Position numbers and translations under genes: made by a program. The notes beneath the pieces are model-generated. The model had not been told where the DNA came from. It worked only from the letters and a program-made list of their open reading frames with translations, and searched no databases. Below, one piece after another: positions 1 to 64,000 of a DNA stretch of 64,000 nucleotides (position 1 is the first letter of the stretch; each line of letters opens with the position of its first letter). Source of the DNA: Rhodospirillales bacterium (GTDB lineage Bacteria > Pseudomonadota > Alphaproteobacteria > ATCC43930 > CGMCC-115725); NCBI GenBank assembly GCA_027315365.1, contig DAHUYF010000205.1, positions 1 to 64,000 on the forward strand, given 5' to 3'.

Positions 1-2672
1 TCGATGCCGCCATCCTCGCGCAGCAGGCGCAGCACCAGGCGCGGCGCCACCGTCACCGCCATCTGGCCGTCGGCCGCGCGGGCGAAGGCGCAGAGCCGGT
101 CGGCGTGGCGGCCGGCGGTTTCCAGCGGCAGGTAGGCGCCGGCGGCGAACAGCGCCGGCGCCGCGGCGCGCAGCGCCAGCGCGCGCCAGGCGAGGAACAG
201 CTTCTCGCGCCCGTCGCGCCAGCCCGCGGCCAGCTCGGCGAAGGCCTGGCGATCGACTTCGCCGCGCCCGAAGCGCTCCGCAAGCTCGGCCAGCAGGCGC
301 CGGCGCAGGCCCCAATCGACCGGGCGGCGGTTGTCGGGATCGACCATGCTGAAATCCCAGAGCTCGCCGCCCTGATAGGTGTCGGGCACGCCCGGCGCGG
401 TCAGCTTGAGGAGCGTCTGCGCCAGGCTGTTGATCGCGCCCGGCCGCGCCAGCGCCTGGACGAAGCCGTGCATGTCGGCGAGGAACGGGTTCGGCCGGGA
501 GCCGTCGAGCGCGCCGGCGACGAAGCGGCCGAGCACCGCCTCGTACTCGGCGCCGGGATTGCTCCAGCCCGAGCGCTCCTTGGCCTCGCGCACCGCCTTG
601 GTCATCGTCGCCTGCACCCGCGCGGCGAAGGCTTCGAGACCCGCGACGTCGTCCAGCCCGAGGTCGAGCGGCCAGGCGCCGAGCACGGTCTGATAGAAGA
701 AATATTCGTCGTTGCGGTCGGGCGCCGGCTCGCCATCGACCTCGCCGCGGCGGAAGCGGTTGAAGCGCGCCCAGAGCGCCAGGCGGCGCGCCCAGTCGCT
801 CGGCAGCTCCGACAGCAGCGCCAGCCGCGCGCGCGCATCCTCGCCCCGCTTGGTGTCGTGCGTGCTGCTCGCCAGCATGCCGGCGGGCCAGCGCCGGGCG
901 CGCTGCTCGGCCTGGCGGTGGAAGGCGGCGAGCGAGAGGCCGAAGCGGCCGGGGTCGCCGCCGACCTCGTTCAGCGCGAGCAGCGGGACATAGCGATAGA
1001 AGGCGGTGTCCTCCGCGCCTTTCGCCATCACCGGGCCGCTGAGCTGCTGGAAGCGGAGCGCGAGCCGCTGCACCGCGGCGCGGGCGTAGCCGCTGCCGCG
1101 CCGCGCCAGGTCGAGCGTCAGCACGCCGTGGATGAAATCGAAGATCGAGGTGTCGCCGCCCGGCCAGTGGCGCTTGGCCTGCGCCACCGCCCAGTCGATA
1201 TAGCGGAGGTCCTCGGCGCCGGCGCCGGCGGCATCGACATAGGTGCGATAGACCGGAAAGACGGCGAGCACGGCGTCGAGCGCGCCGCGCATGCCGTTGG
1301 CGGTGAAGTCGCGCGAGCGCCAATGGCCGCGCGAGAGGGCGTGGAACTCGCCGGCGAGCACGCCGGCCTCGCTGGCGAGATTGACCTCGGTGATGCGCCG
1401 CTTGCCGGCCTCGAGCACCGCGGCGAAGGTGTCGCGCCGCCCGGTGAAGCGCTGATAGGCGCGCAGCAGCGGCGCCTCGCCGGCGGGATCGATCAGCAGG
1501 CCGCCGGCCTCGCGGATGAAATCATAGCCGGTGGTGCCGGCGACCGGCCAGTCGCGCAGCGCCTCGTGGGAGGCCAGGATCTTCTCGACGGTGATGTAGA
1601 AATCGCCCTCCGGCAGATGCGCGGCGGCGGATGCCGCGCGCTGCAACCGACGGCAATAGCCGGCGGGATCGTAGAGCCCGTCGATATGGTCGATGCGCAG
1701 CCCCTGCAGCCGGCCCTCGGCGATCAGCGTCAGCACCAGGCGATGCGCGCGGTCGAACAGCTCCGGCAGTTCGATGCGGATGCCGGCGAGGTCGTTGATG
1801 TTGAAGAAGCGCCGATAGTTGATCTCGTCCGCCGCCACCCGCCAATAGGCGACCCGGTAGGACTGCGCCTCGAGCAGCGCGTGCAGCCGGCGCCAGCTTC
1901 CGGCCTCGCCCGCTTCGCCGTTGAAGGTGTCGGCGGCGCGCTCCAGCGCGGCCGCAACCGCCGGATCGCGCCCGGCCAGCGCGGCGAGCTCGGCCTTGAG
2001 CCGCATGCCCTCGGCGTGGATCGCCTTCCGCCGCCCCTTCCCCCGCATCGCGCGCAGCCGGGTGAAGCTGTCGGCGAGCTGCCGCAGCGCCTCGGCCGAT
2101 CCCGCCGGCACCTCGGCGGCGCGCAGCAGCAGCGCATAGCGCAGCGGCGTGATCGGGAAGCGGTGATCGAAATACCAGGCGCTGAAGCTGCCCTCGGCCG
2201 GCGCGAAGCGCAGGCGGATCTCGCCTTTCTCCAGCGTCGCGCCGTACTGGTCGCCGAGCACCGGCAGCAGCACCTTGCCGGCGAGATCGGGCCGCGCCGG
2301 GCGCCAGTCGATGTCGAAGAAATCGGCCTGGGGCGACAGCCGCCCCCATTCCAGCACGTCGAGCCACCAGGCGTTGTCCGGGCCGATGCCCATGTGGTTC
2401 GGCACGAAATCCAGCACCAGCCCCATGCCGCGGCGGCGCAGCCGCTCGGCAAGCGCGGCGAGGCCCGCCAGCGTGCCGATCTCGGGATTGATCTCGTTGT
2501 GGTCGATGATGTCGTAGCCATGGGTCGAGCCCGGCCGCGCCTTGAGGAAGGACGAGGTGTAGAGATGGCTGATGCCGAGATCGGCGAGGTAGTCGACCAG
2601 CGCGCCGGCCTCGGCGAAGCCGGCGTCGCGGCTGAGCTGCAGCCGATATGTCGCCCGCGGCGGCGCGATCAT
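1..2672 (-). CDS. treY: malto-oligosyltrehalose synthase, 3' end cut by window edge
   Basis: Intramolecular transglucosylase that turns the reducing-end alpha-1,4 bond of a maltodextrin into an alpha,alpha-1,1 (trehalosyl) bond, the first step of the TreY/TreZ route to trehalose in the cytoplasm. About 890 codons are visible with no stop, so the C-terminus lies outside the window. GH13 landmarks: an N-terminal ATYRLQL strand, the nucleophile Asp in LQGLRIDHIDGLYDP, the acid/base Glu in YITVEKILASHE, and the third acid in STHDTKRGED. The insert-rich length fits TreY rather than an ordinary amylase. The ATG overlaps the malQ stop (ATGA), so it is the last visible gene of the operon and probably translationally coupled. 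Identity is firm. Confidence 0.93.
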   Translation of the reverse strand, partial: MIAPPRATYRLQLSRDAGFAEAGALVDYLADLGISHLYTSSFLKARPGSTHGYDIIDHNEINPEIGTLAGLAALAERLRRRGMGLVLDFVPNHMGIGPDNAWWLDVLEWGRLSPQADFFDIDWRPARPDLAGKVLLPVLGDQYGATLEKGEIRLRFAPAEGSFSAWYFDHRFPITPLRYALLLRAAEVPAGSAEALRQLADSFTRLRAMRGKGRRKAIHAEGMRLKAELAALAGRDPAVAAALERAADTFNGEAGEAGSWRRLHALLEAQSYRVAYWRVAADEINYRRFFNINDLAGIRIELPELFDRAHRLVLTLIAEGRLQGLRIDHIDGLYDPAGYCRRLQRAASAAAHLPEGDFYITVEKILASHEALRDWPVAGTTGYDFIREAGGLLIDPAGEAPLLRAYQRFTGRRDTFAAVLEAGKRRITEVNLASEAGVLAGEFHALSRGHWRSRDFTANGMRGALDAVLAVFPVYRTYVDAAGAGAEDLRYIDWAVAQAKRHWPGGDTSIFDFIHGVLTLDLARRGSGYARAAVQRLALRFQQLSGPVMAKGAEDTAFYRYVPLLALNEVGGDPGRFGLSLAAFHRQAEQRARRWPAGMLASSTHDTKRGEDARARLALLSELPSDWARRLALWARFNRFRRGEVDGEPAPDRNDEYFFYQTVLGAWPLDLGLDDVAGLEAFAARVQATMTKAVREAKERSGWSNPGAEYEAVLGRFVAGALDGSRPNPFLADMHGFVQALARPGAINSLAQTLLKLTAPGVPDTYQGGELWDFSMVDPDNRRPVDWGLRRRLLAELAERFGRGEVDRQAFAELAAGWRDGREKLFLAWRALALRAAAPALFAAGAYLPLETAGRHADRLCAFARAADGQMAVTVAPRLVLRLLREDGGI

Positions 2673-4837
2673 GACGCCAGCCGGCCGGCGACGATGGCGG
2701 CGGCGAGGCGGTCGAGATCGGGACCGGCGAGGATCTCCTCGAGCCGGCGCGACAGGCGCCGCCGCCAGTTCGGATGCTCGCCGACGGTGCCCGGCAGGTT
2801 CGCCTGCTCGATCTCGCCGACGACATCCTCGATCTGCATCAGCACCAGCCGCGCCGCGCTCCGGCCGAGAAAGCGATGGACCGCCTCCGCCAGCGCCGGC
2901 TCGTAGACCGGGCGATCGTCCCGCGGCAGCAGCGCCGCCGCCACCGCCCGCGGCAGCAGCTCGGCCGCGGCCAGCGCCTCGATCAGCCGCCGGCGGTCGC
3001 GCCGGCGCCCCTGCGCATCCTCCTCCTCGGCGGCGGCGTCGGGATAGAGCCCGAGGTCGCGCCGCCACTCCAGGTCGCGGCCGAGCCAGAAACCCCTGAG
3101 CGTCGGGAGGTCGTGGGTCGAGACCGCGGCGCTGGCGAGCGCGGGATAGGCGTCGGGCGGCAGGAAGCGGCCGGTGCGGTCGCGCTCGAACTGCAGCACG
3201 CGGTAGGAAAGCACGCCTGCCTCCTGCATCGTCTCGCTGAACCCCTCGGGCACGGTGCCGAGATCCTCGCCGATCACCATGCAGCGCTGCCGTTCGCTCT
3301 CCAGCGCCAGGATGTGGCGCAGCTCGGCGAAGGGATAGGCCACATAGCTGCCCTCGGCCGGACTCGCGCCGCGCGGCACCCAGTAGAGCTGCCGCAGCGC
3401 CATGACGTGATCGATCCGCAGCACGCCGGCATGGCGCATATTGGCGCGCAGCGCGGCGATGAACGGCGCAAAGCCGTCGCGCTGGAGCGCGATCGGGTTG
3501 AGCGGGGTCAGCCCCCAATCCTGGCCCTTGAGGCTGAGCAGGTCGGGCGGCGCACCGACCGAGACGCCCGACACCATCAGCCCGGGATCGGCCCAGGCCT
3601 CGGCGCCGCCGGGGTCGACGCCGACGGCGAGATCGCGATAGAGGCCGAGCGACAGCCCCGCTTCCGCCGCCGCGCCGGCGGCGGCGGCGAGCTGGCGGTC
3701 GGCTTCCCATTGCAGGTATTGGTGCAGCTCGATGCGCGGGCGATGCGCGGCGGCGAAGCACGCCACCTCCGCCGAGCCGGCCTGGCGCAGCGCCGCCGGC
3801 CAATCCTGCCAGGAGAAGGCGCCGCCCTCGGCCACGACATGCTCGTGCAGCGCGGTGAAGGTGGCGAAGGCTTCGAGCGCGCGGCCGCCGTCGCGCTGAA
3901 AGCGGCGGAACGCCGCGCCGCGCGCGCTCTCGGCATCGCCGAGATGATGCCGGGCGAACGCGCCGTAGAGCGCGTCGAAGGCGCCGCGCTTCAGCCGCGC
4001 CACCGCCGGGTAGTCGACGAGGTCGCCGGCGCGCGCCGCGGCGAGGTCGGGCGGCACCATGGCGTCGCGGAAATCGGGCACCGCCTCGACATCGAGATAG
4101 AGCGGATTGAGGAACAGCCGGCTGGAGGGCGAATAGGGGCTGATATGACCGGGCGCGGCGGGAAAGAGCGCGTGCAGCGGGTTGATGCCGAGCGCCCCGG
4201 CGCCGCGCCGCGCCGCGCCGGCGCCGAGCGTCGCGAGATCGGTGAAGTCGCCGATGCCCCAGTTGCGCGCCGAGCGCAGCGCGTAGAGCTGCGCCGTCAG
4301 CGCCCAGCCGCGCTCGGCCGGCACCGGCGGCAGGTGACAGTGGCGTGGCGCCACGATCAGCACGGTCTCGGCGCCGCCGCCGTCGAGCTCGACCGCCAGG
4401 CGGTGATAGCCGGGCGGCATCCCGGGATGAAGCGGCAAGGCGATGCGGCAGCGACGGTGCCGGTGCTCGCGCCGCTCGGCGAGCACGGTGAGGCCGGCGA
4501 GCTCGACCGATCCCTCCTGCCGCTCGCCGCTTTCGAGCGTGAGCCGCCAGCGCACGCGCCCGTCCAGCTTGCCGGTGGTCACCGGCACCGCGAAGGGCGT
4601 CTCGTCGGTGCGGATGGTGATGACCGGGGGCAGCAGCGGATCCCACTGCGTGCGCTCGAGCTCGGCGATCCCGGCGACGAGATCGCTTTCGCTGCCGGCG
4701 GCGAACCCCATCGCGGCGAGGATGGCGCGCAGCGTATCGGCGGCGACCTGGCGCTGCTCGCCCCAGACGTCGCGGAAGGACGGCGCGACGCCGGCGAGCC
4801 GCGCCAGGCGCCGCAGCGACCGGTCGGTCGCGCTCAT
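2669..4837 (-). CDS. malQ: 4-alpha-glucanotransferase (amylomaltase)
   Basis: Disproportionating enzyme that moves maltodextrin segments between acceptors (GH77), cytoplasmic. The protein is 722 aa, a normal size for the long bacterial MalQ with an extra N-terminal beta domain. Catalytic signatures: Asp in VLRIDHVMALRQLYWVP, Glu in CMVIGEDLGTVPE, and Asp in VSTHDLPTLRGFW. The open frame continues upstream of this ATG, but that part only mirrors treZ. The chosen start, [14 protein letters not shown], overlaps the treZ stop by ATGA and fits the family N-terminus. In this operon it would recycle short oligomers made by GlgX and TreZ/TreY into longer chains. Confidence 0.93.
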   Translation of the reverse strand: MSATDRSLRRLARLAGVAPSFRDVWGEQRQVAADTLRAILAAMGFAAGSESDLVAGIAELERTQWDPLLPPVITIRTDETPFAVPVTTGKLDGRVRWRLTLESGERQEGSVELAGLTVLAERREHRHRRCRIALPLHPGMPPGYHRLAVELDGGGAETVLIVAPRHCHLPPVPAERGWALTAQLYALRSARNWGIGDFTDLATLGAGAARRGAGALGINPLHALFPAAPGHISPYSPSSRLFLNPLYLDVEAVPDFRDAMVPPDLAAARAGDLVDYPAVARLKRGAFDALYGAFARHHLGDAESARGAAFRRFQRDGGRALEAFATFTALHEHVVAEGGAFSWQDWPAALRQAGSAEVACFAAAHRPRIELHQYLQWEADRQLAAAAGAAAEAGLSLGLYRDLAVGVDPGGAEAWADPGLMVSGVSVGAPPDLLSLKGQDWGLTPLNPIALQRDGFAPFIAALRANMRHAGVLRIDHVMALRQLYWVPRGASPAEGSYVAYPFAELRHILALESERQRCMVIGEDLGTVPEGFSETMQEAGVLSYRVLQFERDRTGRFLPPDAYPALASAAVSTHDLPTLRGFWLGRDLEWRRDLGLYPDAAAEEEDAQGRRRDRRRLIEALAAAELLPRAVAAALLPRDDRPVYEPALAEAVHRFLGRSAARLVLMQIEDVVGEIEQANLPGTVGEHPNWRRRLSRRLEEILAGPDLDRLAAAIVAGRLAS

Positions 4838-6601
4838 TCCCGCGGCTCGTCGAGGAAGAAGGCGGCGACGCGCGCGGGCAAGGTGGATGCCGGCGCCTCG
4901 CCGGTGGCGTAAAGCAGCCGGCCGCGCGGCTTCTCGGCCAGCGCCGCGGCCTGGTCGGAGAAATTGGCGAGCAGCAGCAGCCGCGATCCGTCGCCCAGCC
5001 GCCACGCGACTTCCAGCGCGTGCTCGCCCAGCGGCCGCCAGCTTCCGGCATGGCCGCCGATGCCGACGAGCCGCGGCGCGATCTCGCGCCGCCGCAGCGC
5101 CAGCAGGCGCTTGTACCAGGCGAGCCAGGCATGATGCGGCGGCCGCGCGGCGGTCTTCCAATCGAGCACGGCGCTGGCGAAGGTGTCGCCGGCGCAGGGA
5201 TCGGGGATGCGCTCGCGCGCCGCCGAATCCTGGAACGCCGGAAACTTCGCGAACTCGCGCCGCCTGCCCTCGCGCACCTTCTCGGCAAGCTCGGGACCGA
5301 AGTCGCAGATGAAGGGGAAAGGCTGCTCGGCGCCCCATTCCTCGCCCATGAAGAGCAGCGGGATCTGCGGGCTCAACAGATGGATCGCGGCGGCGACGCG
5401 GATCGCCTCGGGCGGCGCGAGCCGGGCGAGGCGGGTGCCGAAGGCGTCGTTGCCCACCTGATCGTGGTTCTGGATGAAGCTGACGAAGGCGGTCGGCGGC
5501 AGCTGCGCCGACGCCTCGCCGCGCCGGGCGCCGCGATAGGTCGAACGCTCGCCCTGATAGGCGAACCCCTCGGCCAGCGCGCGGCCCAGGCGCTCGATCG
5601 GCGCATCGGCGTAGTCGGCGTAATAGCCCTCGCTCTCGCCGCTGGTGAGCACGCGCAGCGCGTGATGGACATCGTCGCTCCACTGCGCCGTGAAGAGCCC
5701 GGGAGCCAGCCAGCGCGCCTCGTTGTGATCGTTCTCGAGCACCAGATGGACCGGGCGCTCGCGCTCGAACCGGTGCCGCACGGTCTCGGCGATCTCGGTC
5801 AGGATGTGGTACGGGCTGTCGTCGAGGATGGCGTGCACGGCGTCGAAGCGCAGCCCGTCGAGGTGGAATTCCTCGAGCCAGTAGAGCGCATTCTCGATGT
5901 AGAAGCGCCGCACCTCGGGGACGGTGAAATCGATCGCGGCGCCCCAGGGCGTGTGGTGCCGCTCGGTGAAGAAGCCCGGCGCATAGCCGTGGAGGTAATT
6001 CCCCTCCGGGCCGAAATGGTTGTAGACGACGTCGAGAAAGACCGCGAGGCCGCGCGCATGGCAGGCATCGACCAGGCGCCGCAGGCAGTCGGGCCGGCCG
6101 TATTGCGCATCGGGCGCGAACAGCAGCACGCCATCATACCCCCAGTTGCGCCGGCCGGGAAAATCCGCCACCGGCATCAGCTCGACGGCGGTGACGCCGA
6201 GCTCGACCAGGTAGTCGAGCCGGCTCGCCACGCCGGCGAAATCGCCGCGCTCCGAGAAGCTGCCGGTATGGAGCTCGTAGAGCACGATCTCTTCCCACCG
6301 CCGGCCGGCCCAGGCCGCGTCCTGCCATTCGTAGCTGCGGGGATCGATCACCTCGCTCGGCCCGTGCACATCCTCGGGCTGGTAGCGCGAGGCGGGATCG
6401 GGCACCGCCTGGCCATCGACGACAAAGCGATAGCGGCTGCCGGCGCGCGCCGCATCGGTGGTGCGCTCGAACCAGCCGTCCGCCGCGCGCGCCATCGGCA
6501 GCTCGCCGACGCCGTCGAGCCGCAGCGCCACCGCCTCCGCCCGCGGCGCCCAGAGTCGGAAGCGGACGCCGTCCGCCACCAGCTCCGCGCCGAAGGGCAG
6601 C

Positions 6602-6618
<17 letters not shown>
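4834..6618 (-). CDS. treZ: malto-oligosyltrehalose trehalohydrolase
   Basis: Hydrolyses the bond next to the trehalosyl end made by TreY and releases free trehalose. 594 aa, the usual size. An N-terminal early-set beta domain (about residues 8-90) precedes the GH13 barrel. Catalytic residues: Asp259 in [12 protein letters not shown], Glu295 in [11 protein letters not shown], and Asp in [10 protein letters not shown]. The [13 protein letters not shown] segment is typical of TreZ. The start overlaps the 3' end of glgX by 17 bp and the stop overlaps malQ by 4 bp. TreZ and TreY sit in the same operon with malQ between them. Confidence 0.95.
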
Positions 6619-8856
<2,238 letters not shown>

Positions 8857-8860
<4 letters not shown>

Positions 8861-11055
8861 GCGCCGGCGGCGTCCGGCGTGAGGATCAGCGTCGCGAGCG
8901 GCGGCAGCACCAGGCTCAGCGCGTGGACCTGGCCGTGGACGGGGTGCGCCAGCGCCTCGACCATTCCGGCATTGCCGAGGCCGCTGCCGCCATACTCCAG
9001 CGCGTCGCTGTTGAAGCGCTCGCGCCAGCGCCCGCCATGGGGCACGCCGATCAGGAAGCCCGCGCGCGGCACCGGCGTGAAATTGCAGACGATGACCGCG
9101 ACGTCGCGGGGATCGCGGCCGCGGCGGAGATAGGAGAGCGTGCTCTGCTCGGAATCGCCGGCCTCGATCCACTGGAAGCCTTCGGGCTCGGTATCGAGCT
9201 GATGCAGCGCCGGAAGCGCGCGATAGAGCCGGTTGAGGTCGCGCACCGCCTGCTGCACGCCGCGGTGCAGGGGATCGCCGAGCAGGTGCCAGTCGAGGCT
9301 CCTGTCGTGATTCCACTCCCGTTCCTGCGCCAGCTCGCCGCCCATGAACAGCAGCTTCTTGCCCGGATGCGTCCACATGAAGCCGTAATAGGCGCGCAGA
9401 TTGGCGAAGCGCTGCCAGCGGTCGCCCGGCATCTTGGCGATCAGCGAACGCTTGCCGTGCACCACCTCGTCGTGGCTCAGCGGCAGGATGAAGTTCTCGT
9501 GGAAGGCGTAGAGCAGGCCGAAGGTCAGGTCGTTGTGGTGGTACTTGCGATGGATGGGGTCGAGCGAGAGGTAGCGCAGCGTGTCGTGCATCCACCCCAT
9601 GTTCCACTTGAAGCCGAAGCCCAGCCCGCCGAGATATGTCGGACGCGACACCATCGGCCATGAGGTCGATTCCTCGGCGGCGGTGGTCGCGCCCCGGCCG
9701 ATGCCGAAGACCAGCTCGTTCATCCGCCGCAGGAAGGTGATCGCCGCCAGGTTCTCGCGGCCGCCGTGCTCGTTGGGGACCCAGTCGCCGGCGGGCCGGC
9801 TGTAATCGAGGTAGAGCATCGAGGCCACGGCATCGACGCGCAGCCCGTCGACGTGGAATTCGTCGATCCAGCAGCGCGCGCTCGACAGCAGGAAGTTCGC
9901 CACCTCGCGCCGTCCCAGATTGTAGATGAAGGTGTTCCAGTCGCGCTGGAAGCCCTGCCGCGGGTCGGCATGCTCGTAGAGCGCGGTGCCGTCGAAGCGC
10001 GCGAGTCCGTGCGGATCGGTGGGGAAATGGCCGGGCACCCAATCGAGCCACAGCGCGATGCCGGCGGCGTGGCAGCTGTCGACGAAGGCGCGGAAATCAT
10101 CGGGCGTGCCGAAGCGCGAGGTCGGTGCGAAAAGGCCGATCGGCTGATAGCCCCAGGAGCCGTCGAAGGGATGCTCGGTGATCGGCATCAGCTCGAGATG
10201 CGTGAAGCCCATGTCGCGGACATAGGGCACAAGCTGCTCGCCGAGCTCGCGGTAGGTCAGGTAGCGCCCGCCCTCCTCCGGCACCCGCCGCCAGGAGCCC
10301 GGATGGACCTCGTAGACCGAGATCGGCGCGTCGCGCTCGTTCGCCCGCCAGCGCTCGTCGAGCCACGCCCGGTCGCGCCAGTCGTGGCGCGACCGGGCGA
10401 CGATCCGCGAGGCGGTGCCCGGCGACGGCTCGGCGCGCGCCGCGTAGGGATCGGCCTTGAGCGGCAGCAGCGCGCCGTCGGCGCCGACGATCTCGTACTT
10501 GTAGCTGCGCCCGGGGCCGAGGCCGGGAAGGAAGACCTCCCAGACGCCGGCGGCGTGCCGCAGCCGCATCGGATAGCGCCGACCGTCCCAGTCGCTGAAA
10601 TCGCCGACGACGCTGACGCGATGCGCATTGGGCGCCCAGACCGCGAAAGAGACGCCGGCCGCGCCCTCGTGCTCGCGGCAATGCGCGCCGAGCACGCGCC
10701 AGCTCTCCAGATGCGTGCCCTCGGCCAGCAGATGGATGTCGAGATCGCCGAGCACCGGCGGAAAGGCGTAGACATCCTCGAACTCGACCGTGCCCAGGCC
10801 GCCCTCGGCCCGCAGGCGGTAGCGGAAGCGCGGTCGCCGGCCGAGCGTTGCCGACCAGAGCCCGTCCGGATGGAGACGCGCGAGCTCGCCCGCGACCTCG
10901 CCGGTCACGGCATCGACCACCCACAACCGGCGCGCCCAGGGCAGGAAGACGCGCACGCATTGGGCGCCGCCGACGGAATGCATGCCGAGATAGGCGAAGG
11001 GATCGCCGTTGCGGCCCTCGATCACGGCGCGGGCGGTGGTGCCGAGTTCAGCCAT
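8857..11055 (-). CDS. glgB: 1,4-alpha-glucan branching enzyme
   Basis: Introduces alpha-1,6 branches into linear alpha-glucan; in the GlgE pathway it acts on chains built by GlgE. 732 aa with two N-terminal CBM48-like beta modules (about 15-110 and 125-225), a GH13_9 barrel and a C-terminal beta domain. Catalytic residues: Asp408 ([13 protein letters not shown]), Glu461 ([11 protein letters not shown]), and Asp in [14 protein letters not shown]. The start overlaps the treS stop by 8 bp (ATGGCTGA), consistent with coupling. No glgA or glgC is visible in the window, so the linear glucan source here is GlgE. Confidence 0.96.
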
Positions 11056-14000
11056 GTGCGGCCTCCAGCCGTTCCAGCAGATCCAGTACCCCGGCCAGCG
11101 GGATCGCCGCCCATTGCGGCCGCTGCGCCAGCTCGTACTCGACTTCGTAGACCGCCTTCTCCAGGGTGAAGAAATCGAGCAGCGCGGCGGCGGCGGCGGG
11201 ATCGGCCGGAAGCGAGCCGGCGCCCGCCATCGCGGCCTGATACCGGCCGAGGAACGCCTGCGTCACCTGCCGGCGCCATTCCTCGGCGCGCTCCTGCAGC
11301 ACCGGCAGCGCCGCCGGCTGGATATCGGCCATCTGCCGGACCGCGGTGGCGGCGACGTAGGCGTAGGAGCGCAGCATCCCCGCGACGTCGCGCAGCGGCG
11401 AGCTCTTCTGCCGCCGCTCGGCGCCGCTGCGCAGCGGCTCGCCTTCGAAATCGATGATCGTGAAATCGTTCTGCACCGCCAGCACCTGCCCGAGATGGTA
11501 GTCGCCGTGGAACCGCGTCTTCAGCGCCTCGGGCCGGGCCGCCAGCAGTTCGCCGCAGCGCCGCGCCAGCGCCTCGCCGGCGCCGAGCAGGCGATCGGCC
11601 ATGGCCTGCGCCGGCGGCGGCAGGGCGTCGCGGCTGCGCGCGAGGTTGGCGAGCATGCTGCGCGCCGCCGCGGCGGCGCGCTCGCCCCAATGGGCGAGGT
11701 CGGCCTGGGTGATGCGCTCGGGCGCGAAGGCGGCCTCGACCTCGGCGTCCGGGCAGAGCGCGCGATGCAGCTCGGCGGTGCGCTGGCCGAGCTGCCCCGC
11801 CAGGTCGAGATAGAGCGGATGCGCCAGCGCCTCCGGCGTGGGCGGCGTCGGCGGCTCGCTGGCGCGCGCCTCGCGCGGCGCCATCAGCAGCGCCTCGTCG
11901 AGATAGCGCGTGAGATAGTTGAGCGCCTGCGTCCAGGCGCTGCCCTGATTGCGCACATAGGCGAAGAGCACGCCGAGCGCCGTCTCCTCGCCGCCCGGCG
12001 CGACGAGGCGGAAGGAACCGAGCAGCGGCGGCGTGCTGGCGAAGTGCGCGACATCGGTGAGATAGCGCGCCATCTCGATCTCCGGCTGGATGCCGGCAGC
12101 GAGGCGGCGGTAGATCTTGAGCACGGCATATTCGTCGATCAGGATCGAGCTGTTCGACTGCTCGCCGCCGACGCGCTTCACCGCCGGGTCTGCCGGCAGG
12201 GTCGCCTGCTCGAAGGCGCCGGTGCGCTCGAAGGCAATGGTGCCGTCGCGTCCGGCAAGCTCGCGCGCCGCCGCCATCGCTTCGACGACGGCGAGCGCGA
12301 AGGCCGGATCGAACGTCGCGTCGTAGATCGCGCCTTCGCGCCGGCCGCGCCGGGCCTGGGCCAGCGTGCAGGGCAGCAGCGCCTTGCGGCGCTCGCTCTC
12401 GTCCTCTTCCCAGGTCAGGGCGAGCGGCAGGAAATAGCGCTGATGCTCGCCGTCGCGCAAGCCGACATCGATCACCGACAGGGGCCAGCCGGTCTCCTTG
12501 CCCGCCCCGGGCAGCATGGCGGCGGCGTCGACCGTGGTCTTGGCGATGCGCCCGCCCTTGCCCGCGAACCAGCGCTGGCGCGGCAGATAGGTGGGCAGCA
12601 CCTCGCTCTCGACGAGCTGCCGGTTGTGGTGGTTGAACGGACCGGACCATCCGTCCTCCGGCATGACCAGCGTGACGAACTCCGGAAGCGCGGCCGGCCC
12701 GCGCCAGTCCGGCTCGCTCGCCGCCGCGGGATCGAGCAGGAACCAGTAGAAGCCGTGTCCGGGAAGGGTGAGCAGATAGGGCAGGTCGCCGATCGGCGGA
12801 AAGACGCTGCGGCCGAACAGCTCGATCGGCTGGCGCCCCTTGAAGCCCGAGAGGTCGAGCTCCACCGCCTGCGGCGCGCGCGCGAGATTGAACACGCAGA
12901 GGATGATCTCGTCGCCATAGGCGCGCAGATAGGCCAGCACCTTGCGGTTGTCGGGATAGAGGAAACGCTGATTGCCGCGGCCGAAGGCGAGGCGCGCCTT
13001 GCGCACGGCGATGAGCCGCTTCATCCAGTTGAGGAAGGACGAGGGCGACCGGCTCTGCGCCTCGACATTGACCGACTGATAGCCGTAGACCGCGTCCATG
13101 ACCGGCGGCAGATAGAGCTGCGCCGGATCGGCGCGCGAGAAACCGGCGTTGCGGTCGGGCGACCACTGCATCGGCGTGCGCACGCCGTCGCGGTCGCCGA
13201 GGAAGACGTTGTCGCCCATGCCGATCTCGTCGCCGTAATACATCACCGGCGTGCCGGGCATGGAGAACATCAGCCCGTTCAGCAGCTCCATGCGCCGGCG
13301 ATCGTTCTCCAGCAGCGGCGCGAGGCGCCGGCGGATGCCGAGGTTGAGCCGCATGCGCTTGTCCGCGGCATAGTGGTTCCAGAGATAGTCGCGCTCGCGG
13401 TCGGTCACCATCTCGAGCGTCAGCTCGTCGTGGTTGCGCAGGAACACCGCCCATTGGCAGTTGGCCGGGATGTCGGGCGTCTGGCGCAGGATGTCGGTGA
13501 TGGGATGGCGATCCTCGACGGCCACCGCCATGAAGATGCGCGGCATCAGCGGAAAGTGGAACGCCATGTGGCATTCGTCGCCCTCGCCGAAATACCGCAG
13601 CACGTCCTCCGGCCATTGATTGGCCTCGGCAAGCAGCATGCGGTCGCCGTAGCGCTCGTCGAGCGCATGGCGCAGCCGCTTGAGCAGGGCGTGCGTCTCC
13701 GGCAGGTTCTCGTTGATCGTGCCCTCGCGCTCGATGAGATAGGGGACGGCGTCGAGCCGCATGCCGTCGACGCCGATGTCGAGCCAGAAGCGCATCACGT
13801 TGACGACCGCCCGCTCGACATGCGGATTGTCGAAATTGAGGTCGGGCTGATGCGCATAGAAGCGATGCCAGTAATAGGCCTGCGCCACCGGATCCCAGGC
13901 CCAGTTCGATTTCTCGGCGTCGAGAAAGATGATGCGCGTATCGAGGAATTTCTGGTCGGTGTCGCTCCAGACATAGTAGTTGCGCCACAGCGATCCGGGT

Positions 14001-14395
14001 TTGGCGCGGCGCGCGCGCTGGAACCAGGGATGCTGGTCCGAAGTGTGGTTCACCACCAGCTCGGTGATGACGCGCAGCCCGCGGCGGTGGGCGGCGCGCA
14101 CGAAGGCGCGGACATCGCCCATCGTGCCGTAGGCGGGATTGACGGCGCGGTAGTCGGCGATGTCGTAGCCGTCGTCCTTCAGCGGCGAGGGATAGAAGGG
14201 CAGCAGCCACAGCGCCGTGACGCCGAGGTCCTGGAGGTAGTCGAGCTTGCGCGTCAGGCCCTGGAAATCGCCGATGCCGTCGTCGGTCGTGTCGAAGAAG
14301 GCTTTGACGTGGAGCTGATAGATGATCGCGTCCTTGTACCAGAGCGGATCGGCGAGGAGCGGCTGAGTCGGGGCAATGAGCTTGGTGTCGGGCAT
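11048..14395 (-). CDS. treS: trehalose synthase (trehalose-maltose isomerase) fused to maltokinase
   Basis: Bifunctional protein that interconverts trehalose and maltose, then phosphorylates maltose with ATP to maltose-1-phosphate, the GlgE donor. 1115 aa. The TreS half spans about residues 15-555, with Asp215 ([12 protein letters not shown]), Glu257 ([11 protein letters not shown]) and Asp323 ([11 protein letters not shown]). The maltokinase half runs from about 590 to the end, with the phosphotransferase motif [10 protein letters not shown] at 963 and IIDFEGEP near 982. In mycobacteria these activities are usually two proteins in a complex; fusion is common in proteobacteria. It lies 29 bp after glgE in the same operon. 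No strong Shine-Dalgarno is seen. Confidence 0.95.
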
Positions 14396-14424
14396 GGTCG
14401 GACCGGGCCGGGCGAAAGGCGGCG

Positions 14425-17400
14425 CTACCGCGTGATGCGGAAGATCGTCGCGGGGTTGACGGCGGGATCGAGAACGAGCCGCTGACGGGCGCCCCGCCAG
14501 CGATGCGCACTTCCGGTTAACAGCTCGAGCGTGGTGAAGGTTTCAACTTCCGCGATGCCCATCTCCGCCAGCGGGAGCTGGATCTCCGCCGCACGCACGG
14601 CGAAGGGGTCGAGATTGACGGCGACGAAGATGCGGTCGGCGCCGCCGGCGGCGGTTTTGCCATAGAACAGCACGGCATCGTCGTCGGCGGGGTAGAAGCG
14701 CAGCGTATCGAGACGGCGGAGCGCCGGGTGGTCGCGGCGGATGCGGTTGATGCGCGCGACGTCGTCCTTGATGTGGCCGGGCCGGTCCCAGTCCCAGACC
14801 TTGTACTCGTACTTCTCGGAGTCGAGATAGTCCTCGCTGTCCGGGACGGCGCGGGCCTCGCACAGCTCGAAACCGTTGTAGATGCCGTAGGACGGCGCCA
14901 GCGTCGCCGCCAGCACCAGCCGGGCGCGGAAGGCCGGCCGGCCGCCCTGTTGCAGATGCACCGGCAGGATGTCCGGCGTGTTGGCGAAGAAGTTCGGGCG
15001 GAAATACTCCTTCGCCGCTCCCTGCGCCAGCTCGGTGCCGTACTCCGTCAGCTCCTGCTTGCCGACCCGCCAGGTGAAGTAGGTGTAGGACTGGCTGAAG
15101 CCCGCCTTGGCGAGGGCGTGCATCAGCTTCGGCCGGGTGAAGGCCTCCGACAGGAAGATCGTCTCGGGATGGCGATCCTGGACCTCGCCGATCAGCCATT
15201 CCCAGAACGGCAGCGGCTTGGTGTGCGGATTGTCGACGCGGAAGATGGTCACGCCTTCGCCGATCCAGTGGAGCACGACGTCGCGCAACGCCCGCCACAG
15301 CGCCTCGCGGTCGGGGTTGTAGAAATCGACGTTGACGATGTCCTGGTACTTCTTCGGCGGATTCTCGGCGTATTTGATGGTGCCGTCGGGGCGGAAGACG
15401 AACCATTGCGGATGCTCCGACACCCAGGGATGGTCGGGCGCGCATTGGATGGCGAAGTCGAGTGCCACCTCCAGCTTCAGCGCGCGCGCGGCCGCGACGA
15501 AGCGGCGAAACCCCTCGATGCCGCCGAGATCGGGATGGACCGTGTCATGGCCGCCCTCGGCCGAGCCGATGGCGTAGGGACTGCCGGGGTCGCCGGGTGC
15601 GGCGACGACGCTGTTGTTGCGGCCCTTGCGATTGACCCGGCCGATGGGATGGATCGGCGGCAGGTAGACGATGTCGAAGCCCATGGCGCCGATCTCCGGC
15701 AGCCGGGCAATGGCGTCCTCGAAGGTGGCGCCGCGGCCGGGGACCCGTCCCTGGCTGCGCACGAACATCTCGTACCACGCGCCGCATTGCGCCAGCGGGC
15801 GGTCGACCATCACCTCGAGCTCGCGGCGGTAGCGCGTCGCCGCATCGCGCTCGGGCCAGCGCGCCATCGCCTGGCCCAGCAGCCGCGACAGCATGATCTC
15901 GGCGCAGCCGCCCGCATCGGCGCGCTCGAAGTCGCCGAGCAGGCGTTGCAGCAGCGCACGGTCGGCGCCGGCAGCGCGCGCCGCGGCGGCGGCGACCAGT
16001 TGGCGCCCCTCGAGCAGGTCGACGGCGAGGTTCTGCCCGGCCTGCCGCTTCTTCATGGCGTCGGCGCGCCAGGAAGCGAAGGCATCGGTCCACGCCTCCA
16101 CCGTGTAGCGATAGCGCGTGTTCTCGGCGAGCGGGACCTCTCCGACCCAGCGGTCGTTGTCGTCGAGCCGCATCGGCGCCGCGCACCATTGGGATGCGCC
16201 TTGCGGCCGATAGAGGATCACGGCGGCGAGCAGGTCGTGGCCGTCGCGCAGGATGTCGGCGCGGACCGCGAGGGTGTCGCCGACCACCCGCTTCACCGGG
16301 AAGCGCCCGCCATCGAGTTCGGGATGGACCTCTTCGATCAGGATGCGCCGGGCCGGAGACGCCGGCACGCTGCGGCGCGGCGGGCGCGGGTCGTCGACCG
16401 GCACGAGCCGCGCCGGGGCGCGCCGGCCGCGCAGCACCGTCACCGCCCGCGGCTCGACGGCGAGCCGCAGACCGGGCACGGGCCCCTCGCCGGCCGCCGT
16501 CAGCAGCAGCTCCTCGGTCTCCGCCGCCTCCAGCAGCAGGTCGGCATCGACCTCATTGGCGGTGGTGTCGTCGGTATTGATCAGGCTGAACGACCATTCC
16601 TCGCCGGTCAGGCTCTGCCGCGCCAGCACCACCAGCGGATCGCCCGGCGGCGTCAGCCGGCGCTGCGGCCCCTCCTGGTTGAGCGCCGGGGTCGCCCGCT
16701 TGACGGCATTGATCTCGGCAATGGCCGCCGACAGGTCGAAATACCGGGGCTCGGCATGCTCCGGCCGGGTCGCCACCACGTCGAGGCGGCGGCGCCAGCC
16801 GAACTCGTAGCCCATCGGCATCATCACGCCGGTGGAGAAGCAGGCGGCAAAGGCATAAGCTTGGCGGCAGCGCGCGGCGATCGCCCCGGGATCGAGACCG
16901 CCGCGCGCGAGCTCGGCCGCGAGCCGCTCGGTGTCATGGCTCTCGGGGAAGGCGATCGAGGGGGCGACGGCGCGGAAGAGCTCGTATTGCTCGAGCAGCC
17001 AGGGGCTGGCGAAATCCCACCACTTGCTGCTGTTGAAGAGGTAATCGAAGCCGGCACCCTCGAGTTGCCGTACCTCGGGAAGGCGGGCGCCCAGCGTCTC
17101 GGCGGCGAAGACGCAGTCGGGAGCGAGGCCGCGGGCGACGGCGATCAGCACCCGCCAGACCCGCGCCGGGACCTTATAGGCGGCGTCGCAGCGAAAGCCG
17201 CGGAAGCCCAGGCCGACATAGTACCGCACCAGCTCGGCGAAATAAGCGACCGTCTCCGCCTCGGCGCCGTCGCCGCGATACTCGATCTCGGCGAGATCGC
17301 CCCAGACGGTGACATCTGTCGCGTTGGCGGGATCGATCGCCGAGGGCGACCGCAGGCCGCCGCCCGGCTCGTGCGCGAACCAGTGCGGATGGCGCGCCGT

Positions 17401-17763
17401 CAGCTCGTTGTCGCGCGCCGTGTGGTTGATCACCAGATCCATCATCGCCGTCAGGCCATGATCGCCGCAGGCGGCGGTAAACCCGGCGAGCAGGGCCTCG
17501 TCGCTTTCCCGCGCCTTGCCGCGGAACAGCGCATGGAGGCGGCGGTAATCCTTCACCGCATAGAGACTGCCGGAAAGGCCCGGCTGATGGAACGGATTGA
17601 CGAAGACGCAGTTGAACCGCATCGCGGCGATGCGCGGCAGCTCCGCCCGCCACGCCGCGATGTCGCCGACGAGCAGGGGAAAGAGGTTGTAGATGCGCAG
17701 GCCCTGGGGCGGCGCACCGCCGGCCTCATCGGCACCGCGCGGCATCATCGCCGAGCCCGGCAC
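14425..17763 (-). CDS. glgE: alpha-1,4-glucan:maltose-1-phosphate maltosyltransferase with an extra N-terminal amylase-like domain
   Basis: Extends alpha-1,4-glucan with maltosyl units from maltose-1-phosphate. 1112 aa against about 660-700 for classical GlgE. The C-terminal two thirds are GlgE: an N-domain from about residue 485 (RRILIEEVHPELDGG), then a GH13_3 barrel with IFRVDNPHTKP (nucleophile Asp), FLSEAFTRPKLM (acid/base Glu) and FANTPDIL. Residues about 20-440 form a second GH13-like barrel with VNPFHQPGLSGSLY, GFRGFRCDAAYKV, FAAETLGARL and FPESHDTERLA, so a full candidate Asp-Glu-Asp triad is present. First gene of the operon, about 195 nt downstream of a GGAAC-N17-CGTT promoter. A second Met five residues in (MMPRG) is an alternative start. 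Confidence 0.94.
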   Translation of the reverse strand: MPGSAMMPRGADEAGGAPPQGLRIYNLFPLLVGDIAAWRAELPRIAAMRFNCVFVNPFHQPGLSGSLYAVKDYRRLHALFRGKARESDEALLAGFTAACGDHGLTAMMDLVINHTARDNELTARHPHWFAHEPGGGLRSPSAIDPANATDVTVWGDLAEIEYRGDGAEAETVAYFAELVRYYVGLGFRGFRCDAAYKVPARVWRVLIAVARGLAPDCVFAAETLGARLPEVRQLEGAGFDYLFNSSKWWDFASPWLLEQYELFRAVAPSIAFPESHDTERLAAELARGGLDPGAIAARCRQAYAFAACFSTGVMMPMGYEFGWRRRLDVVATRPEHAEPRYFDLSAAIAEINAVKRATPALNQEGPQRRLTPPGDPLVVLARQSLTGEEWSFSLINTDDTTANEVDADLLLEAAETEELLLTAAGEGPVPGLRLAVEPRAVTVLRGRRAPARLVPVDDPRPPRRSVPASPARRILIEEVHPELDGGRFPVKRVVGDTLAVRADILRDGHDLLAAVILYRPQGASQWCAAPMRLDDNDRWVGEVPLAENTRYRYTVEAWTDAFASWRADAMKKRQAGQNLAVDLLEGRQLVAAAAARAAGADRALLQRLLGDFERADAGGCAEIMLSRLLGQAMARWPERDAATRYRRELEVMVDRPLAQCGAWYEMFVRSQGRVPGRGATFEDAIARLPEIGAMGFDIVYLPPIHPIGRVNRKGRNNSVVAAPGDPGSPYAIGSAEGGHDTVHPDLGGIEGFRRFVAAARALKLEVALDFAIQCAPDHPWVSEHPQWFVFRPDGTIKYAENPPKKYQDIVNVDFYNPDREALWRALRDVVLHWIGEGVTIFRVDNPHTKPLPFWEWLIGEVQDRHPETIFLSEAFTRPKLMHALAKAGFSQSYTYFTWRVGKQELTEYGTELAQGAAKEYFRPNFFANTPDILPVHLQQGGRPAFRARLVLAATLAPSYGIYNGFELCEARAVPDSEDYLDSEKYEYKVWDWDRPGHIKDDVARINRIRRDHPALRRLDTLRFYPADDDAVLFYGKTAAGGADRIFVAVNLDPFAVRAAEIQLPLAEMGIAEVETFTTLELLTGSAHRWRGARQRLVLDPAVNPATIFRITR

Positions 17764-17959
17764 GAGGATGGAGCAGGAGGCGCCTGTGGCCTGAGTTCCC
17801 CCAGACTGCTCCTCCGGCTCGTTTTCCTAGGACCGAACCGGGGCCGCGATACCAGCATTCCATCGCGCGAAATTGAGTGCGGCAGCAGAGATCGATATTG
17901 ACCTATCGCTCTCCGGCGCGTTTTTTTCACCGCGCTGCCACAGGTTGCCTAAGTCTATC

Positions 17960-17985
17960 AACGGTGCTTCTCGCAAGGTGGTTCC
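17960..17985 (-). promoter_or_regulatory. EcfG-type stress promoter for the glgE operon
   Basis: On the minus strand GGAAC (17985-17981) and CGTT (17963-17960) are separated by exactly 17 bp, matching the GGAAC-N16/17-CGTT consensus of the alphaproteobacterial general stress sigma factor. It begins right after the DUF2188 stop codon and points at glgE. The predicted start near 17953 gives a leader of about 190 nt (17764-17953) in which I see no gene, only a short homopolymer run. Binding by EcfG or by the local ECF factor is inference. Confidence 0.75.
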
Positions 17986-17986
17986 G

Positions 17987-18280
17987 TCAGCGGCGGGACG
18001 GCGGCTCGCCCTTGGGCGGCGGCCGGACCTCGCCACCGACCGCGCGCTCGAGGTCGAGCGCCACATCGGCGCCGAACAGCCTTTCGTCGGCGATGGTGCC
18101 GGCGGGATCCTCGACCACCAGCTTGCTCGGCTCGTCCGCCGCGGCGAGGTCCCAGGCCTGGCGCATGGCCGCCTCGCGCGTCGGCCAGCGGCCGCGCGCC
18201 GCCACCTCGCCCTCCTTCTGCACGCTCCACCCCTGGCTCGCCAACGGGCGCACGCGATAGACATGCCGTCCCAGCACCAT
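17987..18280 (-). CDS. DUF2188 domain protein
   Basis: A 97-aa protein of unknown function with the DUF2188 pattern: an N-terminal HVYRVRPLASQGWSVQKEG strand pair, then TREAAMRQAWDLAAADEPSKL (helix) and a VVEDPAGTIADERLFGAD strand. The C-terminal 20 residues are charged and proline-rich. A strong Shine-Dalgarno (AAAGGAGGT) ends two bases before the ATG, tighter than ideal spacing. Its own GGAAC-N17-CGTT promoter lies 28-53 bp upstream, so it is likely stress-induced. Transcription could continue into the glgE operon. DUF2188 proteins are small and widespread in bacteria with no established biochemical role known to me. Confidence 0.85.
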   Translation of the reverse strand: MVLGRHVYRVRPLASQGWSVQKEGEVAARGRWPTREAAMRQAWDLAAADEPSKLVVEDPAGTIADERLFGADVALDLERAVGGEVRPPPKGEPPSRR

Positions 18281-18307
18281 CGACCTCCTTTGTCCTGCCT
18301 CTCCGGC

Positions 18308-18333
18308 AACGCCGCCGCACTCCGGGCCGTTCC
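18308..18333 (-). promoter_or_regulatory. EcfG-type stress promoter for the DUF2188 gene
   Basis: The minus strand carries GGAAC (18333-18329), 17 bp, CGTT (18311-18308). The -10 element is 27 bp before the DUF2188 ATG, leaving a short leader of about 20 nt that contains the Shine-Dalgarno. It is back to back with the plus-strand element at 18340-18364. Confidence 0.8.
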
Positions 18334-18339
18334 GCCGAG

Positions 18340-18364
18340 GGAACTCGGGGGTCTGCCGGGCGTT
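18340..18364 (+). promoter_or_regulatory. EcfG-type stress promoter for the anti-sigma-like gene
   Basis: The plus strand carries GGAAC (18340-18344), 16 bp, CGTT (18361-18364), again a complete match to the EcfG consensus. It diverges from the DUF2188 promoter with only 6 bp between the two -35 elements. The next plus-strand gene starts 103-118 bp after the -10. Start sites of both transcripts remain inferred. Confidence 0.7.
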
Positions 18365-18481
18365 CTGGTGAAGCTCCCCGTTCGGACCTTGCGGATCGCC
18401 CGCCCCTGTCGTCGCACATGAGGGCGCCGCCGGTTGCGCCATGTCACGGTTAGCATCGAGGACGGATTGACCTACCCGAGG

Positions 18482-18721
18482 ATGGACATCACGGAAGACG
18501 ACCTTCATGCCTATGTCGACGGTACGCTCGAGCGACCGCGCCGGCTGGCGGTGGCGCTCTATCTTGTCGACCATCCCGGCGATGCGGCGCGGGTCGAGGC
18601 CTTCCGCGCCCAGAAGGAGGCGGTCCACCTCCTTTTCGGCAACGTCCTCGACGAGCCCCTGCCCCAAAGGCTGATGCGGGCGCTGCGGCCCGGCGTACCG
18701 CCGGTCGCCCGGCGGAGGTGA
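18482..18721 (+). CDS. small anti-sigma-factor-like protein
   Basis: 79 aa. The N-terminal half, MDITEDDLHAYVDGTLERP, and the segment VDHPGDAARVEAFRAQKEAVHLLF match the cytoplasmic N-terminal domain of alphaproteobacterial membrane anti-sigma factors, followed by VLDEPLPQRLMRAL. Full-length relatives continue into a transmembrane helix and periplasmic domain (about 250 aa); this one stops after the sigma-binding part and has no membrane segment. The EPLPQRL motif also recalls NepR, the anti-EcfG protein, but overall similarity is to the anti-sigma family. ATG at 18482 has a poor ribosome site; a TTG at 18467 preceded by GAGG is an alternative start. Convergent with the ECF sigma gene. Confidence 0.75.
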   Translation: MDITEDDLHAYVDGTLERPRRLAVALYLVDHPGDAARVEAFRAQKEAVHLLFGNVLDEPLPQRLMRALRPGVPPVARRR

Positions 18722-18739
18722 GCGCCGCACGCAAAGAGA

Positions 18740-18766
18740 GGCCGGGCGCGAATCCCGCACCCGGCC
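18740..18766 (-). terminator. hairpin after the ECF sigma gene / candidate small RNA
   Basis: Arms 18740-18750 and 18756-18766 form an 11-bp stem with a 5-base loop. Read on the minus strand the one non-Watson-Crick pair is a G-U wobble, while on the plus strand it is a C-A mismatch. The minus strand continues into TCTCTTTG. This suggests a leftward, weakly intrinsic terminator between the convergent sigma and anti-sigma-like genes. Confidence 0.5.
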
Positions 18767-18894
18767 AGTCCGCGGGTGGCAAACCCATCGACAGGGAGAC
18801 CTTGCCAAGCCGGGCGAGGGAAGATCGGGGAAACGCGGCACCCGGCGGGCCGCGGTCCGGTGGCGCGCCGGGGAGCTGCGGCCACCACGTTTCC

Positions 18895-18919
18895 AACGCG
18901 CCGTGCCGCCCGGGGTTCC
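18895..18919 (-). promoter_or_regulatory. fourth EcfG-type element, antisense orientation
   Basis: The minus strand carries GGAAC (18919-18915), 16 bp, CGTT (18898-18895), just downstream of the ECF sigma stop. It points left toward the hairpin at 18740-18766 and the antisense strand of the anti-sigma-like gene. No credible minus-strand gene follows; the open frames there are Arg/Pro/Ala-rich shadows. A transcript of about 150 nt from near 18888 would be a small or antisense RNA. The match is exact but the function is inferred, and chance is possible for this one. Confidence 0.45.
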
Positions 18920-18930
18920 TACCCCTCCGG

Positions 18931-19560
18931 TCACGCGTCGCGGCGCGGCACAAGCGCGCCGCCGGCAGTCGCCGATGGACGGGCGCAGCGCAGGGCGCCG
19001 TCGACGGCGATCTCGGACTGGCCCCGGGCCGGCGCCAGCCGGCGCGGCGCCGTGGGGCGACTCGCTTCCGGCCCCTCGGGACCCATGCCCATCAGGTGCC
19101 GCAGCATCTCGCGGCCGCGCGACAGACGCGAGCGGATGGTGCCAACCGGCACGTCGAGCACCGCAGCCACCTCCTCGTAGCGCATGCCTTCCAGCCCCAC
19201 CAGCAGCAGCACCGAGCGCTGCTCCTCCGGCAGCTTGGCGATGGCGCGCTCGAGGTCGCGCAGCTCGAGCCGCTTGCCTTGGTTGGGCGAGGTCGTCAGC
19301 AGCGGCTCGCTGTCGGAGAGGCCGACGGCCGAACCCTCGCGCACCGCGCGACGAACGTGGTTGACGTACTGATTGTGCAGGATCGTGAACAGCCAGGCGC
19401 GGAGATCGGTGCCCTTCTGCCACAGATGCACCTTGCTCAACGCCCGGGTCAGGCAGTCCTGCACCAGATCGTCGGCGGCAGTGACGTCACGGGTCAAGGC
19501 GCGCGCATACCGACGCAAGCGCGGGATCTCTTCCTCGATCTTTTTGCAAATGTCGGACAT
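18931..19560 (-). CDS. ECF-family RNA polymerase sigma factor
   Basis: 209 aa. Region 2 (about residues 12-75) has the typical ADDLVQDCLTRAL and DLRAWLFTILHNQYVNHVRR segments; region 4 (about 110-160) has KLPEEQRSVLLLVGLEGMRY and VPVGTIRSRLSRGREMLR for -35 recognition. The last 45 residues are Ala/Pro/Arg-rich and look disordered. Region 4 lacks the EICGCAVGT signature of EcfG itself, so I place it in another ECF group. Shine-Dalgarno GGGAG lies 5 nt before the ATG. Its likely partner is the small anti-sigma-like protein encoded convergently. It shares a 240-bp divergent intergenic region with the response regulator. No GGAAC-CGTT element is seen upstream of its own start. Confidence 0.92.
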   Translation of the reverse strand: MSDICKKIEEEIPRLRRYARALTRDVTAADDLVQDCLTRALSKVHLWQKGTDLRAWLFTILHNQYVNHVRRAVREGSAVGLSDSEPLLTTSPNQGKRLELRDLERAIAKLPEEQRSVLLLVGLEGMRYEEVAAVLDVPVGTIRSRLSRGREMLRHLMGMGPEGPEASRPTAPRRLAPARGQSEIAVDGALRCARPSATAGGALVPRRDA

Positions 19561-19677
19561 CCCAACTCCCTTCGCGCGCTCCGCTGACGCGCTGCAATCG
19601 TGTTCAACGTGAAGCGACGAGACGGCCTGACTCTAGCCACCTCCTGTAATCGGTTGATGTCACCGACGCGGGATTTC

Positions 19678-19707
19678 TGTAAGAAATTGTAACGGCATGT
19701 AATCGAT
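19678..19707. promoter_or_regulatory. tandem TGTAA operator between the sigma and response regulator genes
   Basis: Three direct TGTAA half-sites start at 19678, 19688 and 19698, exactly 10 bp apart, with a fourth (TGTAATCGG) at 19645. Tandem half-sites one helical turn apart are the binding pattern of OmpR/PhoB-type regulators, and such a regulator is encoded 94 bp away. The first site also overlaps a 6+3+6 inverted repeat (19673-19687). It lies between two divergent genes and could control either or both. Confidence 0.5.
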
Positions 19708-19800
19708 CTCCGCCGCACGCATCACGCGAACAGAGTATTGTCCTCCCTCACCTGAGCGATATTGCATCACCGCCCCAGATGCGCCACAGTGACGCCAGCC

Positions 19801-20523
19801 ATGAAAGCGACCGACCATATCCTGGTGGTGGACGACCAGAAGGAGATATGCGAAGTCGTCCAGCAGTATTTGTCGAGCGAAGGCTACCGGGTCAGCGTCG
19901 CCAATGACGGCGGCGGGATGCGCCGCGTCATGGCGCAGGGCGCGGTCGACCTCGTCATCCTCGATCTGATGCTGCCGGGCGAGGACGGGCTCACCCTGGC
20001 GCGGCAGCTGCGCGAGGAATCCACCGTCGGGATCATCATCCTGACCGGGCGGGGCGAGACCGTCGACCGCATCATCGGGCTCGAGATGGGCGCCGACGAC
20101 TACCTGCCGAAACCGTTCCATCTGCGCGAGCTGCTGGCACGGGTCAAGAGCGTGCTGCGCCGCGCCTCGAGCCGGGCCCAGAAGGAGCCGCCTTCCAGCG
20201 CCCGCGCCCGCGCCCGTTTCGCCGGCTGGCATCTCGATCTGGCGACGCGCGAGCTGGTCTCGCCCGAGGGCGGCGAGGTGCGGCTGACCACCGGCGAGTT
20301 CGACCTGCTTGCCGCCTTCGTCAACAACGCCAACCAAGTGCTGAGCCGCGACCGACTGCTCGATCTCGCGCGCAATCGCGAGGCCGGCCCCTTTGACCGT
20401 ACCATCGACGTCCAGGTCGGCCGCCTCAGGCGCAAGCTCGAGCCCGATCCGGCCAAGCCCACCATCATCAAGACGGTGCGCGGCACCGGCTACATCTTCA
20501 CGCCCACGGTCGAAGTCGTCTGA
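19801..20523 (+). CDS. OmpR/PhoB-family response regulator without adjacent kinase
   Basis: 240 aa two-domain transcription factor. The receiver (residues 5-118) has the acidic pair DD at 11-12, phospho-acceptor Asp55 in LVILDLMLPGEDG, Thr82 in IILTGRG and Lys104 in YLPKPFHL. The C-terminal winged helix (about 140-238) has LTTGEFDLLAAF and the recognition region RTIDVQVGRLRRKLE followed by TVRGTGYIF. The ATG is the only in-frame choice that begins with the receiver; no clear Shine-Dalgarno precedes it. No histidine kinase is nearby, so it is an orphan here. Possible autoregulation through the TGTAA repeats is inference. A GC-rich hairpin without a U-tract (20524-20544) follows the gene. Confidence 0.93.
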   Translation: MKATDHILVVDDQKEICEVVQQYLSSEGYRVSVANDGGGMRRVMAQGAVDLVILDLMLPGEDGLTLARQLREESTVGIIILTGRGETVDRIIGLEMGADDYLPKPFHLRELLARVKSVLRRASSRAQKEPPSSARARARFAGWHLDLATRELVSPEGGEVRLTTGEFDLLAAFVNNANQVLSRDRLLDLARNREAGPFDRTIDVQVGRLRRKLEPDPAKPTIIKTVRGTGYIFTPTVEVV

Positions 20524-20574
20524 GGCGCCGCTGGGCGCGGCGCCGGCGGCCTTGAGGGGCCGGCCGGCCGAGGC

Positions 20575-24231
<3,657 letters not shown>

Positions 24232-24279
24232 GGGGGAGCTATTAGCACCGGCGCCTGCCCCGCCGCCACTCCCGGCCGC

Positions 24280-25002
24280 TCAGGCGCCGAGCCGCTCGGC
24301 CAGCTCATTGAAATCGGCCGCGACGACGTCGAAGCTGCCGCGGGACACCGCATGCGGCGTCGCCCCAGGCCCCCATTCCAGCGGCCGCGGCACATAGCCG
24401 GTTCTGAGCCCTTCGCCCGCTGCGGCGGCGAGATCGCGCGGGTGAGCCGCCACCAGCATCACCTCGGAGGGCGCCAGGCCCAGCAGGTCCGGCGCCAGGC
24501 GATAGGCTTCGGGATCGGGCTTGTAGTGATGCGCCAGCTCGGCCGAGAGCACCACGTCCCAGGGCAGGCCGCCATGCTTCGCCAGATCGACCAGCAGCGC
24601 CATGTTCCCGTTGGAGAGCGTGCCGATGATGAAGCGACGCTTGAGACGGCCGAGCCCCGCCACCGCATCCGGCCAGGGATCGAGCCGGTGCCAGGCGCGG
24701 TTGAGATGGTCGGTCTCGGCCTCGCTCAGGTCGGCGACGCCGCGCTCGGCCAGCAGCTCGTCGAGGATCAGGCGATGGAGATCGTCGATCCGCGTCCAGG
24801 GCAGCTCGCCCGAGCGGACGCGCTGCATCGCCGGCTGGTAGCCGCCGCGCCAGGCATCGGCGAAGCCCGGCCAGTCGGCAGCGATGCCCTTGGCGCGGCC
24901 CAGCGCCTCGAGTTCGCGGATGATGCTGCCGCGCCAATCGACCACGGTGCCGAAGACGTCGAAGACGAGGGCCTTGACGCTGCCGCCGAGATTTCCGTTC
25001 AT
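24280..25002 (-). CDS. haloacid dehalogenase type II (HAD superfamily)
   Basis: 240 aa. Nucleophile Asp15 in ALVFDVFGTVVDWRGSI, motif II in IIGTLSNGNMALL, motif III Lys in HHYKPDPEAYRL, and motif IV in VMLVAAHPRDLAAAAGEG. The order and the VVDWRGS segment fit L-2-haloacid dehalogenase; many such proteins are general phosphatases or dehalogenases of unknown substrate. ATG at 25002 was chosen because the HAD fold starts directly after it, while the upstream open frame mirrors the divergent acidic-protein gene. It lies upstream of the 5-oxoprolinase on the same strand and may share a transcript. Confidence 0.88.
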   Translation of the reverse strand: MNGNLGGSVKALVFDVFGTVVDWRGSIIRELEALGRAKGIAADWPGFADAWRGGYQPAMQRVRSGELPWTRIDDLHRLILDELLAERGVADLSEAETDHLNRAWHRLDPWPDAVAGLGRLKRRFIIGTLSNGNMALLVDLAKHGGLPWDVVLSAELAHHYKPDPEAYRLAPDLLGLAPSEVMLVAAHPRDLAAAAGEGLRTGYVPRPLEWGPGATPHAVSRGSFDVVAADFNELAERLGA

Positions 25003-25096
25003 GCGCCTGTCCCGTCCGCCCGTCGAATCGCAGGCGTAGGGTTTAAAGTCGATGCCGGGCCGCAATGCAACTCTGTCGCCGGCGAGGAGCGTAATC

Positions 25097-25558
25097 ATGG
25101 ACGACATCATCTCCGACGCGACGCCGCCCCGCGTGCCTCCGGTCGAGCCCGATCTGCTGGGCTCGGCCCTCTTCCTCTTCTCCGAATATCTCCAGCAGAT
25201 CGCCGACCTCGAGGTCGACGATGAGGACGACGAGGGCGAGGGCGACGAAGAGGACGAGGAGGAAGAGACTTCGCCGATAGAGATGCGTGCGGTTCTGGAT
25301 CTCTTCGCCGAGGAGTTGGGCACCAGCGTGCCGGTGACGCTCAACCTTTACATGCGCGTGACCGCGCTCTTCCGGCTGCTGGCGGCGAGCCCGTCCCTGG
25401 CGCGGCTCGCGGCGGACGACGAGGACGGCGGCGGCGGCCTCAGCGAGGACGCGCTGGTGGCCTTCGCCCGGCTCGACCTGCATGTCAGCCGCAACGATGC
25501 CGGCATCGTTGCCGATTTCGACGCGCGCGAATTGCGCGATGCGCTTACCGGCGACTGA
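25097..25558 (+). CDS. hypothetical acidic protein
   Basis: 153 aa, no recognised family. An N-terminal part (1-40) with a predicted amphipathic helix (LLGSALFLFSEYLQQIADLE) is followed by a nearly continuous Asp/Glu run (41-57), a helical middle (60-107, containing LDLFAEELGTSV and RVTALFRLLAASPSL), a DDEDGGGG linker (107-114) and a C-terminal helix. No signal peptide or membrane span. ATG with GAGGAG about 7 nt upstream is the best start. The TPR-sulfotransferase gene starts 5 bp after its stop with a GTG, so the two are probably translated together. Function unknown; the acidic run could mimic nucleic acid or bind basic partners, which is only a guess. Confidence 0.75.
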   Translation: MDDIISDATPPRVPPVEPDLLGSALFLFSEYLQQIADLEVDDEDDEGEGDEEDEEEETSPIEMRAVLDLFAEELGTSVPVTLNLYMRVTALFRLLAASPSLARLAADDEDGGGGLSEDALVAFARLDLHVSRNDAGIVADFDARELRDALTGD

Positions 25559-25563
25559 GCGCC

Positions 25564-27645
25564 GTGAGCCCGCCAGGGTCCGACCCGCGGCTGTTCTCGC
25601 CGGCGCAGGCCTTCGAGAGCGCGGCGCGACTGCAGCAGCATGGCCGGGTCGCCGAGGCCGAGCAGCTCTACCAGGCGCTGCTCGAGCTCGACCCCCATCA
25701 CGCCGGCGCGCTGCACAACCTGGCGCTGATCCGCGCCGGCGAGGGCCGGCTGGGCGAGGCGGCCAGCCTGATGCGCCACGCCATCTTCCGGCATCCGCGC
25801 GACGCCGCGGCGCATAACGGCCTCGGCGGCGTGCTGCAACTGATGGGCCGGCACGAGGAAGCGATCCCGCTCTTCGAGCAGGCGATCACGCTCGATCCCG
25901 ATCTTCCCGTCGCCCATTACGGCCTCGGCACGGCGCTGCTGGCGCTGGGGCGAGCGGCGGCGGCACTGGCGCCGCTCGAGCGGACGCTGGCGCTCGATCC
26001 CGGCGCCGCCGCGGCGCTGAGCGCCAAGGGCACGGCGCTTCAGGCGCTGGGGCAGGCCGAGGAAGCCGCCCTCTGCCACGAGCAGGCGCTGGCGCTTCAG
26101 CCGGACCATGCGCCGGCGCACAACAACCTCGCCACCGCGCTCCAGGCGCTGGGCCGCGACGAGGAGGCGAGCGCGCATTACGCCCGCGCGCTGGCGCTCG
26201 ACGAGGCCGCCGCCGATCTTCACGTCAACCGCGGCAAGGCGCTGCATCGGCTCGGCCGCGACGAAGAGGCGATCGCGCATTACCAGCGGGCGCTGGCGCT
26301 CGCCCCGGGCGATGCCGAGGCGATCAACGATCTCGGCAACGCGCTGCAATCGCTCGGCCGGCATGGCGAGGCGATCCAGCGCTACGAGCAGGCGTTGGCG
26401 CTGCGTCCCGGTCTCGCCGCCGCGCATGGCAATCTCGCCAACTCGCTGCACGCGCTCGACCGGCACGCCGAGGCGATCGCCCAATACCGGGCGGCGATCG
26501 CAGCCAGGCCGGGCAACGCCGTCGCCGTCAGCAATCTCGGCGTCGCGCTGCGCGAGATGGGCCGCCTGGCCGAGGCTCGCGCGGCTTTCGAGACCGCCGT
26601 GGATCTCGCGCCCGAGCGCGCCGTCTTCCATCTCAACCTCGCCGAGGTCAAGCGCTTCGCGGCCGAAGACCCGCAGCTCGCTCGGCTCGAAGCGCTCGGG
26701 CGTGCGGCCGCGTCGCTGGCACTCGAGGAACAGATCGCGCTGCACTTCGCACTGGCCAAGGCGCGCGCCGATCTCGGCGAGCCTGCGGCCGCCTTCCGGC
26801 ATCTGCGGCAGGGCAATGCCCTGATGCGGCGCCGCATCGCCTATGACGAGGCGGCAACGCTGGGCCGGCTCGAGCGCATCGGCTCGCTCTTCACCCCGGC
26901 GCTGATGCGGGCGGGAGCGGGCCAGGGCGATCCCTCCGAGCTTCCCGTGTTCATCTTCGGCATGCCGCGCTCCGGCACCAGCCTCGTCGAGCAGATCGCG
27001 GCAAGCCATCCGGCGGTCCATGGCGCCGGCGAGATCGCCGATTTTCCCGCGGCGACGCGGGCGATCCTGCCCGGCTTTCCGGAGGACGGCGCCGTCCTCC
27101 CAAGCGAGGCGCTGCGCAAGCTGGGTGTCCGCTATGCCGCGGCGCTCGCCGCGCGCGCCCCTGCCGCGCGCCGGGTCACCGACAAGCTGCCGGGCAATTT
27201 CCAGCTCGCCGGCCTCATCCATCTGGCGCTGCCGAGGGCGCGCCTTATCCATGTCCGGCGCGATCCCGCCGATACCTGCTGGTCGTGCTTCGCCACGCTG
27301 TTCACCGGCGGGCCGCCCTTCGCCTACGAGCTCGGCGAGCTCGGCCGCTATTACCGTGCCTACGAGATGCTGATGGCGCATTGGCGCGCGGTGCTGCCCG
27401 ACGGCGCGATGCTCGAGATCCGCTACGAGGACGTCGTCGCCGATCTCGAGCGCGAGGCGCGGCGCATCATCGCCTTCTGCGGGCTCGACTGGGACCCGGC
27501 CTGCCTCGCCTTCCATGCGAGCGCGCGCCCGGTGCGCACCGCCAGCGCCGTCCAGGTGCGCCAGCCGATCTACGACACCTCGATCGGCCGCTGGCGGCGC
27601 TACGGCGCCGAGCTCGGTCCGCTGTTCGACGCGCTCGGCGGCTGA
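25564..27645 (+). CDS. TPR-repeat sulfotransferase
   Basis: 693 aa, GTG start 5 bp after the acidic-protein stop. Residues about 12-370 are roughly ten TPR repeats (for example LGRDEEAIAHYQRALALAPG). The C-terminal part (about 460-690) is a sulfotransferase domain with the PAPS-binding loop FGMPRSGTSLVEQ near 465-477, the downstream RLIHVRRDPADTCWSCF strand that contacts the 3'-phosphate, and IRYEDVVADLE. It should transfer sulfate from PAPS to an unknown acceptor, with the TPR part as a protein-binding scaffold. Cytoplasmic: no signal peptide seen. The 3' end overlaps the convergent DTW gene by 46 bp. Confidence 0.9.
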   Translation: MSPPGSDPRLFSPAQAFESAARLQQHGRVAEAEQLYQALLELDPHHAGALHNLALIRAGEGRLGEAASLMRHAIFRHPRDAAAHNGLGGVLQLMGRHEEAIPLFEQAITLDPDLPVAHYGLGTALLALGRAAAALAPLERTLALDPGAAAALSAKGTALQALGQAEEAALCHEQALALQPDHAPAHNNLATALQALGRDEEASAHYARALALDEAAADLHVNRGKALHRLGRDEEAIAHYQRALALAPGDAEAINDLGNALQSLGRHGEAIQRYEQALALRPGLAAAHGNLANSLHALDRHAEAIAQYRAAIAARPGNAVAVSNLGVALREMGRLAEARAAFETAVDLAPERAVFHLNLAEVKRFAAEDPQLARLEALGRAAASLALEEQIALHFALAKARADLGEPAAAFRHLRQGNALMRRRIAYDEAATLGRLERIGSLFTPALMRAGAGQGDPSELPVFIFGMPRSGTSLVEQIAASHPAVHGAGEIADFPAATRAILPGFPEDGAVLPSEALRKLGVRYAAALAARAPAARRVTDKLPGNFQLAGLIHLALPRARLIHVRRDPADTCWSCFATLFTGGPPFAYELGELGRYYRAYEMLMAHWRAVLPDGAMLEIRYEDVVADLEREARRIIAFCGLDWDPACLAFHASARPVRTASAVQVRQPIYDTSIGRWRRYGAELGPLFDALGG

Positions 27646-28301
27646 GGCGGCGCCCGGCGCTGGGCACGGTAGCGCGCCAGCAGCCGGTCGAAACCGGCGG
27701 TCAGCCCGCGTTCGATCTCCGGCCGCCCTTCGAGCCGACTCAGCAGCAGCGCCGTCGCCTCGATCGTCGACAGCCCGTCGCGGCGCGGCTCGCGCCGCAG
27801 CTTGCCGTAGCGCGAGGGATGGCGCGGACCGAGCACGACGCGCCGGCATTTCAGCATCCAGGGATTGCGCCACCACAGTGCCTTGGCCTGGCTCCAGCTG
27901 CCGTCGAGCACGATCACGCCCTCGATTTCGGCCATGGCTTCCGCGGGATCGGCGAGCGCCTTGCCGTCGCGGTCGAGCAGGACGACCTCGTGGCCGTCGG
28001 CAAGCGCCGCCGCCCGCATCGAGCCGAGATAGAGCACCGCCCAGCGCCGGGGGTCGACGGTGCGGCCCAGCGCCTTGCTGAGGTTGGGCCAGGACAGGCC
28101 GATCTTGAGCGTCGCGCGCTTCAGATGGAGCGCCGTCAGCCGCGCCGTGCCGAGCGCCGCGTCCTGCTCCTGCGGATGCTGGAGGATGAGCACGGCGAGG
28201 CGATTGTCGATCGCCTCGATCCCGGCGCAAGTACAAAGTGCCAGGGGCTTGCCGCAGCGCGGACAATCGGGCTCGGCGGTGTTCGGCGCATCCTTCTCCA
28301 T
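27600..28301 (-). CDS. DTW domain protein, likely tRNA-uridine aminocarboxypropyltransferase
   Basis: 233 aa. The family adds the 3-amino-3-carboxypropyl group from S-adenosylmethionine to uridine in tRNA. Seen here: an N-terminal Cys cluster CPRCGKPLALCTC (likely metal-binding), LAVLILQHPQEQDAALGTARL, the catalytic-region signature VIVLDGSWSQAKALW and LGPRHPSRYGKLRREP. The start MEKDAPNTAEPDCPRCG was preferred because the conserved region begins right there; the longer upstream frame is Arg/Ala-rich. Divergent from the DUF445 gene with 68 bp between them. Confidence 0.85.
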   Translation of the reverse strand: MEKDAPNTAEPDCPRCGKPLALCTCAGIEAIDNRLAVLILQHPQEQDAALGTARLTALHLKRATLKIGLSWPNLSKALGRTVDPRRWAVLYLGSMRAAALADGHEVVLLDRDGKALADPAEAMAEIEGVIVLDGSWSQAKALWWRNPWMLKCRRVVLGPRHPSRYGKLRREPRRDGLSTIEATALLLSRLEGRPEIERGLTAGFDRLLARYRAQRRAPPQPPSASNSGPSSAP

Positions 28302-28369
28302 CGACCGGCTATAGGCCCTGCAGCTCGCCGCTTCAACCGGCCGGCCACGCCCGGCTATCATCCTGCCCC

Positions 28370-29632
28370 ATGCCGGACCTTCCCGATGCCGCTGCGACCG
28401 ACGCGCTCGAGCGCCAGCGCCGCGCATTGCTGCGCAATCGGCTGCTGGCGACCGGGCTGCTGATCCTGGCGGCGGCGGCGTTCTTCGCCACCCATCTGGT
28501 GCCGGCGCCGGGCTTCTGGCTGCTGCTGCTGCGCGCCGGATCCGAGGCCGCCGTGGTCGGCGGGCTTGCCGACTGGTTCGCGGTCTCGGCGCTCTTCCGC
28601 CACCCGTTGGGCCTGCCGATCCCGCACACCGCCATCATTCCGCGCAGCAAGGATCGCATCGGCGAGGGGCTCGGCGCCTTCGTCGAGCGCAACTTCCTCG
28701 CGCCGGAGATCATCGCCGAGCGGCTGCGCGGCCTGGCGCCGGGGCGGCATCTCGCCGGCTGGCTGGCCGAGCCCGCCAACGCCGCGCGCGCCGCCGATCA
28801 GCTCACCGAGGCGTTGCCCTACGTCATCGGCTCGCTCGGCGACCGCGCGGTGCGCGATTTCGTCGCGCACTCCTTCGGCGAGCAGCTCAAGGAGCTGGAT
28901 CTGGCGCCGCTCGCCGGCCGGCTGATCACTCTGTTCACCGCCAGTGGCCAATATGACGCGGTGTTCGATCACGCCCTCGACGCGACCCAGGCGATGCTTG
29001 CCGCCAACGCCGAGCGGATCTATGCCGCGGTCGAAGAGCGCAGCCGCTGGTGGGTGCCGAAATCGGTCAACCGGCGCATGGCGGTGGCACTCATCGAGGG
29101 AATCGAGGAGGTGCTGGCGGAGCTGCGCCTGCCGGACAGCGCGGCACGCGAGCGCTTTCGCGCCGGGATCGAGGATTTCGCGAGGAGCCTCGTCGTCTCG
29201 CCGGAGCGGCGGCGGCGCTTCAACGAGGTGAAGAACCGGCTGATCGAGCATCCCGACATGCAGGCCTGGATCGGCGGCATCTGGGATGAGCTGCGCCGCC
29301 TCTTCCTCGACGACCTCGCCGCCCCTGCCTCGCGGACGCGCGAGGCGATGCGCACCGCCCTGCTGTCGCTGGGCCGGACCTTGGCGCGCGATCAGGCGAT
29401 GCAGGCGCGCCTCGACGCCACGATCGAACATGCGGCGCTGGCGGTGGTGCCCTGGCGCGGCCAGATCGGCGCGCTCATCGCCGAGGTGGTGCGCGGCTGG
29501 GACGCGCGCACGGTGACGCGACGGCTCGAACTCGCCATCGGCAGCGATCTGCAATATATCCGCATGAACGGCACGCTGGTCGGCGCCTGCGTCGGCTGCG
29601 CGCTCTATCTCATCGGCTATTACCTGTTCTAG
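28370..29632 (+). CDS. DUF445 family membrane protein
   Basis: 420 aa, unknown function, YjiN-like. One transmembrane helix near the N-terminus (about residues 22-45), the family-typical EAAVVGGLADWFAVSALFRHPLGLPIPHTAIIP, a long helical body, and a second membrane helix at the extreme C-terminus (GTLVGACVGCALYLIGYYLF). Both ends are membrane-anchored with a soluble helical middle. The amidase gene follows 12 bp downstream on the same strand, so a shared transcript and a cell-envelope role are plausible but not shown. Confidence 0.88.
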   Translation: MPDLPDAAATDALERQRRALLRNRLLATGLLILAAAAFFATHLVPAPGFWLLLLRAGSEAAVVGGLADWFAVSALFRHPLGLPIPHTAIIPRSKDRIGEGLGAFVERNFLAPEIIAERLRGLAPGRHLAGWLAEPANAARAADQLTEALPYVIGSLGDRAVRDFVAHSFGEQLKELDLAPLAGRLITLFTASGQYDAVFDHALDATQAMLAANAERIYAAVEERSRWWVPKSVNRRMAVALIEGIEEVLAELRLPDSAARERFRAGIEDFARSLVVSPERRRRFNEVKNRLIEHPDMQAWIGGIWDELRRLFLDDLAAPASRTREAMRTALLSLGRTLARDQAMQARLDATIEHAALAVVPWRGQIGALIAEVVRGWDARTVTRRLELAIGSDLQYIRMNGTLVGACVGCALYLIGYYLF

Positions 29633-29644
29633 ACTCGGTTCGCG

Positions 29645-30340
29645 ATGCGCCTCCTCGACCACCCCTCGCCCAATCACGGACCGCGGCCGGCCGACGGCGT
29701 CATCGACATGCTGATCCTGCACTATACCGGCATGCGGACCGCCGCCGACGCGGTCGAGCGGCTGTGCTCGCCCGAAGCGCAGGTCAGCGCGCATTACCTG
29801 ATCGACGAGGACGGCACGGTGCTACGCCTGGTGGCGGAAGAGCGACGCGCCTGGCATGCCGGCCTGTCGTTCTGGGCCGGGCGACGCGACGTGAACAGCG
29901 CCTCGATCGGCATCGAGCTGGTCAACCCCGGCCATGAATTCGGCTATCGCCCGTTCGCCGAGCCACAGATGGCGGCGCTTGAGCGGCTCGGCCGCGACAT
30001 CCTGGCGCGCCATCCCATCCCGCCACGCCACGTGCTGGCCCATTCGGACGTCGCGCCGCGGCGGCGCAGCGATCCCGGCGAACTGTTCGACTGGCGGCGA
30101 CTGGCGCAGGCAGGCGTCGGCCTCTGGCCCGAAACCGCGGCCGCGCCGGCCGCGACGATCGCCGAGGCCCAGCACCTGCTCGCCGCTATCGGCTACGAGA
30201 CCGCCCGGACCGGCCTGCTCGACGACGAGACCCGGCCGGCGGTCGTCGCCTTCCAGCGCCATTTCCGGCCGGCGCGCTGCGACGGCGCGCTCGATCGCGA
30301 GACGCGGGCGTGCATCGCCGCGGTGGCCGCGGCGATTTGA
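29645..30340 (+). CDS. N-acetylmuramoyl-L-alanine amidase with peptidoglycan-binding domain
   Basis: 231 aa, AmiD/AmpD-type zinc amidase that cuts the bond between MurNAc and the stem peptide. Zinc ligand His in MLILHYTGMR, catalytic Glu in SIGIELVNPGHEF, and the C-terminal ligands in VLAHSDVAPRRRSDPGELFDW. Residues about 160-230 form a PG_binding_1-like domain (AQHLLAAIGYETARTGLLDDETR). No signal peptide is seen, so it may act on recycled muropeptides in the cytoplasm, as AmpD does. Position directly upstream of rnpB and mraZ is a recurrent alphaproteobacterial arrangement. Confidence 0.9.
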   Translation: MRLLDHPSPNHGPRPADGVIDMLILHYTGMRTAADAVERLCSPEAQVSAHYLIDEDGTVLRLVAEERRAWHAGLSFWAGRRDVNSASIGIELVNPGHEFGYRPFAEPQMAALERLGRDILARHPIPPRHVLAHSDVAPRRRSDPGELFDWRRLAQAGVGLWPETAAAPAATIAEAQHLLAAIGYETARTGLLDDETRPAVVAFQRHFRPARCDGALDRETRACIAAVAAAI

Positions 30341-30370
30341 CTTCTGCGCCGCCACGCCCCTTATCTAGCG

Positions 30371-30752
30371 CTGCCAGACGGCCGGATGACCGCTCTTCGC
30401 TTGCGCGGGGAGAGGAAAGTCCGGGCTCCACGGAAATGCGGTGCCGGGTAACGCCCGGCGGGGGCGACCCCAGGGAAAGTGCCACAGAAACACACCGCCA
30501 ACCCCGGTTCGCCGGGCGGCAAGGGTGAAATGGTGCGGTAAGAGCGCACCGCGCCGCCGGCAACGGCAGCGGCAGGGCAAACCCCACCGGGAGCAAGACC
30601 AAGTAGGGATGGCCGGCCGCAAGGCCAGGGGCATTTCCGCCCCGCCATCCGGGTCGGTCGCGCGAGGCGCCCGGTAACGGGCGTCCCAGAGGAATGGTCA
30701 TCCCCCGCCGCAAGGCGGGGACAGAACCCGGCTTACAGGCCGTCTGGCACCT
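30371..30752 (+). ncRNA. rnpB: RNase P RNA, bacterial type A
   Basis: RNA subunit of RNase P, which matures tRNA 5' ends. Hallmarks: AGAGGAAAGTCCGGGCTCC near 30411-30429, a CAGAAA core element near 30485, AGAGGAATGGTCATCCCC and ACAGAACCCGGCTTACAGG near the 3' end. The termini pair in a perfect 11-bp P1 helix (30373-30383 with 30738-30748), which fixes the ends to within a few bases. No intrinsic terminator was seen after it. Confidence 0.97.
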
Positions 30753-31074
30753 CTTCCCATCTCCTCCCAATGCGCGGCACATCATTTTTCTGAAACAAAC
30801 AGAGAACGTTCTTGATGTCTGACGTTAAGAAACACCGTCTGCGCCTCAACCGCTAGGTGTTTTTGCGATGTCTTGACCATAGGGGTCCGATGCGCGGCGC
30901 CGCCACCCTTAATACTCGCGATCCCACTGTATTACCATGATTTTCCATTGACTCCCCATAAAATCCCATGCTATCCCATCTTATCCCAATGGGAAGGTGT
31001 CGCGGCATGGCGGAATGCCGAGGCGCGGAGACGTTCGGGCGGGGACGTCGGGAGCAGAACCTCGGGGGGCGGCA
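30753..31074. other. intergenic region between rnpB and mraZ
   Basis: About 320 bp with no gene. The left part (30753-30900) is relatively AT-rich and includes the palindrome AGAACGTTCT near 30812. The middle (30940-30994) contains the mraZ promoter and MraZ boxes, listed separately. The right part is the GC-rich mraZ leader ending in a GGGGGG run that can act as ribosome site. Confidence 0.7.
30944..30994 (+). promoter_or_regulatory. mraZ promoter overlapped by MraZ boxes
   Basis: Four CCCA cores (TGGG on the minus strand) at 30955, 30965, 30975 and 30985 repeat with exact 10-bp spacing; three are TGGGA. Weaker copies (TCCA at 30944, ACCA at 30934) continue the pattern upstream, and an inverted TGGGA at 30990 completes the palindrome TCCCAATGGGA. 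MraZ is known to bind TGGGN repeats with 5-nt spacers in its own promoter. A sigma-70-like TTGACT (30948-30953), 18 bp, TATCCC (30972-30977) lies inside the repeats, so binding should repress the dcw operon. Confidence 0.75.
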
Positions 31075-31551
31075 TTGGCGTCGTTGTTCCTTTCCACATT
31101 CGTCAACAAGGTTGACCGAAAGGGCCGCGTCTCCGTCCCCGCCCCGTTCCGGCTCACCCTGGCCGGCCAGAGCTTCAACGGCATCATCGCCTATCGCTCC
31201 TTCAAGCTGCCCGCCCTCGAGGCCGGCGGCATCGACCGCATGGAGGAGATGAGCGACCGCATCGATCAGCTCCCCGAATTCTCCGAAGACCGCGACGCGC
31301 TGTCCTCGATCCTGGCCGATGCCGAGACGCTGGCGTTTGACGGCGAGGGCCGCATCGTGCTGCCGGAGACACTGTGCCAACACGCCGGCATCACCGAGAC
31401 GGCGGCCTTTGTCGGCCGCGGCCGCACCTTCCAGGTCTGGGAGCCGCAGCGCTTCCAGGCGCATCAGCAGGAGATGCGCGAACGCGCCCGCCGCCAGGGC
31501 ACGACGCTGCCGGCCCGCAGCGCCGGTCCCGCCGCCGAGGCGCCGCGATGA
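31075..31551 (+). CDS. mraZ: transcriptional regulator MraZ
   Basis: 158 aa if translation starts at TTG 31075. First gene of the dcw cluster and its DNA-binding regulator, a ring-forming AbrB-like double-domain protein. Two SpoVT/AbrB repeats: [21 protein letters not shown] near the N-terminus and [21 protein letters not shown] around residue 90. No ATG fits the family N-terminus; TTG at 31075 (GGGGGG run about 5 nt upstream) or TTG at 31084 gives the conserved start, whereas the first upstream ATG would add an unrelated 26-residue leader. The stop overlaps rsmH (ATGA). Confidence 0.93.
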
Positions 31552-32498
31552 CCGAAAATCTCCGCCACGCCCCCGTTCTGCTCGCCGAAACGCTCGCGGC
31601 CCTGGCACCGCGCGACGCGGCCACCTATGTCGACGGCACGTTCGGCGCCGGCGGCTACAGCCGCGCCTTGCTGGCGGCGGCGCGCTGCCGCGTCATCGCC
31701 ATCGACCGCGACCCAGACGCGGTGGCGCGCGGCGGCGCGCTGACGCGCGAGCACCCCGGCCGCTTCACCGTTCTCGAAGGCCGCTTCGGCGAGATGGAGG
31801 CGCTGCTGGCGCCGCTCGGCATCAGCGCAGTCGCCGGCATCGCGCTCGATCTCGGCGTCTCCTCGCCGCAGATCGAAGAGCCCGGCCGCGGCTTCTCCTT
31901 CCGCGCCGACGGCCCGCTCGACATGCGCATGGGGCGCTCCGGCGCCACCGCCGCCGACCTCGTCAACAGCCTCTCGGAAAGCGACCTCGCCAACCTCATC
32001 TATATCTACGGCGAGGAGCGTTTCGCGCGCCGCGTCGCCCGCGCCATCGTCGCCGCCCGACGGGAGGCGCCCTTGACCCGTACGGCCGAGCTGGCCCGCA
32101 TCGTCCGCACCGTCGTACCGGTGAGCGGCGGCATCGACCCCGCCACCCGCACCTTCCAGGCGCTGCGCATCGAGGTCAATGACGAGCTCGGCGAGTTGGA
32201 GCGGGCGCTGCTGGCGGCCGAACGCCTGCTTGCGCCGGGCGGCAGGCTGGCGATCGTCTCCTTTCATTCGCTCGAGGATCGCAAGGTCAAGGAATTCCTG
32301 CGCGAGCGCAGCGCCGCGGCGCCCAAGGGCTCGCGCCATCGGCCGGCGCCGCCGACCGCGGCGCCGAGCTTCCGCCTGCTGACGCGCAAACCGGTCACTC
32401 CGGGCGCCGCCGAGATCGAGCGCAACCCCCGCGCCCGCTCGGCCCGGTTGCGCGCCGCCGAGCGTACCGAGGCGCCCGCCTGGGAGAAGGCCGCATGA
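31548..32498 (+). CDS. rsmH: 16S rRNA (cytosine1402-N4)-methyltransferase
   Basis: 316 aa SAM-dependent enzyme that methylates N4 of C1402 in 16S rRNA (MraW). SAM-binding motif [15 protein letters not shown] near residue 28, [19 protein letters not shown], the GPLDMRM motif, and [16 protein letters not shown] near the C-terminus. A family-typical helical insert lies about residues 125-210. ATGA overlap with mraZ and with ftsL shows tight coupling in the dcw operon. Confidence 0.97.
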
Positions 32499-32875
32499 TG
32501 CGCTTCTCCACCCTGCTCTGGGCCCTGCTGGTCGGCGTCAGCGGCTATGCCATGTTCCAGGTGAAATACGAGGTGGTGCAGCTCGAGGACCAGCTCACGC
32601 GTCTCAATCGCCAGATCGCCGCCGACCAGGAGCAGATCCGGGTGCTCGGCGCCGAATGGAGCTTCCTCAACCAGCCGGCGCGGCTGGAGCAGCTGGCCAA
32701 GCGATATCTCACCCTCGGCCCGATCGGTCCGCAGCAGATCGGGCGCATCGAACAACTGCCGTGGCGATCCCCCCTGCCTCCCGCCGCGGCAGCCGCCGCC
32801 GCGCCGCCGTCAGCCTCCTCCCAGCTGATGGCGGCGCCGCGGCTCGCCAATGCCAGATCCGGGCTCCTGCAATGA
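32495..32875 (+). CDS. ftsL: cell division protein FtsL
   Basis: 126 aa. One N-terminal transmembrane helix (about 5-22), then a coiled coil ([20 protein letters not shown], about 27-60) and the [19 protein letters not shown] segment conserved in alphaproteobacterial FtsL. The tail after about residue 90 is Ala/Pro-rich. It is expected to bind FtsB and FtsQ and activate FtsWI at midcell. Placement between rsmH and ftsI, with ATGA overlaps on both sides, supports the call. Confidence 0.9.
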
Positions 32876-34623
32876 AGCCCGGCCTTCCCGAGCGCGACGA
32901 CAACCCCTGTCGCCCGCGGCATTTCAGGCCGGCCGCCTGCGCCCCGGCACCGCTGGAGGGGCCGGCCAAGCAGGCGCTGGAGACCAGCCACACCCGGCTG
33001 ATCATCGCCGGCGCGCTGTTCTGCCTGGCCTTCCTGGTAATCGGCGCGCGGCTGGTCGAAGTAGCAGGGTTCAAGGGCGGCGAGACGCGGCTGGCGCGCC
33101 TGCACGTGGCCGAGCGGCCCGAGGTGGCGCGCGCCGACATCGTCGACCGCAACGGCGTGCTGCTGGCCACGACGCTCGACTCGCCCTCGCTCTACGCCGA
33201 CCCGAAGCTGATCAAGGACCCCGAGGCGGTAGCGCAGAAGCTGGCCGCGCTGTTGCCCGACGTCGGCGAGAGCGAGATCGCCGCCAGGCTCGCCGCCGAC
33301 CGGAGCTTCGTCTGGATCAAGCGGCAACTGACGCCGAGCCAGGAATTCGAGGTCAACCGCCTGGGCATCCCCGGCCTGCAGTTCCAGACCGAGGGCCGCC
33401 GCGTCTATCCCAAGGGCAACCTCGCCGCTCATGTCGTGGGCTATGCCGATCTCGACGGCAAGGGGCTCGCCGGCATCGAGCGCGGCTTCGACGACATCCT
33501 GCGCGACCGGCACGAACCGGTCGAGCTGTCGCTCGACGTCCGCGTCCAGTACATCCTGCGCGACGAGATCGCGCGTCAGGTGGCCGAGTTCAGCGCCATC
33601 GGCGGCATGGGCATCGTCATGGACGTGACCTCCGGCGAGGTGGTCGCCATGGTGTCGCTGCCGGATTTCGATCCCAACACGCCGGGCAGCGCCAACGAGG
33701 AAACCATCTTCGACCGAGCGACGCTCGGCACCTACGAGATGGGCTCGACCTTCAAGATTTTTAACACCGCCATGGCGCTCGACGACGGCATCGCCACGCT
33801 GAGCAGCAGCTATGACGCCACCAACCCGATCCGGATCGGCCGTTTCGTCATCCATGACGACCATGCCCAGCGGCGCTGGCTCACCGTACCGGAGATCTTC
33901 GAATACTCCTCCAACATCGGCTCGGCCAAGATGGCGATCGAGGCCGGCACCGACCGGCAGAAGGATTTCCTCGGCCGGCTCGGCCTGCTGAAGGCACCGA
34001 GTTTCGAGCTGCCCGAGATCGGCGCGCCGCTGGTGCCCTCGCCCTGGCGGCCGATCAACACCATGACCATCGCCTTCGGCCACGGCCTCTCGGTGAGCCC
34101 GCTGCAGATGGCGACGGCGGTGAGCGCGGTGGTCAATGGCGGCATCCTGCGCCGCGCCACGCTGATCAAGCGCCCCGCCGGCTACGCGCCGTCCGGCCAA
34201 CAGGTGCTGTCGCCGCGCACCTCGGAGGAGATGCGCCGCCTGCTGCGCCTGGTGGTGGAGCGCGGTACCGGCAAACTCGCCAACGCGCCGGGCTATCTCG
34301 TCGGCGGCAAGACCGGCACGGCCGAGAAGGTGACGGGCGGCCGCTACGAGCGGCATGGCCTGCTGTCCTCTTTCATCGGGGTATTTCCCATCACCGAACC
34401 GCGCTACCTCGTCATGGTCAGCATCGACGAGCCGCAGGGCACCCGCGAGTCGCACGGCTTTGCCACCGGCGGCTGGGTCGCGGCGCCGGCGGTGGGGCGC
34501 GTCGTGGCGCGGATGGCTCCGCTCATGGGAATCCCACCGGTGGACGAGGATTCGCCCGAAATTCGCCGTTCTTTGCTGGTGGATTCGTTGAGCCCGCAGG
34601 GGCGGAAAATTGCGGCTAACTGA
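32872..34623 (+). CDS. ftsI: septal peptidoglycan transpeptidase FtsI (PBP3)
   Basis: 583 aa class B penicillin-binding protein that cross-links septal peptidoglycan in the periplasm. Cytoplasmic tail of about 40 residues, one transmembrane helix (43-63), a pedestal domain (RADIVDRNGVLLATTL), then the transpeptidase with SxxK Ser292-Lys295 in GSTFKIFNTA, SSN in YSSNIGSAKM and KTG in VGGKTGTAEKV. The start overlaps the ftsL stop; the 3' end overlaps murE by 14 bp. All catalytic motifs are intact. Confidence 0.97.
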   Translation: MKPGLPERDDNPCRPRHFRPAACAPAPLEGPAKQALETSHTRLIIAGALFCLAFLVIGARLVEVAGFKGGETRLARLHVAERPEVARADIVDRNGVLLATTLDSPSLYADPKLIKDPEAVAQKLAALLPDVGESEIAARLAADRSFVWIKRQLTPSQEFEVNRLGIPGLQFQTEGRRVYPKGNLAAHVVGYADLDGKGLAGIERGFDDILRDRHEPVELSLDVRVQYILRDEIARQVAEFSAIGGMGIVMDVTSGEVVAMVSLPDFDPNTPGSANEETIFDRATLGTYEMGSTFKIFNTAMALDDGIATLSSSYDATNPIRIGRFVIHDDHAQRRWLTVPEIFEYSSNIGSAKMAIEAGTDRQKDFLGRLGLLKAPSFELPEIGAPLVPSPWRPINTMTIAFGHGLSVSPLQMATAVSAVVNGGILRRATLIKRPAGYAPSGQQVLSPRTSEEMRRLLRLVVERGTGKLANAPGYLVGGKTGTAEKVTGGRYERHGLLSSFIGVFPITEPRYLVMVSIDEPQGTRESHGFATGGWVAAPAVGRVVARMAPLMGIPPVDEDSPEIRRSLLVDSLSPQGRKIAAN

Positions 34624-36097
34624 GCTCATGGACGGCGCACAAGGCCCCCTCACCCTCTCGCCTCCGGGCGACATCGACATCCGCGGCCTCGCCGCCGACT
34701 CCCGCGCCGTCGAGCCGGGATTCCTCTTCGCGGCACTGCCCGGCGCCAAGCTCGACGGACGACGCTTCGTCGCCGACGCGGTGGCCCGCGGCGCGGTCGC
34801 GGTGCTGACCGACGATCCCGGCGCGCTCGCCAGCCTGGCGCAGCGCCAGCCGCCGGTCCGCGTCATCTTCGACGCCAATCCGCGCCGGCGCCTCGCGCGC
34901 ATGGCCGCGCGCTTCTACGCGCCGCAGCCGGAGACGCTGGTGGCGGTCACCGGCACCAACGGCAAGACGTCGGTCACCGTCTTTGCGCGCCAGATCTGGC
35001 GCCAGCTCGGCCATCGCGCCGCGAGCCTCGGCACCATCGGCATCGTCGGACCGGATTTCGAGCATCCCGGCGCGCTTACCACTCCCGACCCCGTGTCGCT
35101 GCACCGCGAGCTCAACCTGCTGGCGCGGGCCGGCATCGACTATGTCGCGCTCGAAGCGTCGAGCCACGGCCTCGACCAGTTCCGCCTCGACGGGCTCGAG
35201 CTCTCGGCCGCGGCCTTCACCAATCTCACCCGCGACCATCTCGACTACCACCGCGACATGGAAGCCTATTTCACAGCCAAGGCGCGGCTGTTCACCGAAC
35301 TGCTGCCGCCGGACGGCACCGCGGTGTTGAACGCCGACAGCGCCGAGGCGATGCGGCTCGCGGAGATGTGCCGCCGGCGCGGCCAGACCGTGATCGGCTT
35401 CGGCGCCGCGACCGGTGCCGATCTTCGCCTAGTCGCGGCACGGCCGCTCGCCTCCGGCCAGGAGATAGAGCTGCAGGTGTTCGGCGAGCGCCGCACCTTC
35501 GTCCTGCCGCTGATGGGCGCCTTCCAGGCGAGCAACGCGCTCGCCGCGCTCGGCCTCGCCATCGCCACCGGCGCGCCGGTCGAGCGCGCGCTCGACGCGC
35601 TGCCGCTGCTCCAGGGCGTGCCGGGCCGGCTGGAGCACGTGGCGAGCCATCCCAACGGCGCGCCGGTGATCGTCGACTACGCGCACACGCCGGACGCGCT
35701 CGAGACCGTGCTCGGAGCGCTGCGCGCCCATTGCCGCGGCCGGCTCGTCGCCGTCTTCGGCTGCGGCGGCGACCGCGACGCCGGCAAGCGGCCGCAGATG
35801 GGCGAGATCGCCGAGCGCCGCGCCGACCTCGTGATCGTCACCGACGACAATCCGCGCGGCGAAGACCCGGCAGCCATCCGCCGCGCCATCCTCGCCCGCT
35901 GCCCGAAGGCCGAGGAGGTGGGCGATCGCGCCCAGGCCATCCGCCGCGGCCTGGCGCTGCTGCGGTCGGGCGACGTGCTGCTGATCGCCGGCAAGGGACA
36001 TGAGCGCGGCCAGATCGTCGCCGGCGTGACCCACCCCTTCGAGGACGCCGCCGTCGCACGACAGGCGGTCGCCGAACTCGGGGGAACCGCCACGTGA
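34610..36097 (+). CDS. murE: UDP-MurNAc-L-Ala-D-Glu:meso-diaminopimelate ligase
   Basis: 495 aa from TTG 34610 (MRLTELMDG), which matches the family start and follows a GGGGCGG run; ATG at 34628 is an alternative that would lose the first six residues. Adds meso-DAP to the stem peptide. ATP-binding TGTNGKTSVT near residue 115, the carbamylated-lysine region, and the DNPRGED motif near 418 that marks DAP rather than lysine specificity. Overlaps ftsI by 14 bp and murF by GTGA. The DNPR motif therefore predicts DAP-type peptidoglycan. Confidence 0.96.
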   Translation: MRLTELMDGAQGPLTLSPPGDIDIRGLAADSRAVEPGFLFAALPGAKLDGRRFVADAVARGAVAVLTDDPGALASLAQRQPPVRVIFDANPRRRLARMAARFYAPQPETLVAVTGTNGKTSVTVFARQIWRQLGHRAASLGTIGIVGPDFEHPGALTTPDPVSLHRELNLLARAGIDYVALEASSHGLDQFRLDGLELSAAAFTNLTRDHLDYHRDMEAYFTAKARLFTELLPPDGTAVLNADSAEAMRLAEMCRRRGQTVIGFGAATGADLRLVAARPLASGQEIELQVFGERRTFVLPLMGAFQASNALAALGLAIATGAPVERALDALPLLQGVPGRLEHVASHPNGAPVIVDYAHTPDALETVLGALRAHCRGRLVAVFGCGGDRDAGKRPQMGEIAERRADLVIVTDDNPRGEDPAAIRRAILARCPKAEEVGDRAQAIRRGLALLRSGDVLLIAGKGHERGQIVAGVTHPFEDAAVARQAVAELGGTAT

Positions 36098-37509
36098 GCC
36101 CGCTCTGGACCGCCGCCGAGGCCGAAGCCGCGACCGGCGGCCGGGCGACGCGCGACTGGATCGCGACGGGCGTCTCGATCGACAGCCGCAGCGTCGGCCC
36201 CGGCGACCTTTTCGTTGCGCTGGCCGGACCCAATTTCGACGGTCACGACTTCGTCGCCGACGCCCTGGCCAAGGGCGCGGCGGCGGCGCTGGTCGCGCGC
36301 CTGCCGCCAGGCGTCGCCGAGACCGCGCCGCTGCTGGTCGTCGCCGACACCATGACCGCGCTCGAGGGACTCGGCCGCGCCTCGCGGCGGCGCAGCGCGG
36401 CGCAGATCATCGGCGTCACCGGCAGTGTCGGCAAGACCGGCACGAAGGAGGCGCTGAAACGTGCGCTCGAGCGCCAGGGCGCGTGCTTCGCCTCAGCCGG
36501 CAGCCTGAACAACCAATGGGGCGTGCCGCTGTCGCTGTCGCGCATGCCGCGCGAGACCGCCTGGGGCGTCTTCGAGCTGGGCATGAACCACCCCGGCGAG
36601 ATCGACGCGCTGTCGCGCATGGTGCGCCCGGACGTGGCAGTGATCACCACGGTCGAGCCGGCGCATCTCGGACATTTCCCCTCGGTCGAAGCGATCGCCG
36701 ACGCCAAGGCCGAGATCTTCGCCGGCATGGAGCAGCGCGGCGCCGCCGTGCTCAACCGCGACAACCCGCATTTCGTGCGCCTTGCCGCGGCAGCACGCGC
36801 CCGCGGCATCACCCGCATCCTGGCCTTCGGGAGCCATCCCGAGGCGACGGTCAGGCTGATCGATTGCCACCTCTACGCCACCGCCAGCGCGGTGACCGCC
36901 TCGGTGCTGGGCGAGATCGTCGACTACTGCATCGCCATCCCCGGCCAGCACTGGGTAATGAACAGCCTCGCGGTGCTCGGCGCAGTGAAAGCGGCGCGCG
37001 GCGATGTCGGCGCCGCTGCGGCGGCGATGTCCTCGCTGCAGCCGCTCGACGGCCGCGGCCGGCGCCACAAGATCGCGGCCGGCGCCGGCACCGCCGAGCT
37101 CATCGACGAAAGCTACAACGCCAGCCCGGCCTCGATGCGCGCCGCATTGGCGGTGCTGGGCACGATGCTTCCCGGCAAGGGCGGCCGCCGCATCGCCGTG
37201 CTCGGCGACATGCTGGAACTCGGCGAGGACGCGCCACGGCTGCATGCCGAGCTGGCGCAGCCGCTGATCGACAGCGGGGTCGCGCTGACCTTCACCGTCG
37301 GCGCCCATATGCGCGCGCTCTACGACGCGCTGCCCAAGCGGATGCGCGGCGGGCACGCCGCGAGCTCGGCCGAGATGGCCGAGATCGTCGCCCGCCGGTT
37401 GCGTCCCGGCGACATCGTCACGGTCAAGGGCTCCCACGGCAGCCGCATGGCGGAGGTGGTGAAGCGCCTGCTGTCCGGGCAGGCGGCATCCGCCGGGATC
37501 AAAGGCTAG
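36094..37509 (+). CDS. murF: UDP-MurNAc-tripeptide:D-Ala-D-Ala ligase
   Basis: 471 aa, GTG start overlapping the murE stop (GTGA). Attaches D-Ala-D-Ala to complete the pentapeptide precursor. The ATP-binding loop is [15 protein letters not shown] near residue 108, where alphaproteobacterial MurF often has GSVGKT instead of GSNGKT. Also [28 protein letters not shown] and [17 protein letters not shown], with a C-terminal ligase domain. 7 bp precede mraY. Confidence 0.96.
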
Positions 37510-37516
37510 AACCTTA

Positions 37517-38611
37517 ATGCTGTACCACCTGCTCTTTCCCTTCGCCGACCAGTTCGGCGCCTTCAATCTCTTCCGCTACCAGACCTTCCGGTCCGGCGGC
37601 GCGATGGTGACGGGGCTGCTCATCAGCTTCGCCATGGGGCCGCGCGTCATCGCCTGGCTCAAATCGAAGCAGGCGGAGGGGCAGCCGATCCGTCTCGACG
37701 GGCCCGAGGGCCATCTGGTGCGCAAGAAGGGCACGCCGACCATGGGCGGGTTCCTCATCCTGCTCGCGCTCATCGTCTCGACCCTGCTGTGGGCCGATCT
37801 CGCCAACGGCTATGTCTGGGTGACGCTCTTCGTCACGGTGGGCTTCGGCGCGATCGGGTTCTTCGACGACTACAAGAAGCTGACCCGGCGCTCGTCGCGC
37901 GGCCTCTCCAGCCGCGGCAAGCTGGTGGCGCAGGTCGCCATCAGCGCCGTCGCCGGCGTCGCGATCGTGCTGCTGACGCACGATCCCTCGATCCGCACCG
38001 CGCTCGCCGTGCCGTTCTTCAAGAACGTGCTGATCGAGCTCGGCTGGACCTTCTTCATCCCGCTCGCCGTCTTGGTCATCACCGGCGCCTCCAACGCGGT
38101 CAACCTTACCGACGGGCTCGACGGGCTGGCCATCGTGCCGTCGATGATCGCCGCCGGCTGCTTCGCGCTCATCGCCTATCTCTCGGGCAATCTGAAATTC
38201 GCCGACTATCTGCAGATCCATCACGTCACCGGCGCCGGCGAGCTGGCGGTGTTCTGCGCCGCGCTGATCGGCTCTGGGCTGGGCTTCCTGTGGTACAACG
38301 CCCCGCCCGCCATGGTCTTCATGGGCGACACCGGCTCGCTGTCGATCGGCGGCGCCATCGGCACCATCAGCGTCATCACCAAGCACGAACTGGTGCTCGC
38401 CATCGTCGGCGGCCTCTTCGTGCTCGAGACGGTCTCGGTCATCGTGCAGGTGGCGAGCTTCAAGCTGACCGGCAAGCGCGTCTTCCGCATGGCGCCGCTC
38501 CATCATCATTTCGAGAAGAAGGGCTGGCAGGAACCGACCATCGTCATCCGCTTCTGGATCATCGCCTCGGTGCTGGCGCTGGCCGGGCTCTCCACCTTGA
38601 AACTGCGGTAG
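37517..38611 (+). CDS. mraY: phospho-MurNAc-pentapeptide translocase
   Basis: 364 aa polytopic inner-membrane enzyme that makes lipid I from UDP-MurNAc-pentapeptide and undecaprenyl phosphate. About ten hydrophobic helices. Conserved GTPTMGG near residue 72, FFDDYKKL (the DD pair near 115), [11 protein letters not shown] near 195, [15 protein letters not shown] and [15 protein letters not shown] near 320. Starts 7 bp after murF; murD starts 5 bp after its stop. Confidence 0.98.
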
Positions 38612-38616
38612 CAGGC

Positions 38617-40002
38617 ATGATCGAGGTGGCGGCATTCCGGGGCGAGTCGGTGGCGGTGCTGGGGCTGGCGCGCTCCGGCCTCGTCGCCGCCCAGGCGCTG
38701 CAACGAGGCGGCGCCCGCGTCCTTGCCTGGGACGATGCGGCGACGCGGCGCGAGCAGGCCGCGGCCGCGGGCGTGCCGATCGTCGACCTCACCGGACGCG
38801 ATCTCGCCGGGGTGCGCGCGCTGGTGCTGTCGCCGGGCATCCCGCACACTCATCCGCAGCCGCATCCCGTCGCCGCCCGCGCCCGTGCCGCCGGCACCCG
38901 GATCATCGGCGACATCGAGCTGCTCGCGCTCTCCTGCCGCGCGGCGCGCTATGTCGGCATCACCGGCACGAACGGCAAATCCACCACCACCGCGCTGATC
39001 GGGCACATCCTGCAGCAGGCCGGACGCAAGGCGGCGGTGGGCGGCAATATCGGCACGCCGGCGCTGGCGCTGGCCGCGCTCGGCGCCGACGGCATTTATG
39101 TGCTGGAGATGAGTTCCTATCAGCTCGAACTCACCGAGAGCCTGGTCTGCGACGTGGCCGTGCTGCTCAACCTCACGCCCGACCATATCGACCGCCATGG
39201 CGACATGGCGGGCTATGTCGCCGCCAAGCGGCGCATCTTCCGCGGCCAGCGCCGGCCGCAGGCGGCGGTGATCGGTGCCGACGATCCGCCGAGCCGCGCC
39301 ATCCTGCGGGAGCTTGTTGCCGCCGGCACGCGGACCATGGTGCCGATCTCGGCGGAGACCGGCGCGCCGGGCGGCGTCTTCGTCGACAATGGCGTGCTGA
39401 TCGACGACATGACCGGCGCCGCGGCGCGGGTGCTCGACCTCCGCGACGTCGCGCGCCTGCCCGGTCGGCACAATTGGCAGAATGCCGCCGCCGCCTACGC
39501 CGCCGCACGCTGCCTCGATGTGGCGCCGGCAGCGATCGCCGCCGGCATCGCCTCCTTCCCGGGCCTCGCCCACCGCCAGGAGCTCATCGCCGCCATCGAC
39601 GGCGTGCGCTACGTGAACGATTCCAAAGCGACCAACGCCGACGCGGCCGCCAAGGCACTCGCCTGCTACGACGACATCTATTGGATCGCCGGCGGTGTGC
39701 CCAAGGAAGGCGGCATCGCCCCGCTGGCGCCGTTCTTCCCCCGGCTGCGCCGCGCCTTCCTCATCGGCCAGGCGAGCGACGCCTTCGCGGCGACGCTGGA
39801 GGGGCGGGCCGCCTTCACCCGCTGCGGCGATCTCGCCGGCGCGGTGGCGGCGGCGCGCGAGGCGGCGCTGGCCGAACGCCGGCCGCATCCGGTCGTGCTG
39901 CTGTCGCCGGCCTGCGCCTCCTTCGACCAGTTCGCCAATTTCGAGGAGCGCGGCGAGGTCTTCCGCCGCCTGGTGCAGGCTCTGCCGGGAGGGTGCGCAT
40001 GA
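38617..40002 (+). CDS. murD: UDP-MurNAc-L-Ala:D-Glu ligase
   Basis: 461 aa. Adds D-glutamate to UDP-MurNAc-L-alanine. N-terminal Rossmann-like domain (VAVLGLARSGLVAAQAL), ATP loop ITGTNGKSTTTALIG near residue 114, LNLTPDHIDRHGDM, and the C-terminal YVNDSKATNADAAAKAL and LLSPACASFDQFANFEERG segments. ATG was chosen over the long upstream open frame, which only mirrors mraY. It overlaps ftsW by ATGA. Confidence 0.97.
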   Translation: MIEVAAFRGESVAVLGLARSGLVAAQALQRGGARVLAWDDAATRREQAAAAGVPIVDLTGRDLAGVRALVLSPGIPHTHPQPHPVAARARAAGTRIIGDIELLALSCRAARYVGITGTNGKSTTTALIGHILQQAGRKAAVGGNIGTPALALAALGADGIYVLEMSSYQLELTESLVCDVAVLLNLTPDHIDRHGDMAGYVAAKRRIFRGQRRPQAAVIGADDPPSRAILRELVAAGTRTMVPISAETGAPGGVFVDNGVLIDDMTGAAARVLDLRDVARLPGRHNWQNAAAAYAAARCLDVAPAAIAAGIASFPGLAHRQELIAAIDGVRYVNDSKATNADAAAKALACYDDIYWIAGGVPKEGGIAPLAPFFPRLRRAFLIGQASDAFAATLEGRAAFTRCGDLAGAVAAAREAALAERRPHPVVLLSPACASFDQFANFEERGEVFRRLVQALPGGCA

Positions 40003-41135
40003 GCTTCGCCCGTACCGACCAGAGCCTCGTGGCGCAATGGTGGTGGACCATCGACCGCTGGACCCTGCTGGCGCTGGCGGCGTTGATCGGCTTCGGCTCG
40101 CTGCTGGTCATGGCGGCGAGCCCGGCGGTGGCCGAGCGCATCCATGCCGGCGGCATCGCCCATCCAGACGGCCTGTTCTTCGTCAAGCGCTACTTCGCGG
40201 TGCTGCCGCTGGCGCTCGCCACCCTGTTCGCAACCTCGCTGCAGAGCCCGCGCATGGTGCGGCGGATCGCGCTGGTGGGCTTCGTCATCTCGCTGATCCT
40301 GCTGGTCTACACTTTCGTCGGCGGGGTCGAGATCAAGGGCGCGCGGCGCTGGATCAGCCTGCCCGGCCTGTCGCTGCAGCCTTCGGAATTCGTCAAACCG
40401 ACCTTTGCCGTGGTCTCCGCCTGGCTCTTCGCGCAGTACCGGCTGCGCGAGAATTTTCCCGGCCATTGGATCGCCATCGCGCTCTACCTGCTGGTGGTCG
40501 GACTGCTGATCAAGCAGCCCGATCTCGGCATGGCGGTAGTGGTCTCGGCGGTGTGGTTCACCCAGTTCTTCCTCGCCGGCATGCGACTCTACTGGGTCGC
40601 GGTCGGGATGGCCTCCGGCGTCGCCGGTCTGATCGGCGCCTATCTCACCCTGCCGCACGTAACCAGTCGCGTCGACCGCTTCCTCGATCCCGCCAGCGGC
40701 GACAGCTATCAGGTCGACCGCTCGATGGAAGCTTTCATCAACGGCGGCCTCTGGGGACGCGGGCCCGGCGAAGGCACCGTCAAGGAATCGCTGCCCGACG
40801 CGCATGCCGATTTCGTCTTCGCCGTGGCCGGCGAGGAACTCGGCCTGATCGTCTGTCTGGTCATCATCGCCCTTTTCGCCTTCATCGTGCTGCGCGGCTT
40901 CTCGCGGCTGCTGCAGGAGACCAATCTCTTCGTCGTGCTCGCCGCCACCGGCCTCTTCGTCCAGTTCGGGCTGCAGGCGATCATCAACATGGCGTCGAGC
41001 CTGCATCTCATGCCGACCAAGGGCATGACCCTCCCCTTCATCTCCTATGGCGGCTCGTCCCTGCTGTCGCTCGGCCTCGCCATGGGCATGGCGCTGGCGT
41101 TGACGCGGCGGCGCTTCGGCGGGGTCGAGGCATGA
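39999..41135 (+). CDS. ftsW: septal peptidoglycan glycosyltransferase FtsW (SEDS)
   Basis: 378 aa polytopic membrane protein that polymerises lipid II at the septum with FtsI. Ten hydrophobic segments are expected. SEDS signatures: [19 protein letters not shown] near 108, [13 protein letters not shown], a large periplasmic loop with [37 protein letters not shown] and [18 protein letters not shown] near the end. Overlaps murD and murG by ATGA. Confidence 0.97.
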
Positions 41136-42253
41136 GCGCGCTGATCGCGCTCGCCGCCGGCGGCACCGGCGGCCACATGTTCCCGGCGGAGGCGCTGGCG
41201 CGCGAGCTGCTGGGCCGCGGCTTCGGTGTTGCGCTGGTCACCGACCGGCGCGGCCAGGCCTTCGGCGACAAGCTGCCGGGCGCGTCGCTTCACCGCATCC
41301 GCGCCGGCCGCTTCGGCGCCGGGCTGGTGAGCAAGGTCGTCGGGTTGACCGGCCTGGCGCTGGGCACGCTCGAGGCCGGCCGGCTGCTGCGCCGGCTCTC
41401 CCCGGCCGCGGCGGTGGGCTTCGGGGGCTATCCCTCGGTGCCGACCATGCTGGCGGCGGCGCGGCTGCGGCTGCCGACGTTGATCCACGAGCAGAACGCC
41501 ATTCTCGGCCGCGCCAACCGGCTGCTGGCGCCGCGCGCCCGGGTCATCGCCACCGCCTTCGCCGAGACGGCGGGGGTGCGCGAGGCCGATCGGGCGCGGC
41601 TGGTGCTCACCGGCAATCCCGTTCGGCCCGCCATCGCCCAGCTACGCGGCGCGCCCTACCGCGCGCCCGAGACCGAGGGGCCGTTCGAGGTCCTGGTGAT
41701 CGGCGGCAGCCAGGGCGCGCGGGTGCTGAGCGAGGTGATCCCCGCCGCCGTCGCGTTGCTGCCGGAGGCGCTCCGCCGCCTCCTGCGCGTGACGCAGCAG
41801 GCGCGCGCCGAGGATATCGAGGCGGTGCGCCGCGCGCATGCGGCGAGCGGCGTCGCCGCCGAGCTCGCCACCTTCTTCGCCGACGTGCCGCAGCGATTGG
41901 CGCGCGCCCATCTCGTGATCTCGCGCGCCGGCGCCTCGACCGTCGCCGAGCTTGCCATGATCGGCCGTCCGGCCATCCTGGTGCCCTATCTGCACGCCGC
42001 CGACGACCACCAGACCGCCAATGCGCGCGCGCTGGAGAAGGCGGGCGGCGCCTGGGTGATGCCGCAGGCGAGCTTCACCGCCGCGGCGCTCGCCGAGCAA
42101 TTGGCGATGCTGATGACAGCGCCCGACCGGCTCGCCCGCGCCGCCGCCGCCGCCGAAGCGCAAGGCCGTCCGGATGCCGCGAGCGCGCTGGCCGATCTCG
42201 TCGCCGCCGTCGCCGGCAACGGCCACCCCGTGCCGCGGGAGCATGCCGCATGA
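41132..42253 (+). CDS. murG: lipid II synthase MurG (UDP-GlcNAc transferase)
   Basis: 373 aa peripheral membrane GT28 enzyme that adds GlcNAc to lipid I. N-terminal [16 protein letters not shown] (residues 8-23), [36 protein letters not shown], then the C-terminal nucleotide-sugar site [14 protein letters not shown] and [25 protein letters not shown] overlaps with both neighbours. Confidence 0.98.
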
Positions 42254-43674
42254 GGGCGCTTCCGCTCGACATCGGCATGATCCATTTCGTCGGCATCGGC
42301 GGCATCGGCATGAGCGGCATCGCCGAGATCCTGCACAATCTGGGATACCAGGTGCAGGGCAGCGACGTCGCCGACAGCGGCAACGTGCAGCGACTGCGCG
42401 GCCTCGGAATCCCGGTCGAGATCGGACACCGCGCCGAGAATCTCGGCGCCGCGCAGGTGGTGGTGATCTCCTCGGCGGTGAAGAGGGACAATCCCGAGGT
42501 GGTGGCGGCGCGCTCGCGGCTGCTGCCGGTGGTGCGCCGCGCCGAGATGCTGGGCGAGCTGATGCGGCTCAAATGGGCGATCGCAGTCGCCGGCACGCAC
42601 GGCAAGACCACCACCACCTCGATGATCGGCGCGCTGCTCGACGCGGCCCAGCTCGACCCCACGGTGATCAACGGCGGCATCATCAACGCCTACGGCACCA
42701 ATGCGCGGCTGGGCGCCGGTGAGTGGATGGTGGTCGAGGCGGACGAGAGCGACGGCACCTTCGTCAAGCTGCCGGCGACCATCGCCGTCGTCACCAACAT
42801 CGATCCAGAGCATCTCGATTTCTACGGCAGTTTCGAGGCGGTGCAGCAGGCCTTCGAGAGCTTCGTTGGCAACATCCCGTTCTACGGCTTCGCCGTGCTC
42901 TGCGTCGACCATCCGGTGGTCCAGGGCATGATCCCCAAACTGTCGGAGCGGCGCATCGTCACCTACGGCATGAGCCCCCAGGCCGACATCCGCGCGGTCA
43001 ATATCGACATCGGTCCCAGCGGCGCGCGCTATGACGTCATCGTTACCGACCGCCTGCAAGAGACCAGCCGCACCATCGCCGGCGTCAAGTTGCCGATGTT
43101 CGGCCAGCACAACGTGCAGAACTCGCTCGCCGCCATCGCCGTCGCCGAGGAGATGGGGCTGGGCGACGACGTGGTGCGAACCGCGTTTGCCGGCTTCAAG
43201 GGCGTCAAGCGGCGCTTCACCAAGACCGGCGAGTCGCACGGCGTCACCGTGATCGACGATTACGGCCATCACCCGGTCGAGATCGCCGCGGTGCTGCGCG
43301 CGGCGCGCGGCGCTGCCGCGGGCAGCATCATCGCCGTGGTGCAACCGCATCGCTACAGCCGCCTCAAGGACCTCTTCGCCGAATTCTGTACCTGCTTCAA
43401 CGACGCCGATACGGTCCTGGTCGCCGATGTCTATGCCGCGGGCGAGGCGCCGATCGAGGGCGTCAACCGCGACGCGCTGGTGGCCGGCTTGCGCGCGCGC
43501 GGCCACCGCCATGCCGAGGCGCTGCTCTCCCCCGCCCAGCTCGCGACGCTGGTGCGCGGTCTCGCCAAGCCCGGCGATTTCGTCGTCTGCCTCGGCGCCG
43601 GCTCCATCACCAACTGGGCACAGAGCCTGCCGGCGGAGCTCGACAAGCTCTACGCCGCCGGAGGGACGGAATGA
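42250..43674 (+). CDS. murC: UDP-MurNAc:L-alanine ligase
   Basis: 474 aa. First amino acid addition to UDP-MurNAc. N-terminal Rossmann loop [21 protein letters not shown] loop [16 protein letters not shown] near residue 115, [39 protein letters not shown] and [17 protein letters not shown] overlap with murG and with murB. Confidence 0.98.
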
Positions 43675-44603
43675 TGGCCGCGCGGCGCCTCGGCGATCGC
43701 CTGATCGAGCGCCTGCCGCCGGTGCGCGGCCGGCTCAGCGAGAACGTGCCGCTTGCCGCCGTCACCTGGTTCCGCGTCGGCGGCGCGGCCGAAGTGATGT
43801 TCCGCCCCGCCGACAGCGACGATCTCGCGGCCTTTCTCGCGGCCAAGCCCGCCGACGTGCCGGTGACGGTGATCGGCGTCGGCTCGAACCTGCTGGTGCG
43901 CGACGGCGGCATCCGGGGCGTGGTCGTGCGCCTCGGCCGCGGCTTCGTCGAGATCAGCGTCGCCGGCACCGAGATCGAGGCCGGCGCCGGTGCGCTCGAC
44001 CTCAATGTCGCGCTCACCTGCCAGCAGGCGGGGATTGCCGGTCTCGAATTCATGAGCGGCATCCCCGGCACGGTGGGCGGCGCGCTGCGCATGAACGCCG
44101 GCGCCTATGGCCGCGAGATCAAGGACGTGCTGCGCGAGGCGGTGGCGCTCGACGCGCGGGGACAACGCCAGCGGCTCGATGTGGCGGCGCTCAGCCTCTC
44201 CTACCGCCATTGCGGCGCGCCGGAGGATTGGATCTTCATCGCCGCGCGGTTTGCCGGCAAGACCGGCCAAGCGGCGGCGGTCGCCGCGCGCATGGCCGAG
44301 ATACGGGCGGCGCGCGAGGCGTCGCAGCCGGTCCGCGCCCGCACCGGCGGCTCGACTTTCGCCAACCCTCCGGGCCACAGGGCCTGGGAGCTGATCGACC
44401 GCGCGGGCTGCCGCGGCTTGCGGCGCGGCGGCGCCATGGTGTCCGAGAAGCACGCCAACTTCCTGATCAACACCGGCGACGCCACCGCCGCCGATCTCGA
44501 GGGGCTGGGCGAGGACGTGCGCCGCCGCGTCCGCGATGCCAGCGGCATTACGCTCGATTGGGAGATCCGCCGCATCGGCGAGCCCAAGGCAGGCGTGCCA
44601 TGA
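43671..44603 (+). CDS. murB: UDP-N-acetylenolpyruvoylglucosamine reductase
   Basis: 310 aa FAD/NADPH enzyme that reduces UDP-GlcNAc-enolpyruvate to UDP-MurNAc. Short type II MurB. FAD-binding [16 protein letters not shown] and [40 protein letters not shown], and the catalytic serine region [14 protein letters not shown] near the C-terminus. Overlaps murC and ddl by ATGA. Confidence 0.97.
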
Positions 44604-45517
44604 GCCGCCGCGTCGCCGTGCTGATGGGCGGCTGGTCGTCCGAGCGCGACGTCTCGCTGGTGAGCGGCGCGGAATGCGCCAAGGCGCTGGCGTCACTCGG
44701 CTATGAGGTGCGGGCGATCGACGTGACGCGCGACCTCGACGCGCTGCTGGCGGCGCTGACGCCGCGCCCCGATGCCGCCTTCAACGCGCTGCACGGCACC
44801 GGCGGCGAGGACGGCACGATCCAGGGCGTGCTCGAGTTCCTGCGCATTCCCTACACCCATTCCGGCGTGCTCGCCTCGGCGGTCGCGATGCACAAGCCCA
44901 CCGCCAAGGCGGTGTTCGCCGCCGCCGGATTGCCGCTCGCCGAAGGCCGGGTGGTGCGCCGGGCGGAACTCGCCGCCGGCGACGCGCTGCCGCGCCCCTT
45001 CGTGGTCAAGCCGGTTGCCGAGGGCTCGAGCGTCGGCGTGCGCATCGTGCGGCCCAACGACAATTCCTGGGCCGAGGAGGCGCGGCGCTGGGCCTATGAG
45101 GAAACCCTGGTCGAGCGCTACGTGCCCGGCCGGGAGATCACCGTCGCAGTGATGGGGGATCGCGCGCTGGGCGCGCTCGAGATCCGGCCCAACAACGCCG
45201 CGATGTACGACTACACCGCCAAATACGCGCCCGGCGGCAGCACGCATCTGATGCCGGCGCCGATCGATCGGCGCGCCTATGACGAGGCGCTCGACATCAG
45301 CCTGCGCGCGCACCGTGCGCTGGGCTGCCGCGGCGTGAGCCGCGCCGACCTGCGCTACGACGACACCGCAGGCGAGCCCGGCCGGATGATCCTGCTCGAG
45401 GTCAACACCCAGCCCGGCATGACGCCTACCTCGCTGGTGCCCGACATCGCGCGGCATGCCGGGATCGATTTTGCCGAGCTGGTGCGCTGGATGGTGGAGA
45501 ACGCCGCATGCGACTGA
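44600..45517 (+). CDS. ddl: D-alanine:D-alanine ligase
   Basis: 305 aa ATP-grasp enzyme that makes D-Ala-D-Ala for MurF. VAVLMGGWSSERDVSLVSG at the start, ALHGTGGEDGTIQGVLEFL, the ATP-grasp lysine in PFVVKPVAEGSSVGVRIV, RADLRYDD and the metal/substrate loop LLEVNTQPGMTPTSLVPD. In the standard dcw position between murB and ftsQ. The stop lies 10 bp inside ftsQ. Confidence 0.97.
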   Translation: MSRRVAVLMGGWSSERDVSLVSGAECAKALASLGYEVRAIDVTRDLDALLAALTPRPDAAFNALHGTGGEDGTIQGVLEFLRIPYTHSGVLASAVAMHKPTAKAVFAAAGLPLAEGRVVRRAELAAGDALPRPFVVKPVAEGSSVGVRIVRPNDNSWAEEARRWAYEETLVERYVPGREITVAVMGDRALGALEIRPNNAAMYDYTAKYAPGGSTHLMPAPIDRRAYDEALDISLRAHRALGCRGVSRADLRYDDTAGEPGRMILLEVNTQPGMTPTSLVPDIARHAGIDFAELVRWMVENAACD

Positions 45518-46380
45518 TGGCCGCCCGCGCTGGACGATCCGCCAGGCCCGTGCCCCCGGCGCGCGGGCGACGCAAGCAGCGCTGGTCGCGCCGTACCGTG
45601 CTTGCCGCCGCCGCGACCGCGCTCGCGATCGTGCTTGCCGGCGGCGGCTGGTGGCTCGAGCGCAGCGGCGTCATCGCAGCGGCGGCCCGTTCGGCCGAGC
45701 GCGCCTTCTTCGCGTGGACCGCGAGTTGGGGAATGGCGGTGAACGACGTGCAGGTGGAAGGTCGCGAGCGCACCAGCCGCGCGGCGATCCTGAGCGCACT
45801 CGGCGTCGAGCGCGGCACGCCGATCCTGGCGGTCGATCCGGAGGAGGCCAAGCGCCGCCTGGAGTCGATCGCCTGGGTGCGCTCCGCCTCGGTCGAGCGG
45901 CGCCTGCCCGACGCGCTCTACATCCGCCTGGTCGAGCGCCAGCCGCTCGCCTTCTGGCAGCGGCAGGGCAAGCTGGTGCTGGTGGATCGCGGCGGCGTCG
46001 TCGTGCCGAGCGATCATCTCGAGAGCTTCGGCGCCCTTCTCGTTCTGGTCGGACCGGATGCACCCGCGGCGGGCGCGGCGCTGCTCGACATGCTCGCCGG
46101 CGAACCCGAACTCGCGCCGCACGTGGCCGCCGCCGTGCGGATCGGCGGCCGGCGATGGAATCTCCGCCTCGACAGCGGCATCGACGTCGCACTGCCGGAG
46201 GAGGATCCCGCCTCGGCCTGGCACCGCCTCGCCCGGCTCGAGCGCAGCGACGGCATCCTGGAGCGCGACATCGAACTGGTCGACCTCCGCCTCGCCGACC
46301 GCTTGGTCGTTCGCACGCTGCCGGCCGAGAGCTCAAAGACCCCGCCCAAGAAGGGCCACCAACCGGGAAAGAACACATGA
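45508..46380 (+). CDS. ftsQ: cell division protein FtsQ
   Basis: 290 aa bitopic inner-membrane protein linking early and late divisome proteins. Basic cytoplasmic tail, one transmembrane helix (about 30-47), then a periplasmic POTRA domain (VNDVQVEGRERTSRAAILSA, about 76-145) and a beta domain with YIRLVERQPLAFWQRQGKLV. An alternative ATG at 45517 overlaps the ddl stop as TGATG; both starts keep the basic tail. The last residues are Lys/Pro-rich. Confidence 0.94.
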   Translation: MRLMAARAGRSARPVPPARGRRKQRWSRRTVLAAAATALAIVLAGGGWWLERSGVIAAAARSAERAFFAWTASWGMAVNDVQVEGRERTSRAAILSALGVERGTPILAVDPEEAKRRLESIAWVRSASVERRLPDALYIRLVERQPLAFWQRQGKLVLVDRGGVVVPSDHLESFGALLVLVGPDAPAAGAALLDMLAGEPELAPHVAAAVRIGGRRWNLRLDSGIDVALPEEDPASAWHRLARLERSDGILERDIELVDLRLADRLVVRTLPAESSKTPPKKGHQPGKNT

Positions 46381-47627
46381 GGAAGCTCGCCGTGCGCCCG
46401 CGCGGAACCATCGGCGTCGTTGACATCGGCACCACCAAGGTGTGCTGCTTCATCGCGCGCCACGAGGAGGGCGAGCCGAAGATCGTCGGCATCGGCCATC
46501 AGGTGTCGCGCGGCGTCAAGAACGGCGTCATCGTCGACATCGACGCCGCCAGCCAGTCGATCCTGGCCGCGGCGCACGCCGCCGAGCAGATGGCGGGCGA
46601 GACGCTGGCCGAAATCGTCGTCAACCTTTCCGGCGGCTTCAACGCCTCGCGCCTGATCAAGAGCGACGTTGCGCTCAACGGCCGCGAGATCACCGACAGC
46701 GACATGCGCCGCGTGCTTGATCATGGGCACGCGCTGAAGGAGCCGGCCGACCGCGTGGTGATCCACTCGATCCCCGTCGGCTTCTCCGTCGACCAGAGCC
46801 GCGGCATCCGCGATCCCCGCGGCATGTACGCGCAGAAGCTCGGCGTCAACATGCATATGGTGACGGCACAGGCCGGCGCGGTGCGCAACCTCGCCACCTG
46901 CGTCGGCCGCTGCCATCTCGAAGTCGCGGCGCTGGTGGTGAGCCCCTACGCCGCCGGCCTCGCCGCGCTGGTCGAGGACGAGACCGAGCTCGGCGTCACC
47001 GTCATCGACATGGGCGGCGGCACCACCGGCGTCGCGGTGTTCTTCGACGGCAACCTGGTCTTCACCGACACCGTGCCGGTGGGCGGCGGCCACGTCACCA
47101 GCGACATCGCCCGCGGCCTGTCGACGCCGCTCGCCCATGCCGAGCGGATGAAGACGCTCTACGGCAACGCGATCGCGTCGGCCGCCGACGAGCGCGAGAT
47201 GATCACCGTTCCGCAAGTCGGCGAGGAGGACGAAAGCCATGCCAATCACGTGCCGAAATCGCTGCTCGTCGGCATCATCTCGCCGCGGCTCGAGGAGACC
47301 TTCGAGCTGGTGCGCGACCGGCTCGAGCAAAGCGGCTTTGACAAGATCGCCGGCCGGCGCGTCGTGCTGACCGGCGGCGCCTGCCAGCTTCCCGGCACGC
47401 GCGAACTCGCCGGGCTGATCCTGGACAAACAGATTCGCATTGGCCGCCCGCTGCGCATCGAGGGGCTGGCCGAGGCGACGGGCGGACCGGCCTTCGCCAC
47501 CTCAGCCGGTCTCGTCCATTTCGCCCTGTCCGAGCGCGCGGAAACGCCGCGGCGGGGGCGCGCGCTCACCGAGGAGCCGGGCGGCGTGTTCCACCGCTTC
47601 GGCCATTGGATACGGGAGAATTTTTGA
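46377..47627 (+). CDS. ftsA: cell division protein FtsA (actin-like FtsZ anchor)
   Basis: 416 aa. Actin/Hsp70 fold with phosphate loop [17 protein letters not shown] near residue 14, the 1C subdomain, [19 protein letters not shown] near 205 and [15 protein letters not shown] near 335. The C-terminal end [15 protein letters not shown] is an amphipathic membrane-targeting helix. It should tether FtsZ to the membrane. GGGAAAG lies a few bases before the ATG, which overlaps the ftsQ stop. 44 bp separate it from ftsZ. Confidence 0.97.
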
Positions 47628-47671
47628 GGTCAGGCAGCAACCCACTCACGCCGATCACGTCGGAGGACAGC

Positions 47672-49123
47672 ATGACGATCAATTTGAGCATTCCCAGAGA
47701 CGACCAGGAGCTGAAGCCGCGCATCACGGTGGTCGGCGTCGGCGGCGCCGGCGGCAACGCCGTCAACAACATGATCCGCTCCAACCTCATCGGTTGCGAG
47801 TTCGTGGTCTGCAATACCGACGCCCAGGCGATGCGGCAGTCGCTCGCCGAGCGCAAGATCCAGCTCGGCGCCGGCGTGACGCGTGGACTGGGCGCCGGCT
47901 CCCGACCCGATGTCGGGCGCATCGCCGCGGAGGAGACGATCGAAGAGATCATGGGCGCGCTCGAGGGCTCGAACATGGTCTTCATCACCGCCGGCATGGG
48001 CGGCGGCACCGGCACCGGCGCCGCCCCGGTCATCGCCCGCGCCGCGCGCGAGGCCGGCATCCTCACCGTCGGCGTCGTCACCAGGCCGTTCCAGTTCGAG
48101 GGCAACAACCGCATGCGGCTCGCCGAGGCCGGCATCCTCGAGCTGCAGAAGTTCGTCGATACCCTCATCATCATCCCGAACCAGAACCTGTTCCGGGTGG
48201 CGAACGAGCGCACCACCTTCGCCGACGCCTTCAAGATGGCGGACGACGTGCTGCACTCGGGCGTGCGCGGCGTCACCGACCTGATGGTGATGCCGGGCCT
48301 GATCAATCTCGATTTCGCCGACATCCGCGCGGTGATGAGCGAGATGGGCAAGGCGATGATGGGCACCGGCGAAGCCGAAGGCGACCGCCGCGCCATCGAT
48401 GCGGCCGAAGCCGCGATCTCCAACCCGCTGCTCGAAGACGTCTCGATGAAGGGCGCGCGCGGCGTGCTCATCAACATCACCGGCGGTCTCGACATGACGC
48501 TGTTCGAGGTCGACGAGGCGGCAAACCGCATCCGCGAGGAGGTCGACCCCGAAGCCAACATCATCTTCGGCTCGACCTTCGACGAGAAGCTCGAGGGCAA
48601 GATGCGCATCTCCGTCGTCGCCACCGGCATCGACGCCGAGCAGCTCGCCCAGACGCGTCCGGCGATCCGGCTGGTCACCGACGCGGCGCCGGTGAAGCCG
48701 GCACCGGCGGTGCCGGCGGCGGTGGCGATCGACGCCGGCCCGGTGCCGGCGCAGGCCGCGGCGATCGAGACCGCGGCGGTCAAGGGCGATGTCTTCATCG
48801 CGCCGCGCCCGGTCGAGGCGCCGCAGCGGCCGGCCATGCTGGCCCAGCCCGCGCCGGCCCCCGACCCCTATGCCGCGGCGGCGATGGAGAACGGCGCCCG
48901 CGCGCCGCAGCGGCCGGCAAAGAGCCTCGGCCAGAGCCTGTTCGAGCGCGTCACCGGCGTCGCCCGGCGCCCGGCCGCCGAGGCCGAGCCCGCGCCGCGC
49001 GTGGCGCCGACGATGCCGGCGCAGCCGCGCCTCGGCGCGCTCGACCCCGCCGACCGGCTGAGCCCGAGCAAGGACGAGGATCTCCTCGACATCCCCGCCT
49101 TCCTGCGCCGTCAGGCGAACTGA
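47672..49123 (+). CDS. ftsZ: cell division protein FtsZ
   Basis: 483 aa tubulin-like GTPase that forms the Z-ring. GTP-binding [14 protein letters not shown] near residue 22, tubulin signature [17 protein letters not shown] near 109, and the T7 loop [15 protein letters not shown]-terminal linker rich in Ala/Pro (about 330-465) is followed by the conserved tail [16 protein letters not shown] that binds FtsA. ATG 47672 with GGAGG about 6 nt upstream is preferred over an in-frame ATG 66 bp earlier. Last gene of the dcw operon. Confidence 0.98.
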
Positions 49124-49142
49124 GAAGCACAGTCCACCCTCG

Positions 49143-49179
49143 CGGCAGGAGCCGGTCCCCGGCTCCTGCCGTTTTTTTT
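49143..49179 (+). terminator. intrinsic terminator after ftsZ
   Basis: A perfect 13-bp stem (49143-49155 with 49159-49171), a 3-base loop and eight T residues (49172-49179), starting 19 bp after the ftsZ stop. It ends the dcw transcript, so the next genes need their own promoter. Confidence 0.95.
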
Positions 49180-49452
49180 GCCGGCACGCCCCGAGCCCTG
49201 GCTGCGATGACGATCGGCAAGCGGTCATTCTTGCCTATCGTCCTGGGCAAAATGGATCATCAGCCCGGCAGGATTTTCTTTGCGCAACCCGAGCCGCGGT
49301 CGATTCCGCGGCCGGCGCGGCTGGCGTGAAGTTTGCTTACGCTCCCCGGCGGAGCCGCGTTCGGTGGAGAACGCCAGCGCGGCCCGACCAACCAGCCCAC
49401 GTCGCACGGCAACAGAAGGAGCTCTGCCGACACACGAAACCAGGAGAGCACC
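49180..49452 (+). other. intergenic region upstream of the low-complexity gene
   Basis: About 270 bp without a gene. It presumably holds the promoter and leader for the gene at 49453; no convincing -35/-10 pair stands out. An AGGAG ribosome site lies at 49442-49446. Confidence 0.5.
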
Positions 49453-50238
49453 ATGACTGCCATCGGCAGCAGCACGTCATCCTTGTCACAGTTGATGGCG
49501 TTGCTGCAGAACCTTTCCCAGAATGCGGCTGACAACGTTGCCGGCTCGACCGACGCCACCCAGACCGCGGCCAGCGGCGCCTCGGGCGCGGCCTCGGGCA
49601 GCGGCGGCAACGGCACCAGCAACAACAGCCTCACCTCCGGCGCGCCGCAGTTCAGCGGCGATCTCATGGCGGTGCTGCTGCAATTCCAGGCGGGCGGCGC
49701 GTCCGCGCCTTCCGCCTCGGGCCAAAGCACCGCCACCGCCGGCAGCGCGAGCACCGCCGGTACGATCGATGTTGCCTTGCTGATGATCCCGCCCGCGACC
49801 GACGGTACCGGGACGTCCGCCGGCGCCGGTGCGTCCGGCCAGACCGGCGGCGGCGGCGATCCCTTCAGCCAGCTGCTGCAGTCGCTCGAGCAGGCGGTGT
49901 CCCAAGCGACCGGCGGCTCCACGGGCAGCGGCTCCACGGGTGGCAGTTCCGCCAGCAATGCGAGCAGCGGCACGACCGGCGGGTCGAACGGCGCGGGCAC
50001 GGGAGCGTCCTCCAGCGCCACGGCGGCCGCGGCCTCCATCGTGACCGAGATCAACCCGGATGGCTCGACCACCACGATCACCACCAACCCCGACGGCACC
50101 ATCACCACGACCACGACCCCGGTGCCGACCAACGCCGCCGGCACGTCGGCCAATGCCGCCGGCACGACGCCGGGCGGGACGCTGTCCCAGCTGATCGCAC
50201 AGCTGGAGCAGTCGGCCGGCCTAAGCGAAGCGGGCTGA
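49453..50238 (+). CDS. low-complexity protein with four short amphipathic segments, unknown function
   Basis: 261 aa, extremely rich in Ser, Gly, Thr and Ala, with almost no charged residues; no known family recognised. Four similar Leu/Gln segments are spaced by disordered linkers: LSQLMALLQNLSQ (11-23), SGDLMAVLLQFQ (68-79), FSQLLQSLEQAV (138-149) and LSQLIAQLEQ (244-253). A short repeat NPDGSTTTITTNPDGTITTT occurs near 201-220. No signal peptide or membrane helix. ATG 49453 follows AGGAG with 6-nt spacing; the earlier in-frame start lacks one. It sits between ftsZ and lpxC, which are usually adjacent or close. Expression is inferred only from the good ribosome site and intact frame. Confidence 0.7.
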   Translation: MTAIGSSTSSLSQLMALLQNLSQNAADNVAGSTDATQTAASGASGAASGSGGNGTSNNSLTSGAPQFSGDLMAVLLQFQAGGASAPSASGQSTATAGSASTAGTIDVALLMIPPATDGTGTSAGAGASGQTGGGGDPFSQLLQSLEQAVSQATGGSTGSGSTGGSSASNASSGTTGGSNGAGTGASSSATAAAASIVTEINPDGSTTTITTNPDGTITTTTTPVPTNAAGTSANAAGTTPGGTLSQLIAQLEQSAGLSEAG

Positions 50239-50547
50239 TCGCCTACCGTCGCGGCCCGCGCACTGCACCGGCGCGGCGCGCGGGCCGCGTCCCTTGCCTC
50301 CCCCGCCCCCCTCCCGCCGCGTCATCGACGCGAGCGGGTTCTTCCGACTCGTCCTGATCCTCCGGCGGCGAAAACCTCGCGAGCGCCGTGCGAGGTCATT
50401 CCGGAGCCGAATGAGGTTTCATTTAAGATATTGATTTGTAACGATTTTTTATGTCATATTTTGTAATAAAGAGTGATTTGTTGCAGTTGCACAGCGTTCG
50501 TTAGTTTAGCGCCGTCAAAAAGAAACAGCGCATTTTGGTGGTTGGTA
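50239..50547 (+). promoter_or_regulatory. intergenic region with AT-rich lpxC promoter segment
   Basis: The first part holds a GC-rich 12-bp inverted repeat (50250-50261 with 50278-50289, 16-base loop) without a T-tract, a weak candidate terminator. From about 50410 to 50520 composition switches to strongly AT-rich, unlike anything else here, with two copies of TGATTTGT (50432, 50474) and two of TTGTAA. This is the likely lpxC promoter, but no single sigma-70 hexamer pair is clear. Confidence 0.55.
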
Positions 50548-51474
50548 ATGGACGAATTGGGGATCGCCCAGCAAAGAACTCTCAAGACCGCGATTCATTG
50601 CCGCGGTGTGGCGCTGCATTCGGGGGGACGGGTCGGCATGACGCTGCACCCGGCAGCTCCCGACAGCGGCATCCTCTTCCGGCGCAGCGACCGCGCCGGC
50701 GCCGAGATCAAGGCCTGCTGGCGCAACGTCGTGGAGCAGCCGCTCTGCACCCGGCTTGACGATGGCGAAGGGCTGTCGATCGCCACCATCGAGCATCTGA
50801 TGGCGGCCCTGGGCGGGCTCGAGATCGACAATGCCGTGATCGAGCTGGACGGGCCGGAGGTGCCGGTGATGGACGGCAGCGCCGCGCCCTTCGTCTTCCT
50901 CATCGAGTGTGCGGGGATCGCCGAGCAGGACGCGCCACGGCGCGCGATCAAGGTGCTGAAGCCGGTCAGCGTCGGCAAGGCCGGCAAGTCGGCGGCGCTC
51001 ACCCCGGATGACGGCTTCTCCATGAGCTTCGCCATCGACTTCGCCAGCGATGCCATCAACCGTCAGGACATCGCCATCACCATCGATCCCGACACCTTCA
51101 AGAGCGATCTCAGCCGGGCGCGCACCTTCGGCTTCCTGCACGAGGTCGACCAGATGCGCGCCGCGGGGCTGGCGCGCGGCGGGTCGCTCGACAACGCCGT
51201 GGTGATCAGCGGCGATCAGGTGCTGAACCGCGAAGGCCTGCGCTACGTCGACGAATTCGTCCGCCACAAGGTGCTGGATGCGCTGGGCGACCTTTATCTT
51301 GCCGGCGCGCCGATCATCGGCCATTTCCGCGGCGTCCGCTCGGGCCATGCGCTGAACCGGCGCCTGCTCGAGGCGCTGTTCGCCGATACCTCCGCCTGGT
51401 GCTTCACCACGCTCGCCCGGCGCCTGCCGCCGGAGGCCGCCTGGCGGGAAGCGCCGCGCCGCGCCCTCGCCTGA
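50548..51474 (+). CDS. lpxC: UDP-3-O-acyl-N-acetylglucosamine deacetylase
   Basis: 308 aa zinc deacetylase, the committed step of lipid A synthesis. Zinc ligand His83 in [13 protein letters not shown], substrate-site segment [36 protein letters not shown], and the second ligand motif [17 protein letters not shown] with His and Asp. ATG 50548 was chosen because the family starts at [19 protein letters not shown]; an upstream in-frame ATG would add 25 unrelated residues from the AT-rich leader. Confidence 0.97.
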
Positions 51475-51566
51475 GGCCGTGCCGGTAGCTGCCCGGGCTG
51501 TGGCATGATATAAGGGCGTCACCCCGGTGCGTGCGGGGTGGCTAACGTCGAGCCTGGACCTCTCTT

Positions 51567-52448
51567 ATGCGCGCTTCCCGCCGTCTCTGCTGGCCCCTCA
51601 TCGCCATCGCTCTCTGCGTGGCCGGCTGCGCCCAGGACGAGGACGCCTATGTCGATAAGCCAGTCGAGACGCTTTACAACAAAGCGATGAACCAGCTGCA
51701 GGATGGCGACTATACCAAGTCGGCCAAGTCCTTCGACGAGGTCGACCGGCAGCACCCCTATTCCAGCTGGGCGACCAAGGCGCAGCTCATGTCCGCCTAT
51801 GCGCTTTATCAGGCGGCAAAATACGACGAATCCATCACCGCAGCCGAGCGCTTCATCTCGCTGCATCCCGGCCATCAGGACGTCGACTACGCCTATTACA
51901 TGAAGGCGCTCGACTACTACATGCAGATCGCCGACGTCCGCCGCGACCAGAAGACGACACTCCAGGCGATGCAGGCGCTGCAGGAGGTCGTGCGCCGCTT
52001 CCCCGACACCAAATACGGCCGCGACGCCCGGCTCAAGATCGATCTCGCACGCGACCATCTTGCCGGCAAGGAAATGGAGATCGGCCGCTATTACGAGCAC
52101 CAGGGCTTCTATCTCGCGGCGATCAACCGCTTCCGGCGCGTCGTCGACGATTACCAGACGACCACCCACGTGCCCGAGGCGCTGCACCGCCTGGCCGAAT
52201 GCTATACCGCGCTCGGGCTCACCGACGAGGCCGAGCGGGTTGCGGCCGTGCTCGGGTACAACTACCCCGGCAGCGAGTGGTACAGCGACAGCTATGCGCT
52301 GCTCAAGACCGACGCACCCACCGCCTTCGCCAAGGGCGTCGCCGAGGATCAGGCGGCGGCAACGCCGCCCATGCAGCGCAGCGCCGATCAGAGCCAGAGC
52401 CCCGGCTTCTTCGGCCGCATGTTCGGGGCGGTGACGTCGATCTTCTAA
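51567..52448 (+). CDS. bamD: outer membrane assembly lipoprotein BamD
   Basis: 293 aa TPR lipoprotein of the BAM complex that inserts beta-barrel proteins. Signal peptide with lipobox LCVAGC, so Cys21 is the lipidated residue. TPR-like repeats begin at VETLYNKAMNQLQDGDYTKS, then DEVDRQHPYSSWATKAQLM, YAYYMKALDYYMQIADV and RRFPDTKYGRDAR, as in BamD. About 90 bp after lpxC, in the order lpxC - bamD - recN - ligA common in Alphaproteobacteria. Confidence 0.96.
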   Translation: MRASRRLCWPLIAIALCVAGCAQDEDAYVDKPVETLYNKAMNQLQDGDYTKSAKSFDEVDRQHPYSSWATKAQLMSAYALYQAAKYDESITAAERFISLHPGHQDVDYAYYMKALDYYMQIADVRRDQKTTLQAMQALQEVVRRFPDTKYGRDARLKIDLARDHLAGKEMEIGRYYEHQGFYLAAINRFRRVVDDYQTTTHVPEALHRLAECYTALGLTDEAERVAAVLGYNYPGSEWYSDSYALLKTDAPTAFAKGVAEDQAAATPPMQRSADQSQSPGFFGRMFGAVTSIF

Positions 52449-52527
52449 CCGCCTCCCCTGCCCCTGGCCTGCCGCAGGCGCCGCGGCTATCATCCGGCTC
52501 GATGCCAACCTTGCGCGCGCGCGCCTG

Positions 52528-56300
<3,773 letters not shown>

Positions 56301-56395
56301 ACGGCGTTCGCGGCGGCGATGCGAGAACGTGCTTGCGCTTGCGGCGCGACGCCGGGATAACCGGGACATCGACGTTCCAGACCGAGCAGGACACG

Positions 56396-56938
56396 ATGCG
56401 AACATCCCAGGATTACGGATCGGCGGCAAAGCTCTTCCACTGGGCGACGGTGGCCTTGCTTGCGGCGCAATTCACGGTTGGCTGGCTGATGCCGGACATC
56501 AAGCGGGGCATGCAGCCCGAGCGCCTGATGAACCTGCACCTCTCGATCGGGCTTCTCATCCTGACCCTGATGACGGCGCGCGGCGCCTGGCGGCTGGCCC
56601 ATGGAGCGCCGCCGCCGGAAGCGAGCCTGCCGGCCTGGCAGCGCATCGCTTCCCAGCTCGTCCACGGCGCGCTCTACCTGCTGGTCTTCGCCATGACGAT
56701 CAGCGGCTGGCTCTTCGCCTCGATGCGCGGCTGGAAGATCATGATCTTCGGCACGGTTCCGGTGCCGCCTCTGGTGGTGCAGAGCTCGCCGCTCGGCCAC
56801 GCCGTCGGCGAGTGGCACGCGCCGATGAGCTGGGTGCTGCTCGGCGTCGTCGGGCTGCATGTGGCGGCCGCGTTGGCGCACTACTTCATCTTTCGCGACC
56901 GCGTGCTGCAGCGCATGCTGCCGCGGTTCGGCGGCTGA
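56396..56938 (+). CDS. cytochrome b561
   Basis: 180 aa, four-helix diheme membrane protein of the bacterial b561 family (CybB type), moving electrons between quinone and other carriers. Candidate heme His residues in KLFHWATVALLAAQ, MNLHLSIGLLIL, LVHGALYLLVF and GVVGLHVAAALAHYF. Shine-Dalgarno AGGA about 5 nt before the ATG. 95 bp after ligA; the reverse-strand aminopeptidase ends 14 bp downstream, so it is probably transcribed alone or with ligA. Confidence 0.9.
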   Translation: MRTSQDYGSAAKLFHWATVALLAAQFTVGWLMPDIKRGMQPERLMNLHLSIGLLILTLMTARGAWRLAHGAPPPEASLPAWQRIASQLVHGALYLLVFAMTISGWLFASMRGWKIMIFGTVPVPPLVVQSSPLGHAVGEWHAPMSWVLLGVVGLHVAAALAHYFIFRDRVLQRMLPRFGG

Positions 56939-56951
56939 GCCTTCGGCCGGC

Positions 56952-58994
56952 TCAGTCCTCGCCGAGCGGTCGCGTCGCCTCGGCAAGCCAGCGCCGCGTG
57001 GCGGCATCGACCAGCGGCGCGATCTCGGCATCGACCCGGGCGTGATAGGCGTCGAGCCAGGCGATCTCGGCCGCGTCGAGCAACGCCGGCTCGATCAGCG
57101 CGCGGTCGATCGGCGCCAGCGTCAGCGTCTCGAAGCCCAGGAACTCGCGGTCGCCGCCGGCGCCGCCGCCAAGCCGCGTCACCAGCACGAGATTCTCGAT
57201 GCGGATGCCATAGGCGCCCGTCTTGTAGTAGCCGGGCTCGTCGGAGACGATCATGCCGGGCAGCAGAGGCTGCGAATTGGGCAGTTTGGAGATGCGCTGC
57301 GGCCCTTCATGCACGGCGAGATAGCTGCCGACGCCGTGGCCGGTGCCGTGGTCGTAATCCAGCCCCACCTCCCACAACGCGCGCCGCGCCAGCGCGTCGA
57401 GCTGCGAACCGGTCGTGCCTTTGGGAAAGCGGCAGGCGGCGAGCGCGATATGCCCTTTGAGAACGCGGGTGAAGCGGTCGCGCATCTCGGGCGTCGGTGC
57501 GCCAATGGCGATCGTACGCGTCACGTCGGTGGTGCCGTCGAGATATTGCGCGCCGGAATCGACGAGATAGAGCATTCCCGGCTCCAGCCGCCGCTCGCTG
57601 CGGGGGCTGGCGCGGTAGTGCACGATGGCGCCGTTGGCACCGGCACCGGAGATCGTCGGGAAGCTGAGGTCGCAGAAATGCTCTCCGGCGCGACGGAATC
57701 GCTCCAGCCGATCGGAGGCGGCGATCTCGCCGACGCTGCCGGCGCCGGCCGTTTCGGCCAGCCAGGCGAGGAATTGCGTCAGCGCGGCGCCGTCGCGGCG
57801 ATGCGCGCGGCGGGTGCCGTCGATCTCGACGGTATTCTTGCACGCCTTGGGCAGCTGGCAGGGATCGGCGGCGCGGTGAAGCTCGGCCCCGGCGCCGGCC
57901 AGCGTATCGAACACCCAAGCGGCGGCGCTGGCGGGATCGGCCTGGACGCGACGATGCGCGGCGCCCAGCTGCCGCAGTGCAGGGCCGAAGGCATCGGGCG
58001 ACTGCAGCCGCACCGCGTTGCCGAGATGCTCGGCCAGCCCCGGCATGAGCTTGCGCGGATCGATGAAGAGATCGACCGTGGCGTCGCGACCGAGGATGGC
58101 GAAGGACAGCGGCAGCGGCGTGTGCGGCACGTCGCCGCCGCGGATGTTGAGCAGCCAGGCGATCGAATCGGGAGCGGTCAACACCGCGGCGTCGACGCGC
58201 TCGGCGGCGAGCCGGTCGGCGAGCGTCTGGCACTTTTGCTCGGCGCTCTCGCCGGCAAAGCGCAGGGCGTGCGGCACCACCGGCGCCAGCGGCGGCGGCG
58301 GCCGATCGGCCCACACCGCGTCGAGCGGATTGGCGGCGAGCGGACGAAGGCTGCCGCCGGCCTTCTCGGCGGCGGCGCGAAAGCGCTCGACCTCGCCGAG
58401 CGTGTGCAGGCGGGGGTCGTAGGCGAGGATCTCGCCAGTCTCGAGCGTGGCCGCGATCCAGTCGCTCGCCGGCTGCTCGGTCAGGTGCCGGCGGACATAG
58501 AGCGCGCCGTCGACCTCGGCCTCGGCCTGCAGCGTGTAGCGGCCGTCGACGAAAATCGCGGCCGCCCGCGGCAGCACCGCGGCGAGGCCGGCCGAACCGG
58601 TGAAGCCGGTGAGCCAGGCCAGGCGCTGCGCGCAGAGCGGCACGTACTCGCCCTGATGCTCGTCGGCACGGGGCACAAGGAAGCCGTGGACCCCCTGGCG
58701 ACCCAGCTCGGCGCGCAGCAGCCCCAGGCGCTCGGCCGGCCTCGGCAAGGGGGCGGCAGGCGCCGCGGCAAGCTCGGCCGCCAGGGTGCGCAGCGCCGCA
58801 TCGAGTGCGGGCGGGGGATGAGGCGCGACCAGCGGCGCCCACTCACCGCCAATGGCGCTCGGCGCCGCGGCAAGAATCCCGGCAATCAGCGCCTCGACCT
58901 GGGGGACGTCGTAGCGGGCGCCGGCCTGCTTCAGCAGCGCCGCCAGGGCGGATTCGCCCCCCGGCGCGGCGGGCGGTGTAAACGATTTATCCAT
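56952..58994 (-). CDS. Xaa-Pro aminopeptidase (aminopeptidase P family)
   Basis: 680 aa M24 metallopeptidase removing N-terminal residues before proline. Metal ligands: Asp in YLVDSGAQYLDGTTDVTRT (two Asp), His in HGTGHGVGSYLAVHEG, Glu in MIVSDEPGYY and Glu in GIRIENLVLVTR. Two creatinase-like N-domains precede the catalytic domain, as in the long aminopeptidase P. The first roughly 85 residues, Ala-rich and low in complexity, precede the point where the family usually begins (RLGLLRAELGRQGVHGFLVP), so this protein is longer than usual or starts further in. No signal peptide is evident. Confidence 0.93.
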   Translation of the reverse strand: MDKSFTPPAAPGGESALAALLKQAGARYDVPQVEALIAGILAAAPSAIGGEWAPLVAPHPPPALDAALRTLAAELAAAPAAPLPRPAERLGLLRAELGRQGVHGFLVPRADEHQGEYVPLCAQRLAWLTGFTGSAGLAAVLPRAAAIFVDGRYTLQAEAEVDGALYVRRHLTEQPASDWIAATLETGEILAYDPRLHTLGEVERFRAAAEKAGGSLRPLAANPLDAVWADRPPPPLAPVVPHALRFAGESAEQKCQTLADRLAAERVDAAVLTAPDSIAWLLNIRGGDVPHTPLPLSFAILGRDATVDLFIDPRKLMPGLAEHLGNAVRLQSPDAFGPALRQLGAAHRRVQADPASAAAWVFDTLAGAGAELHRAADPCQLPKACKNTVEIDGTRRAHRRDGAALTQFLAWLAETAGAGSVGEIAASDRLERFRRAGEHFCDLSFPTISGAGANGAIVHYRASPRSERRLEPGMLYLVDSGAQYLDGTTDVTRTIAIGAPTPEMRDRFTRVLKGHIALAACRFPKGTTGSQLDALARRALWEVGLDYDHGTGHGVGSYLAVHEGPQRISKLPNSQPLLPGMIVSDEPGYYKTGAYGIRIENLVLVTRLGGGAGGDREFLGFETLTLAPIDRALIEPALLDAAEIAWLDAYHARVDAEIAPLVDAATRRWLAEATRPLGED

Positions 58995-59190
58995 TCTCGT
59001 CTCCTACTTTGAGGCTAAGGCGCGCCCTCCCCGGGCACAAGGGCGGGGCGACAGCCGTTCCCCGTTGTCGGGCCATGCGTTCGGTGTAGAGCTGGGTTGC
59101 GCAGTTGCCGCTCCCGTTTCGGGGCAATATTGCTTACCTATTGTGCAAGTGCGAGATGCGCTTTCGCAGGCGCGTAAAGGAGCTGTTAAC
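58995..59190. promoter_or_regulatory. divergent promoter region of the aminopeptidase and DUF1127 genes
   Basis: About 196 bp without a gene. It contains the perfect palindrome GCAATATTGC (59124-59133). A possible plus-strand sigma-70 pair is TTGCCG (59105-59110) and TATTGC (59128-59133), 17 bp apart, upstream of the DUF1127 gene. An AAAGGAG ribosome site lies 8 nt before the ATG at 59191. Confidence 0.4.
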
Positions 59191-59412
59191 ATGTTGAACG
59201 TTCTTGGAAATGTGCTGCATGGCCTGACCGTTTCGGTGGCCCATTGGCGGCAACGGCAGCGGGCCTATGCCGAGCTTTCGGCGCTCGACGACCGGTCGCT
59301 GGCCGATATCGGCATCACCCGTTCCGAGATCCCCTACGTGCTGTCGCATGCCGCAGAGGATCGCCGCGAGACGGGCGCGCCGGCGAACAGCAACTTCCAG
59401 CACGCCGCCTGA
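59191..59412 (+). CDS. DUF1127 domain protein
   Basis: 73 aa. The arginine-rich DUF1127 pattern is clear: HWRQRQRAYAELSALDDRSLADIGITRSEIPYV, about residues 17-50. Family members in Alphaproteobacteria are small and often stress- or phosphate-related; some act as RNA-binding regulators. Function here is not determined. Strong Shine-Dalgarno (AAAGGAG) and short AT-rich leader suggest good expression; followed by hairpins. Confidence 0.88.
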   Translation: MLNVLGNVLHGLTVSVAHWRQRQRAYAELSALDDRSLADIGITRSEIPYVLSHAAEDRRETGAPANSNFQHAA

Positions 59413-59445
59413 GCTTCCCGCCCGCCACGGGCGGGAGAGACAAAG

Positions 59446-59487
59446 ATCCCGGCTGGCCGCCCTCGGGCGGGCCCGCGCGGGATTTTT
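59446..59487 (+). terminator. intrinsic terminator after the DUF1127 gene
   Basis: Outer stem ATCCCG/CGGGAT (59446-59451 with 59478-59483) enclosing an inner GC stem, followed by TTTTT (59483-59487). A second 9-bp hairpin (TCCCGCCCG/CGGGCGGGA) lies just upstream at about 59416-59436. Confidence 0.75.
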
Positions 59488-59563
59488 GCTGTCCGCGCCG
59501 CGGATGCGGCTTGCCCGCCGCAGCCGGAGCGGTGATGGTGAAGCGGCAGGAACGGCAGGCGAC

Positions 59564-60505
59564 ATGACTGCGTCGATCACGGGCCGGCACGAGCATCACC
59601 ACGGCCACGGCCACGGCCATGGTCACGGCCATGATCACGCTGTCGCCTTCGCGCTGGGGGTGGCGCTCAACCTCGGATTCGTCGCGGCCGAGGCCGTCTG
59701 CGGCGTGGTCGGCAATTCGGTGGCGCTGCTCGCCGACGCCGGTCACAATCTCGGCGACGTGCTCGGCCTTGCCATCGCCTGGGGCGCCACGGCGCTGGCG
59801 CGGCGACGGCCGTCGCATCGCTTCACCTACGGGCTGCGCAGCTCGTCGATCCTGGCGGCGCTGTTCAACGCCATCGTGCTGCTGATCGCGGTAGGCGGCA
59901 TCATCGTCGAGGCGCTGAACCGCCTGGCGGCGCCGCAGCCGGTGGCAAGCCGGCTGATCATGGCGGTGGCGGCGGCCGGCATCGTCGTCAACGGCGCAAG
60001 CGCCCTCCTCTTCCTGGGCGGCCGCCGCGGCGATCTCAATATCCGCGCCGCGTTCCTGCATCTTGCCGCGGATGCCGGCGTATCGCTCGCCGTCGTGCTG
60101 ACCGGCGCCGCGATCCTGCTGACCGGATGGATGTGGCTCGACGGCGCTGCGAGCCTGGCTGTGGCGCTGGTGATCGTTCTCGGCACCTGGCGGCTGCTGC
60201 GGGATGCGATCAATCTGGCGCTGGCCGGCGTCCCGCCCGGCATCGACGCCGGCGCAGTGCGTGCGCATCTCGACCGGCTCGCCGGCGTCGCCGCGGTGCA
60301 TGATCTGCATATCTGGCCGATCAGCACCACCGAAACCGCGCTCACCTGCCATCTCGTCATGCCCGCCGGCCATCCCGGCGACGAGATGCTGGCGGCGCTG
60401 GCGCAGCAGCTGCATCAGCGCTTCGCCATCGATCACGCGACCATCCAGGTCGAGACCGGCGATCCCGATCACCCCTGCAAGCTGGTGCCGGATCACGTGG
60501 TATAG
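59564..60505 (+). CDS. zinc/cation efflux protein, CDF family
   Basis: 313 aa CzcD/ZitB-like cation diffusion facilitator exporting Zn(II), possibly Co or Cd, by proton antiport. The His-rich N-terminus (HEHHHGHGHGHGHGHDH, residues 9-25) is a metal-binding leader. Six transmembrane helices; metal sites HxxxD in LLADAGHNLGDVLGLAI (TM2) and HLAADAGVSLAVV (TM5). A cytoplasmic C-terminal domain has HDLHIWPISTTETALTCHLV. The open frame extends upstream of this ATG but without homology. 6 bp before the antiporter gene. Confidence 0.93.
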   Translation: MTASITGRHEHHHGHGHGHGHGHDHAVAFALGVALNLGFVAAEAVCGVVGNSVALLADAGHNLGDVLGLAIAWGATALARRRPSHRFTYGLRSSSILAALFNAIVLLIAVGGIIVEALNRLAAPQPVASRLIMAVAAAGIVVNGASALLFLGGRRGDLNIRAAFLHLAADAGVSLAVVLTGAAILLTGWMWLDGAASLAVALVIVLGTWRLLRDAINLALAGVPPGIDAGAVRAHLDRLAGVAAVHDLHIWPISTTETALTCHLVMPAGHPGDEMLAALAQQLHQRFAIDHATIQVETGDPDHPCKLVPDHVV

Positions 60506-60511
60506 TGCCGC

Positions 60512-62206
60512 GTGCACGCCGCCGCCGTCGACCCGTTCCATGCCGTCCTGATCCTGCTGCTGGCGGCGATCATCGCCGTGCCGCTGGCGCAGCGCCTCAG
60601 GGTAAGTCCGGTGCTGGGCTATCTCGCCGCCGGCCTGGTCGTCGGGCCCTTCGGCTTCGCCTTCATCGAGGACACCGGCGAGGCGGAGCGGCTGTCGCAG
60701 TTCGGCGTCGTCTTCCTGCTCTTCACCATCGGCCTCGATATGCCGCTGCACCGCCTGCAGGCGATGTGGCGCTATATCTTCGGGCTGGGCTTGGCGCAGG
60801 TGCTGGTCACCGCCGGCGCGATCGGGTTGGCGAGCGTCGCTCTGGGCGCGCGGCCGCCGGCCGCCCTGGTCGTCGGCGGTGCGCTCGCCTTCTCCTCCAC
60901 CGCCGCGGTGCTGCAGCTCCTCGGCGAGCGCGGCGAGCTGTCCAGCCGCACCGGTCGGGTGGCGCTGGCCGTGCTGCTGTTTCAGGATCTGGCAGTGGTG
61001 CCGCTGCTGGCACTGCTGCCGCTGCTGGCGCCGGGCGGCGACAGCGGCATCGCCCAGGCACTGGCCATGGCGCTCGCCAAGGGCGTCGCCGCCATCGCGC
61101 TGATCCTGCTGCTGGGCCGGCTGGTGCTGCGGCCGCTGTTCCGCCTCAGCGCCATGACGCGCGTCCGCGAGACCTTCGCCGCGACCAACCTCCTGGTCGT
61201 GCTCGGCCTCGGCTGGGCGACGGCGGAAGCCGGCATGTCGATGGCGCTGGGCGCTTTTCTCGCGGGGCTGCTGCTCGCCGAGACCGAGTATCGCCATCAG
61301 GTGGAGACCGACATCCTGCCGTTCCGCGGCCTGCTGCTCGGCCTCTTCTTCATCACCGTCGGCATGGTGATCGATACGCCGCTGGTGCTGCGCCAATGGC
61401 CGGCGGTGCTGGGCCTGTCAGCCGCGCTGCTCGCAGGCAAGCCGGCGATCCTCTGGGCGCTTGCGCGCCTCTTCCGCCTTGACACGCCGGTCGCGATCCG
61501 CGTCGGCCTGCTGCTGTCGCAGTCCGGCGAATTCGCTTTCGTGCTCTTCGGCATCGCCCAGTCGCTCGGCATTCTGCGGCACGAGGAGGGCAACGTCCTC
61601 GTCGCCACGGTGGCGGTCACCATGGCGACGACGCCGCTGATGGCGAGCCTGGGTCGCCGCCTCGCCGGCGCCTTCCAGGCGCGCCAGGCCCCCGGAGCCG
61701 AGCACCTGGCGCAGGAGGCCGCGGCTCTCTCCGACCACGTGATCCTGGCCGGCTATGGCCGCATCGGCCAGATCGTCGGCCGGATGCTGACGGAGCAGCA
61801 CATCCCCTATGTCGCGATCGAGCACAGCGTGCCGCTGGTCGAGGCGAGCCGGAAACGCGATCTCCCGGTCTATTTCGGCGACGCCAGCCGCGCCGAGCTG
61901 CTCGACGCCCTCGGCATCGACCGCGCCAGCGCCGCCATCATTACCCTCGATCAGCCGGAATCGGCGGAGCGTGTCGTCGCCTCGCTGCGGCGCAGCCATC
62001 CCGATCTGCGCATCATCGCGCGCTCGCGCGACGCGGCGCATGCGCGACGCCTCGAAGAGGCCGGCGCCAACGACGTCATCCTCGAGGCGCTCGAGCCCGG
62101 CCTGCAGATGGGCGCCGCCGCCTTGCGCGTCTGCGGTACGCCGGGCCCGGCGATCGATCACGCCCTGGACGCGCTGCGGCACGGCGCGGCGGAGCGAGAA
62201 GCGTAA
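60512..62206 (+). CDS. monovalent cation:proton antiporter (CPA2) with TrkA-N domain
   Basis: 564 aa KefB/KefC-like potassium or sodium/proton antiporter. About 12 hydrophobic helices (5-385), with LGYLAAGLVVGPFGFAFIED, ALAFSSTAAVLQLLGERGE, LFQDLAVVPLLALLPLL and RVGLLLSQSGEFAFVLFGIA. C-terminal Rossmann/RCK domain (VILAGYGRIGQIVGRMLTE, about 415-530) with YFGDASRAELLDALGI. The GTG start lies 6 bp after the zinc exporter stop, so the pair is likely one transcript. Whether it is glutathione-gated, like KefC, cannot be told from the sequence. Confidence 0.92.
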   Translation: MHAAAVDPFHAVLILLLAAIIAVPLAQRLRVSPVLGYLAAGLVVGPFGFAFIEDTGEAERLSQFGVVFLLFTIGLDMPLHRLQAMWRYIFGLGLAQVLVTAGAIGLASVALGARPPAALVVGGALAFSSTAAVLQLLGERGELSSRTGRVALAVLLFQDLAVVPLLALLPLLAPGGDSGIAQALAMALAKGVAAIALILLLGRLVLRPLFRLSAMTRVRETFAATNLLVVLGLGWATAEAGMSMALGAFLAGLLLAETEYRHQVETDILPFRGLLLGLFFITVGMVIDTPLVLRQWPAVLGLSAALLAGKPAILWALARLFRLDTPVAIRVGLLLSQSGEFAFVLFGIAQSLGILRHEEGNVLVATVAVTMATTPLMASLGRRLAGAFQARQAPGAEHLAQEAAALSDHVILAGYGRIGQIVGRMLTEQHIPYVAIEHSVPLVEASRKRDLPVYFGDASRAELLDALGIDRASAAIITLDQPESAERVVASLRRSHPDLRIIARSRDAAHARRLEEAGANDVILEALEPGLQMGAAALRVCGTPGPAIDHALDALRHGAAEREA

Positions 62207-62216
62207 GCCGCGGGAG

Positions 62217-62330
62217 AGCCACGCGATCGAGGATGGCGCTACGCTGGCAGCCTGCCTGCGGCAGCTCGGCCCCGGCGCAGCTCCCGAGGCGTTCCGCCTC
62301 TACCGGAACCTGCGCGTGACGCGGCGGTGA
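62217..62330 (+). pseudogene. relic of an FAD-dependent monooxygenase (C-terminal fragment)
   Basis: A 37-codon fragment ending in TGA reads SHAIEDGATLAACLRQ, then a PEAFRLYRNLRVTRR segment. AIEDxxxLAxCL followed by an EAxRxYxxLRxxR segment is the FAD-site end of salicylate hydroxylase-like monooxygenases. Nothing homologous precedes it: the upstream DNA is the antiporter gene in another frame. There is no start or ribosome site, so it looks like the remnant of a deleted gene. It occupies most of the 178-bp gap between the antiporter and VOC genes. Confidence 0.55.
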
Positions 62331-62384
62331 TCGAGGGCTGTCGAGCCCGCTCCGGCGAAGGAACCGGCGGCGGCACGGCGCCCC

Positions 62385-62840
62385 TCACGCCGCGGGTTCG
62401 GTTTCCTTGATCTCCGCTTCGGCGGCGCCTGCCGGCGCGGCACCGACCCAGGGATGCTCCGAGACGTCGAAGACGACGCCGTCAGGCCCGCGGAACTTGG
62501 TCTCGTAGAAGGCATTGGCAGTGTTGGCGTCCTGCTTCATGAAGCAGGGCGCGCCCAACGCCTCGAGCTTCTTCGCGGTGCCGTCGAGATCGTCGACGAG
62601 CACGCCGAAATGATGGATGCCGACATAGTCGAGGCCGCGGCCAAGCTGATCGACGTTCTGGAACTTGAGCACGGCGAGGTTGAGCGTGCCGTCGCTGAGA
62701 TAGAAGCCCCAGGCGATCGCCTTGGGGTTGTTCGGGTTGCCGGCACGCCCGACCTCCTTGAAGCCGAAGGCCTGCTTGTAGAATTCCGCCGTCTTGACGG
62801 GATCCTGCGTGGCGAGAGCAATGTGACGAAGCTTCGGCAT
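62385..62840 (-). CDS. VOC-family (glyoxalase/bleomycin-resistance fold) protein
   Basis: 151 aa, one vicinal-oxygen-chelate domain: LRHIALATQDPVKTAEFYKQA at the start and GIHHFGVLVDDLDGTAKKLE in the second half, followed by FRGPDGVVFDVSEHPWVG. Metal-ligand positions look plausible (His6, the GIHHFG His and a C-terminal Asp/Glu). Substrate unknown; lactoylglutathione lyase or a dioxygenase-like role are possible. The C-terminal 20 residues are Ala/Glu-rich. 47 bp separate it from uppP upstream, on the same strand. Confidence 0.85.
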   Translation of the reverse strand: MPKLRHIALATQDPVKTAEFYKQAFGFKEVGRAGNPNNPKAIAWGFYLSDGTLNLAVLKFQNVDQLGRGLDYVGIHHFGVLVDDLDGTAKKLEALGAPCFMKQDANTANAFYETKFRGPDGVVFDVSEHPWVGAAPAGAAEAEIKETEPAA

Positions 62841-62887
62841 CGGCGCGTCCTCCGGTCTTGGGCTCTCCAGTTCGACCCTTGCGGCGA

Positions 62888-63727
62888 TCATACCACAAAG
62901 AACAGCAGGGCGAGCGCGATCAGCCCGGCGCCCCAGCAGTAATAGGCGAAGGGATCGAGCGCCTCGAAATCGTGGCGCCGGAAATAACGCATGAGGAAGG
63001 CAGTGCTGAGCCAGGCGGTGACCCCGGCGACGGCGCCGGCGATCCAAACGGTGGCGCCGAAGGCGGCCTGGACCTCGGGCTGGAAGAGGTGCGGCACCTC
63101 GTGCACGGCCGCGGCGAGGATGATCGGCGTCGCGATCAGGAACGAGAAATGCGCGGCTTCGCGATGATGGAAGCCCACCAGCAGGCCGCCCACCATCGTC
63201 GCGCCGGAGCGCGAGATTCCCGGGAAGAGGGCCGTGCTCTGCCAGAGCCCGATGAGCAGCGCCTCCTTCCAGCTCATCTCGCCGAGCAGACGCGCGCCGC
63301 TCTTGCGCCGCAGGCGCTCGCCGGCGAACAGCAGGGCGCCATTGACCATCAGAAAGATCGCCGCGGCGACCGGCGAGCCGAACAGGCGGCGGAACAGGGT
63401 CTCGAGGCCGGCGCCGAGCACCACCGCCGGGATGGTGGCAAGGATGATGAGCCAGAGCAGACGCCATTGCGCCTTGCGCTGGGCCACCGGCCCCTGGCCG
63501 AAGAAGGCGAGCGCCAGCCCCAGCCAATCGCGCCAGAAATAGGCGAGCAGCGCCGCCGCGGTGCCGAGATGCAGCACCACCAGGAACGGCAGGAAGGCGG
63601 GGCTGTGCTGGTCGACCGTCCAGCCCAGCAGCTTCGGCAGCACCACGGCATGGCCAAGGCTGCTGACGGGGAAAAGCTCGGTCACGCCTTGCAGAAGGGC
63701 GATGACGAGGGCTTGCACAAGCGTCAT
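62888..63727 (-). CDS. uppP: undecaprenyl-diphosphatase
   Basis: 279 aa BacA/UppP membrane phosphatase that recycles undecaprenyl pyrophosphate for peptidoglycan and other envelope polymers. About eight transmembrane helices. Signatures ALLQGVTELFPVSSLGHAVV (residues 11-30, catalytic Glu and Ser region) and TALFPGISRSGATMVGGLL. LGH in place of the more usual TGH is a small variation. The ATG overlaps the prmA stop (ATGA). Confidence 0.96.
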   Translation of the reverse strand: MTLVQALVIALLQGVTELFPVSSLGHAVVLPKLLGWTVDQHSPAFLPFLVVLHLGTAAALLAYFWRDWLGLALAFFGQGPVAQRKAQWRLLWLIILATIPAVVLGAGLETLFRRLFGSPVAAAIFLMVNGALLFAGERLRRKSGARLLGEMSWKEALLIGLWQSTALFPGISRSGATMVGGLLVGFHHREAAHFSFLIATPIILAAAVHEVPHLFQPEVQAAFGATVWIAGAVAGVTAWLSTAFLMRYFRRHDFEALDPFAYYCWGAGLIALALLFFVV

Positions 63728-64000
63728 GGTTCCTCGCGCTGCGATGGGAGAGTGGCATGGTCCCGCGCCAGCACCAGCGTGTGCCAGCCGGAAAGGCGAA
63801 GGCGCCGCCGTAGCGTCAGGCGCTGGGCGCGGTGCGCGGCGAGTACGGCGCGCTCCTGGCGCGCCAGCAGCCCCGACAGCACCGCGACGCCGCCCGGCGC
63901 CAGCGCGCGCGCCAGCGCCGGCGCCATCAGCGCCAGCGGCCGCGCCAGGATGTTGGCGAAGACGAGATCGAAGCGCCGCGAACGTCCGAGGCCGCGATAT
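63724..64000 (-). CDS. prmA: ribosomal protein L11 methyltransferase, 5' part outside window
   Basis: About 92 C-terminal codons of a class I SAM methyltransferase: FDLVFANILARPLALMAPALA is the motif IV region typical of PrmA, followed by LAPGGVAVLSGLLARQERAV and RLSGWHTLVLAR. PrmA trimethylates ribosomal protein L11. The rest lies beyond the right edge. The stop overlaps the uppP start. Confidence 0.85.
   Translation of the reverse strand, partial: YRGLGRSRRFDLVFANILARPLALMAPALARALAPGGVAVLSGLLARQERAVLAAHRAQRLTLRRRLRLSGWHTLVLARDHATLPSQREEP

What the first reader, a model, noticed from the sequence alone, without database searches (positions are those of the whole stretch)
17960..18919. Four exact GGAAC-N16/17-CGTT stress promoters packed in 1 kb
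Elements at 17960-17985 (minus), 18308-18333 (minus), 18340-18364 (plus) and 18895-18919 (minus) all match the EcfG consensus without mismatch. At this base composition I would expect fewer than one such match by chance in the whole 64 kb on both strands, and by eye I saw no other complete match elsewhere. Three sit directly upstream of genes in the right orientation. This points to a stress-sigma control hub for glucan/trehalose storage, DUF2188 and an anti-sigma-like protein.
Basis: partly seen in the sequence, partly recalled or inferred. Interest (0 to 1): 0.75.

Follow-up and report, generated by a model that had tools for sequence, protein, structure and literature searches.

The report
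Stress-promoter hub with unreported small RNA
Four stress-type promoters really are packed into one kilobase of this uncultured bacterium's genome, and one of them precedes a conserved, apparently undescribed small RNA, in a lineage whose genomes seem to lack the usual master switch of the stress response while keeping its promoter code.

Summary
In detail: four exact GGAAC-N16/17-CGTT sites in 64 kb, 0.41 expected. The genome has 71, elsewhere at most two per kilobase. Genome-wide, 58 of 70 scored sites lie in noncoding-like DNA against 10 of 30 reversed-pattern sites (17 of 30 at a looser threshold), some before stress genes such as SOD, Mn-catalase and Ku. (1) The "orphan" site 18895-18919 precedes a predicted ~157-nt small RNA with an intrinsic terminator. 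It occurs in 18 of 39 family genomes, with an EcfG-like promoter in 18 of 18 and compensatory changes; Rfam gave no credible match. (2) The neighbouring sigma lies outside the NepR/PhyR-linked EcfG clade, and no EcfG or PhyR was found in this genome. A conserved OmpR-type regulator lies beside it, with a GTTACA-N5-TTAC block before the sigma gene. Best model: regulator -> ECF sigma -> EcfG-type promoters, including the small RNA. Sigma identity, regulator binding and RNA function are inferred.

The parts
18895..18919 (-). EcfG-type promoter of the small RNA
   Evidence: Exact match. GGAAC-N16/17-[ACT]GTT precedes the RNA core in 18 of 18 genomes that carry it (exact CGTT in 9); reversed pattern 0, opposite strand 0
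18733..18889 (-). Predicted small RNA, about 157 nt (5' end placed 6 nt after the -10 element; not mapped)
   Evidence: Covariance model match 18733-18852, 80.8 bits; promoter and length estimate; covariation
18772..18806 (-). Conserved core of the small RNA: GGCAAR stem, GUCUCCCUGU loop, overlapping alternative helix GGGU/ACCC
   Evidence: Alignment of 18 sequences; pair counts
18740..18766 (-). Intrinsic terminator of the small RNA
   Evidence: 12-pair hairpin plus T-rich tail; 8 of 12 terminator pairs show changes on both sides across 18 sequences
18931..19560 (-). ECF sigma factor, candidate reader of the promoters
   Evidence: PhyR_sigma2 and Sigma70_r4_2; outside the NepR/PhyR-linked EcfG clade
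19679..19693 (-). GTTACA-N5-TTAC block upstream of the sigma gene, possible response-regulator site
   Evidence: 17 of 19 regulator-sigma intergenic regions; the spacing-N5 form occurs nowhere else in the 18 relative loci or the window
19762..20523 (+). OmpR-type response regulator, divergent from the sigma gene (likely start 19801)
   Evidence: Response_reg and Trans_reg_C; conserved neighbour
18340..18364 (+). EcfG-type promoter of the anti-sigma-like ORF
   Evidence: Exact match; exact motif before the homologous ORF in L155 and L158
18482..18721 (+). 79-aa anti-sigma-like ORF, convergent with the sigma gene
   Evidence: tblastn homologues beside the sigma orthologue in G014 and G004; no Pfam match above cut-off
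18308..18333 (-). EcfG-type promoter of DUF2188
   Evidence: Exact match; a motif with [ACT]GTT precedes DUF2188 in 8 of 10 relatives that have it next to the small RNA, exact CGTT in 5
17987..18280 (-). DUF2188 protein
   Evidence: Pfam DUF2188, 45.2 bits
17960..17985 (-). EcfG-type promoter of glgE-treS, leader of about 190 nt
   Evidence: Exact match; a motif precedes glgE in 2 of 3 relatives with the same gene order
14425..17763 (-). GlgE maltosyltransferase
   Evidence: GlgE_dom_N_S 185 bits, GLGE_C 64.6 bits
11048..14395 (-). Trehalose synthase fused to maltokinase (TreS-Mak)
   Evidence: TIGR02456 and TIGR02457 over cut-off

Best explanation
The kilobase is the core of a conserved general-stress island. 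An OmpR-type response regulator probably switches on the neighbouring ECF sigma gene through the GTTACA-N5-TTAC block (inferred). That sigma, perhaps with its paralogue on contig C39, then probably transcribes promoters of the EcfG type, GGAAC-N16/17-CGTT (inferred). Four of these lie here: before glgE-treS, DUF2188, a 79-aa anti-sigma-like protein that may feed back on the sigma, and a ~157-nt small RNA. Promoter, RNA structure, terminator and their conservation are shown by comparison. That the RNA is made under stress and acts by pairing its invariant GUCUCCCUGU loop with mRNAs is inferred. The 58 noncoding-like sites in the genome (the four here included) suggest a stress regulon without a detectable EcfG or PhyR.
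For: Four sites against 0.41 expected. 58 of 70 scored genome sites are noncoding-like against 10 of 30 controls at threshold 0.1 (Fisher p 3e-6). Downstream genes include SOD, Mn-catalase, two Ku, DJ-1, encapsulin-ferritin-like, DUF1328, DUF3175, DUF4142, entericidin. The small RNA is found in 18 of 39 family genomes, with an upstream promoter in 18 of 18, 0 in controls. Helices: 11 of 26 pairs have changes on both sides, 0 of 500 shuffles reach this. Order regulator / sigma / promoter / small RNA / promoter / DUF2188 is conserved, continuing to GlgE and TreS in three relatives. The regulator block is in 17 of 19 intergenic regions. The anti-sigma gene and its motif are conserved in two other genomes.
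Against: No expression data. In two genomes (G013, G062) the small RNA and its motif (-10 TGTT) persist although no sigma gene lies beside it, so that sigma is not the only possible reader. The own genome holds other ECF sigmas. No GGAAC-type motif was found before the sigma gene in the window or the loci, so the sigma does not appear autoregulated. At a looser coding threshold (0.25) the contrast weakens to 58 of 70 against 17 of 30 (p 0.011). The genes behind the motif include many not known for stress: RsmB, PEPCK, an Nramp transporter, a polysaccharide-export protein. Whole-genome counts of the exact motif exceed the reversed pattern in only 4 of the 16 small-RNA genomes included (G000, G005, G007, and G016 barely, 100 to 99). 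A perfect complement of the RNA loop occurs only once elsewhere in the genome, so targets are unknown. The single-sequence fold of the window RNA is only modestly stable (z -1.8).
Confidence: 0.68

Rival explanations
1. An undetected or highly diverged canonical EcfG under PhyR/NepR control reads the sites; the neighbouring sigma is a bystander.
For: The motif equals the published EcfG1 motif of R. etli (PMC3892343 passages). Short NepR-like proteins occur in own genome (L269, not reaching E 0.001) and in relatives with the small RNA, four genomes over the NepR cut-off. A NepR-linked sigma in G012 scores only 114 bits against the EcfG query, so divergent EcfGs can be missed by bit score alone. 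The small RNA persists without the neighbouring sigma in two genomes. The placing of one own ECF (contig C124) in the tree is unsure.
Against: Own genome, 99.25% complete, has no PhyR and no EcfG match above 115 bits, against 154-336 bits in the ten genomes that have EcfG. None of its four best ECFs falls inside the EcfG clade.
Confidence: 0.2
2. The conserved RNA is a cis-acting leader or attenuator of DUF2188, not a free small RNA.
For: In 10 relatives DUF2188 follows on the same strand; the core can form two overlapping helices.
Against: A motif lies between the RNA and DUF2188 in 8 of these 10. In seven small-RNA genomes no DUF2188 was found next to it; downstream lie a Macro-domain protein, MreB or a cobalamin-independent methionine-synthase-like gene. 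In the window an ORF on the opposite strand lies between.
Confidence: 0.1
3. The conserved stretch is a short protein-coding gene or the 3' end of the sigma transcript.
For: An ORF can be read through it in some genomes.
Against: The codon at the start of the core reads ATG, TTG or TCG in different genomes and a 1-nt length difference lies inside the core. The change pattern follows base pairing. It has its own promoter and survives loss of the adjacent sigma gene.
Confidence: 0.05
4. The four sites are chance or mere composition.
For: The motif occurs 71 times in the genome, 43 for the reversed pattern.
Against: Shuffles, noncoding placement, conservation at orthologous positions.
Confidence: 0.02

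Closest known systems
Alphaproteobacterial general stress response (PhyR-NepR-EcfG)
   Same: Promoter motif GGAAC-N16-CGTT (PMC3892343 passages); regulon with oxidative-stress, DNA-repair and envelope genes (regulon make-up recalled)
   Different: No EcfG and no PhyR found in this genome; NepR only as short divergent relatives; sigma of another ECF clade
GsrN, sigma-T-dependent small RNA of Caulobacter (PMC5869019; abstract, section 7 and passages read)
   Same: Small RNA of similar size from an EcfG-type promoter, intrinsic terminator, C-rich loop, often near stress-sigma genes
   Different: Its BLASTn homologues were limited to Caulobacteraceae; candidates in several Rhizobiales rest on position, promoter and transcript data. 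No sequence comparison with GsrN was made here; its neighbours are not DUF2188 or GlgE as far as the passages tell
ReC64, EcfG1-dependent ncRNA of Rhizobium etli (PMC3892343; passages)
   Same: ncRNA with an EcfG motif beside the stress-sigma locus, start mapped by 5' RACE
   Different: Lies by phyR/ecfG1, which were not found here; sequence not compared
ECF26 sigma factors with anti-sigma partners (PMC6180224; passages)
   Same: Alphaproteobacterial ECF sigma with adjacent anti-sigma; S. meliloti RpoE6 motif is said to resemble that of ECF15
   Different: The S. meliloti ECF26 anti-sigmas have a transmembrane and periplasmic part; here the ORF is 79 aa. Group assignment was not tested

Membership tests
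EcfG-type promoter | GGAAC-N16/17-CGTT | tested here: met
   Four exact sites
EcfG-type promoter | Located in noncoding DNA before genes genome-wide | tested here: met
   58 of 70 against 10 of 30 controls (17 of 30 at the looser threshold); gene list
EcfG-type promoter | Transcript start a few nt after the -10 element | not testable with these tools
   No RNA data
Canonical PhyR-NepR-EcfG response | EcfG sigma | tested here: not met
   Best own match 114 bits, to an ECF outside the EcfG clade; EcfG-bearing relatives 154-336 bits; tree
Canonical PhyR-NepR-EcfG response | PhyR with sigma-like and receiver domains | tested here: not met
   PF22029: four hits in own genome, all ECF sigma frames; no PhyR at E 1e-12; the same family does detect a true PhyR at 78 bits
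Canonical PhyR-NepR-EcfG response | NepR anti-sigma | tested here: inconclusive
   The only match is below cut-off and inside a 270-aa anti-sigma-like ORF; a separate 76-aa NepR-like ORF with the motif upstream exists
GsrN-type stress small RNA | Own EcfG-type promoter | tested here: met
   18 of 18 with [ACT]GTT, 9 of 18 with CGTT
GsrN-type stress small RNA | Intrinsic terminator and C-rich loop | tested here: met
GsrN-type stress small RNA | Sequence homology with GsrN | not tested
   GsrN sequence not fetched; model R1 found no credible match outside the family in 387 class genomes, strict filters
GsrN-type stress small RNA | Post-transcriptional regulation of stress mRNAs | not testable with these tools
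   No targets found; perfect loop complement once elsewhere in the genome

The most novel reading that the evidence does not exclude
In this lineage of uncultured Alphaproteobacteria the general stress response has been rewired: EcfG and PhyR are gone, the EcfG promoter code and regulon remain, and a different ECF sigma, switched on by an OmpR-type regulator and checked by short NepR-like or anti-sigma proteins, now reads it. A new small-RNA family, transcribed from that code next to the sigma, is part of the new core.
Probability: 0.5. Interest if true: 0.75.

Novelty: new variant of a known kind. Interest (0 to 1): 0.6.

Why it matters
The PhyR-NepR-EcfG switch is treated as the core of stress control in Alphaproteobacteria. 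A clade that keeps the promoter code and regulon while lacking EcfG and PhyR would show how a master regulator can be replaced without rewriting its targets, and the small RNA gives a handle on the post-transcriptional arm outside the groups in which GsrN-like RNAs have been proposed. Both predictions can be tested directly.

Tried and rejected
NepR hit in own genome: first taken as the EcfG locus, then rejected because it lies inside a 270-aa anti-sigma-like ORF and below cut-off. Whole-genome motif counts across 61 genomes as a test of which sigma reads the motif: rejected, since the reversed pattern depends on composition. Small-RNA model hits in G002 (28 bits) and G387 (26 bits): rejected, no core. 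In the named-genome pattern scan, 6 of 23 hits (L086, L088, L092, L099, L103, L105) were dropped as chance: best model score 17.4 bits or none, against 93 or more for the other 17. Rfam: two chance hits below gathering score, none at gathering score in six loci. Target search with the loop complement: no enrichment in G000. The -10 class [ACT]GTT used was chosen after seeing the sequences; the exact CGTT count is 9 of 18. The shuffles keep base composition only. The structure counted was written from one of the 18 sequences (G021), which favours it over the slid versions. The coding score was trained on four window genes; one of 71 sites was too near an edge to score, and only 30 of 43 control sites were fetched. 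The ORF list is crude: it counts one ORF twice (two motifs, L004), gives the small-RNA site a weak spurious frame and includes some sites inside coding DNA. The 11 EcfG rows of the tree hold one gene twice (L122 and L176, G054), and several rows have long branches. Sigma-70-type promoters in the divergent region: none matched the regular expression used; a TGACAT...TA-A-T likeness is by eye.

Errors corrected: the anti-sigma query was out of frame and was redone; one search used wrong positions and was redone; one row of alignment A3 had wrong coordinates and was replaced in A4. The confidence in the best explanation went from 0.70 to 0.68, and that of the coding/3'-end rival from 0.04 to 0.05, because the looser-threshold control is weaker than first stated and the coding test is indirect.

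Full report
CHECK. The genome holding the window (G000, 4.97 Mb, 215 contigs) has 71 matches, 43 for the pattern read backwards, and by the listed positions nowhere else more than two per kilobase.

GENOME-WIDE MEANING. With a codon score trained on four window genes, 58 of 70 scored motif sites lie in noncoding-like DNA, against 10 of 30 reversed-pattern sites at threshold 0.1 and 17 of 30 at 0.25 (Fisher p 3e-6 and 0.011). For 53 of the 71 sites an ORF with a coding-like score starts within 400 nt downstream (crude, see Tried and rejected). Thirty of these proteins were scanned; 5 had no match at the thresholds used. Pfam names among the others SOD, Mn-catalase, two Ku, DJ-1, encapsulin-ferritin-like, GH15, GreA-like, DUF1328, DUF3175, DUF3185, DUF4142, entericidin and OmpA, but also RsmB, PEPCK, Nramp, PadR and polysaccharide export. 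The first group resembles a general stress regulon (from general knowledge); the second does not speak either way.

THE FOURTH SITE. Site 18895-18919 points away from any convincing gene. Downstream a terminator hairpin lies at 18766-18740. The stretch between is conserved in relatives. A covariance model (R1) finds it in 18 of 39 genomes of the family (a 19th hit, G002 at 28 bits, lacks the core and is dropped) and in no other of 387 class genomes except one 26-bit hit without the core (strict filters). A pattern scan of named species genomes gave 23 stretches, 17 of them real by model score (93 bits or more), all titled MAGs: Alphaproteobacteria, Proteobacteria, Rhodospirillales and one 'Rhizobium sp.'. 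All 18 distinct sequences have GGAAC-N16/17-[ACT]GTT within 140 nt upstream of the core, 9 with exact CGTT; reversed pattern 0, opposite strand 0, composition shuffles mean 0.016. Predicted lengths are 116-162 nt. On the 18-row alignment three helices give 94.0% paired cells, 11 of 26 pairs with changes on both sides, and no shuffle of 500 reaches any of the five measures; slid versions give at most 44%. An overlapping helix GCGGGU/ACCCGC is paired in 99.1% of cells but shows no change on both sides, so it is compatible, not proven. The loop GUCUCCCUGU is invariant in the 18. Rfam has no match at gathering score in six loci, and only two implausible ones up to E 1 in the window stretch.

INDEPENDENCE. 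The RNA lies beside the sigma in 16 of 18 genomes (in one a fragment at a contig end); in G013 and G062 no sigma lies there but RNA and promoter remain. DUF2188 follows in 10 relatives, 8 with a motif of their own (5 exact CGTT); in seven others no DUF2188 was found there, and a Macro-domain protein (L151, L163), MreB (L148, L154, L161) or a methionine-synthase-like gene (L144) lies downstream (L162 not scanned). It is therefore not a leader of one gene. The varying codon at the core's start and a 1-nt length difference within it argue against coding.

THE SIGMA. The neighbouring ECF sigma is not inside the clade of NepR/PhyR-linked EcfGs (11 rows, 10 genes; support 99/92; several long branches, flagged by the tool). 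An EcfG query gives 154-336 bits in 10 of 39 family genomes, none of which carries the small RNA; none of the 18 small-RNA genomes exceeds 120 bits (G003, without the RNA, is intermediate at 136). Genomes of one genus are not independent, so this is a clade pattern. Of the 16 small-RNA genomes included none has a full-length PhyR; three (G016, G026, G033) match in the receiver part only. Own genome has four PhyR_sigma2 hits, all ECF sigma frames (sequences), while a true PhyR from relative G004 scores 78 bits with that family. NepR is not simply absent: short NepR-like proteins were seen in 9 of the small-RNA genomes (10 ORFs), four genomes over the cut-off. Own contig C179 carries one of 76 aa with an exact motif ending 52 nt before its start. 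Of the 10 ORFs only this one and that of G033 (TGTT) have a motif within 350 nt upstream.

ITS CONTROL. Between the sigma and the divergent OmpR-type regulator, GTTACA-N5-TTAC occurs in 17 of 19 intergenic regions. In the 18 relative loci all 16 occurrences of this spacing lie there, and the window has no other; one N3-spaced occurrence lies elsewhere (L150:1838). The other two regions show TTTACA in place of GTTACA. Where the sigma is missing, the block is degraded (L162, L163). This suggests the regulator drives the sigma; binding is not shown.

ANTI-SIGMA. The 79-aa ORF behind site 18340-18364 has homologues convergent with the sigma orthologue in G014 and G004, each with an exact motif upstream, which supports that promoter. 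tblastn at E 0.01 found none beside the small RNA in the other loci.

KNOWN OR NEW. The promoter type is known (PMC3892343 and PMC8103513, passages). Small RNAs under EcfG are known: GsrN (PMC5869019: abstract, section 7 and passages) and ReC64 (PMC3892343, passages). The role of the PhyR cascade varies among Alphaproteobacteria: Rhodobacter sphaeroides keeps it but with a minor role (PMC5830050, passages). Searches listed no title or abstract start on this RNA or on this clade's stress control in the open library; subscription papers are not covered. The novelty lies in the new RNA family and in the pairing of an EcfG-type regulon with a non-EcfG sigma.

Noticed in passing
L269:6911-7141 (G000 contig C179): 76-aa NepR-like ORF with an exact EcfG-type motif upstream, standing alone between unrelated genes; similar short proteins occur in several relatives, mostly without the motif
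   Followed up: partly
L270 / G000 contig C31:8224-15629: Four exact motifs around a TPP-dependent enzyme and two Ku genes, a second stress gene cluster
   Followed up: partly
window 18308-18364: Two divergent EcfG-type promoters with -35 boxes 6 bp apart, which might not be occupied at the same time
   Followed up: no
L169:3716-7382 (G004): NepR, PhyR and a sensor kinase (HWE type by eye) near glgE-treS, with divergent near-consensus motifs (TGTT, AGTT) before NepR and PhyR; the EcfG of this genome lies about 20 kb away on the same contig
   Followed up: partly
L151, L163: A Macro-domain protein follows the small RNA where no DUF2188 was found; MreB does so in L148, L154 and L161
   Followed up: partly
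G000 contig C39:17941-18453: Paralogue of the window sigma, 70% identical, possible second reader of the promoters
   Followed up: partly
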